DNA of 64,000 nt from Armatimonadota bacterium. Lineage in GTDB: Bacteria; Armatimonadota; Fimbriimonadia; Fimbriimonadales; Fimbriimonadaceae. Of the stretch, positions 1-64,000 are shown in pieces; the stretch's first letter is position 1, and each line of letters begins with the position of its first letter. Where the stretch lies: contig JAFDWQ010000010.1 of NCBI GenBank assembly GCA_018268395.1, positions 1 to 64,000 on the forward strand, read 5' to 3'. The position numbers and the translations under genes are program-made. The notes below the pieces were generated by a model. The model had not been told where the DNA came from. It made no database searches and saw only the letters and a list, made by a program, of their open reading frames with translations.

Positions 1-930
<930 letters not shown>

Positions 931-1034
931 ATCAAGCTCTCACTCGGTGACCTTTAACGAGCGCTCCACGTCGACCGAAGTACGGTTGTCAAAGCGTTTT
1001 CACGCCTAGGCGAGAAACCGCATAAAGTTTCTAT

Positions 1035-1150
<116 letters not shown>

Positions 1151-1163
1151 ATAGATAAAAATT

Positions 1164-1197
1164 GAAGAAGCCCCTTTCGAGGGGCTTTCTTCGTTTT
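1164..1197 (+). terminator. rRNA operon terminator
   Basis: GC stem gcccc/ggggc flanked by A/T pairs (gaagaa with tttcttc) around the loop tttcga, followed by a short T tract. It sits just after the 5S gene and before the convergent methyltransferase stop, so it may serve both directions. Confidence 0.8.
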
Positions 1198-1201
1198 GAG
1201 G

Positions 1202-1981
1202 CTAGCAACGGACCCATCGGAACCAGTTGGGCATCTTGTAACCGCCGTCCTTCTGACGGAAGGCCGCGCACCCTTCGATGATCGCGCCGTCGAGCGCTTC
1301 TTGCCCTACCAGCCTCGACAGCATCACGACGACGCCTGCACTGTTCAACCCCCTCAGCAGGCTCGACTCGTCGGCAAACTCGAAGACGCACTCGACTTCG
1401 CCCTCGTCCTTCGGACTTGCCCCGTTGCTCTGGAGCAGGCGGAAGAGGTTGTCGCGGTCCGAGAGGGTAGGAGGCGGCTCTGGAGACCCAGGTGCAGGTT
1501 GCGGTAACAGTGGCTTGACCGCCCTCATGACGGAGCTGAGTCCGCACCGGTCTGGCTCGCACCACATTCCGACGATAAACCGACCGCCAGAACGTCTGAC
1601 TCGCATCGCCTCACGGACGGCGCGCCCCTGGTCTCCGGCATATTGAAGGCTATTGGCGGCAAAGACGACGTCGAACGATCCGTTTCCGAAAGCGAGTGCT
1701 TCCAGATCCGCCTCGTGGAACTGTCCTTCAGGCACACGGTCCTGGGCGATGGCTAGGAGGTTCTGGGAAGCGTCGATACCCGTGACGGCAGCCCCTCGTG
1801 ACGCAGCCAGGACGGAGGCTCCGCCCGCACCGCAACCGAGATCAAGAAACGTGTCGTCTGGCCCTACTTGTACGGCTTCTAACATCGACCGCCACAGTGG
1901 CGCCGTCGTCGACTCGCCAAAGTCGGCCCAGTCCTTCGCCTTTGCCCCCCAAAGTTCGCCTTCTACCTTCGCCGTTCCCAT
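1202..1981 (-). CDS. class I SAM-dependent methyltransferase
   Basis: 259-residue soluble protein with a Rossmann-type methyltransferase core. Motif I is seen as FLDLGCGAGG (about residues 45-54), followed by the acidic end of strand beta-2 in VTGIDAS and a motif IV-like segment FDVVFAANSLQY. This is the UbiE/Methyltransf_11 style of fold; the substrate cannot be told from sequence. The gene stands alone, converging on the rRNA operon across a terminator. The start is the first ATG before the core and the length is normal for the family. Confidence 0.85.
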   Translation of the reverse strand: MGTAKVEGELWGAKAKDWADFGESTTAPLWRSMLEAVQVGPDDTFLDLGCGAGGASVLAASRGAAVTGIDASQNLLAIAQDRVPEGQFHEADLEALAFGNGSFDVVFAANSLQYAGDQGRAVREAMRVRRSGGRFIVGMWCEPDRCGLSSVMRAVKPLLPQPAPGSPEPPPTLSDRDNLFRLLQSNGASPKDEGEVECVFEFADESSLLRGLNSAGVVVMLSRLVGQEALDGAIIEGCAAFRQKDGGYKMPNWFRWVRC

Positions 1982-2131
1982 GTCCTTGCTTGAATGATGT
2001 AAGGCGCAGGTCGGAGTCGAAGTTCCCTGTCTTGCTCGTCGATGACGTGAGCCTTTCCTTTGTCAACGAAATCTAATGGACGGAATCCTAAACGACGAGA
2101 GAAAAGGTAAGGACATGTCGACCGGCAAACG

Positions 2132-2575
2132 ATGGCGGTTTGCGTCGTGTTGCTCTGACCACCCGTGGCGCCCGCTCTCTCGCCGGACGGGGTCCAAGAG
2201 TACGAGCTCGGCGGTTGGAGCGGCGTCACCTCTTCTTAGGCGGCAGGAAAAGACGGTGTGGTCGTCCACTCCACGGGCCAGGATCCGGCCATCGTCAGCG
2301 TCGCAACGTCCCTGATCACAAGCTACGACGACAAACTATGTCTTCTTTGATTCCAACCATGAGTGTATCGTCCAGCATGGCTCCAAGGATGTTACGGTCG
2401 TCGCGACGGTTCGCCGAAGGGCTCGCACACTCTGTCTTTCGATGAAGACGCCTGGGCGTTCCGTGCTTCGGCCGATCGCAAGGGACGGGTCTATCTTCTC
2501 GGCATGATCGGTCGGCGAGGCGGCATCGTCGCCCGATATCCGGCACAAACCAGGCCCGTGCCCGTCCATCGTTAG
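2132..2575 (+). pseudogene. decayed reading frame (small, possibly exported protein)
   Basis: No intact gene fits here, but coding-like peptide runs in sequence order across frames. From an ATG at 2132 the frame reads MAVCVVLL, stop at 2156, then ...ALSPDGVQEYELGGWSG..., stop TAG at 2237, then KDGVVVHSTGQDPAIVSVA. Around 2335 it shifts to a frame reading YVFFDSNHECIVQHGSKDV, and around 2415 to one reading HTLSFDEDAWAFRASADRKG, which closes at 2575. I read this as one former gene with two stops and two frameshifts. The family is not recognised. Chance open frames in GC-rich DNA are the alternative. Confidence 0.45.
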
Positions 2576-3567
2576 TCGGACTCCCGGATGTCTCCGAGTG
2601 CCGAAGAACGGGTCGAAAGCGCTGCACCGAACACGCCGGCGCTGTCGCCCAGTTCGGGGCTTAGCAGCGGCGTCACGAAGTCGGGGCCGAAGACGTTCGA
2701 GGCAAGCCGGTCCCGCCCTAATGTTCTCAGTTGCGAGACCTGGCCCGCGCCGCCCCCGAGCACGATCGCGTCCGGATCCAAAACGTTGACGACGGTCGAT
2801 AACGCCTTCCCAAAGTCTTCGCATAGCCGCTCGATGGTCTCTTGGCATTCCCGGGCTCGTGCGCTCGAGGGTTCCGAGCACTCGGCGGTCGCCGCGATAT
2901 CGGCCAGCTTCATCCGTTCGCCGGTCCTTTCGAAGTGACTTCGTTCGACCGCAGGGCCGCAAAGGTATTGCTCGACGCAGCCCCGTCGACCGCAATAGCA
3001 CTCGCGACCATCGGGCACAAGGGTCGAGTGCCCCCATTCACCCGTCAGTCCGTTAGGGCCACTGACCAGTGCTCCGTCGACGACGATCCCGCCTCCGACT
3101 CCCGTGCCCATGATGACGCCGAAGACAGTCCCGTAGCCCCGACCCGCTCCGAGCAGCGCCTCAGCCAGCGCGAAGCAATCGGCGTCGTTTTTGACGATGG
3201 CCGTCGCTCCGAGGGCCGTCGAAAGGTCTTCGGGTAAGCGGGAACCGTTGAGGCACGTCGTGTTGCAGTTCTTCATCGTGCCGTCGGGCCGGACGCTGCC
3301 TGGCGTGCCGACACCGATCTTTGCCGGACGGGTCAACTCCGTTTCCTGCTCCAGAAGGGCGACCATTTCAGCGGTCCGCTCCAAGATGTGGTCGTATCCC
3401 TGTTCGGCCTCGGTCGGTAGCCTGAGCCTCGCGAGAACGGTCCCAACAAGGGCCTCGCTCGGACCAATGGTTCCGAAACTCGCTGTGGAGGTATGGGGTG
3501 ACTCTATGACAAGTCCCTCGATCTTCGTGCCACCGAGGTCGATGCCCCAGAGTGTCTCCGTCCTCAT
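2572..3567 (-). CDS. ROK family sugar kinase (glucokinase-like)
   Basis: 331 residues. The N-terminal phosphate-1 motif WGIDLGGTKIEG is typical of ROK kinases. The middle has GTGVGGGIVVDGALVSG, the EWGH segment, and the zinc-binding CYCGRRGCVEQY (CxCGxxGCxE). The predicted reaction is ATP-dependent phosphorylation of glucose or a related hexose or amino-sugar in the cytoplasm. Its ATG overlaps the end of the upstream YcaQ-like gene by 4 nt, so the two are probably co-translated. The exact sugar is unknown, and the lack of a helix-turn-helix argues against a ROK repressor. Confidence 0.9.
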   Translation of the reverse strand: MRTETLWGIDLGGTKIEGLVIESPHTSTASFGTIGPSEALVGTVLARLRLPTEAEQGYDHILERTAEMVALLEQETELTRPAKIGVGTPGSVRPDGTMKNCNTTCLNGSRLPEDLSTALGATAIVKNDADCFALAEALLGAGRGYGTVFGVIMGTGVGGGIVVDGALVSGPNGLTGEWGHSTLVPDGRECYCGRRGCVEQYLCGPAVERSHFERTGERMKLADIAATAECSEPSSARARECQETIERLCEDFGKALSTVVNVLDPDAIVLGGGAGQVSQLRTLGRDRLASNVFGPDFVTPLLSPELGDSAGVFGAALSTRSSALGDIRESD

Positions 3568-4736
3568 CGGAGCCGCGTCACCGCATCACGTACGGAAGGG
3601 TCGGTGGACTTGTCCACGCTGATCGAAGTGGCTGACGAATAGGACATGAAGCGTGTCAGCGCCGCTTCGAAGGCTGGCCAGAAGTCTGCCGTCGGATGCC
3701 CGTCCTGCCAGTGCCAGCCTTTGATCTCCAGTAGCCCGTTGCGGCACCAGAACTCGACACGCCCGGCCAAGCGGTCGCCGTGCAGTACGGGCAGGACGTA
3801 GTAGCCCCACTTTCTCTTCGGTTCGGGCACATAGATCTCCCAGACGTAGTCGAAGCCGAAGATGTGGGCGACGGCCTTTCGGTCCCACATGAACTGGTCC
3901 AAGGGGGCAATGAAGCGGACGGCGTTCTCGACAGGACCGTCCAGACAACTTACGAACTCCGGGGACGCGAAAAAGGCCATACCTTCGACATCGACAGGCA
4001 CGAGATCCCCCGATGAGGCGAAGCGTTCGTACGCCGCTTTCTTGACCGGGCTGACTTTATTGAACGACCAGACCTCCTGCGGGGCCGTTGGCCGCAAGAG
4101 CCCGACCGCCTTGTGACGCTCTAAGACAAGGCCGTGAACGGACTCATCGATCGGCGCCTTGGGAGTCCGGAAGACGTCCGGAGGCACGATGCGCTCGGTC
4201 AGGTCGTAGACGTGGTGCTGCCCCTTACGCCCGGCCGTCATGACAAGTCCCGAGTGCCAGAGCGCGCGAAGGGTCTGTTTGGTCACGTTCGGGCCGAACC
4301 ACGAACCCGCCCATTCATCCTTACGCTCTTGGAACTCGAACTCTTTAGGAAGCAAGGGACCGCGTTCTTCGAGCTCTGCGAGGACGGCCTCGATGGCGTG
4401 TGCGTGTTCTCGGAAGATCCGGCCGAAGTTGGGCCGGTGCCAATCGTGGAAAGCGCGCCGCAAAGGCCAACCTTGCATCGGTACGAGGCTGGCCTGCTTG
4501 TCCCACCCGTCGTAAACGAGCCTTTCTTGATAGGCCACCTTTTGCCAATCGCCGATCCTGTAGTCCGCGACCCGGCTCTGTAGGACGAGATCATGGTTGC
4601 AGCCGACAGGGGCGATAGGGTCGAACTGGACGCTGCGGAGCCTTTCGAAGGCGCCAGGCACGTCGGTCTGCCGAAAGTGGAACGCGACCATGCCCCTCGC
4701 GGCGTCCGCTTTGCTGAGCTTCAGGGTGGTCGGCAC
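3564..4736 (-). CDS. winged-helix protein of the YcaQ/AlkZ DNA glycosylase type
   Basis: 390 residues resembling the HTH_42 family (YcaQ/AlkX/AlkZ), whose studied members unhook interstrand crosslinks or remove bulky alkyl purines. The segment RSVQFDPI carries a Q-hydrophobic-D triad of the kind used as the catalytic motif in YcaQ-type enzymes, followed by NHDLVLQSRV. The start is GTG at 4736, chosen because a TACCTT box lies 6 nt upstream with no Shine-Dalgarno. The frame ends inside the ROK start (4-nt overlap). A DNA-repair role is family inference; partners are not visible. Confidence 0.75.
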   Translation of the reverse strand: MPTTLKLSKADAARGMVAFHFRQTDVPGAFERLRSVQFDPIAPVGCNHDLVLQSRVADYRIGDWQKVAYQERLVYDGWDKQASLVPMQGWPLRRAFHDWHRPNFGRIFREHAHAIEAVLAELEERGPLLPKEFEFQERKDEWAGSWFGPNVTKQTLRALWHSGLVMTAGRKGQHHVYDLTERIVPPDVFRTPKAPIDESVHGLVLERHKAVGLLRPTAPQEVWSFNKVSPVKKAAYERFASSGDLVPVDVEGMAFFASPEFVSCLDGPVENAVRFIAPLDQFMWDRKAVAHIFGFDYVWEIYVPEPKRKWGYYVLPVLHGDRLAGRVEFWCRNGLLEIKGWHWQDGHPTADFWPAFEAALTRFMSYSSATSISVDKSTDPSVRDAVTRLR

Positions 4737-4742
4737 TTGAGC

Positions 4743-4748
4743 AAGGTA
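4743..4748 (-). promoter_or_regulatory. putative -10 box, leaderless start of the YcaQ-like gene
   Basis: TACCTT on the minus strand, 6 nt before the GTG at 4736. No Shine-Dalgarno lies between, so the transcript probably begins at or next to the start codon. Confidence 0.4.
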
Positions 4749-4778
4749 CCGCAGTGCCGACCGTTTTCTAGGACGCGG

Positions 4779-6068
4779 TCACGCGTGGCAGACGCCAAGG
4801 AAGTTCGGCGAGAAGTCAGGGAAGACCGCCCCCAGGTTCGGGTTCTGCAACCTCTTCTCGACGACTTCGGCCAGGACGCTCCGGTAATCGGTCGTCATCT
4901 GAAGGTCATAGCCGTCCAGAAGCTGCCCCGTTCCGCAACCTGGCCAAGTCCCGAAGACCTGACCTCCGTTGACGGCGCCGCCCATGACAAGCATGCAGTT
5001 TCCGGCTCCATGGTCCGTTCCTTCCGATCCGTTCTCCAGCACGTTCCGGCCGAACTCGCTGACGAGCACAAGGGTGAAGCCGGTTTTCCCGACGGCCGTC
5101 AGGTCGGTGTAAAAAGCGGCCAACGACTTCCCAAGGGTGTCCATCAAACCCGCCATATAGCCTCCGATCGGACCTTGCTGGGCATGCGTGTCCCATCCGT
5201 CCATGTCGATATGGGCGGCTTCCAGACCCATGTCGGCACGGTACATCGCCGCTACCGACTTCAGGGCACGCCCGAAACCGTCTTCGGGATAGACCGCCCC
5301 GCCTCCCGCCTGATAGCCTTCGAAGTCGATCGCGTCCAAGGCCGCAATGGTCGCGTTCGTATCTTGGACCGCTTGACGTTGGGCGTCGTGTAAGCGGCGA
5401 TAGCGGTCCTCGATCGTTCCGAGGATCTCCGAGAGGTTCGGGTACCAAGCTTGGTAGCCGAAGCTGGCCGGGTCGGCGATCGGGAGCGATTTCGGGCCGC
5501 CGTTCATGATCCGGACCATCCCGTAGTTGAACGCGATCCCTCTCAGCGGGCTCCCTGGCAGCGCCTCGCCCGTGGTGGCCAAGTGGCGTCCGATCCAGCC
5601 CGTCGTGTTCGAGGGGTGCCCGCGGTCACTGAGTTCCATCCAAGCCTGGGCGTCGAAATGCGACCGTGACCAGTTCTGCGACCCCACGGCGTGGACGATC
5701 GCCAAGTGGCCGTTCTGATAAGCAGGCAACAGCGGCGTGAGTTCTGTCGGCAGTCCAAAGAAGCCGTTCAGGTCGGTGGCGCGGCCGCTTTGCCCGCTGT
5801 CCGGACGCGGGATCGCGATGGTCGGACGGGCCAGGTAGTAGCCGGGATCTCCATAGGGGACGCAAAGGGTGCAGCCATCGGCCCCGCCTCGGAGGAACAC
5901 CGAGACGAGCAGATCGCGTTGGGACGCGGATTCGGCGAAGGCGACGCGCGGCAGCCAGGCATAACCGAGGCCGGCGGCCATCGTCGCCATCGTGGCGCCG
6001 CCTAAGAAAGACCGGCGCGAGACAGACCTGTATTCCGGACAGGCGAACCGTTCTATGTCGTTCGTCAT
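4779..6068 (-). CDS. DUF1501 exported protein (Tat substrate)
   Basis: 429 residues of the DUF1501 family, sulfatase-like fold proteins of unknown function common in planctomycetes and armatimonads. A twin-arginine signal is clear: SRRSFLGGA followed by a hydrophobic stretch ending near PRVAFAES, so export is by Tat in folded form. Family-like segments include VFLRGGADG, SHFDAQAWME, VLVSEFGRN and GTDHGAGN. A GAGGAG Shine-Dalgarno precedes the ATG and lies at the 3' end of the DUF1800 gene, 10 nt away. The two families almost always occur as a pair and are presumed to work together at the cell surface. Confidence 0.93.
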   Translation of the reverse strand: MTNDIERFACPEYRSVSRRSFLGGATMATMAAGLGYAWLPRVAFAESASQRDLLVSVFLRGGADGCTLCVPYGDPGYYLARPTIAIPRPDSGQSGRATDLNGFFGLPTELTPLLPAYQNGHLAIVHAVGSQNWSRSHFDAQAWMELSDRGHPSNTTGWIGRHLATTGEALPGSPLRGIAFNYGMVRIMNGGPKSLPIADPASFGYQAWYPNLSEILGTIEDRYRRLHDAQRQAVQDTNATIAALDAIDFEGYQAGGGAVYPEDGFGRALKSVAAMYRADMGLEAAHIDMDGWDTHAQQGPIGGYMAGLMDTLGKSLAAFYTDLTAVGKTGFTLVLVSEFGRNVLENGSEGTDHGAGNCMLVMGGAVNGGQVFGTWPGCGTGQLLDGYDLQMTTDYRSVLAEVVEKRLQNPNLGAVFPDFSPNFLGVCHA

Positions 6069-6078
6069 CGTGCTCTCC

Positions 6079-7599
6079 TCAGTACCATTGGAAACTCGGA
6101 CAGGCCATCGCGACCGCGACGGCGCCTTGAAGCCTGCTGTCGGTGATGGGCCCGTTCTTCAAGTAGGCCAAGAGGGCGGACGTGTCGTCCGGCGACCCTT
6201 CGCCGCCGAAGAACGCCTTCGTGATCGCGTTCAGACACCCGTTCGGAGTGCGGTCGGCGCCGAACGTCGTGGCGACGTCGATCGTCACGCCGGGCAAGAA
6301 GTTCCCGGCGAGCCAAAGGCCCATGTTCGCCCGATGGATCTGTCCGCCGACCCAGTATTCGAAGCGGTCCGGATAACCGTCCGGGAACGACCAGTTCCAA
6401 GGGACCATTCCTGCCTCCACGAGGGCGTACACGGGGAACGTGAAGTCCGTCACCGCCGCCCGACCGGATCGGAGCATCGAGACCAGGAGATGGTACGGCC
6501 GTTTGTAACGCGGTTTTGACAAGGCAAGGTTCTGTGGCGTCAGGATCACCCGGAGGATCTCACGGATGTCGCCGCCCGTCGCCAAGTAGGCCGCTTTCGC
6601 CGCGTCGCAGACGGCTTGTGGGGCGGGTTCGCCAAGGAACCACTTGACCATCTTCTTGGTCACGAACTCGGCGGTCTTGGCGTGTCCCGCGAGGAAGTTC
6701 AGCATCTGCTCTCCCTCGAGCTGACCGTTCTCCTGGTACACCTGGCCCATGACGACCTTGGTACCGCCGGCATGGTAATACGGCCTGAACAGGAACTTGC
6801 CGCGGTTCGGATCGTTCGTTTCCCACGTCCAAGACCACCCCGAAAGCACGAGTGCGGCCTGACGGAGGTCCTCACCGTTATAGCCGCCTTGTGCGCCGAC
6901 GGTGTGAAGTTCGTGCAGTTCGCGCGAATAGTTGATGTTGGGGGCGTAAGCGGTGTTCGCGTCGTTGTCCAAGAAGTTCAACATCGCGGCCGAGTGCGCG
7001 GTGGCCTTGAGCAAGTCAGGGAACGTTCCCATCGCGTTCGGGCGGATCACCTTTTGCACGAACGGCACTAAGGTCTGCGGTGCCAACTTGACGATGCTGA
7101 CGTTAAAGTGGTCGGTCCAAAACTCGACCATGCGCTCGTACAGGAGCCGCTGGGAGAACGTACTCCGGTGAAGCGTCGCGAACAAGAGCTCGAGCCACAG
7201 TTGGTACGAGTCGGACACATCGTACAGCTGCGCCTCGTTCCAGTTCATTCGGGGCCAGTTCGCTGCCACCGTCGCTTCGACCGCGCTGTCGTCGATCCCT
7301 TCAGGGTTCAACTGTCGGTTCACATAAGCGTCGAACCCCATAAGCGCGGCTTTGCTCGCCTCGGTGGCTTCTATCCCGTAAGACAGGCGTCGCACGAGCC
7401 GGTTCGTCGGGCTCTTCCAGTTGCCGGCGGCTTCTGAGCCGGGCGGTATCCGGACGGCCTGGGCTTCGGCCCGCCCTGCGACGAGCGAAAGTGCGGCCGT
7501 GCCTGTCAAGGCGAAGAGTGCGCGCCGCGTCGACGCCTCGGGCACGCCGTCAAAAGCATCGGCGACTGCGGTGGCCGCACGGCCGAGCCGTTCCATCAT
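6079..7599 (-). CDS. DUF1800 exported protein
   Basis: 506 residues of the DUF1800 family. The N-terminus has STRRALFALTG then a hydrophobic run ending RAEAQA, a probable Tat signal. The body shows family-like segments LVRRLSYG, RMVEFWTDHFNVS and ARELHELHTVGAQGGY-type sequence (here SRELHELHTVGAQGGY). The start at 7599 (or the adjacent ATG at 7596) is chosen over a longer frame because GGAGG sits 6 nt upstream. It is first in an operon with the DUF1501 gene. A 7-bp hairpin lies in its leader. Molecular function is unknown for the family. Confidence 0.92.
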   Translation of the reverse strand: MMERLGRAATAVADAFDGVPEASTRRALFALTGTAALSLVAGRAEAQAVRIPPGSEAAGNWKSPTNRLVRRLSYGIEATEASKAALMGFDAYVNRQLNPEGIDDSAVEATVAANWPRMNWNEAQLYDVSDSYQLWLELLFATLHRSTFSQRLLYERMVEFWTDHFNVSIVKLAPQTLVPFVQKVIRPNAMGTFPDLLKATAHSAAMLNFLDNDANTAYAPNINYSRELHELHTVGAQGGYNGEDLRQAALVLSGWSWTWETNDPNRGKFLFRPYYHAGGTKVVMGQVYQENGQLEGEQMLNFLAGHAKTAEFVTKKMVKWFLGEPAPQAVCDAAKAAYLATGGDIREILRVILTPQNLALSKPRYKRPYHLLVSMLRSGRAAVTDFTFPVYALVEAGMVPWNWSFPDGYPDRFEYWVGGQIHRANMGLWLAGNFLPGVTIDVATTFGADRTPNGCLNAITKAFFGGEGSPDDTSALLAYLKNGPITDSRLQGAVAVAMACPSFQWY

Positions 7600-7634
7600 G
7601 ACTATCCTCCAAGAGCATCTCCCACCGGACAGAG

Positions 7635-7729
7635 CCCGTTCCAACGAACGGGACGTCCTGGTGTGAACACTTTACGGGCCCTGCGCCGAAACGAGGCGCG
7701 CGAACCTGTATGTCCCGTAAAACTACGGG
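7635..7729 (-). promoter_or_regulatory. structured leader of the DUF1800-DUF1501 operon
   Basis: Two perfect hairpins lie between the upstream gene (stop at 7739) and the DUF1800 start. One is cccgttc/gaacggg (7635-7641 with 7646-7652, loop caac). The other is cccgta/tacggg (7714-7719 with 7724-7729, loop aaac). The octamer TTTACGGG at 7671-7678 recurs inverted as CCCGTAAA at 7714-7721. The outer hairpin may terminate the upstream gene, but no U tract follows. The role is not established. Confidence 0.35.
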
Positions 7730-7738
7730 CGTCGGTCC

Positions 7739-9529
7739 TTACGGCGCCAGTGCCGTCCAGTTGCACTTGTCGAGCATGACGCGCGGGGTCAGCGAGCCTG
7801 ACGGAGGGCGAAAGTCAAAGGTCAACCGGGTCTTCATCTTGCCGCCGCTTCCGACGAACCTGGCGTAGGGCCCTGGGAACGGCCAGACCGCAGACTCTGT
7901 CTGGGCCGTAAGAGCGGTCGCGGACTTTACAGTGATCCAACGGGACTTCGTCCAGTCCCACTGCTCGACGGTCATGGCGGCCGTACCTGTGGTCGACAGC
8001 CTGCCTGCCACGTTGACCGAAACTGGGGTTCTCTCGAAGAGGGATTGGACGCCGTCGACCTCGACCTGTGTCCGGAAGGAACCTGCACCCGACCCGATCG
8101 GTGAAACGACCATGGCGGATCCGTCCCTGGATTTAAGGGCGCTCAATCCTCCTTGGTCGACCTTGCCGACGAGGACCTTGAATGCCGTCGGAGGGAGCGT
8201 TCCCGTTCCGACCAGGACGTACTTCGCCAGCCATCTCCGGTCAGGTTCGCCGGATTTCGACGCCGTGCCGGCGACGATGACCGCGTCGTCCGGGTCGACC
8301 ACGACTTCAGGCGCGAGCGACTCGAAGCCGTACGTTCCCGGAGTGAACGGTTTGAGCCAGACGTGTTCTCCGTTTCCTGACACGAATTCGATCGCAGAGC
8401 TCGAGTTGGCCGAACCGTCGTTCCCGCCGTAGGCGACCGTAGCGCACTCGGCCGGACCGGGTTCGACGGAACTGACGCTCGACCGGATCTCTCGGAAGAA
8501 CTCACCGAACCACGCCCAGTCCCCGTTCGGTTTGAACGAATAGACGTGCCCTGTCGACTCTTGCTTCACTCCTCCCCAATCAAGAAAGGCTCGGACGTAG
8601 ATCCTCCCGTTGGGCCCTTCCGACAGCGACTGCGCGATCAGGCCGTGAGACGAGTCCCTGTAGTAATTGACGAGCCATTCGACGCGGCCAAGCCGGTCGA
8701 TCTTGACGAGGTCTTGCGAGGTGTCGCCGAACTCCCACTTCATGGCCACAGCGATACCGCCGTCCTGGCAGGCCCGAGTCTGAGTGACGACGTTGGAACC
8801 GAACGACAGCGTCCAGTTCACGGCCTGCAAGTCAGGCGAGAGGGAAGCGACGAAGGACGTGCCGCTGCCGTACGTCCCGGATATGAAGGAGTCTCCTGAG
8901 GGGGACTCCTGAACGGACGTGACGGTCTGAAGGAAGGGTATGAGGCCCGACAACGAGTTGGAAGCCGATACGAGTCCGGTCGGCCCGAGGCGGTCTAAAC
9001 GGTACAGACGGGGAAAGCCTGAGCGGCCCGCCCACAGGATGAGAGCCCCGGGAGTGGATCCTGACCACCGGACCGGGTCGAAGGCTGCAAGGTCCAGCGT
9101 CGCCGATTGTACGGCCCACTTCCGGTCTCCCCAACGGTCCCACCGTTCGAGCACACAGCTTTCCGAGCCGCCGGACGTCACGACCGATCGGACCGTCGGC
9201 TCTCCCTGAGCATTAGCCATCGGTCGGCCCGCCACGACGTCCGAAGCCGTAGAGTCGCCGACGGGGCGCTCCCATTCGATCTTGCCCTCAGGGCCGACCT
9301 TCGACAGCCTCGCCGTCCTGGCCGTCCCAGGCCCGGTCCGTGAGTGGACGACGAACGCGTTCCCATCCCGATGGACCAGTCCGACCGTCCGCTCTTGGAT
9401 TCCTTGCTCCGGGGCGACGAAGACGTTCCAATCCGTGACCGGAGGGGCTTGGGCCGAAACAGACGAAAGAAGAACGACCGCGGCCGAAAAAGAGGCCAAG
9501 CACTTCACACCGGCAAGTATACGGCGCAC
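7739..9529 (-). CDS. exported propeller-like protein with the recurrent C-terminal module (divergent copy)
   Basis: 596 residues. The signal peptide is CLASFSAAVVLLSSVSAQA. Residues ~30-440 contain repeated sheet-like units (for example WDRWGDRKW, IDRLGRVEWLV, YSFKPNGDWAWF) that suggest a beta-propeller of PQQ/SBBP type. Residues ~452-596 match the module shared by seven proteins here: VLVGK..., SRDGS, WDW at the LYDW position, ARFVGSGGK and a late Cys. This copy lacks the first cysteine (PIG instead of CKF). The start is GTG at 9529, with TAGGTT 5 nt upstream. The gene is divergent from the ThuA-DUF1080 gene across 28 bp. Function is unknown; cell-surface binding is possible. Confidence 0.82.
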   Translation of the reverse strand: MRRILAGVKCLASFSAAVVLLSSVSAQAPPVTDWNVFVAPEQGIQERTVGLVHRDGNAFVVHSRTGPGTARTARLSKVGPEGKIEWERPVGDSTASDVVAGRPMANAQGEPTVRSVVTSGGSESCVLERWDRWGDRKWAVQSATLDLAAFDPVRWSGSTPGALILWAGRSGFPRLYRLDRLGPTGLVSASNSLSGLIPFLQTVTSVQESPSGDSFISGTYGSGTSFVASLSPDLQAVNWTLSFGSNVVTQTRACQDGGIAVAMKWEFGDTSQDLVKIDRLGRVEWLVNYYRDSSHGLIAQSLSEGPNGRIYVRAFLDWGGVKQESTGHVYSFKPNGDWAWFGEFFREIRSSVSSVEPGPAECATVAYGGNDGSANSSSAIEFVSGNGEHVWLKPFTPGTYGFESLAPEVVVDPDDAVIVAGTASKSGEPDRRWLAKYVLVGTGTLPPTAFKVLVGKVDQGGLSALKSRDGSAMVVSPIGSGAGSFRTQVEVDGVQSLFERTPVSVNVAGRLSTTGTAAMTVEQWDWTKSRWITVKSATALTAQTESAVWPFPGPYARFVGSGGKMKTRLTFDFRPPSGSLTPRVMLDKCNWTALAP

Positions 9530-9534
9530 AAGGG

Positions 9535-9551
9535 AACCTACGGGCTAGAAT
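9535..9551. promoter_or_regulatory. overlapping divergent -10 boxes in a 28-bp intergenic gap
   Basis: TAGGTT on the minus strand (9540-9535) lies 5 nt before the GTG at 9529. TAGAAT on the plus strand (9546-9551) lies 6 nt before the ATG at 9558. Neither start has a Shine-Dalgarno. Each promoter's -35 region would lie inside the opposite gene. Confidence 0.5.
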
Positions 9552-9557
9552 CGTGCC

Positions 9558-10844
9558 ATGGTCGGGCTCTTGGCCGCGTTCCTTTCGACGTGCTCTTCCG
9601 CGGATGTCCCGAGGACGGCCCTGGCCGTCGAGCACCCTCGGGTCCTCGCGTTCTCCAAGACCGCGGCCTTCCGTCACGACTCGATCCCGGACGGCCATGC
9701 GGCGCTCCAACGGCTCGCCAAGGAGTTCGCGTTCACCGTGTCCTCGACCGAAGACGCTTCCGTGTTCACGGACGACGGGTTGGGAAAATACGACGTGGTC
9801 CTGTTCCTGAGCACCACGGGAGACGTTCTGAACGAGGCCCAACAGGCCGCTATGGAACGGTTCATCCGGAAGGGAAAAGGGTATGTCGGCATCCATGCGG
9901 CGTCCGATACGGAATACGACTGGCCGTGGTACGGCCGTCTCGTCGGCGCGTACTTTAAAACGCACGGGCCTCAGCGCGACGAACAGATGAAGATCTTCGA
10001 CCGGGCCCATCCGACCACCAGTTTCCTCCCGTCGGATTGGAAGCGGTTCGACGAGTGGTACGAGTTCCGGCAGCTGCCGGCCGACGACGTCACCGTCTTG
10101 TTCGCCTGGGACGAGGGCGCGAAGACCGGCTTCCACCCGGTGTCCTGGTACCACGAGTTCGACGGGGGCCGCGCGTTCTACAACGCGATGGGCCACACCA
10201 AGGAGAGCTTTGTCGACCCCCTCTTCCCGAGGAACGTGTCGGAAGGCATCTTTTGGGCGGCCAACGCCCGTCCGCCCCAAGGTGCCGCGCCGCCCGCCTG
10301 GAAAGCCGGTTCGGGTTGGCGGACCGAAGGCGGGGCTTTGACGCAACCGTCCAAAGGCAAAGACCTTTCGACCAAGGCGGCTTACGGCGACCTATGGGTT
10401 CACGCCGAATACAAGATTCCGGCAAAAGGAAACTCCGGCGTCTATCTGCAGGGCCGATATGAAGTGCAGATCGCCGACTCGCACGGTTCGACCCAGGCGC
10501 TTGACTTCCCGGACGCCGGCGGACTTATGTACGGCGAGACGAAGGGCCACGCCTTCGCGGGGCAACCGCCGCTCAGCGAAGCCTCCAAGGCCGCCGGACA
10601 GTGGAACACGTTGGACGTCTTGTTCCGGGCGCCACGGTTCGATCCCAAGGGCCGTAAGACCATGGACGCGCGGTTCGTCGAAGTCCGGTTGAACGGCGTC
10701 GTCGTGCAGAAAGACGCCGTCGTCTCCGGTCCGAGCAAAGGCGCCGGGAACACGCGGGAATCTGCGACGGGCCCGCTCGTCCTCCAAGGATCGTACGGGC
10801 CGGTGGACTTTCGTAACGTCCTTGTCAAGCCGGTAAGACTGTGA
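9558..10844 (+). CDS. ThuA-DUF1080 fusion, exported sugar-active protein
   Basis: 428 residues. After a short hydrophobic N-terminus, residues ~18-235 form a ThuA-like (class I glutamine-amidotransferase-fold) domain with FSKTAAFRHDSI, VLFLSTTGDVLN, GKGYVGIHAASDTEYDWPWY and FYNAMGHTKESF. Residues ~250-428 form a DUF1080 lectin-like domain (3-keto-disaccharide hydrolase family) with GDLWVHAEYKIPAKGNSGVYLQGRYEVQI and GPVDFRNVLVKP. DUF1080 proteins cleave 3-keto-glycosides made by Gfo/Idh-type dehydrogenases. The stop overlaps the GTG of the sialidase-like gene, so both are probably translated together. A leaderless-type TAGAAT box precedes the ATG. Confidence 0.88.
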   Translation: MVGLLAAFLSTCSSADVPRTALAVEHPRVLAFSKTAAFRHDSIPDGHAALQRLAKEFAFTVSSTEDASVFTDDGLGKYDVVLFLSTTGDVLNEAQQAAMERFIRKGKGYVGIHAASDTEYDWPWYGRLVGAYFKTHGPQRDEQMKIFDRAHPTTSFLPSDWKRFDEWYEFRQLPADDVTVLFAWDEGAKTGFHPVSWYHEFDGGRAFYNAMGHTKESFVDPLFPRNVSEGIFWAANARPPQGAAPPAWKAGSGWRTEGGALTQPSKGKDLSTKAAYGDLWVHAEYKIPAKGNSGVYLQGRYEVQIADSHGSTQALDFPDAGGLMYGETKGHAFAGQPPLSEASKAAGQWNTLDVLFRAPRFDPKGRKTMDARFVEVRLNGVVVQKDAVVSGPSKGAGNTRESATGPLVLQGSYGPVDFRNVLVKPVRL

Positions 10845-11935
10845 CACCCGCGTTTGCCGTGCTCGCCCTTTCGTCCGTGTTCCTCGACCTGGACGCCGAC
10901 TCGGCCCGTCAGACCGTCGTCGACCGCGAACCGGGCCAATATCTCGGACATCCCACGACGGTCCTGCTCGAAGACGGGCGCACGATGATCTGCGTTTATC
11001 CGAAGGGTCACGGCAAAGGGCCGATCCAGATGAAACGGTCGAACGACGGCGGTCGGACCTGGAGCGAGCGGCTCCCGACGCCGGTCAGCTGGGCGACGAG
11101 CATGGAAACTCCGACCATCCATCGGACGCTCGACCCGAAGTCCGGAACGAAGAGACTGGTCCTTTGGTCAGGGCTCTACCCGGCCCGACTGTCGCACAGC
11201 GATGACGATGGTCGGACATGGACCGAACTGGAACCGGCCGGGGAATGGGGCGGGATCGTGGTCATGTCGTCGGTCGAACGCTTGAAAGACGGCCGATACC
11301 TCGCCCTCTTTCATGATGACGGTCGCCTCTTTGCTTCAGGCGGGAAGGCGACGGGCACTTTCACGGTGTACAAAACGTTCAGCGACGACGGAGGTCCGTC
11401 CTGGACGGCTCCTGCGGTCGTCTTGACGTCAAGACCTCTGCAGTTCTGCGAGCCGGGCCTCGTCCGATCGCCGGACGGTAAGGAGCTCGCGGTTTTGTTG
11501 AGAGAGAACAGCCGGCGGGGATACTCCCACGTCGCGTTCTCACGAGACGAAGGCGCGAACTGGAGCACGCCCCAACCTCTTGGGCCGGCGTTGACGGGCG
11601 ACCGCCACACCGCACGTTACGGCCCGGACGGCAGGCTCGTGGTCAGTTTCCGGTGCATGGCGCAAGGAAGCCCGTATTGGGGCGACTGGGTAGCGTGGGT
11701 CGGCCGATACGAGGACCTACACAAGTCAGGAGGAGGACAGTTCGTCGTTCGGCTCAAACACGACACAAAGGGAGGCGACTGTGCCTATCCGGGCGTCGAA
11801 GTCCTCAAGGACGGCACGTTCGTTTGCACGACCTATGGCCATTGGGCGCTAGGCGAGCAACCTTACGTGCTTTCCGTACGGTTCAAGCTCGCCGAGTTGG
11901 ACCGGATGTCGAGTTCTCGGCGCGAGCGCCGCTGA
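10841..11935 (+). CDS. exo-sialidase-like BNR repeat protein
   Basis: 364 residues with a short hydrophobic N-terminus. Asp-box (BNR) motifs SNDGGRTWSE, SDDDGRTWTE, SDDGGPSWTA and SRDEGANWST recur at sialidase-like spacing, indicating a six-bladed propeller of the GH33 type. Many such exported proteins in these phyla have no proven sialidase activity. Translation starts at GTG 10841, overlapping the TGA of the ThuA-DUF1080 gene, which places both in one glycan-processing unit. Catalytic Arg and Tyr residues cannot be assigned confidently. Confidence 0.82.
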   Translation: MTPAFAVLALSSVFLDLDADSARQTVVDREPGQYLGHPTTVLLEDGRTMICVYPKGHGKGPIQMKRSNDGGRTWSERLPTPVSWATSMETPTIHRTLDPKSGTKRLVLWSGLYPARLSHSDDDGRTWTELEPAGEWGGIVVMSSVERLKDGRYLALFHDDGRLFASGGKATGTFTVYKTFSDDGGPSWTAPAVVLTSRPLQFCEPGLVRSPDGKELAVLLRENSRRGYSHVAFSRDEGANWSTPQPLGPALTGDRHTARYGPDGRLVVSFRCMAQGSPYWGDWVAWVGRYEDLHKSGGGQFVVRLKHDTKGGDCAYPGVEVLKDGTFVCTTYGHWALGEQPYVLSVRFKLAELDRMSSSRRERR

Positions 11936-11944
11936 GTCGCCGCA

Positions 11945-12322
11945 TCAAGACGTCCGGACACGGGCCAGGCGCTGCTCTTTGCCGACAGTCGACTGAACGA
12001 TCGTCAAGGCGAAAGAACTCGTCCAGACCGCGGCTTCAAGGGGGAAGCCACCGACTTCGAAGGGGACGACACCCTCACCGAAGGTTCGGACTATGACCTC
12101 GATTCCGAACAAGCCGCTACCTATGGCTATGAAGGTCGCCGCCGCGATCCCGAACAGCGTCGTGGGACGGGTCTTGGTGAGCACCGAAACGGCCAAACAG
12201 GCTCCGCAAAGGACCGTAAGGCCTGCGACGCCCGTCGCCCAAGACGTCCTGACGACGTCCATGAGGACCATGGACGCGGAAGCGAACCCGAGTCCGGACC
12301 AAAGCAACCTGTCGGCTTTCAT
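11945..12322 (-). CDS. small integral membrane protein
   Basis: 125 residues with about four hydrophobic segments: LLWSGLGFASASMVLM, VAGLTVLCGACLAVSVL, LFGIAAATFIAIGSGLFGI and LEAAVWTSSFALTIV. No family is recognised. A TACACT box ends 7 nt before the ATG and a GAGGA lies directly before it, so it may be leaderless or very short-leadered. It converges on the sialidase-like gene with a 9-nt gap. Confidence 0.6.
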   Translation of the reverse strand: MKADRLLWSGLGFASASMVLMDVVRTSWATGVAGLTVLCGACLAVSVLTKTRPTTLFGIAAATFIAIGSGLFGIEVIVRTFGEGVVPFEVGGFPLEAAVWTSSFALTIVQSTVGKEQRLARVRTS

Positions 12323-12329
12323 TCCTCAT

Positions 12330-12335
12330 AGTGTA
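12330..12335 (-). promoter_or_regulatory. putative -10 box TACACT
   Basis: TACACT on the minus strand, 7 nt upstream of the ATG at 12322. Confidence 0.4.
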
Positions 12336-12406
12336 CACGGCCCGACGGTCCATCCGCCATTAGGCATCGGCCGACTGCACGAGAATCAACGAAATCTTCC
12401 GTGAAT

Positions 12407-13024
12407 CTAACTTTCGGTCGGTTCCACGTCCGCTCCCGCTTCTTCGTCCTCTGCGGCTCCGCCGACAGCCGACGATTCGGCGCGGACCGGATGGACAGAG
12501 AAGACGGGGACGTCGCCGGCCGTGACGAGGTCGAGTCCTTCCGGCAATCGAAGGTCGGACGCGTGGATGCTGTGTCCGTAAGCGACCGCCGAGACGTCCA
12601 CGTCGATTTGGGCCGGAATCTGGTCAAGGCGGCCCTTCACTTTGATGGTCGGAGTGGCGTGGACTAAGACGCCGGCGCCCGACGCGACGTCACCCGCCGT
12701 CCCGACCGCGTGGACAGGGACGTCGACGACGGCCTCGTCGTCTTTCGCGACGGCAGCAAGGGTCATGCTCAGGATCAAGGGGCTGTGGGGAAGGCGGTCG
12801 ACATGTTTCACGAGGACGGTCCGCGACCTGGCTTCACCGTCGACGCGCAGTTCTAAGAGACCGATTCCGGACGCCCGGCCGATGGACGTCCGAACGTCGT
12901 CAGCGGGCGCCTGTAACTTCCTGGTCGGTTTGCCCTTCTCGATCAGTCCGATGGGGACGATCCCGTCGCGGCGCAATTGGTGCGGCTTCTCGTCGCCGCG
13001 TTCGGAGACGATCAGAACGCTCAT
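12407..13024 (-). CDS. rplY: ribosomal protein L25 (TL5/CTC type)
   Basis: 205 residues. The N-terminal 5S-binding domain is recognisable from QLRRDGIVPIGLIEKGKPTRKLQ. The C-terminal TL5 extension includes DVPVHAVGTAGDVASGAGVLVHA and IDVDVSAVAYGHSIHASDLRLPEG. An acidic tail with SAVGGAAEDEEAG ends the protein, as in many long L25 homologues. The ATG at 13024 starts the conserved region; a longer upstream frame has no family character and is rejected. It binds 5S rRNA in the large subunit. Confidence 0.93.
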   Translation of the reverse strand: MSVLIVSERGDEKPHQLRRDGIVPIGLIEKGKPTRKLQAPADDVRTSIGRASGIGLLELRVDGEARSRTVLVKHVDRLPHSPLILSMTLAAVAKDDEAVVDVPVHAVGTAGDVASGAGVLVHATPTIKVKGRLDQIPAQIDVDVSAVAYGHSIHASDLRLPEGLDLVTAGDVPVFSVHPVRAESSAVGGAAEDEEAGADVEPTES

Positions 13025-13083
13025 GGTTCGAATGGACGCCGGTGCAAACCGGAGGTGACGGGACCCTCCGGGCATAGCCCTTT

Positions 13084-14292
13084 CTATCGAGACCTGTCGA
13101 AGGCCTTCTCGACGTCGCCCAAGCCGACGCCGAAACAATGGCGGCAAACGGGATCGAGGGCGGTGGCCGGCCCGACGAAGTGATACGTCGCGTGCATGTG
13201 CGTGTACGAACCGCCGGGTTTCAGGAAAAGCGCCGGCGAGGACGATTCCAGTTCGTAGAACGGTCCGAGCGGTGCCGCGCCGGGCGTTGGTGGCCCGTCG
13301 TTGTAACTGTTCGCGACGTCACCGGCAAAGGGTTCGTCCTGATGCTCCCACATCGAGTTCACATACTCTTTGAACCCCGGGTTGTAGGTGTAGGTCACGA
13401 CCGTGAGCAACGATCGGTCGGGATCGTACGAGCCCATGGCCGAGCCGGCCCGGAACTGGCGTACCCGCTTGGGCGCGACTCCGATTTTGCTCCGGTGCTT
13501 GCCGTCGGCTTTGAAATAGACGACGCGGTCAGCGGTCTTCAGGCGGTCGTCCGGTACTTTTCCAAAGTACGAGTCGTTGACGACCGGGCCGCTTCCCATC
13601 TTCTCGTAAGGCATAAGCACGGTCGTGCGGTCACCCGGCTTGAACATGCCCAGGATCCAGACCGACAAAGCGCCACCGCCGTGTGTCCATTCTTGTTCCC
13701 CGACGTTCTTGAGGACGTTGATCGTCCGAAAGGACACGCACCGGACACCTTCCAGCGAGGGCAGACCGAGGTCGAGCCGCGCCTGGTCAGCCGAAAGGAT
13801 CTGGACTTTGCGGTCGACGCGGAGGTCGAACCGCGTCCCGGACGCGTTCGTCACGCTGAATCCGGCTTCGAAGCGGGCCTCTTCGTCGGTCGTCGACTTC
13901 AGGTCGTACGCCATCGTGTCGATCGGGGCCGGCGTCTGCCAGTGCTCGAGGTCGTACGGGTCTCCGGACTTGAAGAAAATGCTGAACTGGCCACCTTCCG
14001 GACCGAGCCAGAATCGGTCTTCGCCACCGTACACGTTGATGTGGGGGCCGGTCTTGCCGCTCTCGATGAGGCTGTGATTGATCCAGCCAAGCCCTTCGCC
14101 GTTCTCGGCGTCGACCGTGCTCGTCATGACCCGCGCTTGGAAACCGCCCACGACGGCCACGGCTGAAGAGCCCTCTTTGAGAAGGGCAAAACCGGGTTGC
14201 TTTTGAAGCAGGCCGACGTCTTCGGCAAAGCTCCTTTCAGCCACGCCCGACCCCGAGAGAACCGCACCGACCACTGCCCACCATAGCGCCAT
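13084..14292 (-). CDS. exported protein of unknown function (DUF6786-like)
   Basis: 402 residues with a signal peptide WWAVVGAVLSGSGVAERSFA. The body contains LGWINHSLI, INVYGGEDRFWLGPEGGQFSIFF, GGGALSVWILGMF and FYELESSSPALFLKPG. This resembles a family of exported proteins of unknown function in planctomycetes and bacteroidetes (recalled as DUF6786), with a galactose-mutarotase-like beta-sandwich feel. The name is from memory and unchecked. It lies upstream of L25 with a 59-nt gap and is divergent from the Gfo/Idh gene. Confidence 0.65.
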   Translation of the reverse strand: MALWWAVVGAVLSGSGVAERSFAEDVGLLQKQPGFALLKEGSSAVAVVGGFQARVMTSTVDAENGEGLGWINHSLIESGKTGPHINVYGGEDRFWLGPEGGQFSIFFKSGDPYDLEHWQTPAPIDTMAYDLKSTTDEEARFEAGFSVTNASGTRFDLRVDRKVQILSADQARLDLGLPSLEGVRCVSFRTINVLKNVGEQEWTHGGGALSVWILGMFKPGDRTTVLMPYEKMGSGPVVNDSYFGKVPDDRLKTADRVVYFKADGKHRSKIGVAPKRVRQFRAGSAMGSYDPDRSLLTVVTYTYNPGFKEYVNSMWEHQDEPFAGDVANSYNDGPPTPGAAPLGPFYELESSSPALFLKPGGSYTHMHATYHFVGPATALDPVCRHCFGVGLGDVEKAFDRSR

Positions 14293-14356
14293 CCGACGTC
14301 ACCGTCGGTCGGTTGTATACCCTTGGGCCGCCTTCCGACGCCGGGGGAAGGTGAGT

Positions 14357-15340
14357 ATGCTCAGGGTCATGAGGGTCGGAATCGTCGGTTGCGGCGGAAT
14401 GGGAGGCGTCCATGCGAACAAGTACGCCCAGATGCACGGGGTCGAGGTCGCCGTTTTCGACACCGACTCCGAAAAGCTGGCCGCCTTCGTCGCTTCGCGG
14501 GGCCTCCGCGCGGCCGACTCGTTCGAGGCCCTTCTTCGAGATTCCGACGCCATGGACGTCTGCCTTCCGACGCCCGTCCATGCCGACGTGGCCGTCGCGT
14601 GCCTGTCCGCGAGCAAGCCGACGCTCGTCGAAAAGCCGTTCGCGCGGACGGTCGCGGAATGCGAGCGCATGATCACGGCCGCTCGGGACAGTGGGGCCCT
14701 CCTGGTGCCGGCCCACGTCGCCCGGTTCTTTCCGGAGCACCGGACGGCCCATGAGGCTATCGCCCGCGGCGATATCGGCGTTCCGGCCTCCGTCCGCATG
14801 CGCCGTGGGGGCGGACCGCCTAAGGCGGACTGGTTCCTGGACGCCGACGCGTCAGGAGGCATCTTGCTCGATCTTGCCGTCCACGAGTTCGATTGGTTGC
14901 TGTGGACGCTCGGCCCCGCCGAAACGGTCACGTCTCGCTCCGTCCGGCTCGGAAAAACCGTCGAAGGGGCCGAATTCCGCGGAGACTACGCCCTCTCCAC
15001 CGTTACTTTCAAGAACGGCTGTGTCGCCCATGTCGAATCGACCTGGATGGATCCCAGCGGGTTCAGGGTGACGATCGAAGCCTGTGGCCCCAAAGGCGTC
15101 GTCGAATTCGACTCCAGGGACAACCCGTCGCTGCGCACGCACACGGGCACGACCGTGAACGAGAACAACTACGCCCCCGAAGACGACCCTTACTTCCGGC
15201 AGTTGACGGCCTTCCTCGAAGCCGCCTCCGGCCAAGCGGCTCCGTCCGTCAAGGCCGAAGAAGGAACCGAAGCGGTGCGGCTCGCGACGGCCGCGATCCA
15301 AAGCGCAAAGACCGGCGAGCCGGTCCGCGTGAGCGGTTGA
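14357..15340 (+). CDS. Gfo/Idh/MocA family NAD(P)-dependent oxidoreductase
   Basis: About 327 residues. The N-terminal Rossmann motif VGIVGCGGMGGVHA is followed by the family's PTPVHADV and the EKPFARTVAEC segment with the conserved EKP lysine. The C-terminal alpha/beta domain includes GGGPPKADWFLDADASGGILLDLAVHEFDWL with the usual conserved D..H. The predicted role is reversible oxidation of a sugar or inositol hydroxyl in the cytoplasm. The ATG at 14357 follows a purine-rich GGGGGAAGG; ATG 14369, just before MRVGIVGCGG, is an equally good start. Substrate unknown; the DUF1080 and isomerase genes nearby suggest keto-sugar metabolism. Confidence 0.9.
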   Translation: MLRVMRVGIVGCGGMGGVHANKYAQMHGVEVAVFDTDSEKLAAFVASRGLRAADSFEALLRDSDAMDVCLPTPVHADVAVACLSASKPTLVEKPFARTVAECERMITAARDSGALLVPAHVARFFPEHRTAHEAIARGDIGVPASVRMRRGGGPPKADWFLDADASGGILLDLAVHEFDWLLWTLGPAETVTSRSVRLGKTVEGAEFRGDYALSTVTFKNGCVAHVESTWMDPSGFRVTIEACGPKGVVEFDSRDNPSLRTHTGTTVNENNYAPEDDPYFRQLTAFLEAASGQAAPSVKAEEGTEAVRLATAAIQSAKTGEPVRVSG

Positions 15341-15366
15341 ACGGCTGCCCCTTGGCCCGACAGGCT

Positions 15367-15513
15367 TTAGCGCTTCTTCTTGACGGGTTTCTTTGCCGCC
15401 TTCTTCACGGACTTCTTGGCCGCCGTTTTCTTCGACTTGGCGAGTGGCTTGGCCGTCTTTTTCGTCAGGACCGTCGTCTTACCGGCCGACCCGTTCGAGG
15501 CGGCCGCCTTTAG
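15367..15513 (-). CDS. lysine-rich C-terminal extension in the -1 frame
   Basis: A 48-residue continuation that would be added to the 15510-16766 product if ribosomes slip -1 at its last two codons. It is strongly histone-H1-like: KKTAKPLAKSKKTAAKKSV then more KKAAKKP-type repeats, about 40% lysine. There is no ATG or GTG in this frame near its beginning; only a TTG at 15573 inside the upstream gene could start it independently. The lysine-rich bias is real protein character and not a shadow. A homopolymer sequencing error in CCCCC is the main alternative; then the tail would always be part of the protein. Confidence 0.55.
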   Translation of the reverse strand, partial: LKAAASNGSAGKTTVLTKKTAKPLAKSKKTAAKKSVKKAAKKPVKKKR

Positions 15514-15519
15514 AAAGGG
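15483..15519 (-). promoter_or_regulatory. candidate -1 programmed frameshift signal
   Basis: The zero-frame codons CCT TTC TAA are preceded by C, giving the X XXY YYZ heptamer C CCT TTC at 15519-15513, directly before the stop. After a 6-nt spacer (TAAAGG) comes CGGCCG (15506-15501), a 12-nt loop and CGGCCG (15488-15483), which form a 6-bp stem. AGGCGGCCGCCT, overlapping this, is itself palindromic. Slippage would re-read CCC TTT CTA AAG and enter the lysine-rich frame. Confidence 0.5.
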
Positions 15520-16766
15520 GGCAGTTTCGACCCTAGGCTCGCGAACAGTTCGGCGAGACCGTTCTCGTACCAACTCTTGTCCTTTCGCGGCGCGGGCTTA
15601 TAGACCGGCCCTTGGTAGACCTTCATGACCGACTCGGGCAACGGGAACGACTTCGAGATCTCCCCGTACGCCTTGGCGATGTCCGCGTCGCCCAGGAAGC
15701 TCCACCAACCGATAAGGAACGTGCCCGACAACTCGTACGGGCCGTAGCCCTTGTCCGGCCCGACGTCGCTCGCGCTGCCATAGCGGTAGACGCCGTTCAT
15801 GCCGTTCATGAAGTTCGTCAAACGGTATCCCGGGAATCCGCTGTCCGGCTTTCGTAGGACGACCTTGTTCATCTGTTTCGCAAGGCCTGACCGGATCTTG
15901 TCGTAGAACTTGTAGTCGTCCGAATCCGGCGGATACGCGTTCCGGAGGGAGACGACGAAGAGGGCGAACCGATGAAAGTGCGACGTGTCCATCGTGATGT
16001 CGTTCACTTTCATGGGGATCATCCCGGGGGTGATCTGAGGGTTGCCCGCGAAGACGAGGTCGGGATGGTCCGTCCACATGCCGACGTCGAACAGCCACCC
16101 GCCGTCCCGGGTAAAGGTGCCCCGGTCTTCGAAGACCCGCCGCGCCGTGGACAGGACGTCCTTGATCGTGGACTCGTGGGGCAGGGGCGTCTTCGTCGCT
16201 TTCGAGTAGGTGACGAGGTCCGCGGCTTCGGCGAAGACGAAAGCCTCTTCGTCCGTGATCGCGGCGTAATACGACTTCGCCGGGTTGAAGAGGGCGAGCT
16301 TGTGGACCACGCGCTCTCGGACGCCGTGAAAATGGGCGATGTCGAAGCCGATCGCGTCCTGGCTCTCCCAACGGTCGGCGATTTCGTCGGCCGTGTAACG
16401 GAACAGCCGCTCGTTGACCTCGGATTTCCGGCCGGACTTGGCGCTCAGGGCCAAGAACCGTGTCGCCGTGTACAGATATTGCATCCGCGACAGCGGGTTC
16501 TTGCAGAGGTCGGTCCGCGGAACGTTGACGAGTCGGGAGTAATGGGCGTCGAACTGGGATTGCCAGTCCTTTTGGTCGAGCAGGAACGCGGCATGAAGGG
16601 GCACCATGTAGAAGTGCCCGTGCAAGTACGCGAGGTCGTCGTTCCACGAGTTCCTCGTCAGGTAGAGACCGATGTTCTTCTTGAACAGGTCGTTCTCGTG
16701 CTCCGTCACTTCGGGCGGAGTTCCGAAGGGAAGGGCCAACGCTAAGGCGACCGCCGCGATCTGCAT
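15510..16766 (-). CDS. exported protein of unknown function, possibly frameshift-extended
   Basis: 418 residues in the zero frame. The start at 16766 is set by a signal peptide (MQIAAVALALALPFG) and an AATACT box 6 nt upstream; a longer frame to 17006 is arginine-rich nonsense. The body is helical-looking and rich in aromatic residues, with LAYLHGHFYMVPLHAAFL, DVGMWTDHPDLVFAGNPQ and DTSHFHRFALFVVSL, reminiscent of alpha/alpha-toroid glycan-active proteins, but no family is recognised. The frame ends ...KLPPF-stop exactly on a slippery heptamer. It converges with the Gfo/Idh gene. Confidence 0.75.
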   Translation of the reverse strand: MQIAAVALALALPFGTPPEVTEHENDLFKKNIGLYLTRNSWNDDLAYLHGHFYMVPLHAAFLLDQKDWQSQFDAHYSRLVNVPRTDLCKNPLSRMQYLYTATRFLALSAKSGRKSEVNERLFRYTADEIADRWESQDAIGFDIAHFHGVRERVVHKLALFNPAKSYYAAITDEEAFVFAEAADLVTYSKATKTPLPHESTIKDVLSTARRVFEDRGTFTRDGGWLFDVGMWTDHPDLVFAGNPQITPGMIPMKVNDITMDTSHFHRFALFVVSLRNAYPPDSDDYKFYDKIRSGLAKQMNKVVLRKPDSGFPGYRLTNFMNGMNGVYRYGSASDVGPDKGYGPYELSGTFLIGWWSFLGDADIAKAYGEISKSFPLPESVMKVYQGPVYKPAPRKDKSWYENGLAELFASLGSKLPPF

Positions 16767-16772
16767 GTCCAG

Positions 16773-16778
16773 AGTATT
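16773..16778 (-). promoter_or_regulatory. putative -10 box AATACT
   Basis: AATACT on the minus strand, 6 nt before the ATG at 16766; no Shine-Dalgarno intervenes. Confidence 0.35.
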
Positions 16779-16873
16779 GACGGACCAGGCCTCCGGGCGG
16801 AAGGGACCAGGAGCCGCTCTGGTCCTACGCGTTCCCGACGTCATGGGGCGAGGAACGGCGTCTAGGGCAGTTG

Positions 16874-17617
16874 ATGAAGGTGGCGATCCAACTGGGACGA
16901 TTGAACGCGAAGATCCGGAAAGAGGGGCCGGGAGCCCTGCAGCGGATCGCAGACGCCGGTTTCCGGTACGTCGAGACCGACGGCGTGGTCGAAGGCTCGG
17001 ACGCATCCGGGCGGAAGGAACTCGATGAAGCCGGCCTCCGATCGGTCGCAGTAACGTTCAACCTTCACGACTTCCATAGTCGGTTCGACGGTGCCGTCGC
17101 GACGGCCAAAGAACAGGGTGCTGAATACGTGGTGATCGAACACCTTCGACTGGACGATTTCGGCGACGGTTGGCGGCTCATGGGAGAGCGCATCCGGCGC
17201 TGGGTCGACGCCTTCGGGGCAGAAGGGTTCAAGACCGCGTATCACAACCACCGCATGGAGTTCGCTCCGGACGAGGGTCGAACGGGGCTTGAGAGCCTTC
17301 TGGAAGGCGCCGGGCCCGATCTCTTCGTGGAGTTCGACGTGGCTTGGGCTCGGAAAGGCGGCCAGGATCCCGTGCCATGGTTCACGAAGCTCGACGGAAG
17401 GATCGCGCTCGTCCATTTGGACAGCACGTGCCTTGCCGACAACGACCTTTGCGAGGCTTTGGTCCGAGCGGGTCATGACGGCAAGATCGCCTATGCCGTC
17501 GTCGTTCCCGACCCTCGTTCGGCAGATCCGGTTCCCGAGGCCGAAGTCCAGTTCCGGAACTTGATCCGGCTCGGGGCCGACGATGGCCCGCTCTTGGCAC
17601 CGCGCGGGAACTCTTGA
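16874..17617 (+). CDS. sugar phosphate isomerase/epimerase, TIM barrel
   Basis: 247 residues of the xylose-isomerase-like/AP-endonuclease-2 superfamily. Family-typical strands include MKVAIQLG, GFRYVETDGVV, GAEYVVIEH, KTAYHNHRMEF (the metal-ligand His region), LFVEFDVAWARKGG and IALVHLDSTC. These enzymes usually isomerise or epimerise sugars or keto-inositols and are partners of Gfo/Idh dehydrogenases. ATG 16874 is preferred over the TTG immediately before it. The gene is divergent from the 15510-16766 gene. Confidence 0.87.
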   Translation: MKVAIQLGRLNAKIRKEGPGALQRIADAGFRYVETDGVVEGSDASGRKELDEAGLRSVAVTFNLHDFHSRFDGAVATAKEQGAEYVVIEHLRLDDFGDGWRLMGERIRRWVDAFGAEGFKTAYHNHRMEFAPDEGRTGLESLLEGAGPDLFVEFDVAWARKGGQDPVPWFTKLDGRIALVHLDSTCLADNDLCEALVRAGHDGKIAYAVVVPDPRSADPVPEAEVQFRNLIRLGADDGPLLAPRGNS

Positions 17618-17669
17618 GGGACCTCCTGCATTCCGCCAGCAGGCGCCCCGTCGGCGCTCGGAGGACACC

Positions 17670-18482
17670 ATGCGTTACGGGACCGCTCTTGCTGCTTTGG
17701 CCTTGCTTGCCGTTTCCGTCACCGCTCGCGCCGCGACGGTGACGGTCCACATTTTCAACTTCGATTTTGGGGCGGCACCGCCCGTCCACAGCGACCCTGT
17801 CATCGAAGTCGGCGATACCGTCCAATGGGTGTGGGACTCTGGGGTCCACAGCACGACCAGCGCCGCCGGTCAGGCAGAGTCTTGGAACTCAGGCTTGAAG
17901 AACTCCGGAACGTTCGACAAGACCTTCACGGTGCCGGGCGCTTACGGTTACTACTGCAGCCTGCACGGTCTCGACCTTGGCGGCGGCATGGTCAGCGGGA
18001 TGGCGGGGAAGGTCTTCGTCGCCAACACGTTCTTCCCGACGACCGCCCAACTCTTGCGCGGGTTGCTGGTCTCGGGGAGCGTGGCCGATGTCGCCGTCAG
18101 CGACGACACTTATCTCACGGTGAAACGGGGCCCGACCGCTAACGGGTCGGAAGCACCCATCCAAGTCGTGTTCACGACCACGTCGAGCGTCCTGTCGCCG
18201 CAGATTCTAGGGATCTCGCTAGAAGACGGCGTGAACACGCCGGGCCTGTCCCGAAAGACCGAGTTCTTCAACTATCAGACAGGGCTCTACGAGATCATCG
18301 ACCAGAGCAGCGCGCAGACCGGGGACAAGGTCAACCTGTTCCTCGTCTCGGGTACTGCCTCCCGTTTCGTGGAGCAACAGACCGGCCAGGTCAAAGTCAA
18401 GACTTCGTACTTCGCGACGGGCCCCGTCACGACGGCGTCTTATCGGGCCAGGTTCGACCGTGTGGCCGTTCTCGGACTCTAG
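17670..18482 (+). CDS. exported blue-copper (plastocyanin-like) protein with divergent C-terminal module
   Basis: 270 residues. GGAGG 5 nt before the ATG and a signal peptide ending TARAATV fix the start; a longer frame from 17583 is rejected. Residues ~23-118 are a cupredoxin with type-1 copper ligands His60 (GVHST), Cys96 and His99 (YYCSLHG), and Met111 or Met107. Residues ~132-270 look like a divergent copy of the shared C-terminal module: SGSVADV at the G-rich start, FFNYQTGLYE at the LYDW position, then RFVEQQTGQVKVK and ATGPV. It lacks both conserved cysteines. Predicted periplasmic or surface electron carrier. Confidence 0.85.
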   Translation: MRYGTALAALALLAVSVTARAATVTVHIFNFDFGAAPPVHSDPVIEVGDTVQWVWDSGVHSTTSAAGQAESWNSGLKNSGTFDKTFTVPGAYGYYCSLHGLDLGGGMVSGMAGKVFVANTFFPTTAQLLRGLLVSGSVADVAVSDDTYLTVKRGPTANGSEAPIQVVFTTTSSVLSPQILGISLEDGVNTPGLSRKTEFFNYQTGLYEIIDQSSAQTGDKVNLFLVSGTASRFVEQQTGQVKVKTSYFATGPVTTASYRARFDRVAVLGL

Positions 18483-19054
18483 ACCGTTGCGCCGGACGTC
18501 GTCCGGTCGTTGGTGGAGAAGGCCGAGGACCGGTCTCCGGCCGCAACGGCGCGTGCGAACGCATCGACTTGCTCCCAATCGGTCAATTCGTGGTCGCGGC
18601 CCGTGTCTTGGGGCCCGCCCGAGAGCCGGGCGATCCGTTTCATGAGCATCCGCTTGAGATAAGGGTACTTCGTGTAGTCGAGGGACCCTGCTAGAGAGGC
18701 GATGAAGTCCGGCTCCAATCGAGAGGCGCTGAGGGCCTCTTCGACGATCCGGGCGTCTTCGAGCCGGGCCACGTCCCTCTTGTCGGAAGCGCTCATGCTG
18801 ACCGTGAAGAACGCGACAGTCCGTGAAGCAAGGGCCTCTTGACGCTCTTTGGCCCATTGGCAAAGCTCTGGCGAGGCTGAACCGATGTACACGGGCCCTC
18901 CGAGGACTACCGTCGTCGAATCCTCCCTGACCTCCCCGCCGAACTCGGACACTGTGACGTCGTGGCCCTCGCTCCGCAAAACTTCGGCGATCCGCTCAGC
19001 GATCTTGCGCGTTTGGCCGTGGGTGGTCGCGTAGACGACGTCGGACTTGGGCAC
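18479..19054 (-). CDS. flavodoxin-domain protein, HemG-like
   Basis: 191 residues. The N-terminal FMN phosphate loop reads VVYATTHGQTRKIAERIA, followed by VVLGGPVYIGSASPE. The C-terminal part carries YPYLKRMLMKRIARLSGG and RDHELTDWEQVDAFA, characteristic of HemG-type protoporphyrinogen IX dehydrogenases, which oxidise protoporphyrinogen in heme synthesis using FMN. No other heme gene is in the window, so the role is family inference. The start is GTG at 19054, with CAAACT 6 nt upstream. It overlaps the 3' end of the copper-protein gene by 4 nt (convergent). Confidence 0.8.
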   Translation of the reverse strand: MPKSDVVYATTHGQTRKIAERIAEVLRSEGHDVTVSEFGGEVREDSTTVVLGGPVYIGSASPELCQWAKERQEALASRTVAFFTVSMSASDKRDVARLEDARIVEEALSASRLEPDFIASLAGSLDYTKYPYLKRMLMKRIARLSGGPQDTGRDHELTDWEQVDAFARAVAAGDRSSAFSTNDRTTSGATV

Positions 19055-19060
19055 ACCCCC

Positions 19061-19066
19061 AGTTTG
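19061..19066 (-). promoter_or_regulatory. putative -10 box CAAACT
   Basis: CAAACT on the minus strand, 6 nt upstream of the GTG at 19054. Confidence 0.3.
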
Positions 19067-19121
19067 CCCTAACGTGCGAACGGGACCAGGGCACGCGACC
19101 AGGCTCAGGGCTGCCGCTTTC

Positions 19122-19658
19122 TTAGGCTGCCTTGTTCCGCACCGCGTCGAGCGCGGTATTGAGGCATTCCAGTTCGTCTTGTAGGATCCGGATCTGGAGG
19201 TCGGACTGGAGCATCGACGCGGCGATTTGGGACAGGAGCATCAAGGCCGACGATTCGTCCGGCGTCATCGTGTGTGAACGCCGGTCCAGGACGCACAGCG
19301 AGCCGACGTTCTGACCATCGACGCGGACGGGCGCCCCGGCATAAAACTTAAACTTCAGCTCGCTCACGAGCGGAATGTCGGCAAAACGCTCGTCGTCCGA
19401 AGCGTTCTCGACGCAAAAGACCTCGTTCTGCCGGACGGTGTGGTCGCAGAACGACTGAGAGCGGGGCGTTCCGTCGAACGGAAGCCCGATGTTGGACTTG
19501 AACCATTGGCGGTCCTCCGAAACGAGGCTCAATGCGGCCACCGGGACGCTCAAGATGTGGCAGGCGAGGGCCGTAATCGAGTCGAAGCGCCATTCCGACT
19601 GCGTGTCGAGCACGTCCAGTGCCGCAAGGACCTTGATCCGGGCTTGTTCCGTCGTCAT
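19122..19658 (-). CDS. stand-alone GAF domain protein
   Basis: 178 residues, nearly all one GAF domain. Family-typical runs are FDSITALACHILSVPVAALSLVSEDRQWFKS, RSQSFCDHTVRQNEVFCVEN, RFADIPLV, KFYAGAPVRVDGQNVGSLCVLDRR. Similar free-standing GAF proteins sense small ligands or redox state and usually feed a kinase or cyclase; none is adjacent. The start at 19658 is supported by GGAG 8 nt upstream. Confidence 0.82.
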   Translation of the reverse strand: MTTEQARIKVLAALDVLDTQSEWRFDSITALACHILSVPVAALSLVSEDRQWFKSNIGLPFDGTPRSQSFCDHTVRQNEVFCVENASDDERFADIPLVSELKFKFYAGAPVRVDGQNVGSLCVLDRRSHTMTPDESSALMLLSQIAASMLQSDLQIRILQDELECLNTALDAVRNKAA

Positions 19659-19978
19659 CTTCTTGTCTCCCTGGACGGACGAACCGTCATGAATCAATAA
19701 TCGGTTGTCAGTTGTTCACGCTCTATCCGTACTGACCCCTTTTGCACGCGCTTCTTCGCTCCGTTTGACCTTGAGGACCGTCGAGCCTCATTTCATAAGG
19801 CGTACCGCAGGCCACGGAAGGGGCTGCACCGAATACAAAGACGCCCTCAGCGCTTCCTGTCCCCAGGTATGTACAAAAGAATCGTTCTTTCTGTCGAAGT
19901 CCCGTCCAGGCCCTTGGGACGACGGCCGTAACTCGACCGGACGGGGCGTACCGAGAGGTCTCCGGTGTAACCTGGGCC
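19659..19978. other. 320-bp divergent intergenic region
   Basis: Control region between the GAF gene (leftward) and the amidohydrolase gene (rightward). The left edge holds the GAF Shine-Dalgarno. The right edge has TAACCT at 19968-19973, 5 nt before the ATG at 19979. A TTGACC at 19765-19770 has no well-spaced -10 partner. No RNA gene or ORF of coding character was seen. Confidence 0.4.
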
Positions 19979-21412
19979 ATGACCCGACGCCGATTCCTGG
20001 GACAGGCCGCGTCCTTCGCCCCGACCTTGGCCCTTTTGGGCGCCGATTCCGGCGGTTTCGCCGCCGAGACCGCGTTGATCGGGGGCCGTGTCCTCGACCC
20101 GGAGTCAAAGACCGACAAGCGGCTGAACGTGGGGATGACAGGCGGCCGGATCGTGGCCTTGACTTCCGAGAGGTTGAACGCGAAGCGGACGGTCGACGTC
20201 AGCGGACTCGTCGTCTGCCCCGGGTTCATCGATCCGATCTCCCACGGCCAGGACATGGAGAACGACCGCGTGCAAGTCCTCGACGGAGTCACGACGAAGC
20301 TCCAACTCGAGTCAGGGGCCCCAGACGTCGACGTTTGGTACGACGGTCAAAAGGGGCGACGACTCTGCCACTACGGGACGGCCACCGGTCATGGTTGGGC
20401 AAGGACGTCCGTCCTCGGGGACGACACCGAAGCGTCCAAACGCGCGGCAGACGAGAAGGAGACCGCTCAAATCGCGGACTTCGTCGACCGCGCCCTCAAG
20501 CGCGGAGCTTTGGCCGTCGGCTTCGGACTGGAATACAGGCCGCAGTCGGGTCGCAAGGAGGTTCTGGACGTGTTCGCCGTCGCCGCCCGGCACGGTGTGG
20601 CGTGTCACTGCCACGTCCGGTACGGGACCGTTGCGGACGACCAGAGCGCCGTCGTGGGGATCCAGGAGGTTTTGGCCGATGCCGTAGCGACCGGGGCCGG
20701 ACTCCACGTCGTCCACGTCCCAAGCATGGGGCTGAGCCGGACTGAGGAGGCGCTCCGTCTCATCGAGAGGGCCCAAGCCCGAGGCTTGGACGTGACGTGC
20801 GACTTCTATCCCTATACGGCCTTTGGCACGGAGATCGGATCCGAAGTGTTCGCCGAAGGGTGGCAGCAGAGGTTCGGGATCGACTATGGCGACGTCGAAT
20901 GGGGCAAGACCCACGAGCGGTTGACCCGCGAGACGTTCGAAAAGTACCGGGCTGAGGGTGGGTTCGTCGCAGCCCATGCGATCCCCGAGCGGGCCGTCGT
21001 CGCGGCCCTGGTAAGCCCTGCGTCCATGATCGGCACCGACGGCGGGTTGGAGAACGGCGTCGGACATCCCCGGAGCGCGGGCACGTACGCCCGGATCCTG
21101 GGCCGCTACGTCAGACAGCAGAAGGCCGTCTCCCTGATGACAGCGGTCGAGAAGGCCACCCTGCGGCCCGCGAAACGGATGGAAAAGGTGTGTCCGGATT
21201 TCAAGCGGAAGGGCCGGGTCAAAGTCGGGTGCGACGCCGACCTCTGCGTCTTCGACCCTGAGACGGTCATCGACCAAGCGACCTTCGACGGTCCGGCACG
21301 ACCGTCCGTCGGGTTCCGCCACGTTTTCGTGGGCGGCGTCCAGGTGGTCGACGAGGGGCAGTTGGTGGAGGACGTGCGGCCGGGGCGGCCGTTGCGCGGC
21401 AAAATCCGATGA
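19979..21412 (+). CDS. amidohydrolase, N-acyl-D-amino-acid deacylase type, exported
   Basis: 477 residues. The N-terminus TRRRFLGQAASFAP plus the following hydrophobic stretch looks like a Tat signal. The metal-dependent hydrolase core has GGRVLDPESKTD, VVCPGFIDPISHGQD, VACHCHVRYG, LHVVHVPSM and SMIGTDGG. The usual HxH after PGFID is reduced to a single His (DPISH). The C-terminal composite-domain segment is KRKGRVKVGCDADLCVFDPETV. Predicted hydrolysis of N-acyl-D-amino acids or a related amide in the cell envelope. Its stop overlaps the following GNAT gene by 4 nt. Confidence 0.83.
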   Translation: MTRRRFLGQAASFAPTLALLGADSGGFAAETALIGGRVLDPESKTDKRLNVGMTGGRIVALTSERLNAKRTVDVSGLVVCPGFIDPISHGQDMENDRVQVLDGVTTKLQLESGAPDVDVWYDGQKGRRLCHYGTATGHGWARTSVLGDDTEASKRAADEKETAQIADFVDRALKRGALAVGFGLEYRPQSGRKEVLDVFAVAARHGVACHCHVRYGTVADDQSAVVGIQEVLADAVATGAGLHVVHVPSMGLSRTEEALRLIERAQARGLDVTCDFYPYTAFGTEIGSEVFAEGWQQRFGIDYGDVEWGKTHERLTRETFEKYRAEGGFVAAHAIPERAVVAALVSPASMIGTDGGLENGVGHPRSAGTYARILGRYVRQQKAVSLMTAVEKATLRPAKRMEKVCPDFKRKGRVKVGCDADLCVFDPETVIDQATFDGPARPSVGFRHVFVGGVQVVDEGQLVEDVRPGRPLRGKIR

Positions 21413-21987
21413 ACGCTCGCTCTTCGGGTCTCGATTTGAAGCCGATCGTCGACGGACCGATCGTGACCGCCCGGACCCAGATCCGGCGCCTGAGCCATGC
21501 CGACGCCCCCGACCTTTACGACGTCTTCTCCGATCCGGCGGTGATGCGCTATTGGTCGTCGCCGCCGTACGAGAGGACGGACCAGGTCACCAGGCTTATC
21601 GACGCGGTCGAGGCGGGCTACGACGACGGCTCCTTCTTTCAGTTCGGGATCGTGGACGCGTCGGAGTCCAAGGTCGTCGGGACTTGCACCCTTCATCAGA
21701 TCGACAGACAGAACCGTCGGGCCGAGGTGGGTTACGTCTTAGGCCGTCGTTCTTGGGGCCGAGGCTTGATGTCCGAGGCATTGACCGCCCTCCTGACGGT
21801 CTGCTTCAGGGACGTCGGATTTCACCGTATCGAGGCCGACACCGATCCGAGGAACGCGGCGTCCGTCCGGTTACTCGAGCGGCTCGGGTTCCAAAGGGAA
21901 GGACTCCTCCGGCAACGTTGGATCGTCGCGGGCGAAGTGTCGGACACCGCGTTTTACGGCCTCTTAGCCGACGAATGGAGCCCCTGA
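21409..21987 (+). CDS. GNAT acetyltransferase, RimJ/RimL-like
   Basis: 192 residues. Features of the RimJ-type GNAT family are IRRLSHADAPDLYDVFSDP, VVGTCTLHQID, EVGYVLGRRSWGRGLMSEAL (acetyl-CoA pyrophosphate loop) and DTDPRNAASVRLLERLGFQREG. It acetylates an N-terminal or side-chain amine; the substrate is unknown. It is the second gene of a likely operon with the amidohydrolase (ATGA overlap) and is followed 3 nt later by another GNAT. Confidence 0.88.
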   Translation: MNARSSGLDLKPIVDGPIVTARTQIRRLSHADAPDLYDVFSDPAVMRYWSSPPYERTDQVTRLIDAVEAGYDDGSFFQFGIVDASESKVVGTCTLHQIDRQNRRAEVGYVLGRRSWGRGLMSEALTALLTVCFRDVGFHRIEADTDPRNAASVRLLERLGFQREGLLRQRWIVAGEVSDTAFYGLLADEWSP

Positions 21988-21990
21988 GCC

Positions 21991-22581
21991 GTGGCCGACG
22001 TCATGTTCCGGTGGGAGGGGCCAGGTGCTTTCGAGGAGCACGGGCTTATCCCGATCTCTTTCATGGTCCAAGCCACGGTCGATCTGGACGTGTTGCTTCG
22101 GACGGAGGGCCGGACCGTCGTCGCCGTCCCACGTCCTTCTTACGAGAAGGACTATGACGCGGTACCGACCGAACGGCCCGCTTCCTATTCGAGAAACGGG
22201 GACACGGGCCGGTGGCTGGTGCTCGGTGCGTTCGCCGATGGGCGCCGGGTCGGGGGCGTCGTCCTGGCCCCACGGGCCAACGGGTTCGCCTTTGCCGAGG
22301 ACCGGCACCGTGCGGCGGTGATCGTCGACCTGCGCGTCTCGCCAGACTTTCGAGGCATCGGGATCGGCCGACGACTGATCGAGGAGTCTTGCTCCCACGT
22401 CGCGGGTCTGGGAACGGAGACCTTGGTCGTCGAGACACAAGACACGAACGTCCCGGCCTGCAGGCTCTACTCGTCCTGCGGTTTCTCCGTCTTTACGGTC
22501 GATCGCCTCGCCTATGGCGAAGACACTGACGAGGCGCTGATCGGGTGGGAACGGAGCCTCGAGGCCGTCAGGATCCGGTAG
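21991..22581 (+). CDS. GNAT acetyltransferase
   Basis: 196 residues. Residues ~65-165 carry a GNAT core: GRRVGGVVLAPR, AAVIVDLRVSPDFRGIGIGRRLIEESC (acetyl-CoA loop RGIGIGR), LVVETQDTNVPACRLYSSCGFSVF. The N-terminal third is unlike the first GNAT. The start is GTG at 21991, 3 nt after the preceding stop. The last 14 nt overlap the 3' end of the convergent sugar dehydrogenase gene. Substrate unknown. Confidence 0.84.
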   Translation: MADVMFRWEGPGAFEEHGLIPISFMVQATVDLDVLLRTEGRTVVAVPRPSYEKDYDAVPTERPASYSRNGDTGRWLVLGAFADGRRVGGVVLAPRANGFAFAEDRHRAAVIVDLRVSPDFRGIGIGRRLIEESCSHVAGLGTETLVVETQDTNVPACRLYSSCGFSVFTVDRLAYGEDTDEALIGWERSLEAVRIR

Positions 22582-24028
22582 GCACGAGCCGTACGATCCG
22601 GTCCGGTCCGTTGACGGCGATATAGACCGTCCCGTCCGGGGCTACGTTGATGTCACGGATCCGACCGATGCCGGACACGACTTCTTCTCTTTCGATCAGC
22701 TTGCCGTCCTTGACCCTCATCCGCCAAACCGTGTTCCCGGCGAGTCCGCCCGCCAAGAGGTCGCCCTTCCAACCGGGGAACGCGTCACCTTTGACGAGGG
22801 TCAGACCGCTCGCTGCGATCGAGGGCAGCCAGCGGTAGACGGGCTGGACAAAGTCCTGACCTTGGGCCGGCCATGGTGTCACGAACGGCGTGTCGTTGTA
22901 GTTGATCGAGAACGCCACCACGGGCCAACCGTAGTTGCCGCCCTTCTGGATGAGGTTGAACTCGTCGCCACCTCTCGGGCCGTGTTCGGTGTCCCATAGC
23001 CGGCCTTCTGCGTCGAAAGCGAGGCCTTGAGGGTTCCGGTGGCCGTAGCTCCACATCGGGTTGCCGTCGACCGGGTTGTCCTTCGGGACGCTCCCGTCCT
23101 CGTTGAGGCGCATGATCTTGCCATAAGGCGTCGTCTGGCTCTGCGCACCCATGTTGGTCCCGCGTTCACCGACGGAGAAGTAGACGTGCCCCTTCCCATC
23201 GAAGGCGATCTTCGCGCCGAAATGGATGCCCGCGCCGCTATACGTTTCCTGCGGTGCCTGATAGACCGTCTCTTCGGACGTCCACGACGCGTCGTCACCG
23301 GTCCACGACAGCTTGCCGCGGACGACCTTGGTCATGGCCCCCCGTCCGCTTTCGGCGGGATCGGCCAGGGCCAGGTAGACCCATCCGTTCTTCGCGTAGT
23401 CCGGATGGACGCGGACGTCGGACATCCCGCCTTGTCCTTGTTCGACCGACTTCGGGAGGTTTGCGACGGTGCCGACTTTTTGGCCGTCCTTGACGATCCA
23501 GAGGCTTCCGTTCCGGTTGGTCATCAGCATGCGACCGTCCGGGAGCCAGTCGACCGACCACGGGGTCGACATGCCCCCTTCTAGGACTTTTTCGATGCGG
23601 AACGACGCGCGGTCGGTCTTCCAGACGCCGTCTTCGGACCGTGGCCCCCAACCTGAAGCCCTCAGCCCTTTGAACTGGAGCTCCCGAAGGTGGACGACCA
23701 GTGCCCAGATCTGTCGGTCGTTCAGTGATCCGCCGTACGCTTCCATGCCCATGTCCTTGACCCCGTCCTTGATCGCGTCGAAGAACGGTTTGTCGAGGCT
23801 TTGCTCGAATTTCTCGGCCGTAAGCAATGTCTTCGTCCCGGCTCCTCCCCCTTCGCCCCGAGCGCCGTGGCATTTGGCGCACGTGTCGTTGTACAGCGCG
23901 GTGACGTTGTTCGCGTCTTGAACGCCTGTCGGTCCGGGCGCGACGCCCTTGTCTTCCGGCCGGGCAAGGCATGCGGCAGTCGCCGCGGTTCCGGCGGTCA
24001 AAAGGGCGAGCTTCGAAGCGAGCGTCAT
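22568..24028 (-). CDS. cytochrome c-PQQ sugar dehydrogenase fusion
   Basis: 486 residues. The N-terminal hydrophobic stretch ends TAATAAC, a possible lipoprotein cysteine (Cys20). Residues ~40-115 are a monoheme cytochrome c with Cys50-x2-Cys53-His54 (CAKCH). Residues ~130-486 are a GSDH-type propeller (soluble aldose dehydrogenase, PQQ-dependent) with STPWSVDWLPDGRML, GGMSDVRVHPDY, GSVPKDNPVDG, SYGHRNPQGLAFDAEG and TEHGPRGGDEFNLI. The fused heme would accept electrons from PQQ outside the membrane. A TATCCT box lies 8 nt before the ATG. No PQQ synthesis genes are in the window. Confidence 0.9.
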   Translation of the reverse strand: MTLASKLALLTAGTAATAACLARPEDKGVAPGPTGVQDANNVTALYNDTCAKCHGARGEGGGAGTKTLLTAEKFEQSLDKPFFDAIKDGVKDMGMEAYGGSLNDRQIWALVVHLRELQFKGLRASGWGPRSEDGVWKTDRASFRIEKVLEGGMSTPWSVDWLPDGRMLMTNRNGSLWIVKDGQKVGTVANLPKSVEQGQGGMSDVRVHPDYAKNGWVYLALADPAESGRGAMTKVVRGKLSWTGDDASWTSEETVYQAPQETYSGAGIHFGAKIAFDGKGHVYFSVGERGTNMGAQSQTTPYGKIMRLNEDGSVPKDNPVDGNPMWSYGHRNPQGLAFDAEGRLWDTEHGPRGGDEFNLIQKGGNYGWPVVAFSINYNDTPFVTPWPAQGQDFVQPVYRWLPSIAASGLTLVKGDAFPGWKGDLLAGGLAGNTVWRMRVKDGKLIEREEVVSGIGRIRDINVAPDGTVYIAVNGPDRIVRLVPTGS

Positions 24029-24100
24029 CGCACCAGAGGATACTCGCCCGGATCAGGGCCCTGTTCCGTCGCGGCTTGGGCCGGAGGTATGGTCCACGGC

Positions 24101-24328
24101 ATGAAAGGGTTCACCCAAGAACAGCTCGAAGCCGCACGGCCGAACCGGGCTTTGACGGACTGCGTCGCGTATTGCCTGGACGCCTTGTTCGCCGACCAGA
24201 CCCGCGATCCGTCGGAGTCCGTCGTCGACGGCCTGACGTTCGAGGCCCTGATCGGAACCCTGCTCTTGGCCCGTGACTATGCGGCTCCGATGGACGGCTT
24301 CTTCGACGACGGCCCCGAAGACTGTTAA
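24101..24328 (+). CDS. small acidic protein of unknown function
   Basis: 75 residues, acidic, with KGFTQEQLEAARPNRALTDC, then GLTFEALIGTLLLARDYA and an end rich in Asp and Glu (DGFFDDGPEDC). No family is recognised. ATG 24101 is preferred because TATGGT lies 6 nt upstream; ATG 24089 would add four residues and sits too close to its GGAGG. It is divergent from the sugar dehydrogenase gene and precedes a small exported protein. Confidence 0.55.
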   Translation: MKGFTQEQLEAARPNRALTDCVAYCLDALFADQTRDPSESVVDGLTFEALIGTLLLARDYAAPMDGFFDDGPEDC

Positions 24329-24370
24329 GGGGTCCCGGTACCCGTGAGCGTCAGCGGCGTGTAAGTCTCC

Positions 24371-24874
24371 ATGCTCGTTACCGCAGCACTCACGATGACG
24401 GCCATGAGCATGACCAAGGGACAGGATCCTTCGAGCGCTCCTCCCATCAAGGGCATGCCGTACCTTTCCATCCAACGCGTCGAACAGATCGACAACCTCG
24501 ACAAGGGTGACGCTCTCGGCAAGAACCGCGCCGACTTCTACGCGATCGTCACCGTGAACGGAGTCCGCACCCAGACGCAGGTCTTGGCGACCGACGACGG
24601 CCGACCGGACTGGAACATTCCCTTGGACTACTCCAAGCGGGTTTCCAGGATCACGGTGCGGCTCATGGACGACGACGGAGGCTTAGAAGCCAAAGACGAC
24701 CACGCCGATATCTGCCCGAAAGCGCACCGGAAAGACCTGACGTTCACGTATGACAGGGGGACCGGCCGCTTGTCCGGCGACGTACGCGGTCGCTTGAACC
24801 GTTCCGTCGTTTCCGAGGGACTGGGGGACGACGACCGCGCAAGGATCACGTTCGTCGTCCGCAAGACTCGGTGA
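24371..24874 (+). CDS. small exported protein, C2-like
   Basis: 167 residues. A short hydrophobic N-terminus (LVTAALTMTAMSM) may be a signal peptide. The mature part, DFYAIVTVNGVRTQTQVLAT then SRITVRLMDDDGGLEAKDDHADICP, has the alternating pattern and acidic loop seen in C2-like beta-sandwiches; this is a shape argument only. It converges on the carbonic anhydrase gene with a 6-nt gap. Confidence 0.6.
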   Translation: MLVTAALTMTAMSMTKGQDPSSAPPIKGMPYLSIQRVEQIDNLDKGDALGKNRADFYAIVTVNGVRTQTQVLATDDGRPDWNIPLDYSKRVSRITVRLMDDDGGLEAKDDHADICPKAHRKDLTFTYDRGTGRLSGDVRGRLNRSVVSEGLGDDDRARITFVVRKTR

Positions 24875-24880
24875 GACGGA

Positions 24881-25627
24881 TCAGTCGCGATGGACTTTGA
24901 CGAAGGCCTTGCCGTCCTTAGGACGACTGGCCGAAACCGTTCGGACCAAGCCCGTCGAGACGTCGTACACGGCCCCGATCACGGTCAAGCGGCCCGACGC
25001 GACCAGTTCTGCCAACGGGGCGCCCGCGACCGTCTTCGAGACCGTCCGGGCCACGTTGGCTTCGACGGCGTTCTTGAAAAAGTCTCCCGGCTTCGACTTG
25101 GCCGCTGCGACGGCGGGAAGGATTTCCGCGACAAGGTCGAAAATGTGACCTTCATGCTTGGCCGAGCCGTGCGCCGCCGTCGGCTTGTGGCCGTCCTTCG
25201 TGCCGTGCCCGTGGCCGGCCTTTGGCGCCGCAGAGGCGTCCATCGCGGCTTTCACGGCGCCGCACTTCTCGTGTCCGAGGATCACGACAAGTCCGGATCC
25301 CAAATGCTCGACGGCGTATTCGACGCTTGCGAGGACGTAGGGATCGGCCACGTTGCCCGCAACCCGGACGACGAAAAGGTCGCCAAGGCCTTGGTCGAAG
25401 ATGATTTCGGGCGAGAGCCTCGAATCTGCGCACGTTAGGACCACCGCATAGGGGTGTTGGCCCTTCGCGACCTCGACCATCCGGTCCCGGCCCTGGTTCG
25501 GGTGGATCGGACGGCCGTCGATGAACCGCCGGTTACCGGCTTTGAGCCTGTCGATCGGGAGGAGCGCGTCGTCCGTCGATGCGGGAAGGCCGGCGAACGC
25601 GGCAGCAAGGAGTCCGGTGATGACCAT
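24881..25627 (-). CDS. beta-carbonic anhydrase with a histidine-rich insert
   Basis: 248 residues. Zinc ligands are visible as Cys66-x-Asp68-x-Arg70 (CADSR) and His119-x2-Cys122 (GHEKC), and the family's GNVADP and SVEYAVEHLG are present, so CO2/bicarbonate interconversion is predicted. The N-terminus (MVITGLLAAAFAGLPAS) is hydrophobic and suggests export. Between residues ~131 and 161 lies an insert with six histidines (GHGHG, DGHKP, AAHG, KHEGH) absent from ordinary beta-CAs. The start at 25627 is the first ATG before the family region; longer frames are non-coding in character. Confidence 0.9.
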   Translation of the reverse strand: MVITGLLAAAFAGLPASTDDALLPIDRLKAGNRRFIDGRPIHPNQGRDRMVEVAKGQHPYAVVLTCADSRLSPEIIFDQGLGDLFVVRVAGNVADPYVLASVEYAVEHLGSGLVVILGHEKCGAVKAAMDASAAPKAGHGHGTKDGHKPTAAHGSAKHEGHIFDLVAEILPAVAAAKSKPGDFFKNAVEANVARTVSKTVAGAPLAELVASGRLTVIGAVYDVSTGLVRTVSASRPKDGKAFVKVHRD

Positions 25628-25765
25628 GTTGTTAAGAGGATTCTTGGGGAGCGGCGGGCCGATCCCCACGGCTTCCGGACACAATCCCGCAGTTCCACGG
25701 GCACGGCTTTCTTGATCTCGGCACTTTGGTAATCCGGCCGGCCTCGTATAGAATGGGAGACGATC

Positions 25766-26860
25766 ATGAGGACGTCCCTCTGCTTGCTCGTCGCCTTCGC
25801 CGCTTGCCAGGCCCTTCCCAGCGGACTCGTCTGGTCGAACGTCGTCAACATGCCGGGCGACCTTCAATCGACGGGGGACGGTTGGAGCGCGACGCGGGCC
25901 GAAGACATCGGCTCGTACCGTTGCGCCGCGGACGACGTCTCGTTTTCCCGACCGACGCGGATCGATTCGTTCGTGTACTACAGCATCCAAGTCGGGACGC
26001 CGGACATTCTCGGCGGCGACCTCTATGTCTACACGGTGGACAACGGACACCCTGGAACGCTCGTCGCGGCGCGCCCCGACCTCCCGAACGCCCATGTCGA
26101 CACCGGGCTCTTCAACAACGTCTTCAACGCGACCGTTTACAGCAACACCCTTGCCGTGCCTGGCCTCGAACTCCCGGCAGGGCAGTACTTTCTCGCCTTC
26201 CGTACGGTCGAGAACCGGATCAACGGTCAAAAGAACGGCGCTTTGACCACTCGCGTCGCCATCGGTGGCGCCCGGGCCCAATGGAACTTCTCCGTCTCCC
26301 GGGACGGGGACGTCGGCGAAGGTTGGATGACGATGGACGCGTTCAACCTTGTCCAAGACCAGGAATGGGCGTTCCACGTCATTGGGAGCACCGTGGTCGA
26401 ACCCGTGTCCTACACCGTCAAACTCGGAAAAGCCTCGTCGGGCGACGTTTCGAGCCTTCGGTCAGCGGACGGCGACGCTTTGCGCGTGTGCAAGTTCGTC
26501 GTGCCGAACGCGCAGGCCGCCCCGGTCAACGTCGAAGTCGAGGCGACCTCCCCTTACGCGGTCCCGACGTCGCTTTCGTTCGCCGTGAGGTCCAAAATGG
26601 CTTCGGCGGGCCAGTTCGCCCAGACTTTGGACCTTTACGACTGGAACGCCGGCGCTTTTGACCCGGTCGACACCCGGACCGATGCCCTGACGACGTCCTA
26701 CTCGGTCAACGAACTGGCCGCATCGGGGGCCTTGACGCGATACGTCCGAGCCGGAGACGGAGCGGTCCGGGCCCGCTACCGGGTGCGTGTGACCGGCGTG
26801 TCGTCGGTAGCCCTGTGGTGCCACGACGCCGACCGCGCCGTGTGGTACGTTGCCCCCTGA
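25766..26860 (+). CDS. exported protein with the recurrent C-terminal module
   Basis: 364 residues. The signal peptide is LCLLVAFAACQALPSG. Residues ~20-210 are a beta-rich domain with DDVSFSRPTRIDSFVYYSIQ and LPAGQYFLAFRTV, like the choice-of-anchor or PEP-protein sandwich domains. Residues 218-364 are the shared module: VKLGKASSGDVSSLRSADG, Cys in RVCKFVVPN, LYDW, RARYRVRVTG, then Cys in LWCHDADRAVW. TATAGA (25747) and GGGAG precede the ATG. An OsmC gene follows after 25 nt, the same strand. Molecular role unknown. Confidence 0.85.
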   Translation: MRTSLCLLVAFAACQALPSGLVWSNVVNMPGDLQSTGDGWSATRAEDIGSYRCAADDVSFSRPTRIDSFVYYSIQVGTPDILGGDLYVYTVDNGHPGTLVAARPDLPNAHVDTGLFNNVFNATVYSNTLAVPGLELPAGQYFLAFRTVENRINGQKNGALTTRVAIGGARAQWNFSVSRDGDVGEGWMTMDAFNLVQDQEWAFHVIGSTVVEPVSYTVKLGKASSGDVSSLRSADGDALRVCKFVVPNAQAAPVNVEVEATSPYAVPTSLSFAVRSKMASAGQFAQTLDLYDWNAGAFDPVDTRTDALTTSYSVNELAASGALTRYVRAGDGAVRARYRVRVTGVSSVALWCHDADRAVWYVAP

Positions 26861-26885
26861 GCGGACGAAGCTCGAAGGAACAGTC

Positions 26886-27311
26886 ATGATCAGAACAGCG
26901 ACCGCCGTTTGGAACGGCTCGGCATTGGAAGGGAGCGGCACGTTCAGCGTCGGGAGCGGCGTCCTTGGCTCGATTCCGTTCTCTTTCGCCCAGCGGTTCG
27001 GAGACGAGCCGGGCACGAACCCTGAGGAGCTGATCGCCGCGGCGCACGCTTCGTGCTTCTCGATGGCCCTGAGCTTCGGGCTAGGGAACGCCGGCCATCC
27101 TCCGGAGCGTGTCTCGACGGACGCGAAGCTGACGATGGAGAAGCAACCGGACGGTTGGGCCGTGACGGCCGTCCACCTGACCGTCCGCGCCAAGGTTCCC
27201 GGTCTGTCCCCGGAGGCGTTTCAAGACGCGGCCCGCTCGGCCAAAGAAGGATGCCCGGTCTCGAAACTGCTGAAAGCCGAGATCACCATGGACGCGACGC
27301 TCGAAGCTTAA
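26886..27311 (+). CDS. OsmC/Ohr family peroxiredoxin
   Basis: 141 residues with the OsmC-type layout. The two redox cysteines appear in AAAHASCFSMALSF and SAKEGCPVSKLL. GTNPEELIAAAHA is a strong family signature. It reduces organic hydroperoxides with thiol reductants in the cytoplasm. AAGGA lies 5 nt before the ATG. It overlaps the 3' end of the convergent DUF2784-like gene by 4 nt. Confidence 0.93.
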   Translation: MIRTATAVWNGSALEGSGTFSVGSGVLGSIPFSFAQRFGDEPGTNPEELIAAAHASCFSMALSFGLGNAGHPPERVSTDAKLTMEKQPDGWAVTAVHLTVRAKVPGLSPEAFQDAARSAKEGCPVSKLLKAEITMDATLEA

Positions 27312-27736
27312 GCCTGCACAGAAGCGGCTGTACCGTCTTCAGCCGACGACAGACGGCGATGGATCCGGGCGTCCCGGACGTTGAGGACGGTGCTCGCCGT
27401 CAGGGAAAACAGGAACGCCCAAAACGCGACCGAACTCACGAGGGACGCGGGCGGGTCCCATCCTGTCAAGGTGCGGACAAGCAGGACAAGGTAGTTGTCG
27501 GCGGTCTCGTGGATGCCTAGCGCGGCGCGGACCTTCCAATGCCAGTCGGTCAGGACGCAGTAGCCCCTTCCGTACCAGATCCCCATCAGCGTCCAACTCG
27601 CTAACGTCAAGAGCAAGGTCGCAAGGTTCCATCGGCGCAACTTTCGCGGGATCCAACCGAGCACGTTGAAGACCACGAGCCCCGCATGGACGGCGAACAG
27701 CAGGACGTTGGCGACGACGAGCAGGAAATGGGTCAT
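27308..27736 (-). CDS. DUF2784-like membrane protein
   Basis: 142 residues, four predicted membrane helices (FLLVVANVLLFAVHAGLVVF; ATLLLTLASWTLMGIWY; a weaker third; VAFWAFLFSLTASTVL). The segment GYCVLTDWHWKVR resembles the CPLT...W/E motif of DUF2784 proteins, whose function is unknown. GGAGG lies 9 nt before the ATG. Confidence 0.7.
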   Translation of the reverse strand: MTHFLLVVANVLLFAVHAGLVVFNVLGWIPRKLRRWNLATLLLTLASWTLMGIWYGRGYCVLTDWHWKVRAALGIHETADNYLVLLVRTLTGWDPPASLVSSVAFWAFLFSLTASTVLNVRDARIHRRLSSAEDGTAASVQA

Positions 27737-27800
27737 CTCGGGCAGCCTCCGAGGGACTTAACCGTGCTGCGGAAGACCCGGTTCCAAAGCCGACACGGGA

Positions 27801-28217
27801 TCACGGCCAGTTCGTCCCGTCGAAGCGGAACTCGTTCCTCTTGCCGTTCTCTTGAAAGATGAAGCGCAGCGACGATTTCAGCTTAGGATAAAAGAAGCCG
27901 CCGGTCACGATCGGCTTGAACGAAAACCTGCCTTTGTCCTTGACCTCGCCGTCAAACTCGATCGTCACCGTGTTCCCGACGGCCGAGGCTAGGACTTCGT
28001 GCTTTTCGCCGTCCGACTCGAACTCGAAAAAGACCCACGGTTCGGGCGGAACGGCCGTAGCTCCGGTCTTGTGCTCGATGACGTCTCCGTTCAGTTCGCC
28101 GTTGATCGAGACCTCGTCCCATCGGTTTTCCGGTAGGGGTTTAAGCGTTTTGAAGAGTTCTTCGATCGAAAGTTTCTTCAGGTCGTTGAGGCCTTTGATG
28201 ATGTCCGTGAACGGCAT
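27801..28217 (-). CDS. hypothetical soluble protein
   Basis: 138 residues, no signal peptide and no recognised family. The first ~35 residues are helical (FTDIIKGLNDLKKLSIEELFKTLK), then a beta-rich domain with WVFFEFESDGEKHEVLASA, VTIEFDGEVKDKGRFSFK and RFIFQENGKRNEFRFDG. A TAGGAC 5 nt upstream of the ATG may be a weak -10. Confidence 0.6.
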   Translation of the reverse strand: MPFTDIIKGLNDLKKLSIEELFKTLKPLPENRWDEVSINGELNGDVIEHKTGATAVPPEPWVFFEFESDGEKHEVLASAVGNTVTIEFDGEVKDKGRFSFKPIVTGGFFYPKLKSSLRFIFQENGKRNEFRFDGTNWP

Positions 28218-28380
28218 GGCGTGTCCTAGGGAACGGGCCTCTGACGGGCAGCCCGCTCCATCTTGACGATCTTATCAGGTCTTTCCGCCGTTTCCCGTTA
28301 AGGCCCGGCCGAGTCCTTCAAAACGGCGACGGCGCGAACCTCCCGGGCCGGACGATAATAGGGACGAGGGTCGAAAGGCC

Positions 28381-28734
28381 ATGAACGCCGACCGACTGTC
28401 CGCCCAGAATCACGTGTTGACCCACGACGACTCCGATCCGGTTGTCAAGGGACCGCAAGGTCAGGACGTCCACGTCTGCCCAGAGTGCGGCCACCCGATC
28501 CATGCGGACGATGTCCGTTGCCCGTCGTGCAAGGCGACGCGCGAAGTCTTCAACGGACACGACGGCCTTGGCGGGCTCTTCATCATCCTCGGCCTCCTGT
28601 TAGGCGCGTGCGGCGTCGCCTGCCTGACCCAGGAACGCCTCCGGGTCTTGGGCGCGATCGCCCTCACCGTCGCCCTTGTTTCCGCGCTCTTCGGCCGAAA
28701 GCTCGTTTTGAAGTGGCGGATCTACCGCTGGTGA
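28381..28734 (+). CDS. zinc-ribbon membrane protein
   Basis: 117 residues. Residues ~33-50 form a zinc ribbon (CPECGHPIHADDVRCPSC, two CxxC pairs). Two membrane helices follow (GGLFIILGLLLGACGVACL and LGAIALTVALVSALFG). Such proteins are common and uncharacterised. Converges on the LamG-like gene with a 4-nt gap. Confidence 0.72.
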   Translation: MNADRLSAQNHVLTHDDSDPVVKGPQGQDVHVCPECGHPIHADDVRCPSCKATREVFNGHDGLGGLFIILGLLLGACGVACLTQERLRVLGAIALTVALVSALFGRKLVLKWRIYRW

Positions 28735-28738
28735 CGCC

Positions 28739-29446
28739 CTAACGGCGTGCCGACCGGCGAAGGACGGGTACCGCCGTCACGTCGTCCCATGTCGCCGGAC
28801 CGTTCCACAGACGGACGTCCCGGATCGATCCGTGGAACGGCTGGTTGTGGCAACCGCCCAATGGGTTCTGGACGTTCCCGATCGAAAAACCAGGCGACCA
28901 TTGAGAGTCGAGGACGACGAACGGAGAGACCGGATCGCTCGATTGGGCCGCTAAGAAGCCGTCCACGTACAGCCTGGCGGTATGCGTCCCAGCGTCGAAC
29001 GTGGCGAGAAGGGTCTGCCAGGTTCTCAACCGCGCCTGCGCACGGACAAGTGCGCGACCGCCGTCCGAACCGTCGACGTAGAACGTGAAGTAGCCGTCCT
29101 CTCCGACGTTGAGCGAGTAGTTGTCCAGTGCCGACCTGTCGTCGCCACGGAAGACGATCTGGCCCCTGGGGCTCGTGCCGCCTTGAGGCCAGGCCGCCGG
29201 ATAAACCTTTGCGCTCAGGGAGAACGAACCCGGTAACGAGAACTGGGAACTGTCTTTGAAGAACAAGGCACCGTTCTTGCCACCGAGCTTTAATCCGTCG
29301 CGGACTCCGAACGAAGCGTCTCCGACCAGCGTGCCCTTCGTCCCCAAGAGAGCTTCGTTGGAATTCACCTCAAGGGGAAACCAAGCGACGAGCGAGGCGT
29401 GGGCCGACGTCGCCGCGCATGCGGCCAAAAGTGCGAAGCTCTTCAT
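28739..29446 (-). CDS. exported LamG/concanavalin-fold protein
   Basis: 235 residues. The signal peptide is KSFALLAACAATSAHASL. The rest is a LamG-like jelly roll: WFPLEVNSNEALLG, SFSLSAKVYPAAW, TLLATFDAGTHTARLYVDG and FHGSIRDVRLWNG, the last being typical of LamG_3. It probably binds a polysaccharide or surface ligand. AGGA precedes the ATG closely. It lies downstream, in the same direction, of the module protein at 29501. Confidence 0.85.
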   Translation of the reverse strand: MKSFALLAACAATSAHASLVAWFPLEVNSNEALLGTKGTLVGDASFGVRDGLKLGGKNGALFFKDSSQFSLPGSFSLSAKVYPAAWPQGGTSPRGQIVFRGDDRSALDNYSLNVGEDGYFTFYVDGSDGGRALVRAQARLRTWQTLLATFDAGTHTARLYVDGFLAAQSSDPVSPFVVLDSQWSPGFSIGNVQNPLGGCHNQPFHGSIRDVRLWNGPATWDDVTAVPVLRRSARR

Positions 29447-29500
29447 GTCCTGTCCGCACAGACGGGCGACGCCGTACGTGGTTTCACGCGTGGGCGGTCG

Positions 29501-30559
29501 TCAGCCCGAGACCTTCATGACGGCGAGGTCGACGTCGACGCACGGCTTGGCCGTCGCCGACGGACCAGAACGGAAGACCTCGATCCGGCCCTGGAGTTTG
29601 CCGTCCGCTCCGACATACGCCGACGGCAGGTCGGTCGGACGCCCGATACCGAACTGCCAGGACTCGCCGATGCGCGTCGGGCGCAAGACCTCGTCGAAGC
29701 CGCCCCATCCGAAGTTGAACATCAGAAGGCGGATACTGTACATGCCCGAGTTCGCCATCCTTGAGACCGTAAAGAACTCGATCCGTTCGGGAGCTGTCTT
29801 GGTCGTCGTGTAGTCCAGGGTCAGTCGGACGAAAGGACTCGTCATGCTCGGGACGAGATACTTGCAGAGCGTCTCGGCTTTGCCGTCCTGGACGGCGAGC
29901 CTGGACATCGAACCTCCGTCGACCTGTCCGAGCTGGACGGTCTGCTTCGTCGCGGCAAGCGTCTCCGTCGTCGCTCCACCGACTTTCGATACGGCCATCT
30001 GGTCGGCCAGGAAGATGACGCCGTAGTCTCCTCCGGTCGCCGGTGGCGCGTCGTAGTGCACGACCACGCGGTTGAACGGAGTCGAGGACGAGAACGACAA
30101 TTGACCCGTCGGCCAAGTCCCCGCCCCAGGAGCCGTCGTCACGGACGTACCGACGGTCGTCGCATCGAAGTAAGCGGTGACCCTCATGGTCGCAGAACTT
30201 GAACAGGCCAGCTCTTGAGGCGAGTACAGCAGCGAGAATTCGGTCAATGGCTCTGAGAACGCGATGTACAGGTCGTCGCGGAAGACGGTGTTCGGGTAGA
30301 TGCAGTTCCCTTGGAATCCGAGCGGGGTGAATCCCATCGTGTCCGCTCGCTGGACCGAATAGCCGTAGAACTGGTACGACAGGTGGGCCGTGATGCCTCC
30401 TGCGGTGACATCGATCGGGAGCGGCGTATGGGCAGGGACATCGTCGAAACCGAACGCCACGGACTGGGCCGGTACAGGGAGCGTCAAGAAGACTGCCGAA
30501 AGTAAGAAGAGCGACTTCGTCGATCGCAACGCCGACAGGGGCCGGAAACGGAGGTCCAT
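29501..30559 (-). CDS. exported protein with the recurrent C-terminal module
   Basis: 352 residues. Signal peptide KSLFLLSAVFLTLPVPAQS. Residues ~25-200 are a beta-rich domain (VAFGFDDVPAHTPLPIDV, YIAFSEPLTEFSLLYS, MRVTAYFDATTVG), like exported domains annotated as PEP-associated. Residues 208-352 are the shared module with Cys in TLCKYLVPS, FNFGWGGFDE at the LYDW position, LQGRIEVFRSGP and Cys in KPCVDVD. A TAGCAT box lies 6 nt before the ATG. Function unknown. Confidence 0.82.
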   Translation of the reverse strand: MDLRFRPLSALRSTKSLFLLSAVFLTLPVPAQSVAFGFDDVPAHTPLPIDVTAGGITAHLSYQFYGYSVQRADTMGFTPLGFQGNCIYPNTVFRDDLYIAFSEPLTEFSLLYSPQELACSSSATMRVTAYFDATTVGTSVTTAPGAGTWPTGQLSFSSSTPFNRVVVHYDAPPATGGDYGVIFLADQMAVSKVGGATTETLAATKQTVQLGQVDGGSMSRLAVQDGKAETLCKYLVPSMTSPFVRLTLDYTTTKTAPERIEFFTVSRMANSGMYSIRLLMFNFGWGGFDEVLRPTRIGESWQFGIGRPTDLPSAYVGADGKLQGRIEVFRSGPSATAKPCVDVDLAVMKVSG

Positions 30560-30565
30560 ATGTCC

Positions 30566-30571
30566 ATGCTA
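30566..30571 (-). promoter_or_regulatory. putative -10 box TAGCAT
   Basis: TAGCAT on the minus strand, 6 nt upstream of the ATG at 30559, no Shine-Dalgarno between. Confidence 0.4.
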
Positions 30572-30699
30572 CGCCACGACCGGACGGAGGAACGCTGTTC
30601 ACGACGATGGGCCTATGGTATAAACGGATACACAAAAGTCATACTTTACGGGTCGCAGACGGTGATCGGTCGCTTGGCGAATGGCGCACACTCTGATAA

Positions 30700-30717
30700 G
30701 TCATAAGAACTTATGAC
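30700..30717. promoter_or_regulatory. 18-bp operator-like palindrome
   Basis: gtcataagaacttatgac: 8-bp arms gtcataag and cttatgac around a 2-bp centre. It is AT-rich in a GC-rich setting and sits in the 259-bp gap between two divergent module-protein genes. The shape fits a dimeric repressor or activator site; no cognate regulator gene is in the window. Confidence 0.5.
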
Positions 30718-30792
30718 ATCTGATATGACGACGGGCCAATGGGTCTGCAACGTGAGGGCTGTCCGTTTGGCGGGTGTAGAAAGGTCATGGAG

Positions 30793-30812
30793 CCGGGCCT
30801 GATGAGGCCCGG
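30793..30812 (+). promoter_or_regulatory. hairpin overlapping a Shine-Dalgarno
   Basis: ccgggcct (30793-30800), loop gatg, aggcccgg (30805-30812). The 3' arm runs into GGGAG at 30811-30815, the ribosome-binding site of the gene starting at 30819, so folding could limit translation. Confidence 0.45.
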
Positions 30813-30818
30813 GAGTCT

Positions 30819-32180
30819 ATGGCCCTTTCTTTCTCACTCCGTTCTCTGACATCCGTCGTCCTTCTCGCCGTACTCTCAGGACCTTCGTTGGCCACGACGT
30901 TCCGGCTCGTGCCTCTCGACCTGGGGTCGGGATGGACGATGACCGGGACCGTCGAAACCGACGGCACGGTCGGGCCGCTGAGCGCCTCGAACATCGTGTC
31001 CTGGTCGATCGACGTCACAAGCGCGACCGGTTACAGTTGGGACGCCACGAACACGTCAGACTTCTCTCAGTCCGTCCTCTCCGACGGGCAGAAGCTTTAC
31101 GTTCCGACGTCACCGGACGGCTTCAGTGACGGTGGAGTCCTGGGCTTTTACGGCAGCGTCTACGACCAAGTCCGGGTCGCGGACTTCTCAGGTGCGTACG
31201 CTGCCGGCGGCGTCGCCCTCTACATCAAAGGGTCAGCCTTCGATTTCCTCGATCTGGGCCAACCGAACGGCTTCCTGTACGAGGCTGCGGACGTCGATCC
31301 CTTCGACAACGGCCTGTTCGTCCTTCGCCCCGTGACCTTCTTGGACGGGACGACCCTCAAGGGCACGGTCAGGACGGACGGATCGCTCGGGGTCACGACG
31401 TTCGTCGATTGGCACGTCCGCGTCGAACAGACGAGCACCTTTACGTTCTCGCCCTCGAACAGCACCGTCAAGATCGCGACCGGCCTTTCGACCGACGGTC
31501 GTCGCTTGGCCGTCACACCGACGGACGAATACGGGAACGGGAACGCGTTCGAAATCGGCTTTGGCACCTTCGATCCGACCCTTGCCGTCCTTGCCGACTT
31601 TACGTGGCTGCCTGAGGGACAGGCGGGCTACATTTCTCCCTTTGGCATGTTCACCGTGTCCCCGCTTCCTTTGAACACTGACGGCGACTACATCGTCGCA
31701 CATGTCACCGGGACGTTCGAAACGGTCCCTTCTGCGGAGCGGATCCTCTTGGGAAAGGGCACTCTTGGGAACGTGGCGAGTTGGTCGTCTCCGGACGGTG
31801 ACGCGCGCAGGGTCTGCAAGTTCTTCGTACCCTCGATGACGGCGCCTGCCGTCCGTATCGACTTGGACTTTCCGACGGACCGACCCGTTCCTGTCGCCGT
31901 CTCGCTGGACCTGACGGTGCGCGCCGTCCAAGCCGGGTCGTACGTCCTTCGTTCGAGCCTCTTCGACCAGACGCAAGGATCGTTCGTCACGATCATTCCC
32001 GATACTCACGTGACGACGTCTTACTCGACCTTGACCGGTGCTGCGGGCGGGAACCTTGCCGACTACTTCGCAATCGATGGGACCGCCTCCGTAAGGCTCG
32101 AAGTCCGTCAAACAGGCCCTGGCGCAGCGATGTTGCCGTGCTTCGAGTTCGACGCGGCCCGCCTCGTGATCACGGAGTGA
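30819..32180 (+). CDS. exported protein with the recurrent C-terminal module
   Basis: 453 residues. The signal peptide is FSLRSLTSVVLLAVLSGPSLA. Residues ~25-300 hold two related beta-rich units, each with a WTMTGTVETDGTVG / LKGTVRTDGSLG strand and SWSIDVTSATGYSW / DWHVRVEQTSTFTF strand. Residues 309-453 are the shared module: ILLGKGTLGN, PDGD, Cys in RVCKFFVPS, SLFDQTQGSF, VRLEVRQTGPG, Cys in LPCFEFD. GGGAG lies 3 nt before the ATG, close for a Shine-Dalgarno, and a hairpin overlaps it. It is divergent from the 29501 gene. Confidence 0.84.
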   Translation: MALSFSLRSLTSVVLLAVLSGPSLATTFRLVPLDLGSGWTMTGTVETDGTVGPLSASNIVSWSIDVTSATGYSWDATNTSDFSQSVLSDGQKLYVPTSPDGFSDGGVLGFYGSVYDQVRVADFSGAYAAGGVALYIKGSAFDFLDLGQPNGFLYEAADVDPFDNGLFVLRPVTFLDGTTLKGTVRTDGSLGVTTFVDWHVRVEQTSTFTFSPSNSTVKIATGLSTDGRRLAVTPTDEYGNGNAFEIGFGTFDPTLAVLADFTWLPEGQAGYISPFGMFTVSPLPLNTDGDYIVAHVTGTFETVPSAERILLGKGTLGNVASWSSPDGDARRVCKFFVPSMTAPAVRIDLDFPTDRPVPVAVSLDLTVRAVQAGSYVLRSSLFDQTQGSFVTIIPDTHVTTSYSTLTGAAGGNLADYFAIDGTASVRLEVRQTGPGAAMLPCFEFDAARLVITE

Positions 32181-32190
32181 CAGGGGTCGG

Positions 32191-32219
32191 ACCGGGCGGT
32201 CGCTCAACGGCCGCCCGGT
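32191..32219 (+). terminator. hairpin terminator without T tract
   Basis: accgggcgg (32191-32199) pairs perfectly with ccgcccggt (32211-32219) 10 nt after the preceding stop. No T run follows. Confidence 0.5.
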
Positions 32220-32246
32220 CGCACCTGCGCTAAGATACAGGACAGG

Positions 32247-33851
32247 ATGCTCCTGTTCGCTTTGGCCTTGAAAGCCGTCGGAGTCTCCACGGCTGTCGAA
32301 GACGGCAACGTGCGGCTTTACGACGGCCTCGGACGTTATCACCGGTCCGTCAAGACGGCTGTACCCTTGGCTTCGAAGTATCTCGATCAGGGGTTCGCCT
32401 TCCTGTACGGTTTCCAATATTCGGTCGCCGAAGAAGCGTTCCGAGAGGCGGCGCGGCTCGACCCGGACATGGCCATGGCTTACTGGGGCATCGCCGCGTC
32501 GAACGCGAACTACATCAACAAGTCCGGAGTGTCGGCCGACGAGAGCCGCGAAGCGCTGGACGCCCTCGCCAAAGCGACCGCCCTTCGTTCCAAGGCGACA
32601 GCGGTCGAGAACGACCTCGTCGAAGCGGCGCTGAAGCGGTTCGACGTTCGGGGCCCTTCCGACCGGACCGCGCTCGATCGGGCCTATTCGGACGCCATGC
32701 GGGCTGTCTGGCGGAAACACCCGAAGGACGCCGACGTCGGTGCCCTCTTCGCCGAATCGCTGATGAACCTTCGCCCTTGGGACCAGTGGAAGAAGGACGG
32801 CTCGCCGCAACCTGGGACACAGGAGGTCTTGTCCACGCTCCGGTCCGTGTTGAAGATCGACCCCGTCCATCCGGAGGCGTTGCACCTTTGGATCCATGCC
32901 GTAGAGGCCTCTCCAGACCCAGGGCAAGGGTCGAGCGAGGCCGACCGGCTCATGGACCTCCAGCCTGGCCTGTTGCACATGCAACACATGCCTGCCCACA
33001 TCTACAACCGGACAGGGCAGTGGAAGAAGGCGGTCGAGGCGAACGTGAAGTCGGCCGCCGTGTTCAAGAGGCTCTTCAAAGGCGAAGGCAAGTCGTTGGA
33101 CTACGGCCATGGCCGGCATTTGCTCGCCTATGCGGCAGCGATGCGGGGCCAGAGCGAGCTCGCGCTGCAACAGGCCACCCAGATCTTTGACGGGATGAGC
33201 CAAGAAGAGCTCGTCGCGACCCAGGGTGGGGCGGACTACTACGTCGCAATGAAGTCCATGTTCTTGGTCCGGTTCGGAAAGTGGGACGACGTTCTCGCCC
33301 TTCCTCGACCAGGTGCGTCCCAGCCCTTCGCCCTGGCCATGTGGCACGAGGCCCGAGGCGTGGCCTTTGCGGCCAAAAAGGACGTCGCGAAGGCCGAGGT
33401 CGAACTCGCCGCATTCAACGAAGCCAGGTCAACAACGAAAGGGCACGGGTACGAACTAGGGGTGGCCGGCTTCGTCCTCGCAGGAGAAATCCAGCAGGCG
33501 AAGGGATGGACCGATCAAGCCGTGACGAGCCTCCGGGCGGCCGTCAAAGCCGAGGACGACGGGGAGTACCGCGAACCGCCGACGTGGATCTTGCCGACGC
33601 GGCACACCCTGGGCGCCGTGTTGCTCGATGCCGGACGTTGGTCGGAAGCGGCGACCGTTTTCGAGGAAGACCTGCGGATCCATCCGGACAACGGGTGGGC
33701 TCTCTATGGGCTCGTCAGGGCGTACAAGGGCCTTGGAAAGGACAAAGATTCCGAGCGGGCCTTGACCGCGTTCAAAGTCGCGTGGGCCGACGCGGACATC
33801 GAGATCAGTTCGTCCTGTATGTGCTTGCCCGCCAGGAAGGGCGGCGGCTAG
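32247..33851 (+). CDS. TPR-repeat protein
   Basis: 534 residues. A short hydrophobic start (LLFALALKAVGVST) may be a signal peptide. TPR-like helical pairs run through the chain: LDQGFAFLYGFQYSVAEEAF, REAARLDPDMAMAYWGIAAS, PVHPEALHLWIHAVEAS, HMPAHIYNRTGQWKKAVEAN, RWSEAATVFEEDLRIHPDNG. The HLWIHAVEASPDP and MPAHIYNRTG pattern matches a conserved but uncharacterised exported TPR family. The C-terminus SSCMCLPARKGGG is Cys-containing. Its last 4 nt overlap the convergent 33848 gene. Confidence 0.85.
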   Translation: MLLFALALKAVGVSTAVEDGNVRLYDGLGRYHRSVKTAVPLASKYLDQGFAFLYGFQYSVAEEAFREAARLDPDMAMAYWGIAASNANYINKSGVSADESREALDALAKATALRSKATAVENDLVEAALKRFDVRGPSDRTALDRAYSDAMRAVWRKHPKDADVGALFAESLMNLRPWDQWKKDGSPQPGTQEVLSTLRSVLKIDPVHPEALHLWIHAVEASPDPGQGSSEADRLMDLQPGLLHMQHMPAHIYNRTGQWKKAVEANVKSAAVFKRLFKGEGKSLDYGHGRHLLAYAAAMRGQSELALQQATQIFDGMSQEELVATQGGADYYVAMKSMFLVRFGKWDDVLALPRPGASQPFALAMWHEARGVAFAAKKDVAKAEVELAAFNEARSTTKGHGYELGVAGFVLAGEIQQAKGWTDQAVTSLRAAVKAEDDGEYREPPTWILPTRHTLGAVLLDAGRWSEAATVFEEDLRIHPDNGWALYGLVRAYKGLGKDKDSERALTAFKVAWADADIEISSSCMCLPARKGGG

Positions 33852-34348
33852 GAACCCGACTCCGGAGCCCGGTGGTACTTCAAGTGCCACTCCAGGGTCC
33901 ACGACTTGCCGTCGCTCGATTTTTCCCAGAACCAGTCGAATCCTTCACGCTTGATGTTGGCGAACCGCATACGGGCGTGACCTTTCTTCGCGTTCGTCTG
34001 GACAAGGACGAACTCTTTGCCTTTCATCCCTCCTTCGAACAGCAGGTAGGCGCCGGAATCGTCGACCCAAGTCTGCCGCCATTTCTTGGTCGGGGCGTCG
34101 TAGCTCGACCAACTGGCACCGGTGAACCCTGCCGTCGAAAACGACTCGTGGACGACCTTGCCGCCGAATTCCTTGGTCACGGCGTTCGTGCACAATTTGG
34201 CCTGCCAAGCGCCTTTGGTCGCAGGATCGGTCGGCTGGCTCGAGTCCATCTCCCATTTGCCCGTCCAAAAGTCGAGGTCGTCCGGGCCAGAGGGCCGTTC
34301 CATCGGAACGGTGCACAAGAAGGCCAACGTAAGCGCGGTTCCCAGCAT
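33848..34348 (-). CDS. exported DUF1579-like protein
   Basis: 166 residues. The hydrophobic N-terminus LGTALTLAFLCTVPM is a probable signal peptide. The body carries DDLDFWTGKWEMD, TGASWSSYDAPTKKWRQTWVDDSG and LLFEGGMKGKEFVL, as in DUF1579-type calycin-like proteins of unknown function. ATG 34348 is preferred over the TTG 9 nt upstream. Confidence 0.75.
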   Translation of the reverse strand: MLGTALTLAFLCTVPMERPSGPDDLDFWTGKWEMDSSQPTDPATKGAWQAKLCTNAVTKEFGGKVVHESFSTAGFTGASWSSYDAPTKKWRQTWVDDSGAYLLFEGGMKGKEFVLVQTNAKKGHARMRFANIKREGFDWFWEKSSDGKSWTLEWHLKYHRAPESGS

Positions 34349-34392
34349 GGAAACCAAGACGGTCCGGATCCGCGTCAGGTTCGATTATCGTG

Positions 34393-34863
34393 TCATTCGG
34401 GATCGATCACGATGTCACCACGGACCATGGATCCGTGTCGCACGATCGTCTCGCCCGTCGCATCGACCGTGAAATGGAGGAAGAAGCGGTCAGACTCGCC
34501 GCCGTCGATCAGGTCGAGGTCGTCCATCATGACGACACAGTAACCGCCGACACGTTCGAACGTCCCGTTGCGGACGATGTTCGCCGTCGCTTTGCCGCTG
34601 AGCGCGCCCGTGAAGAAATTGGCGAAGAAGTCTTCGAACCCGTCCATCCAGACCTTGCGGAGTCCGCCGCTCGAAAAATTCACGCTGAGGCGCCCCCGAC
34701 CGCCGTCTCCGCTTTCGACGGCGTTCGCCAGGACATAGGCCGAACCTCCTTCTTCCACGTCCATGGAGCCGATCGCCGTGATCTTGGCGCCGTTCTGGGC
34801 CCATGCGACCGTCGGGCAAAGGACGGGCAGGAACGCTAGCATCGTCACGGTCCGAGTCTTCAT
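34393..34863 (-). CDS. small exported beta-rich protein
   Basis: 156 residues. The signal peptide is TVTMLAFLPVLCPTVAWAQ, which fixes the start at 34863; the longer frame to 35094 is a shadow. The mature part (GRGRLSVNFSSGG, TANIVRNGTFERVGGYCVV, DRFFLHFTVDATGETI) is beta-rich and resembles domains of post-COAP or choice-of-anchor type. No family is assigned. Confidence 0.65.
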   Translation of the reverse strand: MKTRTVTMLAFLPVLCPTVAWAQNGAKITAIGSMDVEEGGSAYVLANAVESGDGGRGRLSVNFSSGGLRKVWMDGFEDFFANFFTGALSGKATANIVRNGTFERVGGYCVVMMDDLDLIDGGESDRFFLHFTVDATGETIVRHGSMVRGDIVIDPE

Positions 34864-34922
34864 GATGGTCACCGACGCGCCCCGGAACGCGTCCGGCCGT
34901 CGAATGGTTCCCGCTTGAGAGG

Positions 34923-35618
34923 TTAGGACCGGATGTCTTTCTTGACCCACTTGACGTGCCCGTCGAAGAGCAGCTGGTTCCGTCCGCCGTTGTGAGCGCT
35001 CCAGCCGGAAGGCGGCGGTTCGTCGCCCTCGACGGCCCAAAGGCCATGCGCGTAAGCCCACCATCCCGCCTCGAAGAACGGCGACATCAGCCATTCTTGG
35101 CCGGCCACGTCGGTGTTCTTGGCCGTACAGACGCTCAACGGGGTCCGGCCTCTCGTGAACCGAGGCGAAGCCGGGTCCGTTTCGGCAAGGAGGTCGCTGA
35201 TGTAATGGGACTTACCCTTGGCGGCGTCGACCCTGCCTTCTTCGCTCCAGACGCCGACAAAGTGGCTCTTCCAGCCAGACTCGTCCTGCTTTGTCAGCAA
35301 GCTGGACCGGAAGACGTCCGTGTTCTTACTGTACGGATGCCACAACGGCAAGAAGGGTCCGCCTGCGGCATACCGCTTCCCGCCCGGGTTGACGGGCGGC
35401 GTCGTCTGCAGCCACTCGTCCGGCACCCAGGGCATCCGGTCGTCCGAATCGTTCAGGTACAGGTCGTTCGCGAGCCCTGTCTGACGGAGGTTGCTGAGGC
35501 AGGCGGTCCTTTTGGCCGCGGCCTTCGCTTGCGCGAAGACCGGGAACAGGACGGCGGCCAGGATCGCAACGATCGCGACGACGACCAACAGTTCGATGAG
35601 CGTAAACCCCCGCCTCAT
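34923..35618 (-). CDS. type IV prepilin-like protein (DUF1559 style)
   Basis: 231 residues. The prepilin leader and helix read [27 protein letters not shown], with prepilin peptidase cleavage expected between G and F and methylation of the new N-terminus. The C-terminus has the H-to-DGH signature ([19 protein letters not shown]) typical of the large pseudopilin-like families in planctomycetes and armatimonads. These are exported by type II/IV machinery; no machinery gene is nearby. A TAGAGT box lies 8 nt before the ATG. Confidence 0.92.
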
Positions 35619-35626
35619 GACGGAGG

Positions 35627-35632
35627 ACTCTA
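35627..35632 (-). promoter_or_regulatory. putative -10 box TAGAGT
   Basis: TAGAGT on the minus strand, 8 nt upstream of the prepilin ATG at 35618. Confidence 0.35.
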
Positions 35633-35679
35633 CCGCTAACGCGTTAAGGACGCCCCAAAGAGACGGCCCGCCGTGAGGG

Positions 35680-37974
35680 TCAGGCCGCCTTTCGGTGCTC
35701 TTGCCCGGATCGCGTACCGTGCCTGGGCGACTGTGGTAGCCGGAACGATGCCACGGTCCGGGTCAACTCGTCGGACATCTCCGTGAGGTTCTCCGATGTC
35801 GCCCCGATCGATTCGTTGGCCCGGACTTGGTGCGAGATTTCGCCTGCGACCACGTCTGCCGCAGCCGACACTTCGGTCGCGGTCGCGGACAGTTCTTCGG
35901 CTCCGGCGGCGGCGTGCTCGGCGGACCGGACGACCGAGTCGACCAAGGCCTGAAGGCTGTCGGCACGCTCGATCATCGAGTCGGCGGTCGTGGCCAGGGT
36001 CTGAGTCTCGGCCACGATCTGCTGTGACTGCTCGATCATGTTCTCAAGGGCCGCTCGGGCCGCCGTGCTCGTTCCCGTGCTCTTGGCGACTTCCTCGGTA
36101 CTGGCCTTCATGGCTTTGAGGGACGCGGCCACGCCGAGCCGGACTTCTTCGATCAGTCCGGCGATCTCGCCGCTCGACTCGGCGGAACGCTCGGCCAGTT
36201 TGCGCACTTCTTCGGCGACGACGGCAAAGCCCCGGCCTTGTTCGCCGGCCCGAGCCGCTTCGATCGCGGCGTTCAAGGCCAAGAGGTTCGTCTGCTCCGC
36301 GATCTGGGTGATCGTGTCGACGATGCTCCCGATCTGTTCGCTCCGTTGTCCTAAGTCGGAGATCGTCGCACTGGACGCTTGGACCTGACCATCGATGCGG
36401 GCGATCCCGGCGATCACTTCGCGAAAGGCCGCTTCGCCGTTCCTGACCTGCTCGTTCGCGGCGAGGACGGTCTCGTGCTGGCGCTCGACGGCGCGTTGCA
36501 TCGTGCCGATCGCGTCACGGACCTGCCCGACGTGGTCGGTCGCTTGCATCGCGGCGTGAGTCTGCGCCTCGGACAGGTTCGCGATCTCTTGGCTCGCGTC
36601 GCGAAGCTGGTTGCAGGACTCGGACAAGTCCTTGACGGCCGAGTCGATCTCCTGGACGGCGGCCGTCGAGGCCTCCACCGTCGAGACCAGTTCCTCGCCC
36701 GTGTCCTGGAGCTTCTTCGAACTCGTGCCGAGGTTTCCGACCACGGAGCGGAGGCTCACGACCATCTGGTCCATGGCTTGACCGAGTTGGTCACGCTCCG
36801 ACTTCGTCGGGACGGTCACGTCAAGGTCGCCTTCTGCGATCTGTTGCGCGACGCGGGACATGACTTGGAGGCTGGCCACCATCGCCTTGAACGTCACGAT
36901 GAGGTCGGCGACTTCGTCTTGGGTCGTCGCTGAAATGTCGGCGGAGTAATCGCCTTCGGTGATGTCCTTAGCAGCCCGAGAGAGATCGCCGAGGCCCTTC
37001 TGGGTCGAGACGTAGAATCCGGCGAAGGCGTATCCGGCGAGAGCAAGGAAGAACGCGCACGCGACGAAGAACACGGTCCTTTCATTGACGGACGACGCAT
37101 GGCGCACTTGGGTCAATCGATAGGCCTCGGCTTCCGAAGCCTCTTGGACCGCGGCCGCCGCTTGGAAGGCCGTGTCGGCAAGTCTCTTCAGCTTTCCGTA
37201 CTGCGCCTGGCTCAACCGACCTTCTTTCGCCGGTCTCTCCATCGCCGCGACGAGGGCCGAGAGGGACGATTCGAGTTCGGCCGATTTCGGTGCCAGACTT
37301 TGACCCAACGACGCGTCCGCTTTGACGGCTTGGGCCACGTCGTTGGCCACGTTCGCTCCGTCCGCCCCTAACGACGTCCAAAGCGACGTCCAGGCCGTCG
37401 TGTCGAACTCATCGGCGCTAAAGTCGTAACGCGCCTGGTGGACATGGTTCAAGACTTTCTGAGCGTTGTTGTAGGCTGCGTCGAACGTGTAGTAAGTCGG
37501 TGCGGCCGGGTCGAGGACGATCCCTGACGTGACGACGACTTTGCCGATGAGGGCGTTTGCAGCCGAAACGGCGGCATCGACCGCCTGAGGATCCTTACCG
37601 CCGGACGTCCGGACGGTGTCCCAGGACTGGACGAATGCCTTGTGCTCTTCGGAGCAGTCGAACTGACGGCCCGTCTTTTGGTACAGGTCTTCAAGCTGAC
37701 GCACGTCGCCGTCGAGCTTCGCCAGAGCCGCGTCTGCGTCCAGGCCCGGGCGTTCGAGCCCAAGCAGCCCGGTCAGCGCCCGCGACGCCGGCGCGAGGTA
37801 CGCCGAACCGTCGATTTCGGCCTGTGCGAACCGCACGTTCTCATTGACGACTCGAATAAAGGAGACGGTCGCCAGCGTCATCGGTACGAGGAAGAGCACG
37901 GCGATCACCGTGAACTTCGTGAAGTACCTGACCCGGCCCATCAGCCTTGCGGCAGGAGCGAACAAAGAAACCAT
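35680..37974 (-). CDS. methyl-accepting chemotaxis protein
   Basis: About 764 residues. A first membrane helix ([20 protein letters not shown]) is followed by a ~260-residue periplasmic sensor region, a second helix ([22 protein letters not shown]), a HAMP domain (residues ~320-375, [18 protein letters not shown]), and a long signalling coiled coil with the hallmark tip [38 protein letters not shown]. It would signal to CheA/CheW; no other chemotaxis gene is in the window. ATG 37974 is preferred over the TTG at 37983. Confidence 0.95.
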
Positions 37975-38056
37975 GGCCCTCAAAGTTTCCGACCTCTTAA
38001 TGATCGGTCGAGGCCACCCCGGCCCTTAGGCAGGGGACGGAGGTCCGCCATGGGGG

Positions 38057-38641
38057 TCAGGAGCTCTTCTGGCCGTGCCGCCGTTCGATCTGGTGGAGAA
38101 GGACGTCCGGCGAAACGGGCATGCAAAGCTGGTCGATCTCCTCGTCGTAAGCGTCTTCGATCCCCATCTGGGCCGCGATCTTGTCGACGAGCCTCAACAT
38201 CCGCGTGATCTCGTATTCCGCCAAGATGTTGATCTGAAGGTCGAGGTCGTCCTGCTGCTCCGAAAGTCGAGCTGCCCGGTTTTGGGAGATCAGGACGAAC
38301 GTCGAGAGGAAGATGGCTTCCAGCGAGACGACCATGGTCAAGAGCCCGAACGGGAAGGGGTCGAACGGTCTGACGCCTGGGATCCATCCAAGATTGAGGG
38401 CGATCCACACCCCGAACCACACGACATGGACGTAGAAGAACGCCATGCTGCCCGACCAGTTCGTCATCGCGTCGGCGAACTTGTCCTGAGGCGCCCGAGA
38501 CATTTCCGACTTCTTTCTGAGGAGGTCGATCAAGTCGATGTTGCGCTCGATCACGTCCGCGAGCCGGTCGTTCCTCTCGCTTTTCAGCCGTTCGTGGAGC
38601 TCGTGGGCCCGCTGGGTCGTCATCTTCGTTCTCCGGCTCAT
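38057..38641 (-). CDS. DUF1003 membrane protein
   Basis: 194 residues. The DUF1003 core is clear: FADAMTNWSGSMAFFYVHVVWFGVWIALN, then GVRPFDPFPFGLLTMVVSLEAIFLSTFVLISQNRAA, then a cytoplasmic helix with SEQQDDLDLQINILAEYEITRML. Two membrane helices; function unknown, often linked with ion transport or stress. A TAACGT box lies 6 nt upstream of the ATG. Confidence 0.92.
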   Translation of the reverse strand: MSRRTKMTTQRAHELHERLKSERNDRLADVIERNIDLIDLLRKKSEMSRAPQDKFADAMTNWSGSMAFFYVHVVWFGVWIALNLGWIPGVRPFDPFPFGLLTMVVSLEAIFLSTFVLISQNRAARLSEQQDDLDLQINILAEYEITRMLRLVDKIAAQMGIEDAYDEEIDQLCMPVSPDVLLHQIERRHGQKSS

Positions 38642-38647
38642 GCAGGG

Positions 38648-38653
38648 ACGTTA
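38648..38653 (-). promoter_or_regulatory. putative -10 box TAACGT
   Basis: TAACGT on the minus strand, 6 nt upstream of the DUF1003 ATG at 38641. Confidence 0.35.
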
Positions 38654-38734
38654 CCGTCATCCTTGTGAGAAGGGAAGCTTTGAGCCTGGATTCTTGGCGG
38701 GCTCCTGTTCCAGTGAGGCAAGGTCCCCTTCCGA

Positions 38735-38740
38735 TAGACT
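38735..38740 (+). promoter_or_regulatory. putative -10 box TAGACT, leaderless start
   Basis: TAGACT, 6 nt upstream of the ATG at 38747; no Shine-Dalgarno intervenes. Confidence 0.45.
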
Positions 38741-38746
38741 GGGCGC

Positions 38747-38983
38747 ATGGGTAGCAGCCGCACGGTGACGATCACGACGGACCACATCACGTTGGGCCAG
38801 CTCCTCAAGCTGGCGGACGTCGTGGGCAGCGGCGGCGAGGGCAAGCTTCTTCTCGAAGAGGGCGCGGTCCTGCTGAACGGGAGCGTCGAGACACAGCGCG
38901 GCAGGAAGGTCCGGAACGGCGACCGCGTGACGCTTCCGGACGGATCCTGCATCGACGTCCGGGACGACCTTCGCCCGGTTTAG
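38747..38983 (+). CDS. S4 RNA-binding domain protein (YaaA/RlbA type)
   Basis: 78 residues, a single S4 domain: TLGQLLKLADVVGSGGEGKLLLEEGAVLLNG then ETQRGRKVRNGDRVTLPDG. This is the short S4 family typified by B. subtilis YaaA/RlbA, linked to ribosome assembly and often found beside dnaA/recF; neither is here. Divergent from DUF1003. Confidence 0.9.
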   Translation: MGSSRTVTITTDHITLGQLLKLADVVGSGGEGKLLLEEGAVLLNGSVETQRGRKVRNGDRVTLPDGSCIDVRDDLRPV

Positions 38984-39011
38984 GTTGTTCGGCGCGGAGA
39001 AGCGCCGGGAG

Positions 39012-39038
39012 GGGCACGGCCCTTGAGCGGCCGTGCCC
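39012..39038. terminator. bidirectional hairpin terminator
   Basis: gggcacggcc (39012-39021) and ggccgtgccc (39029-39038) form a perfect 10-bp stem with a 7-nt loop, between the convergent S4 and propeller genes. Confidence 0.6.
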
Positions 39039-39053
39039 GTCTGGCGTACCGGC

Positions 39054-41696
39054 TTACGGGTTGTACTGGATCAGCGTCTGCTGCGTCATGCTGGTTGGCG
39101 TCACGATCGACCCGAGCAGGTGCATTCGGTTCGCAGCGTTGACCCCGACGGCCATTCGAGCGATACCGACTTCTGCCGCGCCGGCCGAAAGCGCCTGCCA
39201 CGTCTGGGCCCCGGTCGCGGCGGCGAGTTTTTGGCCGAACAGTTGCACGTTCGTACCGTTCACGGCCAGCCCACCGACGTAAATGTTGTTGGCGCCGTCA
39301 CGGGCCAAAGCGAAGGGCCTCTGTGACCCGGCCGGCGTCGTCAAGAGCCTTGTCCAAGACCGCGCACCGGTCGAATTCAAGACTTTGACCGTCCAGCCGT
39401 TGTAGGCCGTTCCGGATACGGTCGAGCCTGTCAGGACGACGTTCGTCGACGAGTCCATGATCATCGCCGTCGCACTCTGGTCGACGTTGCCCAGGTCGTG
39501 CCGGGTCGTCCAACTGACGGCACCGTTCGACGTGGCGAGCCTGGACGTGAAAAAGTCGGTCTTCGTCGCCCCGCCGAAGGACGAACCGCCGACGATGATG
39601 TACGAGTTCGGCCCGACGGCAAGGCCACAGGCGTCGTTGTAGCCAGGAACGGGCGGAGTCAACGTCGTCAACCAGAGTTTCGCGCCGGTCGTGGGATTGA
39701 ACCGCTCGACGAACACACGGTCACTGTTCGTGTTCGGGCATTCGGCCAAATCGGTCGTGACGCCGGCGACGAACGGGTTCCCGGCGGTGTCGGTCGCGGC
39801 GTACAAGGCCACGTCGTACGCGCCCGGCCCGTCGACGGTCGCCGTCCACAGGACGCTTCCGTCCAGGCCCTTCACTTTGACCAGTGTCGAGGGGAACTGC
39901 AACGGAACGTAGACGTCGCCTCCCGACGTCACAGCCATGTTCCGGCCCGGACTCGAGAAGCCGAAAAGACCGGGCATGACCGTCGCCCAGGCACGAACGC
40001 CCGTCACCGAGTTGATCTTCTGCAGGACAGTCGAGTTTTTGTGCGTTCCAAGGACATAGATGTTCCCGGCACCGTCGCGGCCGATGAAGCGGCCTCCCGC
40101 CAAGATCGACGACTCTTTGTCAAGGGCCGCATTCTCGTAGACGTTCTGCCAGACCAACGCGCCTGCGGAACTGACCTTTTCGGTCACGATCCGTCCAGCC
40201 GATCCGCCGACGGTGTACACGTTCGAGCTGGCGTCGAAGACCAGGTTGGCGCCGAATTCTGGCGTCGGTACGACGGCGTTACCGGGCAGGTGGTTGAACA
40301 CGACGTTCCCGGCCGCCGCCGAGCGGCACAGGGCCCCGCCCTGGACGGCCCCAAGGGCCGTCGAAGGTTCGACGCTGATCGCGACGGCCGTGTCGTTGTT
40401 GGTCGTGACGCAAAGTCCGCGAGGCACGGTGTCAGAACCGGCCGCCCCGCTGTACGTCTTTTCCCACACCGTCGCCCCCGTCGTCAGATTGAGCCGCGAC
40501 ACGACCGTCGCCTTAGTCGAAATCTTCTGATAGGCGCAGGTCAAAGCGCTCGTTCCCACTGCGGCCATGCTGACCGGGTTCGTCACGTTGAGGTCGTCGT
40601 CGGCCGAGTTCTTCCAGTCGAGGATCATCCGCCGGAACGAGGTGGTCCCACCGGAGTCGAGCCGGAAGAAGCAGACACCGTCTTGAAAGGTCGTGTTCAC
40701 GGCTTCGCCCGAGAACGATGTCCCGTTGGCCCCGTCGATAGCCAGGTCTTTGAGGTCGCCCAGGCTCAGGTCGACCGGATCTTGGACTCGGTTCAAGAGG
40801 GCGCCGCCGCTCGTCGAACTCCGTTTCGTCATGACCCAGACGCGCCGCGGAGAGCGTTCCGCTGTGGCCGCGACGATGACGTTGTTCAGACTGTCCGTAG
40901 CGACGTGCGGCCCGCGGTACTTGTCCGACGCGTTCGCCGAGAACGTCGTCGCCCATAGGGTCGCTCCCGTGGCCCCGTTCAGCCTTGCAGCGACCAGAGA
41001 GTTCGTCGGATCAAGGATGCAATAGTTGCTCGTTCGGGCGATCCCGGCCACCGCGACGTTGTTGGCGGCGTCCACCGCCAGGTCGTAGAACGTGTCCGAA
41101 ACTCCCACCGCCGTCCGCGACACGGTCTTGGTCCACAAGAGCGTGCCGTTGCCAGCGGCGAACTTGCACACGGCGATGCGCGCGTCGGCCCCCTGGACGC
41201 CTTGGCCCCCGAAAAAGACGTTCCCGCCGGCATCGGTGCCGATATCGGTCATCGCAAAGAAGTTGACCGGAACGGCCGTCTGCGTCCAAAGCGTGGCCCC
41301 GGTCATTCCGCTGAGCCGGGAGACCGTCCACATCGGCGACTGGGAGACGTCCTGTTCGCCCGTGACGACGACGACGTTGCCGATCGCGTCGCTGACGAAG
41401 TGCTGCAGGTTGGCCATGCCGCGCCCGCGACCGTAGAAGTTGGCCGTCCAGACGACCGCGCCCGTCGCCGACAGTTTGTTGACTTCCACGTAGCCGAACG
41501 GTTCGCACGGGCGAAAGCTCTTCAGCTTGGCCACGAAGACCGTTCCGAGCGGGCCACGGGCCACGAACTGGCCGTAGGTGTCGCCCGCCACGGTGAGGCC
41601 CAGATTACGGGTCCAAGCCTTGGCCGGCTGCGCGAGGGCCGAAGCGGCCAAAAGGGACGCGCCGCAAAGGACGGTAGCGGTCCGGAACGTGTGCAT
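39054..41696 (-). CDS. large exported beta-propeller protein
   Basis: 880 residues. The signal peptide is TATVLCGASLLAASALAQPA, which sets the start at 41696. Roughly 50-residue repeats run through the protein, alternating a GATLW(T/A)TTF-type strand (TGATLWTQTAV, TGATLWATTFS, TGAKLWLTTLT) with a D..GN.(V/I)(V/Y)V.G strand (DAAGN, DSSTNVVLTG, DGANNIYVGG). This is the SBBP/PQQ-like pattern of one or two large propellers. It lacks the recurrent C-terminal module and any PEP motif. TATACT lies 10 nt upstream of the ATG. Confidence 0.85.
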   Translation of the reverse strand: MHTFRTATVLCGASLLAASALAQPAKAWTRNLGLTVAGDTYGQFVARGPLGTVFVAKLKSFRPCEPFGYVEVNKLSATGAVVWTANFYGRGRGMANLQHFVSDAIGNVVVVTGEQDVSQSPMWTVSRLSGMTGATLWTQTAVPVNFFAMTDIGTDAGGNVFFGGQGVQGADARIAVCKFAAGNGTLLWTKTVSRTAVGVSDTFYDLAVDAANNVAVAGIARTSNYCILDPTNSLVAARLNGATGATLWATTFSANASDKYRGPHVATDSLNNVIVAATAERSPRRVWVMTKRSSTSGGALLNRVQDPVDLSLGDLKDLAIDGANGTSFSGEAVNTTFQDGVCFFRLDSGGTTSFRRMILDWKNSADDDLNVTNPVSMAAVGTSALTCAYQKISTKATVVSRLNLTTGATVWEKTYSGAAGSDTVPRGLCVTTNNDTAVAISVEPSTALGAVQGGALCRSAAAGNVVFNHLPGNAVVPTPEFGANLVFDASSNVYTVGGSAGRIVTEKVSSAGALVWQNVYENAALDKESSILAGGRFIGRDGAGNIYVLGTHKNSTVLQKINSVTGVRAWATVMPGLFGFSSPGRNMAVTSGGDVYVPLQFPSTLVKVKGLDGSVLWTATVDGPGAYDVALYAATDTAGNPFVAGVTTDLAECPNTNSDRVFVERFNPTTGAKLWLTTLTPPVPGYNDACGLAVGPNSYIIVGGSSFGGATKTDFFTSRLATSNGAVSWTTRHDLGNVDQSATAMIMDSSTNVVLTGSTVSGTAYNGWTVKVLNSTGARSWTRLLTTPAGSQRPFALARDGANNIYVGGLAVNGTNVQLFGQKLAAATGAQTWQALSAGAAEVGIARMAVGVNAANRMHLLGSIVTPTSMTQQTLIQYNP

Positions 41697-41706
41697 GGAG
41701 CCGGGA

Positions 41707-41784
41707 AGTATACAGCCGGACAACTTGATCCCGACGAACCGATCGGCCGTCCCAAAGCACCGCGCGGGCGTCCGGCGATACACT
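41707..41784. promoter_or_regulatory. divergent promoter region with two -10 boxes
   Basis: TATACT on the minus strand (41712-41707) lies 10 nt before the propeller ATG at 41696. TACACT on the plus strand (41779-41784) lies 6 nt before the GTG of the FHA gene at 41791. Confidence 0.45.
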
Positions 41785-41790
41785 TTCGGC

Positions 41791-43146
41791 GTGCCGCGAT
41801 GGAGCCTCTACCTGTCGCTCCCCGTCGCCGGGGCTGTCGCGGCGCTTTTGGCTTTCTTCGCCGCGTCGCCTTTCATACCCACGTTGGACAAACCTGGAGT
41901 ACCGGCTTCTGACCCCGGCGCTTCCTACTCCACGGGCACCACATGGGACGTGGTCGTCCACGTCGTGTTCGGAGCGCTGTTGCTCGGATCGTTCGCGTTC
42001 CTCGTACGCGCGACAGAGCGCGGTGTTCGTCGGTCCGTACCGGTCGGCGTCCTGGCCGCGGTCGTGGGTGCGGTGCTCGTCCCTCTCGCGAACTCGGGAT
42101 CGGACGCGATAGGGATCGCCTCGGACCGGGCCAACGGTTTTGGCGGGTTCGCGGGGGCCGTGGCGTGGTGCGCCGCCGTTCCTTCGGTCCTTGCCTATAG
42201 CCTCGCCTTCGTGCTCGGGATGACGCCACAGCGCTCGGCGAGGGCGTTCTCGGCATCCATCGTCGGCTTCTTCGCAGGCCTCATCGTCCAGTTCCTCGTC
42301 GGCCCGGCCCTGGCCGTGGCCACGGCGTTGTCGTCTCCAGGCGGGATCGGTGCCTTGACCCAAGGGCCTCCGTCGTTGCGTTCCGGGATCCCGCAATGGC
42401 AGACCATGGACGTCGTGATCGGCGTGACCCTCGGGTTGCTGTCCGCGTACTCTCAAGACCGTTTCCGGTCGGCCTGGCTCCGTCTCGTCGCGGGGCGGAA
42501 CGAGTTCCGGGACTGGAACCTTGACTTCCTCGTCAACCGGATCGGCGCCCAGGAAGGGCTCGAAGTCTCGGTCCGCGGGTTGCCAGGACTGGCTCCGGTC
42601 CATGCCGAAATCGTACGTCGACAAGGAGGCTTCGTGTTCCGTGACTTGATCGGCGGCGCGACCGTGAACGGTGTTCCGGTCCAACAGGCCTGGCTCCGTG
42701 ACGGCGACCAGGTCGCCGTGGGCGGCGCACTGTTCGTGTTCGGGAGTCGGGGCGGTGCCCCGCGCCGCGCGTCGGCGACGCCCCTAGCACCCGTCGGCAA
42801 CGCTCCCGCCGGACCAGAGGTCGCTCCCGTCTTGAAGCCTGTCGATGCGCCGCTGCCCAGGATCGGGCATCGTCTCGCGGACGGGTTCGGACAGGTCTAC
42901 GGACTTCCCCCTGGAAAGCTGACGATCGGTCGCGACGCGGCGAACGGCATCGCCCTGGCGTGGGACGCGGGCGTCTCCCGGAGCCATGGCGAGTTTCAGA
43001 CCGATGACTCCGGCGTGACGTACCGTGACCTTGGCAGCAGCAACGGAAGCCGGGTCAACGGTCGGCCCGTGACCGAAGCCAGACTGTCCCCCGGCGACGT
43101 CATCGAGCTCGGTTCGACGAGCCTTCGCTACGATGCGGGAATCTAG
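41791..43146 (+). CDS. membrane protein with two FHA domains
   Basis: 451 residues. About five or six membrane helices occupy residues ~1-215 (YLSLPVAGAVAALLAFFAAS, VVVHVVFGALLLGSFAFLV, VGVLAAVVGAVLVPLA, VVIGVTLGLLSAYS). A cytoplasmic part carries a degenerate FHA (VHAEIVRRQGGFVFRDLIGGATVNGVPV) and a canonical FHA with LTIGRDAANGI, SRSHGEF and DLGSSNGSRVNGRPV. FHA domains bind phosphothreonine, so it is likely a docking protein for a Ser/Thr kinase pathway. The start is GTG 41791, with TACACT 6 nt upstream; the longer frame overlapping the neighbour is rejected. It converges on the TPR-CHAT gene. Confidence 0.88.
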   Translation: MPRWSLYLSLPVAGAVAALLAFFAASPFIPTLDKPGVPASDPGASYSTGTTWDVVVHVVFGALLLGSFAFLVRATERGVRRSVPVGVLAAVVGAVLVPLANSGSDAIGIASDRANGFGGFAGAVAWCAAVPSVLAYSLAFVLGMTPQRSARAFSASIVGFFAGLIVQFLVGPALAVATALSSPGGIGALTQGPPSLRSGIPQWQTMDVVIGVTLGLLSAYSQDRFRSAWLRLVAGRNEFRDWNLDFLVNRIGAQEGLEVSVRGLPGLAPVHAEIVRRQGGFVFRDLIGGATVNGVPVQQAWLRDGDQVAVGGALFVFGSRGGAPRRASATPLAPVGNAPAGPEVAPVLKPVDAPLPRIGHRLADGFGQVYGLPPGKLTIGRDAANGIALAWDAGVSRSHGEFQTDDSGVTYRDLGSSNGSRVNGRPVTEARLSPGDVIELGSTSLRYDAGI

Positions 43147-43291
43147 AACCGTCATGAAATCCGAGGACGGTTAAGGAGCGACTTGCAGACGTCCGTGGGC
43201 CGTGCGAGACTGTACACGGATGCCCGCATGAAGGGGGAAAGGCGACACTGAAGGGGCATCCGCAAGGGGACAAGGGGACTGGAGAGCGGCA

Positions 43292-43324
43292 GGGCGCCGA
43301 CGTCGGCGCCCGCCCTCTTTTTTT
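43292..43324 (+). terminator. strong intrinsic terminator
   Basis: gggcgccgacgtcggcgccc (43292-43311) is a perfect 20-bp palindrome, followed by gccct and a run of seven T. It ends the FHA transcript. An additional hairpin aaccgtc/gacggtt lies at 43147-43172, directly after the FHA stop. Confidence 0.78.
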
Positions 43325-43335
43325 CCGCCCTGGCG

Positions 43336-46300
43336 TTACTTCCAGTCGCCGACGAGGACGAACGGGGCCCAGTAGTACGGGTGCTCGCGGCCGGTTTGCC
43401 GCCGTACGTGCAGCGTCGCGTCCCTGAGGGCCTTTCCTTTCGCCTCCTTTCCCGCGATCAATGACCGGTAGAAGGCGACCATGAGATCGGCGGTGCTCGC
43501 ATCGTCCACCGCCCACTGCGAAACGACCTGGCTCGGACATCCCGCCACGAAGAGGGCCCACGTCAACCCGATCATCCCTTCGCCCGAACGGACCTCGCCC
43601 CTCGCCGTGTTGCACGCCGACATGACGACCAGTTCCGCGTTCAAAGAAAGGCCGTACAGCTCGCGCGCGGTCAGGAAGCCGTCGTCCTTCGTGCCGTCGT
43701 CGGGCTGGGCGAGGATGATGTTGCTCAACAGCGGGGACGCATCGTTGACGAACCCGTGGGTCGCGAAGTGGAGGTAGCGGTACGAGCCGGCGACGGACTT
43801 GACCTTTGACTCTTGGGCTTGCCGGCCCGTCAGGACGGTCGCGCCCGGCACGAGCTTGGCGAGCTCGTCGGCTTCGCGTTGCGTACCTGGCAACGGCTTG
43901 ATCGCTCCGCCTGGCGCAGCGTTCTCTCGGGACAGGGAATCGATCGCACGCGACACGGAGTCGATCGCACGCGATGGCTGGTCGATCGGCCGCGATGGTT
44001 GGTCGATCGGCCGCGACGGTTGGTCGATCGGTCGCGATGGTTGGTCGATCGGTCGCGATGGTTGGTCGATCGGTCGCGACGGCGTGTCGATCGGTCGCAC
44101 GTCCGGACGGACCGCCAGGTCATGGAAGCGTGTCGCTTGACCAAAGTCCGGGTTCGCGCACACGAGGAGCTCGGACGTCGCCTTGCCGGTCGACGCCCCG
44201 CCCTTCAAGGCCGACATCGCCGTCGTCGCCGAGTACGCGTAGTCGATCTCGAACGAGTCGATCAAGAACGCGCCTTCTTTCGGCATGAGGACGCTGAACG
44301 GCAAGTCCCACAACCGCGTGTCCGGACAGACGATCAACCGCTTCTTGCCTTCGATGTCCTTCGCCAACGGACCGATCAGCACTTGGTAGAGGTCGATCGA
44401 CAGGTCTTTGAAATCGGCCTTAGGGTCGGAGCAGGCCTTGCGCAGGGCCGAGCACTTCTTCTGCAGGTCCTCGACGTCGATCGCACGCGAGTGGCCGTTG
44501 ATCGTCACGACCCCGCCGACCTTGCGGACGACTAACGACACGACTCCGTAGTCGCTGACGGCGTATTCCACGAGGGCCGTGTCGTCCGGAAGGAGCGTCC
44601 CGATGATCGCGGCGTCCGCCGTCTCGACCGCGCGCTTGGTCTTCAGGGACGGCAAGCGGGAGTACAGCGAGGTCGAAAAGTCGGTGAGCTGCCGTTCGGT
44701 CTCCCGCAATTCGGCCGAGAGCGCCGCATACCGCGCCTTCGCCCCGACCTCGTTCTGGACGCCTTCTTGGAGCATCCTTGCGTTCAGCTCTTCCGCCCGC
44801 TTTTTCAAGCGGCCCTCTTGGGCCCGGTCTTCCGTCGACATCCCTGCGTCGGCGGAGAGACCTTCCGAGGCCATCAGGTCGAGCAGGCCACGGGCCTTCA
44901 TCCGTTGGACGACGGCGAAGGACTCGTCCGGCTTTCCGAGCAGGGTCAAGACATTGGCGTACTGCCGGTAGACGTGGACGCGCTTGGCCAGATAGTCGCT
45001 CTTGGCGTCGGTCAGTTCGCCGAGACCCGCCCTCACGACCTCGAACCTCGACACCGCTTGGCGGTAGCACTCCTGGGCCGCTTCGAGCTTGCGGTCGAGG
45101 AAGAGCGCCTCGGCCTTGTTCCCGTAGGCGGTCGCGGCGAACGAGTCCGCGCGGAGGGCGTCGTAGGCTTTGACGGCCTCGTCGAAGCACGTCAGCGCCG
45201 CTGCGTAGTCGTTGTCCGCGATGTGGACCCCTCCCAGCGAGTTCAGGGCCGTGGCCTCGTTCAGGCGGTCGCCTTTCGCCCGGAAGATTTTCGCCGCCTC
45301 GAGCAAGTGGGCTTTGGCTTCTGCCGTCTCGCGCGCGTCGCTCTCGATGTTGCCCAACGTCCCGAGGCACGCCGCTTGCCCGAGCTCGTTCAGGAGCCGC
45401 TTCTGGATCGCGAGCGCTTCGGACACGACTTTCTTGGCCTCCGCGTCCTGACCGTCGCCGTGAAGGGCCGTCCCCAGACCAAGCAGGGCGGAAGCGTACG
45501 CCGGGCCGGCGTCCGTGCCGCGCAACAGGTCGCACGCCTTCCGGTAGTGCGTCTGGGCCGCGCCGTGTTGGCCGATCTGCCCGTAGACGGCGCCCAGGCT
45601 CATGTGTCGCCCAGGCACGTTGGCTTTGTCGTCGGCGTCCTCCGCCGTCTTCAAGGCCCCGCCGTACCAACCGATCGCGGCAGAATACTGTCCGACAGAC
45701 TCGAACTCGGCCCCGAGTTTGGCCAAGGCTTCCCCCGTCAGGAACGGAAGGCCGGACGCGCGTCCTTCTTGGGCCGCTTCGACCAACGTCTTGACCGCCT
45801 CTTCATGGCGTCCCAGGTTGCCTTGCAGTTCTCCGAGCACGATGAGAGAGAACGGCGTCAACACGGGGTGCTTCGACTTGCGGTACACGGCGGCAGACTC
45901 TTGAGCCACATCGATCGACCGCTTCGGCTCCAGGTCGCCGAGAACGATCGCGAGGCTGATCCCGGTCTGGGCTCGCCCCAGAGCGTCCTCGTACCTGGCT
46001 TGGAGGTCCCGCGCCGATTCGAAGGCCTTCGTCGCGTCTTCCCGCCGCTCCAGGGTCATATTGAGCTCGGCCGCCAAGACCCATGCGGCCACTTCCTGGG
46101 CGGCGTCTCCGGTCTTCGCGAACAACGACCGTGCCGCTGTGGCTTCGGCCAAGGCTTCGACGGTCTGTCCCTTGACCTTCAGCTCCTCAGCGGTCAGGAG
46201 CCGTGCAAGGGCCTCTCCCTCTGCGTCTCCTGAAGCCTGGGCCAGCTTGGCCGCCGCCCGATAGGCGGACAGTGCTTCGTCGCGTTTGTCCTCGGAAACC

Positions 46301-46440
46301 AGTTGTCCCGCGGCCGTGAGTGCCGCTTGCACGTCGATCTTCGGTTTCGGCGCCTTGGGATAGCTCTGAGCCAGGGCGCTGCCCGCCGACAGGAGGACGA
46401 ATGCTAGTGCGCAAGCAGAGCGGATCTTCGGTGACACCAT
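43336..46440 (-). CDS. TPR-CHAT protease with a heptapeptide repeat
   Basis: 1034 residues. The N-terminus (ACALAFVLLSAGSALAQ) is a signal peptide. Residues ~35-480 are TPR repeats (for example HYRKACDLLRGTDAGPAYASAL, AKAHLLEAAKIFRAKGDRLNEAT). A coiled-coil stretch follows (~510-590). Residues ~610-1034 are a CHAT peptidase of the caspase clan, with catalytic His895 in HFATHG and Cys943 in SACNTARGE. Residues 782-837 inside the CHAT domain are eight heptads of R(P/A)IDxxS. It lies 34 nt downstream of the cyclase-STAND gene on the same strand and may be co-transcribed. Export, if real, argues against a cytoplasmic death effector. Confidence 0.92.
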   Translation of the reverse strand: MVSPKIRSACALAFVLLSAGSALAQSYPKAPKPKIDVQAALTAAGQLVSEDKRDEALSAYRAAAKLAQASGDAEGEALARLLTAEELKVKGQTVEALAEATAARSLFAKTGDAAQEVAAWVLAAELNMTLERREDATKAFESARDLQARYEDALGRAQTGISLAIVLGDLEPKRSIDVAQESAAVYRKSKHPVLTPFSLIVLGELQGNLGRHEEAVKTLVEAAQEGRASGLPFLTGEALAKLGAEFESVGQYSAAIGWYGGALKTAEDADDKANVPGRHMSLGAVYGQIGQHGAAQTHYRKACDLLRGTDAGPAYASALLGLGTALHGDGQDAEAKKVVSEALAIQKRLLNELGQAACLGTLGNIESDARETAEAKAHLLEAAKIFRAKGDRLNEATALNSLGGVHIADNDYAAALTCFDEAVKAYDALRADSFAATAYGNKAEALFLDRKLEAAQECYRQAVSRFEVVRAGLGELTDAKSDYLAKRVHVYRQYANVLTLLGKPDESFAVVQRMKARGLLDLMASEGLSADAGMSTEDRAQEGRLKKRAEELNARMLQEGVQNEVGAKARYAALSAELRETERQLTDFSTSLYSRLPSLKTKRAVETADAAIIGTLLPDDTALVEYAVSDYGVVSLVVRKVGGVVTINGHSRAIDVEDLQKKCSALRKACSDPKADFKDLSIDLYQVLIGPLAKDIEGKKRLIVCPDTRLWDLPFSVLMPKEGAFLIDSFEIDYAYSATTAMSALKGGASTGKATSELLVCANPDFGQATRFHDLAVRPDVRPIDTPSRPIDQPSRPIDQPSRPIDQPSRPIDQPSRPIDQPSRAIDSVSRAIDSLSRENAAPGGAIKPLPGTQREADELAKLVPGATVLTGRQAQESKVKSVAGSYRYLHFATHGFVNDASPLLSNIILAQPDDGTKDDGFLTARELYGLSLNAELVVMSACNTARGEVRSGEGMIGLTWALFVAGCPSQVVSQWAVDDASTADLMVAFYRSLIAGKEAKGKALRDATLHVRRQTGREHPYYWAPFVLVGDWK
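43930..44097 (-). repeat. 21-bp in-frame tandem repeat (RPIDQPS heptads)
   Basis: Eight 21-bp units encode RPIDTPS, five RPIDQPS, RAIDSVS and RAIDSLS without interruption. Inner units are near-identical at the DNA level, so copy number is probably unstable by slippage. The outer units diverge, as expected for repeat expansion from the middle. Confidence 0.95.
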
Positions 46441-46474
46441 GGAAACTGCCCTCTGACCGGACCGGTCGTGAGGG

Positions 46475-49174
46475 TCATTTTAGCACTGGCCCGTCAAGAT
46501 TCGGGTTCGGGTCTGCGGCGACCGCCTCGTCGAGACCGTCGTCCAGCGTCCGTTCGGTGACCGAAGCCCGGGCCGCCTCGACGACCGCCTGAGGCTCCTG
46601 CTCTGCAAGTTCGAGGAACATCGACCGGACAGCCCCGGCCAGTGGGGACTGGACGTCGTCGAGCACCCTCTCCGAAAGTGCGGTCAATCGGAGCGCCAAC
46701 GGCATGTCGCCCAGAACGCCGGCGACCTCGCCCATGTTGGCCAGCGTCGTCCCCATGCCTGTCGTCCGCCGCAAGGCCCTTTCGATCGCCAATGCGGCCC
46801 GGTAGTGCGTCCAGGCTCCGGCATAGTCTTCCAGTTCGTAGGCGACGACGCCGAGGTTGTTGAGCGTTTCCGCCTCGCCTAAGGCGTCGCCGGTCTGCTT
46901 GCGGACGGCGAGGGCCTTTTCAAGGTGCGCACGGGCCGTTGCCAGACCGGTCCGCGACCCTTCGTCGTCTTGTGGCCGCCCACGGCGCGCGAGGACACCG
47001 AGGTTGTTGTGGACGATGGAGGCGCCGATCCGGTCGTCGGCGGCCTCGAAACGGGCCAACGAGGCTTCGAACAGACTGCGGGCTTCATCGAACCGGCGCC
47101 GGCTCATCGCGACCTGGCCGATAAGGTTTTCGGCTTTGGCCGCACCGATGTCGTCCCCGTGGTCGATGAAAGCGGCCAAGGCCTCGGCGGCAAGGGCCTG
47201 GGCGTCGTCCGATTCACCGAAGTCTTGATGAAGCCCTGCCCGTTCGTACAGCAGCCGCGCCCTCGTGACACCGGTCCCTTCGACACCCTGGGCCGCCGCT
47301 TGAAGGCCCGCGTCCAGATTCCGGACCGCTTCGTTCAAGAAGCCTCGGTGCTGGTGAAGCAGCCCCAACGTCCAGGACAAGGGCGCGGACCTCGGGTCGC
47401 CCGGTCGGGCCAGAGCCGTTTCGAACGCCTTCGCCAAGTTGTCCTGCTCGCGCTCCAACCTGTCGAGCCACTGGGCTTGTTGGGGGCCTCGCTGCCACGC
47501 GCCCGCCTCCTCCGCGAGCCCGGCGTACCAGGCCAAGTGCCGCTCGGCTGTGGCTTCCGCCTCCCCGACCTCGGCCAGCTTCTCTTGTCCGTACCTGCGG
47601 ACCGTCTCGAGAAGCCTGTAGCGGTCGCCTGCCGTCGGTTCGAACGAAACAAGGCTCTTGTCGACCAGGGACGTGGTCAGATCGAGGACCTCCCAGTCTT
47701 CGACCTGGTCGCCTTCGGCCACCGACTCGGCGGCCTCGAGCGTCCACCCTCCTGCGAACACCGACAGTCGCCGCAGCAACGCCCGTTCCGGCTCTGTCAG
47801 GAGGTCGTAGCTCCAATCGACGAGCGCGCGCAACGTCTGCTGGCGCGGCATGGCGGTGCGCGTGCCTCCGGTCAGCAGCCGGAACCGGTCGTCCAGGCGT
47901 CCCGCGATCTGGTCGGGCGTCAGCGACCGGACACGGGCCGCCGCAAGTTCGATCGCCAGGGGGATGCCGTCGAGGTGCCTGCAGATCCCGGCGAGGGCCC
48001 TCGCATTGTCCGGGCTGACGGTGAAGTCCGCCGAGACGGCCCGCGCACGGTCGACGAACAGAGCCACCGACTCGAACTTCTGGAGCGAAGCGGGGTCCAC
48101 CGGGCCGCGCGCGTCGGGCAACGCCAGAGACGGGACGCGGTACGACGATTCCCCCGCGATGTTGAGCGGCTCGCGGCTCGTCGCCAACATCCGGACGCCC
48201 GGGCAAGACCGGACGAGGGCTTCGGCCAGCCGCGCGCACGCCAACAGCAGGTGCTCGCACGTGTCCAGGACGATCAAAGCCGACTTCCGCGCCAGGTATG
48301 CGGCGAGCGTCCGCTCCAACGGATGTCCGGGCTCCTCGCGCACGCCGAGAAGTCCGGCCACGCTCTCGGCCACTAGCTTCGGGTCGCTCACAGGCGCGAG
48401 GTCGACGAACCACACCCCGTCTGGAAACGTGTCGGAAATGTCCGCCGCCACTTGCAGCGCGAGCCGCGTCTTGCCGCACCCGCCGCTCCCGGTCAAGGTG
48501 ACGATGCGCGACCCGTCCACCATCTTCGCGACGGTTTCGAGTTCGGACTTGCGCCCGACGAACGACGTCAACTGCAACGGCAGGTTGTTGGGCAGGACCG
48601 ACGATTCGAGCGACCGCAGGGGAGGGAAGTCGGCCCGAAGCGACGGATGGACGACTTGGTAGACGTGCTCGGCCTGGACCAAGTCCTTGAGCCGGTGCAC
48701 CCCGAGGTCGAGGAACCTCACTCCGGAGCCGGCACTTCCAGCGGCCCGGTCGTAGACGGGTTGGGACAGGACGGTCTGTCCGCCGTGTGCGGCCGCCAAG
48801 AGGCGCGCGACACGGTTGACCGTCGGTCCGAAAAAGTCGTCGTCGCGCGACTCCGCGGGCCCGCAATGCACGGCCATCCTCACTCGGATGGGCGTCTCGG
48901 GCGGCCAGTCTTCCGTCGCCATGGCCCGCTGGGCGGCCGTCGCCGCGAGCAACGCGTCGCCTGCGTCAGGAAAGGTCGCGCAGAACGCGTCCCCGATGGT
49001 CTTGAAGACCGATCCCTTGTGCGCTCCGATCGCCTCGCGCATCAATGCGTCGTGGCGGGCCAACGTCGTCCGCATGAGGGTGGGATGGTTCTCCCAAAGG
49101 TTCGTACTGCCCTCGATGTCGGTGAAAAGGAACGTCACCGTGCCGCTCGACGCAAGGGTAGAGGGCAGTGACAT
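46475..49174 (-). CDS. adenylate cyclase-STAND ATPase-TPR protein
   Basis: 899 residues. Residues ~10-175 are a class III cyclase: metal Asp19 (FTDIEGS) and Asp62 (GDAF), Lys58, and Asn120/Arg124 (VNRVAR), so catalysis looks intact and ATP is the likely substrate. Residues ~205-560 are a STAND/NB-ARC ATPase with Walker A GSGGCGKT (229-236), Walker B ALIVLDTCEH and a winged helix ALVDWSYDLLTEPERALLRRL. Residues ~580-880 are TPRs. The ATG 49174 begins the cyclase domain. The architecture matches AfsR/MalT-like signalling proteins. The TPR-CHAT gene follows after 34 nt. Confidence 0.93.
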   Translation of the reverse strand: MSLPSTLASSGTVTFLFTDIEGSTNLWENHPTLMRTTLARHDALMREAIGAHKGSVFKTIGDAFCATFPDAGDALLAATAAQRAMATEDWPPETPIRVRMAVHCGPAESRDDDFFGPTVNRVARLLAAAHGGQTVLSQPVYDRAAGSAGSGVRFLDLGVHRLKDLVQAEHVYQVVHPSLRADFPPLRSLESSVLPNNLPLQLTSFVGRKSELETVAKMVDGSRIVTLTGSGGCGKTRLALQVAADISDTFPDGVWFVDLAPVSDPKLVAESVAGLLGVREEPGHPLERTLAAYLARKSALIVLDTCEHLLLACARLAEALVRSCPGVRMLATSREPLNIAGESSYRVPSLALPDARGPVDPASLQKFESVALFVDRARAVSADFTVSPDNARALAGICRHLDGIPLAIELAAARVRSLTPDQIAGRLDDRFRLLTGGTRTAMPRQQTLRALVDWSYDLLTEPERALLRRLSVFAGGWTLEAAESVAEGDQVEDWEVLDLTTSLVDKSLVSFEPTAGDRYRLLETVRRYGQEKLAEVGEAEATAERHLAWYAGLAEEAGAWQRGPQQAQWLDRLEREQDNLAKAFETALARPGDPRSAPLSWTLGLLHQHRGFLNEAVRNLDAGLQAAAQGVEGTGVTRARLLYERAGLHQDFGESDDAQALAAEALAAFIDHGDDIGAAKAENLIGQVAMSRRRFDEARSLFEASLARFEAADDRIGASIVHNNLGVLARRGRPQDDEGSRTGLATARAHLEKALAVRKQTGDALGEAETLNNLGVVAYELEDYAGAWTHYRAALAIERALRRTTGMGTTLANMGEVAGVLGDMPLALRLTALSERVLDDVQSPLAGAVRSMFLELAEQEPQAVVEAARASVTERTLDDGLDEAVAADPNPNLDGPVLK

Positions 49175-49331
49175 GGGTTCCCCGACGTGCCCATAAGGCA
49201 CGGGCCCATGATACCGTCCGTCGGTTCCGGCCCGGTGCAGATCGTTCGGTGCGGGCCAGGGGTGCCGTGCGTCCTGGCACCGGTCGTAAGGTCGTCCGAG
49301 GACTTTGACGGTGTTGTGACGCACGGCCCCC

Positions 49332-49337
49332 TACACT
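49332..49337 (+). promoter_or_regulatory. putative -10 box TACACT, leaderless start
   Basis: TACACT, 6 nt upstream of the ATG at 49344, no Shine-Dalgarno between. A TTGACG at 49305 is 21 nt further up, too far for a standard -35. Confidence 0.42.
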
Positions 49338-49343
49338 CGGTCC

Positions 49344-51296
49344 ATGCGGTCCCTCCTCGTCCTCGGACTCGGGCTCTTGGCCCTCGCCAGTCCGGCCCAG
49401 ACCAACGTCCAAGCCGTCTGCGAGGACGGACAGACCTTCGTGACGTTCGACGAGGGGGCGAACCCGCCCCAGTACTACGAGGTCTACGCGTCGACGGCCC
49501 CGATCAGTCTGACGTCGCAGGGTGTCCGCGTCGGACTGCCCTTCCGTGACGAGTGGCGGGGCAAGCTCCTGAAGGACGGCTCGCAGGACCTGATCGGTGT
49601 CGACCTGCCTTGGCGCATCCCGGACGGAAACGGCGGCACCCGACTGCTTGGGGCGGCCGAAGGGCTCTTCGTCGACACCGTGCGGGCCACGCGGCTGCGC
49701 TACTTCTCGATCGTTCCACCCGGATCGGCGGTGATCCTGCCGTCCCAACAGACCGCCGTCCCGGTCCTCGAGGTCTACGATCCGATCGGCGGCACCGTCA
49801 AGCCTCACTTTCAGTTCAGCGTGACGGTCAACGGGTTCCAGAACGCGGTCTTTGCGACGTGGCGCATGGGTGACGACGACCCGGAGCATCACAGGCCAGA
49901 CTTCCCGGTCACGGCGAACGCGGCGAAGAACGGCATGCCGTACGTGTTCATCCTCGCTCAACCCGTGGGAGGCCCTGGCCCCGGACCCTATCCGCTGTCG
50001 GTCGCGCTCCACGGCGGGCAAGGTCATTGGTGGCAGTTCCGGCCCGGTTTCTATCCGAACATCGGAAACCGCATTACGAGCGGGCTGATGCTCGGTCCGG
50101 CCGACGACGTCACGCACTTGAAGTCGGGTGTCCAGAGCCATTCGATGTCGAAGTGGTTCGGCTTCGCCGAGAACTTCGACCCTGTGGCCATCGTCTTCGG
50201 GCAGAACCCGCCGGCAGGCACGGTCGTCCGCAACTACACCCAGCGGATGATCGACTGGAACATCGCTTACTTGATGAGACCGTCAACGGGCCTGGAGATC
50301 GATCCCGAACGCGTGTCCGTCTGGGGCCATAGCGCCGGCGGTCGGGGCGCCAGTACCTATTCCCGTTACCGGGCCGGGGCTGTCTCGGCGTGTTATATGT
50401 ACACCCCGGCCTATGAAGTCGCAGGGGAAGACCAGCCGAACCTCTTGTTCGGCGACAGGGCCGCGGGGCTCGATTCGAACTTGACCGTCGGCGGCGCGCC
50501 CGTCAAATTCTTCGACTGCTTCGATTGGGACCAGCGCTTGAACGACGCGGAACGCGACTTTCCCTTCACGAAAGTGTGGTCGGGCAAGATGGAGTTCGAT
50601 AGCGGCATCGGTGGCAACAACCATTGGACGCCGTCCCGGATCGCCCTCTTCCATGCCGTCAACGACGCCAAACTCGGCTTTCACATCTTCTGGGACAGCC
50701 GCGACCATGCCGTCCCGGATTGGTCGACCGACGACCCCCTGACCGCTTGGAACGACATCGGCGAGTGGATCGGTCCGCTGCCCACCGATCACAGCCTCCG
50801 AGACGACATCCAGGACGAGGAGCGCTTCCGGCTCCACCAGTCCTATCCCGCGTTCTATGACTCCGACGAGGATCCTTCGACAGTGGGCCGTCAACCGGAT
50901 CCGGGCAACGGAGACCCGTTCGACGGTGCACCTTGGGGCACGTGGTCGGGCTACATCGACTGGGACACGGGTTCGATCCTGGACACCGTCAAGACATGGG
51001 CGTGCACGGTCTGGCTCGTCGGCCAGTCGCCCGTCGCGGTCGACGACTACCCTGGAACGGCGCTGACCGCGTCCGTGGCCGTCCGGCGGCCGCAGAACTT
51101 CAAACCGACCCCAGGGTCACTCGTGCAATGGACGCTGAGAGACCTCGCGACCGGGAACGTCGTCCAGACGGGCGTGTCGGTCGTCGACGCGGAGGGCCTG
51201 GTCAAGGCGACGGGCCTGACCTTGACCAAAGACCCCGCCCGACGACGGATCGAAATGCGGACGCTTCCTCGACCCAAGGCGCCCAAAGTCGGCTGA
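49344..51296 (+). CDS. exported alpha/beta-hydrolase-like protein
   Basis: 650 residues. Signal peptide SLLVLGLGLLALASPAQT. A beta-rich N-terminal part (~20-200) precedes an esterase-like domain with PYPLSVALHGGQGHWWQ (oxyanion strand) and the nucleophile elbow VWGHSAGGRG, Ser330. The acid may be in WDSRDHAVPDW; the His could be the one in the same segment. The C-terminal ~100 residues are another beta-sandwich. Family not named; it is likely a surface polysaccharide esterase or depolymerase-like enzyme. Confidence 0.75.
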   Translation: MRSLLVLGLGLLALASPAQTNVQAVCEDGQTFVTFDEGANPPQYYEVYASTAPISLTSQGVRVGLPFRDEWRGKLLKDGSQDLIGVDLPWRIPDGNGGTRLLGAAEGLFVDTVRATRLRYFSIVPPGSAVILPSQQTAVPVLEVYDPIGGTVKPHFQFSVTVNGFQNAVFATWRMGDDDPEHHRPDFPVTANAAKNGMPYVFILAQPVGGPGPGPYPLSVALHGGQGHWWQFRPGFYPNIGNRITSGLMLGPADDVTHLKSGVQSHSMSKWFGFAENFDPVAIVFGQNPPAGTVVRNYTQRMIDWNIAYLMRPSTGLEIDPERVSVWGHSAGGRGASTYSRYRAGAVSACYMYTPAYEVAGEDQPNLLFGDRAAGLDSNLTVGGAPVKFFDCFDWDQRLNDAERDFPFTKVWSGKMEFDSGIGGNNHWTPSRIALFHAVNDAKLGFHIFWDSRDHAVPDWSTDDPLTAWNDIGEWIGPLPTDHSLRDDIQDEERFRLHQSYPAFYDSDEDPSTVGRQPDPGNGDPFDGAPWGTWSGYIDWDTGSILDTVKTWACTVWLVGQSPVAVDDYPGTALTASVAVRRPQNFKPTPGSLVQWTLRDLATGNVVQTGVSVVDAEGLVKATGLTLTKDPARRRIEMRTLPRPKAPKVG

Positions 51297-51412
51297 GACC
51301 TGGCGCAGGACAAGACTCGGGCTCCTGGCACGCGAAGAACACCGGGAGTCCTTCCCAGCGTCGGCCCTTCGCCGCGCCAGAAGACACGGGCGGCGGTCAC
51401 AATCTGGAACAG

Positions 51413-51850
51413 ATGATCAAGAAACTGGACCACGCCAGTATCGTCGTCGAGGACCTGGACGCAGCGACCGACTTCTTCGGCGCCTTGGGGATGACGGTCG
51501 TAGGCAAAGCGGCCATCGAAGGCCCGTGGGTCGACCGGATCAACGGTTTGGAGGGCGTCCAGGTCGACATCGCGATGATGGAAGTTCCGGGCGGGGACGG
51601 GCGTCTGGAACTGACCAAGTTCCACCGTCCCGCGCTGGTCCCGCTCGAACCGGCCGTCGCCCCGCCGAACGCGCTTGGACTGCGGAGCATCATGTTCGAG
51701 GTCGACGACCTGGACCGGTGCGTCGCGACGCTTCGAGAGAAGGGCGGCGAACTTGTCGGCACGGTCGAAACCTACGAGGAATACTACAAACTCTGCTACA
51801 TGCGCGGGCCCGCAGGCGTCATCGTGGCCCTTGCCGAAGCCTTGTCCTAA
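51413..51850 (+). CDS. VOC (glyoxalase/bleomycin-resistance) family protein
   Basis: 145 residues, a single VOC protein of two beta-alpha-beta-beta-beta units: IKKLDHASIVVEDLDAATDFFGALGM with His at the metal position, VDIAMMEVPGGDGRLELTKF, and SIMFEVDDLDRCVATLREKGGELVG ending in the YMRGPAGVIVALAE strand with a Glu ligand. The substrate is unknown. ATG 51413 is chosen as the start of the fold. Confidence 0.9.
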   Translation: MIKKLDHASIVVEDLDAATDFFGALGMTVVGKAAIEGPWVDRINGLEGVQVDIAMMEVPGGDGRLELTKFHRPALVPLEPAVAPPNALGLRSIMFEVDDLDRCVATLREKGGELVGTVETYEEYYKLCYMRGPAGVIVALAEALS

Positions 51851-52044
51851 GGTCGCACGGTCGACATTGCAGCCGTTCGTCCGGGCCGTTGGAGCCCGAC
51901 GGTCGGGTGCTTCGGCCCGTGTGCTGTGAAGCCGCAAGAGCGGACGGAAGCCGTCCGGGAGTCCGGTGCGTCTCGCGATCCCCGTCTCCACACGGCGGTA
52001 ACCCGCTGCTTCCGGCCACTTCTCGGCCTCCGCGCGTCCTCCGA

Positions 52045-52098
52045 CCGTATCTCTCGTGATACGGACAGGTCTCGGACGGGTCTCGGTCGTGATACGGA
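52045..52098. promoter_or_regulatory. inverted repeat plus third half-site
   Basis: ccgtatctctcgtgatacgg at 52045-52064 has 7-bp arms ccgtatc and gatacgg. A third gatacgg half lies at 52091-52097, as part of a direct repeat of cgtgatacgga (52055-52065 and 52088-52098), 33 bp apart. It sits 33-86 bp before the ATG at 52131 in a 280-bp gap otherwise without features, so operator function is plausible. Confidence 0.45.
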
Positions 52099-52130
52099 AG
52101 TGCGCCGTTTCACCCGATGATCCAGGGTGT

Positions 52131-52796
52131 ATGGCGAAAGCGGTCCCCAGCGTCCTCGGGTCAGGTTATAGCGGTTCCAGTGGGTCGGTCACGTTCGTCA
52201 GGCGGCGGAGCGGAGGGACGCTCCTGCGCGTCCACACATCGGGATCGGATCCGGCGACCGAGAGGCAGCGGACGGTGCGCGACGCGATGGCCCGGGCCAA
52301 CGCCTTGTTCCGGACGCTCGACCGCGACGAGCTGCTCGCTTGGAAGCGCTATGCGTCGAGGTTACGCGACTTTCAGTGGTCCGAAGGGCGACCTCAGACC
52401 GCCACGGGCGTCAATGCGTTCCGGGCTCTGGCCTGCAAAGCCCTGCTGGTGGATCCTCAAGCCGATCCTCCTCGGACGCCGCCTTCCGTGCCGTTCCTGG
52501 GAGACGCGGTCGCCGTAAGCGCCACGGGCGGGAGCGGCGAAGTCGTCTTCCGAGGGCAATCGGGCAACGCGGAAGGCGTGTTGACAGAGCTCTTGCTGCA
52601 AAAGCTCTCTACGGCGGCCACGGACCCTGTCCGTGAAAAGTACCGCCACAACGGTTTCATCCCGTTCCCCTCGGGCGGTGCGAGCGTGTCCGTGCCCGTG
52701 GTCAAAGGCTGGTACGCCATTGCCTATCGGTTCGTGCTTGCTTCGACAGGGCAAATGTCCGCCCTTGCAGAACTAGAGCCGGTACAGGTGGGTTAA
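52131..52796 (+). CDS. phage-structure-like orphan protein
   Basis: 221 residues, no signal peptide. The N-terminus is Gly/Ser-rich with GSGYSGSSGSVTFVRRRSGGT, then RVHTSGSDPATERQRTVRDAMARANALFRTLDRDELLAWKRYA. This arrangement (a short MxK...G..G..F.R start, then P..P.T..Q...R......W..L) is what I associate with small phage tail- or virion-linked proteins, but no phage gene is nearby. The identification is tentative. ATG 52131 starts the conserved-looking region; the longer frame lacks support. Confidence 0.5.
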   Translation: MAKAVPSVLGSGYSGSSGSVTFVRRRSGGTLLRVHTSGSDPATERQRTVRDAMARANALFRTLDRDELLAWKRYASRLRDFQWSEGRPQTATGVNAFRALACKALLVDPQADPPRTPPSVPFLGDAVAVSATGGSGEVVFRGQSGNAEGVLTELLLQKLSTAATDPVREKYRHNGFIPFPSGGASVSVPVVKGWYAIAYRFVLASTGQMSALAELEPVQVG

Positions 52797-54089
52797 CCCC
52801 GGATCAGCCTCATCAGACTTGGCGTCGGTGGACTCTTCTACCCGCAATGCGGGCTTACGCCTGGCCTTCCGCACGAGCGGAACAAGCGCCAAAGCCAACA
52901 TGGTCGCCGAAGGCTCCGGAACGGCGTACACGGTCAGTCCTTCCTTGCCGAAACCCGAGCCGTATTGGCTATAGGTGCAGAAGGTTTCGCCGCTGACGGC
53001 GAACATGTTCATTTCGCATTCGAAGCCCGCTTGGGGCTTGCTTGGCAGGGTCGCGACCAGACCCAGGGAACCCGTGTCGAACGCCTGGGCACCCTGTGGA
53101 GTCCCGACCCATACCAAGCCGTTCGAAAGGACCGGTGCCTGGTCAAAGGCCGACAGCGCCGCCGATTCCGCCTCGATCGCCCCTGTCGCACCGTCGAACC
53201 GTACGAGTCGGTTCCGGTCGACGACGAAGACGTCTCCGTCCGCGCTGATGGCGGGTGCGCCGAAATCTTGAGCCACATCGAAGTCCCATAGCTTCGAATA
53301 TGAGCCTTGAGTCGTCATCTTGAACGCTGAAAGGACTCCTCGTTTCTCAAGGCTCTGGATACCTCGGATGAAGACCCTGGAGTTGACCTCGTCGAAAGCG
53401 GCCATAGTTCCACCGCCTCCGCTCACGTTGCCCTCATGGAACATATTCTTGATGCCGGTTTGCAGGTTGACGGAGTAGTAGTGTCCCACGCCTGCGAACA
53501 AGGCATAACCACCGGCCAACGTCGGGGTCGTATCGCCTCCTAACGACATGGAAGTCTGCCAGTCAGCGGACAGTGACGTACCATTGAACTTGAACTTGCG
53601 GCCACCGCTCGACGTGGCTAGGATCAGGTCGAAGTTCTGACCGCCCTTTGGCAGGGCCATGACGCTTCCGTTCATGGCGTCTAAGCCTCCGAACGTCGCG
53701 ATCGTCTGGCCCGTCGCCAGCGAAGCGACCGTGAGGACCGCCGAACCTTGTGCCCCGTCCGTATAGGCGACATAGTCACCGAAGACTTCGGGAGGATCGG
53801 ATAGATACGACGTCGGAACGGACCATTGGACGTTTCCAGTCGAGGCATCGAAGCACTGGATGCGCGTGCCGTCGTTCCCTCGGTACCTGGCAACGATCCG
53901 GTCTCCGACGATCCGGGCCGCGCTGACGTCGTTCCCAGTACTCCAGACCTTCGTCAGGTTCTGGGGATCGACCTGTACGCGAGAGTCGCCGGTCCTTGCA
54001 TGATCGCCCCTCGCCGTCTCCCATGTGTCTTGCGCAGAGGCCATAGGAGCCGTCAAAGCCGCAATGGTAACGACGAGGAAGTCGCGCAT
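52773..54089 (-). CDS. PEP-CTERM propeller protein (PQQ-like)
   Basis: 438 residues. Signal peptide DFLVVTIAALTAPMASAQ sets the start at 54089. The middle is an outer-membrane PQQ/PQQ_2-like propeller (GDRIVARYRGNDGTRIQCFDA, GDVFVVDRNRLVRFDG, NGLVWVGTPQGAQAFDTG). Near the end, AVPEPSATMLALALVPLVRKARRK is a PEP-CTERM sorting signal. It is followed by an unusually long 24-residue tail. A TAAAAT box lies 7 nt before the ATG. The 3' end overlaps the phage-like gene by 24 nt. Confidence 0.9.
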   Translation of the reverse strand: MRDFLVVTIAALTAPMASAQDTWETARGDHARTGDSRVQVDPQNLTKVWSTGNDVSAARIVGDRIVARYRGNDGTRIQCFDASTGNVQWSVPTSYLSDPPEVFGDYVAYTDGAQGSAVLTVASLATGQTIATFGGLDAMNGSVMALPKGGQNFDLILATSSGGRKFKFNGTSLSADWQTSMSLGGDTTPTLAGGYALFAGVGHYYSVNLQTGIKNMFHEGNVSGGGGTMAAFDEVNSRVFIRGIQSLEKRGVLSAFKMTTQGSYSKLWDFDVAQDFGAPAISADGDVFVVDRNRLVRFDGATGAIEAESAALSAFDQAPVLSNGLVWVGTPQGAQAFDTGSLGLVATLPSKPQAGFECEMNMFAVSGETFCTYSQYGSGFGKEGLTVYAVPEPSATMLALALVPLVRKARRKPALRVEESTDAKSDEADPGLTHLYRL

Positions 54090-54096
54090 GGGTCCA

Positions 54097-54102
54097 ATTT
54101 TA
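54097..54102 (-). promoter_or_regulatory. putative -10 box TAAAAT, leaderless start
   Basis: TAAAAT on the minus strand, 7 nt upstream of the ATG at 54089. Confidence 0.45.
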
Positions 54103-54240
54103 CTGGGACGCAGACCGACTGTGGCACGCATTTCGACCGGTCTTGTCCGATCCTCGGTTTCGAAGCGCTTACGCTTACAGATGACACTTTGACGAAGCCT
54201 TATTGAACATCGCCTGAACGGCAAGCCTCTCGGTGGTAGC

Positions 54241-54783
54241 GTGTCCGAGATGGGGCACGTCTTCCGACTGGGTTACCGCTGGGAGCTGGAGGGATCGATG
54301 GACGACGCCTTCCACTATCTGAGCCACATTGCGACGTGGCCGGACTGGTGGCCGCAGATCGTTGCGGTCGTGACCGACGACCCGGACAAACCCGATGTGG
54401 TCGTCGGGGATACGGCGACGATGCGGGCGAAGTCGTTCTTGCCCTATGGGCTCGACTGGGAGACGACGGTCGTGCGGATCGAGAGGCCCAAGTTGATCGA
54501 GGTCGAAAGCCGGGTCCGGCTCGGACGCTCGTTCGGGATGCGGGGCACGGTCGCCTTCGACCTCGCAGAGGCGGACGGAAAGGTCGTCGTGCTCAACCGG
54601 CAAGAGATGGTGCCGGACCGGCCTGTCCCTGGGTGGCTCGTCCCGTTGGCGGACAGGGTCTTCAACTTCAACCACGACTTTGCGATGAAGCGCGGGCAGC
54701 CCGGTCTGCAGCGTGTGCTCAAGGCCGCGGCCCTCGATCCTGGTCCATCGACCGACCGACTCCCAGGATCCATGACGTTGTGA
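54241..54783 (+). CDS. SRPBCC (START-like) family protein
   Basis: 180 residues. The START/Bet v1 pattern is visible: an opening strand FRLGYRWELEGSMDDAFHYLSHIATWPDWWP (hydrophobic and W-rich), VVVGDTATMRAKSFLPYGLDWETTVVRIE, and a final helix PLADRVFNFNHDFAMKRGQPGLQRVLKA. It may bind a lipid or polyketide. The start is GTG 54241 (ATG 54250 is an alternative). Confidence 0.85.
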   Translation: MSEMGHVFRLGYRWELEGSMDDAFHYLSHIATWPDWWPQIVAVVTDDPDKPDVVVGDTATMRAKSFLPYGLDWETTVVRIERPKLIEVESRVRLGRSFGMRGTVAFDLAEADGKVVVLNRQEMVPDRPVPGWLVPLADRVFNFNHDFAMKRGQPGLQRVLKAAALDPGPSTDRLPGSMTL

Positions 54784-54853
54784 CGGTTTTGTGACGCGCC
54801 ACATCCTAACATGACTCCAGTTCGGGGGCCGTGTCCCTGACCGAGGTGCAGTC

Positions 54854-56584
54854 ATGACGACTTCGATCCGTAACCTTTGCCTTGCGGCCCTGGCCGCGAT
54901 GGTGCCCGCTCTTGCTTCCGCCAACGCCGTCACGTTGTGGACGAACACGACGGGCGATCAGACGTACGGCGTTCCAGGGTGGCAAAACGTTCTCGGCATG
55001 CCAGGCAGCAACATCGTGTCCTGCACGACCTTGGACGACGGGGCAGGGCAATGCCGGGCCGTGGTCCGGAGTTGGGGCAAGGACGGAGGCGTCCGGTGGA
55101 CGTACGAGTATCCCGATCCCGGAGCGCCGGACTTTGAAAGGTTCTACAAGGTCTGCCTCATGCCGGACGACACGATCGTCGTCGCCGGAAACAGGTCGGC
55201 GGGCAACTTCGACGAACTGATCCTCGCCCGGCTCGACCTTCACGGCAACGAGATCGACCGTGCCTCGATCGCGTTGTCCATGATGCCGGGCTTCAATGGG
55301 ATCAACGATCTGGTGGTCGACGGTTCTGGAGACCTCTACCTCGTCGCCTCACAATCCTCGTCGACGAACAATCGCCTGGTCAAGGTCGACGGATCGCTGA
55401 ACCTCGTTTGGGACGCTCCGGTCAACGCGGTCCACGATATCGAAGTCACCGCGACGGGCAAGGTCGCGGTCTGCGGGTACGACCTGGCAGGCGGCGGTAA
55501 CTATGACGCCGAAGTCGCCCTGTTCGACTTGAACGGCGCCTTCTTGGGCAGCCACGTCCTTTACACCGACCCATTCGGGGACGCGAACGAGTTGGACTCG
55601 GACAGTGCCGGCTTCCTTTATGTCGCGGGCGGGAACGGACACCTCTACAAGTTCGGCCCGAACGGGACGCTCCTCTGGGACCGGGCATCGATGTCGAGCT
55701 ATCACACGCTGGTGCGTTACGACGAACGGAGCGACACCGTGTACTTCGTGGGCTCGAACTACTTCCGTGACCTCGAACTGGTCGGCTTTGCGCCGGACGG
55801 CACGGAGAAGTGGCATACGACCCGCGGTGCGGTGATCATGGGCGACGACATCCACATCGAGCTCGATCCCTGGGGGAACGTCGTCGTGGCGGCAACGGTG
55901 GACAGTTCGGGCACGAATTCGAACATGAAGGCGTTTTGCTACTCCTCCAAGGGCGAGTTCCAGTGGGGGAACGAGACGGAAGGGACCGGACAGACCGACG
56001 AAGCGGCCAGGGCGCTGGCGATCGATCCCAAGGGACGCTTGACCATCGTCGGAGGATTGACCGACGCGAACGGCGACCGTTTCGGCCACGCGTGGCGCAC
56101 GTCTCAGTTCTTCCACGATACGCCGGACAGTGCGACCGTCCGGATCGGCAGAAGGGCTTCCGGTAACGCGGCTTCCCTGACAGAGGACGACGGGAACGAA
56201 TACGTGGTCTGCAAGTTCGTCGTACCCAACCAGTCGACCCGTCCGATCGTCGTCGAGTTCGACACGGACTTTCCGGTCGGGGACGGCGTCTCCGACGAGA
56301 CCGACCTGCGCGTCCGGGTACGGGCCCGTGCCAACACGATCGGCCTCGCCCAGTGGATCCAGCTTTACGACTGGCAGACCGGGACGTGGACGGCGTCGGC
56401 GAACTATGGGCTCACTTTGACCGAACAGCAGTACGACGTGTCGTTCCCGCTCGCGGCCCCCTACTTCGAACCCGGTACGACCCACGTCAAGGCCAGGATC
56501 GCGGTCGGAGTGACGGGGCCGGTTTCGGTCAGCCTGTTCTGCGTCGCCATAGACCAGTTCGAGCTCCGTGCGGATTCCCAGTAA
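54854..56584 (+). CDS. exported propeller protein with the recurrent C-terminal module
   Basis: 576 residues. Signal peptide NLCLAALAAMVPALASANA. Residues ~25-420 are propeller units of the D(G/L)HGNEID / DLNGAFLGSH / GPNGTLLWDRASM / APDGTEKWHTT kind. Residues 429-576 are the shared module: VRIGRRASGN, DDGN, Cys in VVCKFVVPN, LYDWQTGTW, VKARIAVGVTGPV, Cys in LFCVAID. It is the longest copy. A hairpin terminator follows directly, then another module protein. Confidence 0.87.
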   Translation: MTTSIRNLCLAALAAMVPALASANAVTLWTNTTGDQTYGVPGWQNVLGMPGSNIVSCTTLDDGAGQCRAVVRSWGKDGGVRWTYEYPDPGAPDFERFYKVCLMPDDTIVVAGNRSAGNFDELILARLDLHGNEIDRASIALSMMPGFNGINDLVVDGSGDLYLVASQSSSTNNRLVKVDGSLNLVWDAPVNAVHDIEVTATGKVAVCGYDLAGGGNYDAEVALFDLNGAFLGSHVLYTDPFGDANELDSDSAGFLYVAGGNGHLYKFGPNGTLLWDRASMSSYHTLVRYDERSDTVYFVGSNYFRDLELVGFAPDGTEKWHTTRGAVIMGDDIHIELDPWGNVVVAATVDSSGTNSNMKAFCYSSKGEFQWGNETEGTGQTDEAARALAIDPKGRLTIVGGLTDANGDRFGHAWRTSQFFHDTPDSATVRIGRRASGNAASLTEDDGNEYVVCKFVVPNQSTRPIVVEFDTDFPVGDGVSDETDLRVRVRARANTIGLAQWIQLYDWQTGTWTASANYGLTLTEQQYDVSFPLAAPYFEPGTTHVKARIAVGVTGPVSVSLFCVAIDQFELRADSQ

Positions 56585-56586
56585 GA

Positions 56587-56639
56587 CGGGCAGGAGAGGA
56601 AACGGGGCCCGGGCCTAACGAGCCTGAGGCCCCTGCCCG
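56587..56639 (+). terminator. long imperfect terminator hairpin
   Basis: Outer stem cgggcagg (56587-56594) with cctgcccg (56632-56639), inner stem ggggcc with ggcccc around 56614-56634. No T tract. Confidence 0.45.
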
Positions 56640-56722
56640 CACATGTGCCGGTTCGAACGATCAAAAGGGCCTGCACAGCTTTAAACCGAAGCATAATCTT
56701 CTCCGGAGACGGAGAGGAAGAC

Positions 56723-57901
56723 ATGAAATTCGTTCGCTTTTCGGCCGCGACAGTCGCGGCTTTGTCGATGGTCGCGCCGTGTCTTGCGGCGAAGGTCTAT
56801 GTGCTGTCGAGCAGCTATACCGTGCAGGACGCCGCGATCAGCGCTTCTTTGACCTCTGCGGGCCATACCGCGGTCATCGGTCTGCCGTTCAACTTGTTCG
56901 ACGGTTCGGTCTCGCTCGCGGGATACGACGCGGTGTTCTTCCAGTCGAACTACAACTGGACGGCAGGCGACATGCCTGCTGCGGGCCAACAGCAACTGTT
57001 GAGCTTCGTCAACAACGGCGGGGGACTCATCACTTCGGAATGGACGTTGTGGCTTGTCGCTAGCGGGAGGTTCCAGGACTTGAAGAACGCCTTTCCGTCC
57101 GTCGAGACGACGTCCTATAACGGCGACACGATGCACCACTTCCAGAAGGTCACGCCCGAGACCACGATCAATTCGGGAATGCCGGACGATTTCCAACTTG
57201 CCGGTGACAACGTGGCCGGCGGCGAGACGAACGTCAGCGGCGTCTATCCTGGGAGCGTCGTGTTCTACGCCACGGTCAACTATGGCAACTTTGTAGGCTT
57301 GTCGGGAAGGGACTTCGGTCAAGGCCGCGTGGCGCAGTTCTCTCAGACCGTCGGCGAGCAGTTCTTGAGCGACCCCCTCGGCTTCCGCTTGACGGGCAAC
57401 GTCGTCGAATGGGTGTCTCACGGTGCCGCGAGCCAGCAGGTGAACCCGGTGTCCGTTTCGGTGAAGTTCGGCAAGATTTCCGGCGGCGGGCTCGGCGACA
57501 TCTCCGACATCGACGGCAAGATGTTCCGGGTCTGCAAGTTCATCGTGCCGAACCAGAGCGTGGCTCCGATCACGGTCGAGGTCGAGGGCAACAGTCCTCT
57601 CGCGTCGCCGTCGCACATCAACTTCCGGACGTACGGCAAGATGTCGATCAGCGGACTCTTCTCCGAAACGGTCGACCTCTATGACTGGACGCAATCGGCG
57701 TTCAGCACGACCGCTGTGAACACCGTGGCCGTCAACCAGAACCTGAAGGCCGTGGGAGTCAACGCCGACGCACCTCAAGCGCGCTTCGTCAGCGGGACGG
57801 GCCGGCTGAGGGCCCGGTACCGCATCCGTCAGACGGGTCCGGCGGCAGCCATCGGATGGTGTTACGACCTGGACCAGGCCGTCTGGTTCGTCCGGCAATA
57901 A
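56723..57901 (+). CDS. exported GATase-fold protein with the recurrent C-terminal module
   Basis: 392 residues. Signal peptide FSAATVAALSMVAPCLAAKV. Residues ~22-235 look like a class I glutamine-amidotransferase-like (ThuA or DUF4350 style) fold: KVYVLSSSYTVQDAAISASLTSAGH, LAGYDAVFFQSNYNW, LLSFVNNGGGLITSEWTLW, GRVAQFSQTVGEQFL. Residues 247-392 are the shared module with VKFGK, DGK, Cys in RVCKFIVPN, LYDW, RARYRIRQTGP and Cys in WCYDLDQAVW. The ATG has a nearby GAGAGGA and a 6-bp hairpin tctccg/cggaga (56700-56715) just before it. Confidence 0.86.
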   Translation: MKFVRFSAATVAALSMVAPCLAAKVYVLSSSYTVQDAAISASLTSAGHTAVIGLPFNLFDGSVSLAGYDAVFFQSNYNWTAGDMPAAGQQQLLSFVNNGGGLITSEWTLWLVASGRFQDLKNAFPSVETTSYNGDTMHHFQKVTPETTINSGMPDDFQLAGDNVAGGETNVSGVYPGSVVFYATVNYGNFVGLSGRDFGQGRVAQFSQTVGEQFLSDPLGFRLTGNVVEWVSHGAASQQVNPVSVSVKFGKISGGGLGDISDIDGKMFRVCKFIVPNQSVAPITVEVEGNSPLASPSHINFRTYGKMSISGLFSETVDLYDWTQSAFSTTAVNTVAVNQNLKAVGVNADAPQARFVSGTGRLRARYRIRQTGPAAAIGWCYDLDQAVWFVRQ

Positions 57902-57911
57902 GCCGTCGAGC

Positions 57912-57944
57912 GACGGGCGCCGGGACGACGTCCTGGCGCCCGTC
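57912..57944 (+). terminator. hairpin terminator
   Basis: gacgggcgcc (57912-57921) and ggcgcccgtc (57935-57944) with an inner ggacg/cgtcc, 10 nt after the stop; only ttc follows. Confidence 0.6.
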
Positions 57945-57996
57945 TTCGTGCCGGACGGTCGAGGGTCCCGCACGGCGCCATGGGCCAGACTGGGGC

Positions 57997-58617
57997 ATGA
58001 GCCCTTTTTCGCTCTCCGTCCTTTTGGGTTTGGGCCTGACGGTCGCCGGACCTCCGGCTCCAGACACGGTCAAGGAGGCGCGGCGGCTCGCGACGGAGGC
58101 CGAGCGGTACGCCGCTCGGAGACCGATGGACAAACGCATGTTCAAGGAGGTCGGAACGTCCCGTTGGCTCGAGATGTCGAAGGAAGACGGGCATCTGACT
58201 CCGGACGGGATGTGGGACGAGAAGGTGTCCAACGTGGCTTACGTCTGGATCCGGGAAGGAAGGACGCTCCTTGTGTCGCTCACGGCCGGTTCGCCGTCCG
58301 GCGACTGGACGTCCACCGGGGTCTCAGTCTTTCGTCGTGACGGGACGCTGGCCCGACACGAGTCGACATACGCCGCTTTCAGCCCCGTGCCAGGGCGGGT
58401 CGTGAGGGAGACCGTCTGGTCGTCCACCGGACGGCTCTTGGCCTCGAAGACCGGGTGCACCACCTTGGAGGGCGGCAAGAAACTCCATGGGACAGACGCC
58501 ACGACGTTGCTGGGGACGGTCTTGGAAACGACCGTCTGGAAACGGGTGCGCGACCTTCCGTTCGGCGGGATGCTCGGAAAGCGTCCGGCAAGCGGGGTAG
58601 AAGGGAAGGTTCGCTAG
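57997..58617 (+). CDS. exported protein of unknown function
   Basis: 206 residues. A signal peptide (FSLSVLLGLGLTVAG) marks the start at 57997; the longer frame is a shadow. The mature part contains EARRLATEAERYAARR then beta-rich repeats with FRRDGTLARHESTYAAF and GRLLASKTG. A CAGACT 5 nt upstream may be a leaderless -10. Family not recognised. Confidence 0.65.
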   Translation: MSPFSLSVLLGLGLTVAGPPAPDTVKEARRLATEAERYAARRPMDKRMFKEVGTSRWLEMSKEDGHLTPDGMWDEKVSNVAYVWIREGRTLLVSLTAGSPSGDWTSTGVSVFRRDGTLARHESTYAAFSPVPGRVVRETVWSSTGRLLASKTGCTTLEGGKKLHGTDATTLLGTVLETTVWKRVRDLPFGGMLGKRPASGVEGKVR

Positions 58618-58639
58618 CGGTCTGGCGTCTTCCGACCAT

Positions 58640-59107
58640 ATGGCACCCGTCTGGGCCGCATGGGCCGTTAACGTGTCGACTTCGGTCTTGTGGACGACGG
58701 TCTTGTCCACGATCGGCCTCATGACCCTGGGAGCGGTCGAAGCGCGGTCTGCTTTTCAGCCCGTCAATGCGATCAGCCACATGCTGTTCGGCGACGGGCC
58801 GATCGTGTCCAAGGGGCCGGTGCCCCGGTTCTTCGTGTCCGGCTTCCTGCTGAACGTGGCCGCGCTCGCCGCTTGGGCCCTGGTCGCGGAAGGCCTGTAC
58901 CGGCTCTTGGGAGACCGACCTGGGGAACCGTTCCAGGCGACGGTGGTCTCGGTCGCGGTGACGCTCTTGGCGATGGTCGTCGATTTCCACGTCGTACCGA
59001 AGCGACTGACGCCCGGGTTCGAGCGTGTCCTCAGTCGCCGTTCGCTGACGACGGTCTACGTCCTCCTCGCGTGTGGCTTCTTTCTTGCCGGACTTCAACG
59101 GGTGTGA
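58640..59107 (+). CDS. four-helix membrane protein of unknown function
   Basis: 155 residues with about four helices: VLWTTVLSTIGLMTLGAV, FVSGFLLNVAALAAWALV, ATVVSVAVTLLAMVVDF, TVYVLLACGFFLAGL. Conserved-looking polar residues FQPVNAISHMLFGDG lie in a loop, and FHVVPKRLTPGFE precedes the last helix. Similar proteins exist, but I cannot name the family. Confidence 0.62.
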   Translation: MAPVWAAWAVNVSTSVLWTTVLSTIGLMTLGAVEARSAFQPVNAISHMLFGDGPIVSKGPVPRFFVSGFLLNVAALAAWALVAEGLYRLLGDRPGEPFQATVVSVAVTLLAMVVDFHVVPKRLTPGFERVLSRRSLTTVYVLLACGFFLAGLQRV

Positions 59108-59194
59108 CGTAGGTCCACCGACGAGGGGGCCCTTTGAACCAATGGGCATCGTTCGTGCGGTCTTGAGCGTAGATCAGACAAGAGAACCCTTGAC

Positions 59195-60625
59195 ATGAGG
59201 ATCGGGACGGTGTTCGTATGGACTGGGATCGGGGCTGCGACGGCCGCGGTCCTCGCGTTCGTACCGATGCCTGCCCGAAAGGCGTCGGCCAAGCCGACGG
59301 CCCTCCCCGTCGTCGCTACGGTCAGGGCGACCACGGTCACGGTGGACGGACGGTTGGAACTCAGCGGGGTCTTCGTCCTTCCTCAGGACGGAGCGGTAAC
59401 CGTGGGAGCGGCGGGCTCGGGGACACGGATGAAGCCGATCGTCAAGGTCGGGGATAAGGTCAAGAAGGGGCAAGTCCTTGCTTCGGTGGATCTTGGGGCC
59501 CCGTTACGCCGCGTGGCTCCATCACGTGTGGACGGCGTCGCGGAATCCAAGCATGCCGAGCAGTTGTCCGACGCCCTCGGGGCCGCGCTTTCGAACTACG
59601 AGACGGCGCTGGCCGAGGCGAAGAAGCGCGTGGCGCTGGCCGAGAAGGACCGTGACGAACGGACGGCCGAAGCCAAGGCCCGGCTGGACCAGGCACTCGC
59701 CGCAGGGGCCACAGACCGTGCGAAGGACGCCCGGGCCGCTGCCGAAGCCGCCCGACAGGTCTCCTTGAAAGCGCGGGAACGGGCCGACAAGGACAACCAC
59801 GCTTTTGAGGAAGGCTGGATCTCCCGGAACCAAGCGACGGCCTCGGCGAAGGTCGCCGAAGCGGCAGAGACGGTTTACCGCGAAGCACAGGAACGGGCCG
59901 ACCGGCTCTCGAAGGAGCCGTCACCGGAGGAGGCGGCTGCGGCCAAGGCTGCATATGCCAAGGCGCGAAGGGAAGAAGACGTCAAAGTCGAGTCGGCCAA
60001 AGCCGAGCTCGCCGCGATCGAGAGCGCCGGCCTAGGAATGGCCGGCCCCACATCGCCGCCGATCGTCCTTCCGAGCGAGGCGGCGCTCGCGGGCAAGATC
60101 GCTTCGCGAGCCGTCTTGCGCGCGCCGGTGGACGGCACTGTCGCGCAGACCGAAGGACAGATCGTCCTGCTCAAGGAAGGGGCCGGCTGGGAGATGGTCG
60201 CGTCCGTCCCCGCCGTCGAGGCGCTGCGCCTGAGCCCGGGACAAGCGGTCTCGTACGCTTGGGGCGGCGTCGGATCCGTGGGTGCGATCGGCGCGACCGA
60301 CCTTAAGGCCGGCACGACGAAGGTCCGATTGGTCTGTCCGTCGCGGCCCCCAAAGGGCGCACCCGGAAAAGCCGTCGTGACGGTCCCAGGTCGGGACCGG
60401 ACGATCCTTTTGCCCGCAGAAGCCGTCCTGTACGGCCCGGCCGGGTCTGCGGTCTTCGTCGTCGAAGACGGCACGGCCCGGAGAAGGCCCGTGACGGTCA
60501 AGACCGGTGCGGACGGTCGACTCGAGGTGACGACGGGGATCGAGGCAGGGAACGAGGTCGTCGTCGAAGGCGCCTCGTTCTTAAAGGACGGGGCCAAGGT
60601 CGTCCGCTCGAACGACCGGGCCTAA
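59195..60625 (+). CDS. HlyD-type periplasmic adaptor (membrane fusion) protein
   Basis: 476 residues. An N-terminal helix (VFVWTGIGAATAAVLAFVP) anchors it. Then a barrel-sandwich half (VGAAGSGTRMKPIVKVGDKVKKGQVLASVD), a long Ala/Glu-rich coiled coil (~120-300), the second half (ASRAVLRAPVDGTVAQTEGQIV) and a C-terminal beta-barrel (GTTKVRLVC, DRTILLPAEAVLYGPAGSAVFVVEDGTARRRPVTVKTGADGR). This is the MFP layout of RND or ABC efflux. No inner-membrane or TolC partner follows. Confidence 0.88.
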   Translation: MRIGTVFVWTGIGAATAAVLAFVPMPARKASAKPTALPVVATVRATTVTVDGRLELSGVFVLPQDGAVTVGAAGSGTRMKPIVKVGDKVKKGQVLASVDLGAPLRRVAPSRVDGVAESKHAEQLSDALGAALSNYETALAEAKKRVALAEKDRDERTAEAKARLDQALAAGATDRAKDARAAAEAARQVSLKARERADKDNHAFEEGWISRNQATASAKVAEAAETVYREAQERADRLSKEPSPEEAAAAKAAYAKARREEDVKVESAKAELAAIESAGLGMAGPTSPPIVLPSEAALAGKIASRAVLRAPVDGTVAQTEGQIVLLKEGAGWEMVASVPAVEALRLSPGQAVSYAWGGVGSVGAIGATDLKAGTTKVRLVCPSRPPKGAPGKAVVTVPGRDRTILLPAEAVLYGPAGSAVFVVEDGTARRRPVTVKTGADGRLEVTTGIEAGNEVVVEGASFLKDGAKVVRSNDRA

Positions 60626-60680
60626 ACCGCGGCGCTTCGTCCGGGACAGCGTCGCCATGGCTCCTCTTGCGACTAAGGGC

Positions 60681-60720
60681 CGGGCGGCGTCCTGCTCCTC
60701 TCCATAACAGGAGCCGCCCG
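60681..60720. terminator. hairpin between convergent genes
   Basis: cgggcgg (60681-60687) with ccgcccg (60714-60720) and an inner gctcct/aggagc (60694-60699 with 60709-60714). It separates the adaptor gene from the PEP-CTERM gene; no T tract. Confidence 0.5.
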
Positions 60721-60735
60721 TATCGGCGCCCAGGG

Positions 60736-61476
60736 TCAGCGGCTGCGCCGACGAAGCGCGCCCAGAGTCAGCAAGAGCCCGAGTGCTAGGGCGGGCTCGG
60801 GAACGACGGCAAGCCCGCGGACGTCGGAGTAGCCTCCGCCACCGATCACGCTGAACCCTCCGGTGACCAGGTCGACCTTGAGCAATCGGTCGCGTCCGCC
60901 GATCAGCGTACCGTCGGACAGAAAGTCCATGCCTTGGATCTCGTCCGTCCCGGGCCACGTCCCGACGTCGGCCGCGAGGCCCGTCGAAGCGTCGACCGTC
61001 ACAAGTCCGAGGTTGATGTCCCAGGCATAGAGGACGCCGTTCCAGGACGCGAGCGCCTGTACGGCGTTGTACGGCGTTCCGAGTTTCCCGATCTGGACGA
61101 CCGTGCCCGATCGGGGATCGATCGTCAGAAGGATGTCGCTGTCGTCCGCCCCAATACCGTTCTTGATGCCGTAAAGGACGCCGTTCGCGGACGCGAGCCC
61201 ACGGACGTCGTTCGTACCGAGGTTCGTGGCGAGCGTCCCCACTCCGGTCACGGGATCGATCGACAGGAGCCGGTCGTCTTGACCGGCTGCATAGAACGTC
61301 CCTTGGTGGTAGGCCAAGGCGTTCAAGCTGCCCAGCCCGCCTGGGCCGAACGTGGAGCCGACGCCCGTGTCCGAATCGATGGTCGTGGTCTTACCGTCGT
61401 AACCGACGGCCAGGACGGGTTCGGCTTGGGCCACCGCAGTTGCGAGGGCCAGAACGACGAGACAGACGTTCCTCAC
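60736..61476 (-). CDS. PEP-CTERM protein with propeller-like repeats
   Basis: 246 residues. Signal peptide VCLVVLALATAVAQAE. Short repeats VDSTGVG, IDPVTGVGTLATNLG, IDPRSGTVVQIGK and VDASTGLAADVGTW suggest a WD40/DUF4394-like propeller. The C-terminus VVPEPALALGLLLTLGALRRRSR is a PEP-CTERM sorting signal. The start is GTG 61476 with GGAGG 6 nt upstream and a ccggccg/cggccgg hairpin (61493-61512) further up. Anchoring by an exosortase is expected, but the exosortase is elsewhere. Confidence 0.9.
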   Translation of the reverse strand: MRNVCLVVLALATAVAQAEPVLAVGYDGKTTTIDSDTGVGSTFGPGGLGSLNALAYHQGTFYAAGQDDRLLSIDPVTGVGTLATNLGTNDVRGLASANGVLYGIKNGIGADDSDILLTIDPRSGTVVQIGKLGTPYNAVQALASWNGVLYAWDINLGLVTVDASTGLAADVGTWPGTDEIQGMDFLSDGTLIGGRDRLLKVDLVTGGFSVIGGGGYSDVRGLAVVPEPALALGLLLTLGALRRRSR

Positions 61477-61775
61477 TTCGCGCCTCCTTTGTCCGGCCGG
61501 CTCTGCGGCCGGGTGCTGACTTCAGGTTACGGTCCTTTTGCGCCGTCAAATCTAGACAGAATCTTGAGGAAGCGGAACCTCGTGAAAGGTCCCGGGCACG
61601 GTACGGAAACCGAAGGATTCGGGACGGCGTAGGCGCGCTTCGTCGCAGACTCTGACAGGCGGTAATCCAGACGGAAGTGTGCGTCCCCTGACAAAATCAC
61701 TGGTTCTCTTCGACGACTTGCTTAAACGGTTCAGCAACCTGCAAAATGGACGGTGCACCTATACGGGAGCGGACA

Positions 61776-62528
61776 ATGAAGTTGACTTTTCGAACATTGA
61801 GTCTTGGAGTGGTGCTGGCACCTTTCTGCACAGCGCACGCGAACCTCTTGGTCAATGGCGACCTGGACGTGACGTACCAGCAGGAGATCGTCTCGGGGTT
61901 CTTCCTGCCGAAGCCTTACAACTGGGAAAACGTAGGGAACCGTTCGATCGGCGGGCCGTACGAAGACGAGATGTCCTCCGAACCTTGGGCCGGGCCTTCT
62001 CCGACGCCTGTGACGGCCAACGGCTTCGACGTGACGAAGAACGAGTTCAACGGTCAGGACTGGGGCGTGTTCTTCAAGCCCTTTACCGGAAGTGACAACG
62101 ACGGTCTCGCGACGGGCCACTTGTACCAGGACGTCGCCGCGTCGGCGGGCCTGTCGTACACGATGACCGGTTGGGCCGGAGCCGAGGCCAACGCCCTGAT
62201 GCGGGACGCGGTCTTTGCCCTGGAGTTCTTGGACGCGGGCAAGTCTGTCATCGGGTCCAACGTCTTGTCCTTGATGCCGACGCTCTACGTCGACAACGGC
62301 CTGGCTTTCGACTACAAGCAGTACTCCGTCAGCGGAGTCGCACCGGCCGGAACGGCTTGGGCAAGGGTCCGAGCCTCGATGATCGACGCCAGGTCGAATC
62401 CGCTCGGCGGGGGTCAAGCCTATGTCGTCGACGACTTCGAACTCAACGTGGTTCCCGAGCCCGTTTCGATGATCGTTCTGGCGGGCGGTATCGCCGCCCT
62501 GCTGCGGAAGAAGCGGTCGGCGCGGTAG
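61776..62528 (+). CDS. PEP-CTERM protein (carbohydrate-binding-like sandwich)
   Basis: 250 residues. Signal peptide LTFRTLSLGVVLAPFCTAHAN. A jelly-roll opening NLLVNGDLDV is typical of exported DUF642/CBM-like domains, with GWAGAEANALMRDAVFALEFLDA and AYVVDDFELNV. The C-terminus VVPEPVSMIVLAGGIAALLRKKRSAR is a PEP-CTERM sorting signal. GGGAG lies 6 nt before the ATG. The 299-bp gap upstream holds the divergent promoters. Confidence 0.92.
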   Translation: MKLTFRTLSLGVVLAPFCTAHANLLVNGDLDVTYQQEIVSGFFLPKPYNWENVGNRSIGGPYEDEMSSEPWAGPSPTPVTANGFDVTKNEFNGQDWGVFFKPFTGSDNDGLATGHLYQDVAASAGLSYTMTGWAGAEANALMRDAVFALEFLDAGKSVIGSNVLSLMPTLYVDNGLAFDYKQYSVSGVAPAGTAWARVRASMIDARSNPLGGGQAYVVDDFELNVVPEPVSMIVLAGGIAALLRKKRSAR

Positions 62529-62551
62529 CCGACCGGTTCCTGTCGCATGTT

Positions 62552-62582
62552 CCGGGCCGTCGGCGTCATGCCGGCGGCCCGG
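62552..62582. terminator. hairpin between convergent genes
   Basis: ccgggccg and cggc (62552-62564) with gccg and cggcccgg (62570-62582), one mismatch; it lies between the PEP-CTERM and GNAT genes. Confidence 0.6.
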
Positions 62583-62594
62583 TCTCTTGAAGCG

Positions 62595-63344
62595 TCAGTG
62601 ACCTTCGGCGCCTTCAGGAACCCGGACGTACAGCTGGACCGCCCCGTCGTCCTCGAAGCCGAGCCCGCGATAGACGCTGTAACCCGCTTCCGAGGATTGG
62701 AGCACGCCTGTCGTCAACCCGAGGTCCCTCGCGACGGCCAAGGGCCCGGCCGTGAGCACGGCTCCGAGTCCCTTGCGCCTGTGGTCGGGCATCGTCCCGA
62801 CGCAGTAGATGCCGGCCAGTCCGTCGATCATGGCCAGGAGCGAGACACCGACCGTCTCGTCGCCGGACCGGATCCGGAAGAACTGGAGCGGAGCGTCCGC
62901 AGCGTCGTCCGTCCGGACGTGGACCGGGCTCATCGAACGGGCCGCCAAGGGTGCGACCGGGTAGCTCTCGGACAACGTCTTGGCCCAGTCCTCGCCGTCG
63001 TCGGCCGACGACAGCCGCTCGAAGGTGTAGGCATCCGGCAGCTTTGGGGAGGGCATTCCATCGAGAGCGACCTTCATGGCCGGGATTTCGCCACCGTGGA
63101 CGAAGCCGAACGGCGCCAAGTCCGACTCGAGTCCTGGATCCAGCGGTCCAGGCACGATGATCATGGCCAGACCTTCAGCAAGCGTCCTCGACGCGGCTTC
63201 GACCGCGCCGTCCCGTGACAGGCCGATCCCAAAGTTTCCGAAGAAGTCGGCCTCACCCGACCGGAGGACGATGCCGCCACTTTCGGGTCGGTGCACGAAG
63301 GGGCACGTGTTGTCGGAGTAGACGGCCTCGAGGGCAAGTCGCAT
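62595..63344 (-). CDS. GNAT family acetyltransferase
   Basis: 249 residues with a C-terminal GNAT core: VGVSLLAMIDGLAGIYCVGTMPDHRRKGLGAVLTAG (acetyl-CoA loop RRKGLGA), then GVLQSSEAGYSVYRGLGFE. The N-terminal ~120 residues resemble the double-domain GNATs. ATG 63344 begins the coherent frame; a GTG at 63374 is possible. Substrate unknown. Confidence 0.86.
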   Translation of the reverse strand: MRLALEAVYSDNTCPFVHRPESGGIVLRSGEADFFGNFGIGLSRDGAVEAASRTLAEGLAMIIVPGPLDPGLESDLAPFGFVHGGEIPAMKVALDGMPSPKLPDAYTFERLSSADDGEDWAKTLSESYPVAPLAARSMSPVHVRTDDAADAPLQFFRIRSGDETVGVSLLAMIDGLAGIYCVGTMPDHRRKGLGAVLTAGPLAVARDLGLTTGVLQSSEAGYSVYRGLGFEDDGAVQLYVRVPEGAEGH

Positions 63345-63403
63345 ATGGTCGGCTGAAGGAGCGGGCCGGGTCACAGGTGGAACGATACCGTCTGACCGGA
63401 CCG

Positions 63404-63973
63404 CTACCGGACGTGCTTTAAGCGGATCTTTCGGAACTCGACGGTCATATCGACCCCGCCATGAAGTTGCAGGGCGACACACCCTTCCCGACGCCCTTGA
63501 ACGTCCTCGATATCGGTCACGGTCTGACCGTTCAGGACGACCGTGTAGTGCGGGCCCACGGCCTTGACGTCCATCTTTGACCACTCTCCTGGACGGAACT
63601 TCGTTTTTGCGTGGGTCTCCGGCGTCGGTTTGAAAACCCAACCCCGTCCGGCCGTTTCCCAGATGCCGGCGACGTCATCGATCGCGTCGACTTCGGCCTG
63701 GAAGCCCTTGACCAGTGGCTGTTCCAAGATCCTTTCGGCCCGGAAGTAGAAGCCGCTGTTGCCTTTCGAAATCCGGAACTCGAAGCTGGCCGTGAAGTCC
63801 TTGACCGGTTCCTTGTAGACGAGGACGCCCTGTTCATCGGCTTGCGCACAGACCCCTTTGAGGACTCCACCTGCTTCGACCGTCCACGTGCCGCCACCGA
63901 CCTTCTCCCATCCGTTCAGGGTCCGGCCGTCGAAGATGGCGTCTGATGCGAGGGCTGTGAGCAGTGCGAGCAT
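63404..63973 (-). CDS. exported DUF1080 (3-keto-glycoside hydrolase family) protein
   Basis: 189 residues. A short signal (LALLTALASDA) leads to FDGRTLNGWEKVGGGTWTVEAGGVLKG, KDFTASFEFRISKGNSGFYFRAE and DIEDVQGRREGCVALQLHGGVDMTVEFRKIRLK, the DUF1080 family throughout. Family members hydrolyse 3-keto-glycosides. A CACAAT box lies 5 nt upstream of the ATG. Confidence 0.92.
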   Translation of the reverse strand: MLALLTALASDAIFDGRTLNGWEKVGGGTWTVEAGGVLKGVCAQADEQGVLVYKEPVKDFTASFEFRISKGNSGFYFRAERILEQPLVKGFQAEVDAIDDVAGIWETAGRGWVFKPTPETHAKTKFRPGEWSKMDVKAVGPHYTVVLNGQTVTDIEDVQGRREGCVALQLHGGVDMTVEFRKIRLKHVR

Positions 63974-64000
63974 GGCCGATTGTGACGGGTTTGCGAAGTC

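Follow-up and report, generated by a model that had tools for sequence, protein, structure and literature searches.

Does a chromosomal gene of the Fimbriimonadaceae give rise to two proteins, one of them extended by a lysine-rich tail, through a programmed −1 ribosomal frameshift placed directly before its stop codon? The question is raised by a locus in the window, a stretch of 64,000 nucleotides from an Armatimonadota bacterium (assembly GCA_018268395.1, contig JAFDWQ010000010.1, positions 1 to 64,000; genome G000), and was approached by comparison with related genomes, above all the MAG SZAS-3 (G003, contig JAFDWS010000004.1), which represents another species of the same genus.

Slippery site and tail in two species

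The gene lies on the minus strand at positions 16766-15510, with a frame-0 coding sequence of 418 codons that ends in AAA CTG CCC CCT TTC TAA (...KLPPF in the protein). The sequence-only reading had described a C CCT TTC heptamer before the stop and, behind it, a 48-residue lysine-rich tail in the −1 frame, and both are present as described. CCCTTTC occupies positions 15519-15513 in the phase X XXY YYZ and adjoins the frame-0 stop TAA (15512-15510), and after a −1 slip the codons would run CCC TTT CTA AAG and onward for 48 codons past TTT (LKAAASNGSAGKTTVLTKKTAKPLAKSKKTAAKKSVKKAAKKPVKKKR; 15513-15367 on the minus strand, including TAA at 15369-15367), 19 of which, or 40%, specify lysine. The last stop of the −1 frame lies before the heptamer and the frame-0 stop directly after it, the −1 frame being open upstream for 26 codons here and for 38 in G003.

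The homologue in SZAS-3 is the nearest, with 70% protein identity, and ends ATG CCC CCT TTC TGA AGG CGC, its −1 frame reading PFLKAPPSKAVSTKAKAKQPVKKTLAKKRKKRR over 31 lysine-rich codons before a stop. The identical heptamer, the adjacent stop and the lysine-rich −1 tail are shared between the two species, whereas the stop codon (TAA and TGA, respectively), the tail length and many of the tail residues differ; both tails are intact, start with LKA and finish with a stretch of basic residues. Divergence between the orthologues amounts to an NG86 dN of 0.24 and dS of 1.34, with 74 of 133 four-fold sites differing (distance ~1.0). The expectation that heptamer and tail would be conserved in a homologue holds in SZAS-3, the one other species with the tail, and this supports the reading of a programmed −1 frameshift; an in-frame tail without the heptamer, named beforehand as speaking against that reading, occurs in none of the other homologues.

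Homologues were found in nine of the 85 genomes of the family by a profile scan of contigs, and among nine relatives only SZAS-3 carries the tail. A protein-only scan of the genome contigs returned no homologue, and a class-wide search (113 genomes) added no genome in which a homologue reached E ≤ 1e-30. The homologue in G001 (same genus, 62% identity) ends KMPDL, that in G027 (50%) ends KVPASKQ, and that in G013 (57%) has another in-frame ending, KMPSIQDDGKQREVSLSKRAK. Since none of these three has the heptamer or an out-of-frame lysine-rich tail, the sequences indicate that the tail is gained in, or retained only by, one lineage. Nucleotide conservation at the junction is not unusual within the gene, several other stretches being equally conserved, and the case therefore rests on heptamer and tail jointly. 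In both G003 and G001 the homologue is directly followed by the same gene for a small exported protein; the window differs, and a convergent Gfo/Idh/MocA-like oxidoreductase gene, named by the appearance of its sequence, lies 3' of the gene at 14351-15340 on the plus strand.

The 3' ends of stop-to-stop frames of at least 100 aa were surveyed in both other frames over 453 kb of G000 (2,213 frames) and 645 kb of G003 (2,227 frames), and −1 extensions of at least 25 aa with at least 20% lysine were found only in the window gene and its G003 orthologue. The earlier contention that such a tail behind the stop is hard to explain by chance is well founded in this respect, the orthologous pair being the sole instance of such −1 tails at ~4,400 open-frame ends. 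The only other match of the survey, a +1 lysine-rich extension in L083, was rejected as a spurious ORF. Third-position GC of the two tails is 0.82 and 0.76, against 0.43–0.49 at the other positions, and this codon-like periodicity is seen in the −1 frame only. Because of this rarity, the third-position GC of the −1 frame and the neutral-drift result given below, it is very probable that both species translate the tail and retain it at the protein level. No second copy was recovered when the tail alone was used as a query against both genomes.

In the same stretches of the two genomes, homopolymeric heptamers of the form XXX(AAA/TTT)N stand directly before the stop in one of 277 genes in G000 and two of 384 in G003, and these three genes are the orthologous pair and one ordinary gene overlap. 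The latter, GGGAAAT at L059 (G003:C5:320001-340000), was rejected as a frameshift site, being an overlap with an ATG just past the first stop; on the minus strand of this locus, at ~8063, two ORFs overlap at GGGAAATTGACAATG, for which translational coupling is likelier than frameshifting. The pattern CCCTTTCTRA occurs at a total of seven sites in G000, compared with six for the reversed control pattern, and neither the other sites in G000 nor the CCCTTTCTRAAGG sites in 60 relatives combine a position at the end of a gene with a comparable lysine-rich tail. The sites from the CCCTTTCTRAAGG search in G025 are a repeat, and those at L101 and L103 belong to a single sequence whose long ORF lies in the −1 frame and not in frame 0. 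A repeated element with CCCTTTCTGAAGGGAGAGGGGCTGG was also observed in G025 (L094, L095), in several copies on short contigs.

Decoding and possible stimulators

Genes for both tRNA-Pro(GGG) and tRNA-Phe(GAA) were found in G000, and in a −1 slip these would re-pair from CCU to CCC and from UUC to UUU, respectively, with every pair kept or wobble. CCT is retained at the slippery site in both species, although it makes up just 17% and 22% of their proline codons. The heptamer C_CC.U_UU.C has been named as a high-level −1 frameshifting site in Escherichia coli, and the H_HH.U_UU.Y class, which includes it, is among the most efficient in that organism (PMC4066793). As regards tRNA genes more generally, 106 matches were counted in the SZAS-3 genome and 46 in the genome of the window, and a dense tRNA gene cluster at ~387–520 kb (and ~95 kb) of one large SZAS-3 contig (G003:C5) looks like a tRNA array carried by a mobile or phage-like element.

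RNA structure 5–9 nt downstream of the slippery site is common, but not obligatory, in −1 programmed ribosomal frameshifting, and an upstream Shine-Dalgarno-like stimulator, as in dnaX, is optional. The CGGCCG...CGGCCG stem that the sequence-only reading placed 6 nt past the heptamer does exist (15506-15483 on the minus strand, with arms at 15506-15501 and 15488-15483), but this candidate stimulatory hairpin is no stronger than composition predicts, its folding energy relative to shuffled sequences giving z values of −0.06 and 0.07 in the window and 0.20 and −0.34 in G003. Because its energy equals that of the shuffles, the 'textbook' stem is weaker evidence than it had been taken for, and it was discarded as an independent argument for frameshifting. 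Hairpins are possible 4–6 nt downstream of the heptamer in both species, and when gene ends of the same genomes are ranked by hairpin strength at that spacing, these two fall within the top 7.6% in G000 and 12.8% in G003. A Shine-Dalgarno-like AGGG is present 11 nt upstream of the heptamer in the window and is not conserved in G003.

Alternative explanations

The tail might be a relic, in that an ancestral in-frame tail was put out of frame by a one-base deletion and now drifts untranslated behind a coincidental heptamer, a history that would fit both the dispensability of the tail, since relatives do without it, and its unequal length of 48 and 31 codons. When either tail was simulated under neutral drift at 0.5–1.0 substitution per site (20,000 runs, with no indels and no selection on composition), however, an open tail with at least 30% lysine was left in 0–0.01% of simulations, and up to 1.2% survived under the looser threshold of at least 38% lysine plus arginine; true survival would be lower still, because indels were left out of the model. 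Both tails have moreover stayed intact and lysine-rich, with the LKA start and the basic end, at ~1 synonymous substitution per site, and such a relic is considered improbable. A sequencing or assembly error is a different matter, as the true run would then be C6 and the tail simply in frame in both species, and long-read assemblies can lose a base in runs of the C5 type. Against this, the five-C run is identical in two independent assemblies, and the ratio of C/G runs of six to runs of five (0.138 in G000, 0.143 in G003 and 0.149 in the fragmented G001) gives no hint that homopolymers are compressed. In cross-species tblastn, no frameshift junction appeared between G000 and G003 over 9,729 aligned residues (~29 kb of coding sequence), with none between G000 and G001 or between G003 and G001, and an error of this kind at the junction is highly improbable. 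The few junctions seen against G013 fall in a single region and look like gene boundaries.

A C5 run that became C6, through slippage of RNA polymerase or through phase variation, would also yield the same fused protein, and the five-C run is indeed conserved. Known polymerase slippage sites, however, are A or T runs of ~8 or more (PMC3711429). C/G runs of five are common here, at ~600–1,000 per Mb, so most of them cannot be slippery, and neither process would need CCCTTTC to be kept in this phase right next to the stop, which makes this route to the fusion very unlikely. That the tail instead belongs to a separate small protein, made from an internal start or by re-initiation at the stop, is hardly credible: upstream, the −1 frame stays open over 26 codons in G000 and 38 in G003 and has a TTG at codon −18 in the window, but this TTG is CTG in G003, no ATG, GTG or TTG in the −1 frame is common to both species, and the codon overlapping the stop is CTA in one and CTG in the other.

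Programmed −1 frameshifting at C CCT TTC therefore appears to be the best explanation (probability about 0.82), because heptamer and tail are conserved together and are rare, simulated neutral drift hardly ever leaves such a tail, no error, in-frame tail, shared start codon or long slippage run was found that could account for it, the tRNAs can re-pair and the heptamer is efficient in E. coli. What counts against it is that its support is drawn from the sequences of two species, of which G003 at least is a MAG, that the hairpin is unexceptional and the upstream AGGG absent from G003, that the junction is no better conserved than other parts of the gene, and that G001 and the more distant homologues have no tail.

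Proposed mechanism and relation to known systems

The 418-residue core begins with a probable signal peptide, MQIAAVALALALPFGT (16766-16719 on the minus strand), and a hydrophobic N-terminus is found in the homologues too, which suggests that the protein is exported. No Pfam or NCBIfam match to the core rose above the cut-off, and sequence profiles did not place it among GH76/GH105-like glycosidases. Its AlphaFold2 model, for which 10 homologues served as input, is an alpha-helical toroid (pLDDT 81.7, pTM 0.86). A Foldseek search with this model gave nothing at E ≤ 0.001, and structural realignment gave GH76, GH105, GH88 and cellobiose 2-epimerase at Z 14–17 over ~290 residues with ~10% identity, the top match being 9r4p_A (Z 17.1, rmsd 4.4, 292 residues). 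By prediction the core is exported and folds as an (alpha/alpha)6-toroid that resembles glycosidases and epimerases by fold only, outside any sequence family; the fold is in common with the GH76, GH105 and cellobiose 2-epimerase toroids, whereas the low sequence identity to these and the lack of a Pfam or NCBIfam family make the likeness one of fold alone. The tail would raise the calculated pI from ~6.6 to ~9.5 in the window protein, and from 5.9 to 8.9 in that of G003.

Under programmed frameshifting, the majority of ribosomes would terminate at TAA and release the 418-aa core of pI ~6.6. At C CCU UUC, where the P site holds tRNA-Pro and the A site tRNA-Phe, a fraction of ribosomes would move back by one nucleotide; the two tRNAs would pair anew with CCC UUU, and translation would continue for 48 codons to give a form of 466 aa that has a polycationic tail and a pI of ~9.5. 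A single gene would then supply two forms of an exported protein, with and without the tail, in a ratio set by the rate of the slip. That ribosomes slip here, how often they do so, that the protein is exported and what the tail does are all things that we infer. The likeliest role is electrostatic anchoring, by which a fraction of the enzyme-like core would be held on anionic polymers of the envelope, on exopolysaccharide or on extracellular DNA.

Gene 10 of phage T7 encodes a capsid protein; its slippery site is of the G_GU type, and its extension is not rich in lysine. It is like the present gene in that a −1 slip near its 3' end yields a minor form with a C-terminal extension (10A/10B; PMC5009743), whereas here the gene is chromosomal, the protein exported and enzyme-like by prediction, and C_CCU_UUC stands directly before the stop. 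In dnaX and chlD, a conserved −1 slippery site likewise gives two products from a non-mobile bacterial gene (PMC5009743, PMC3711429, PMC9227772), but there the slip changes domain content or enzyme subunits, while here only a short polycationic tail would be added. An archaeal alpha-L-fucosidase shares with this locus −1 frameshifting in the gene of a carbohydrate-active enzyme (here so by fold), although there the slip is reported to be required for a fully functional enzyme (PMC8037382), and here the core is complete without it. A literature search for lysine-rich programmed-frameshift tails returned nothing relevant, and the available parts of a review and a survey of bacterial frameshifting describe no case in which an exported protein gains a lysine-rich tail (PMC5009743, PMC3711429). 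Within the literature searched, the class of mechanism is a known one; this gene and this type of tail seem to be new.

Conserved −1 frameshifts are few among ordinary bacterial chromosomal genes. It is put forward tentatively, and at somewhat less than even odds, that in this chromosomal, non-mobile gene a terminal −1 frameshift dispenses a polycationic anchor, by which a fixed fraction of the enzyme would stay on the surface, the matrix or DNA while the rest diffuses. If true, one gene would have a cheap means of fixing the proportion of free and anchored enzyme, and such isoforms would be hidden by standard gene calling, which ends at TAA.
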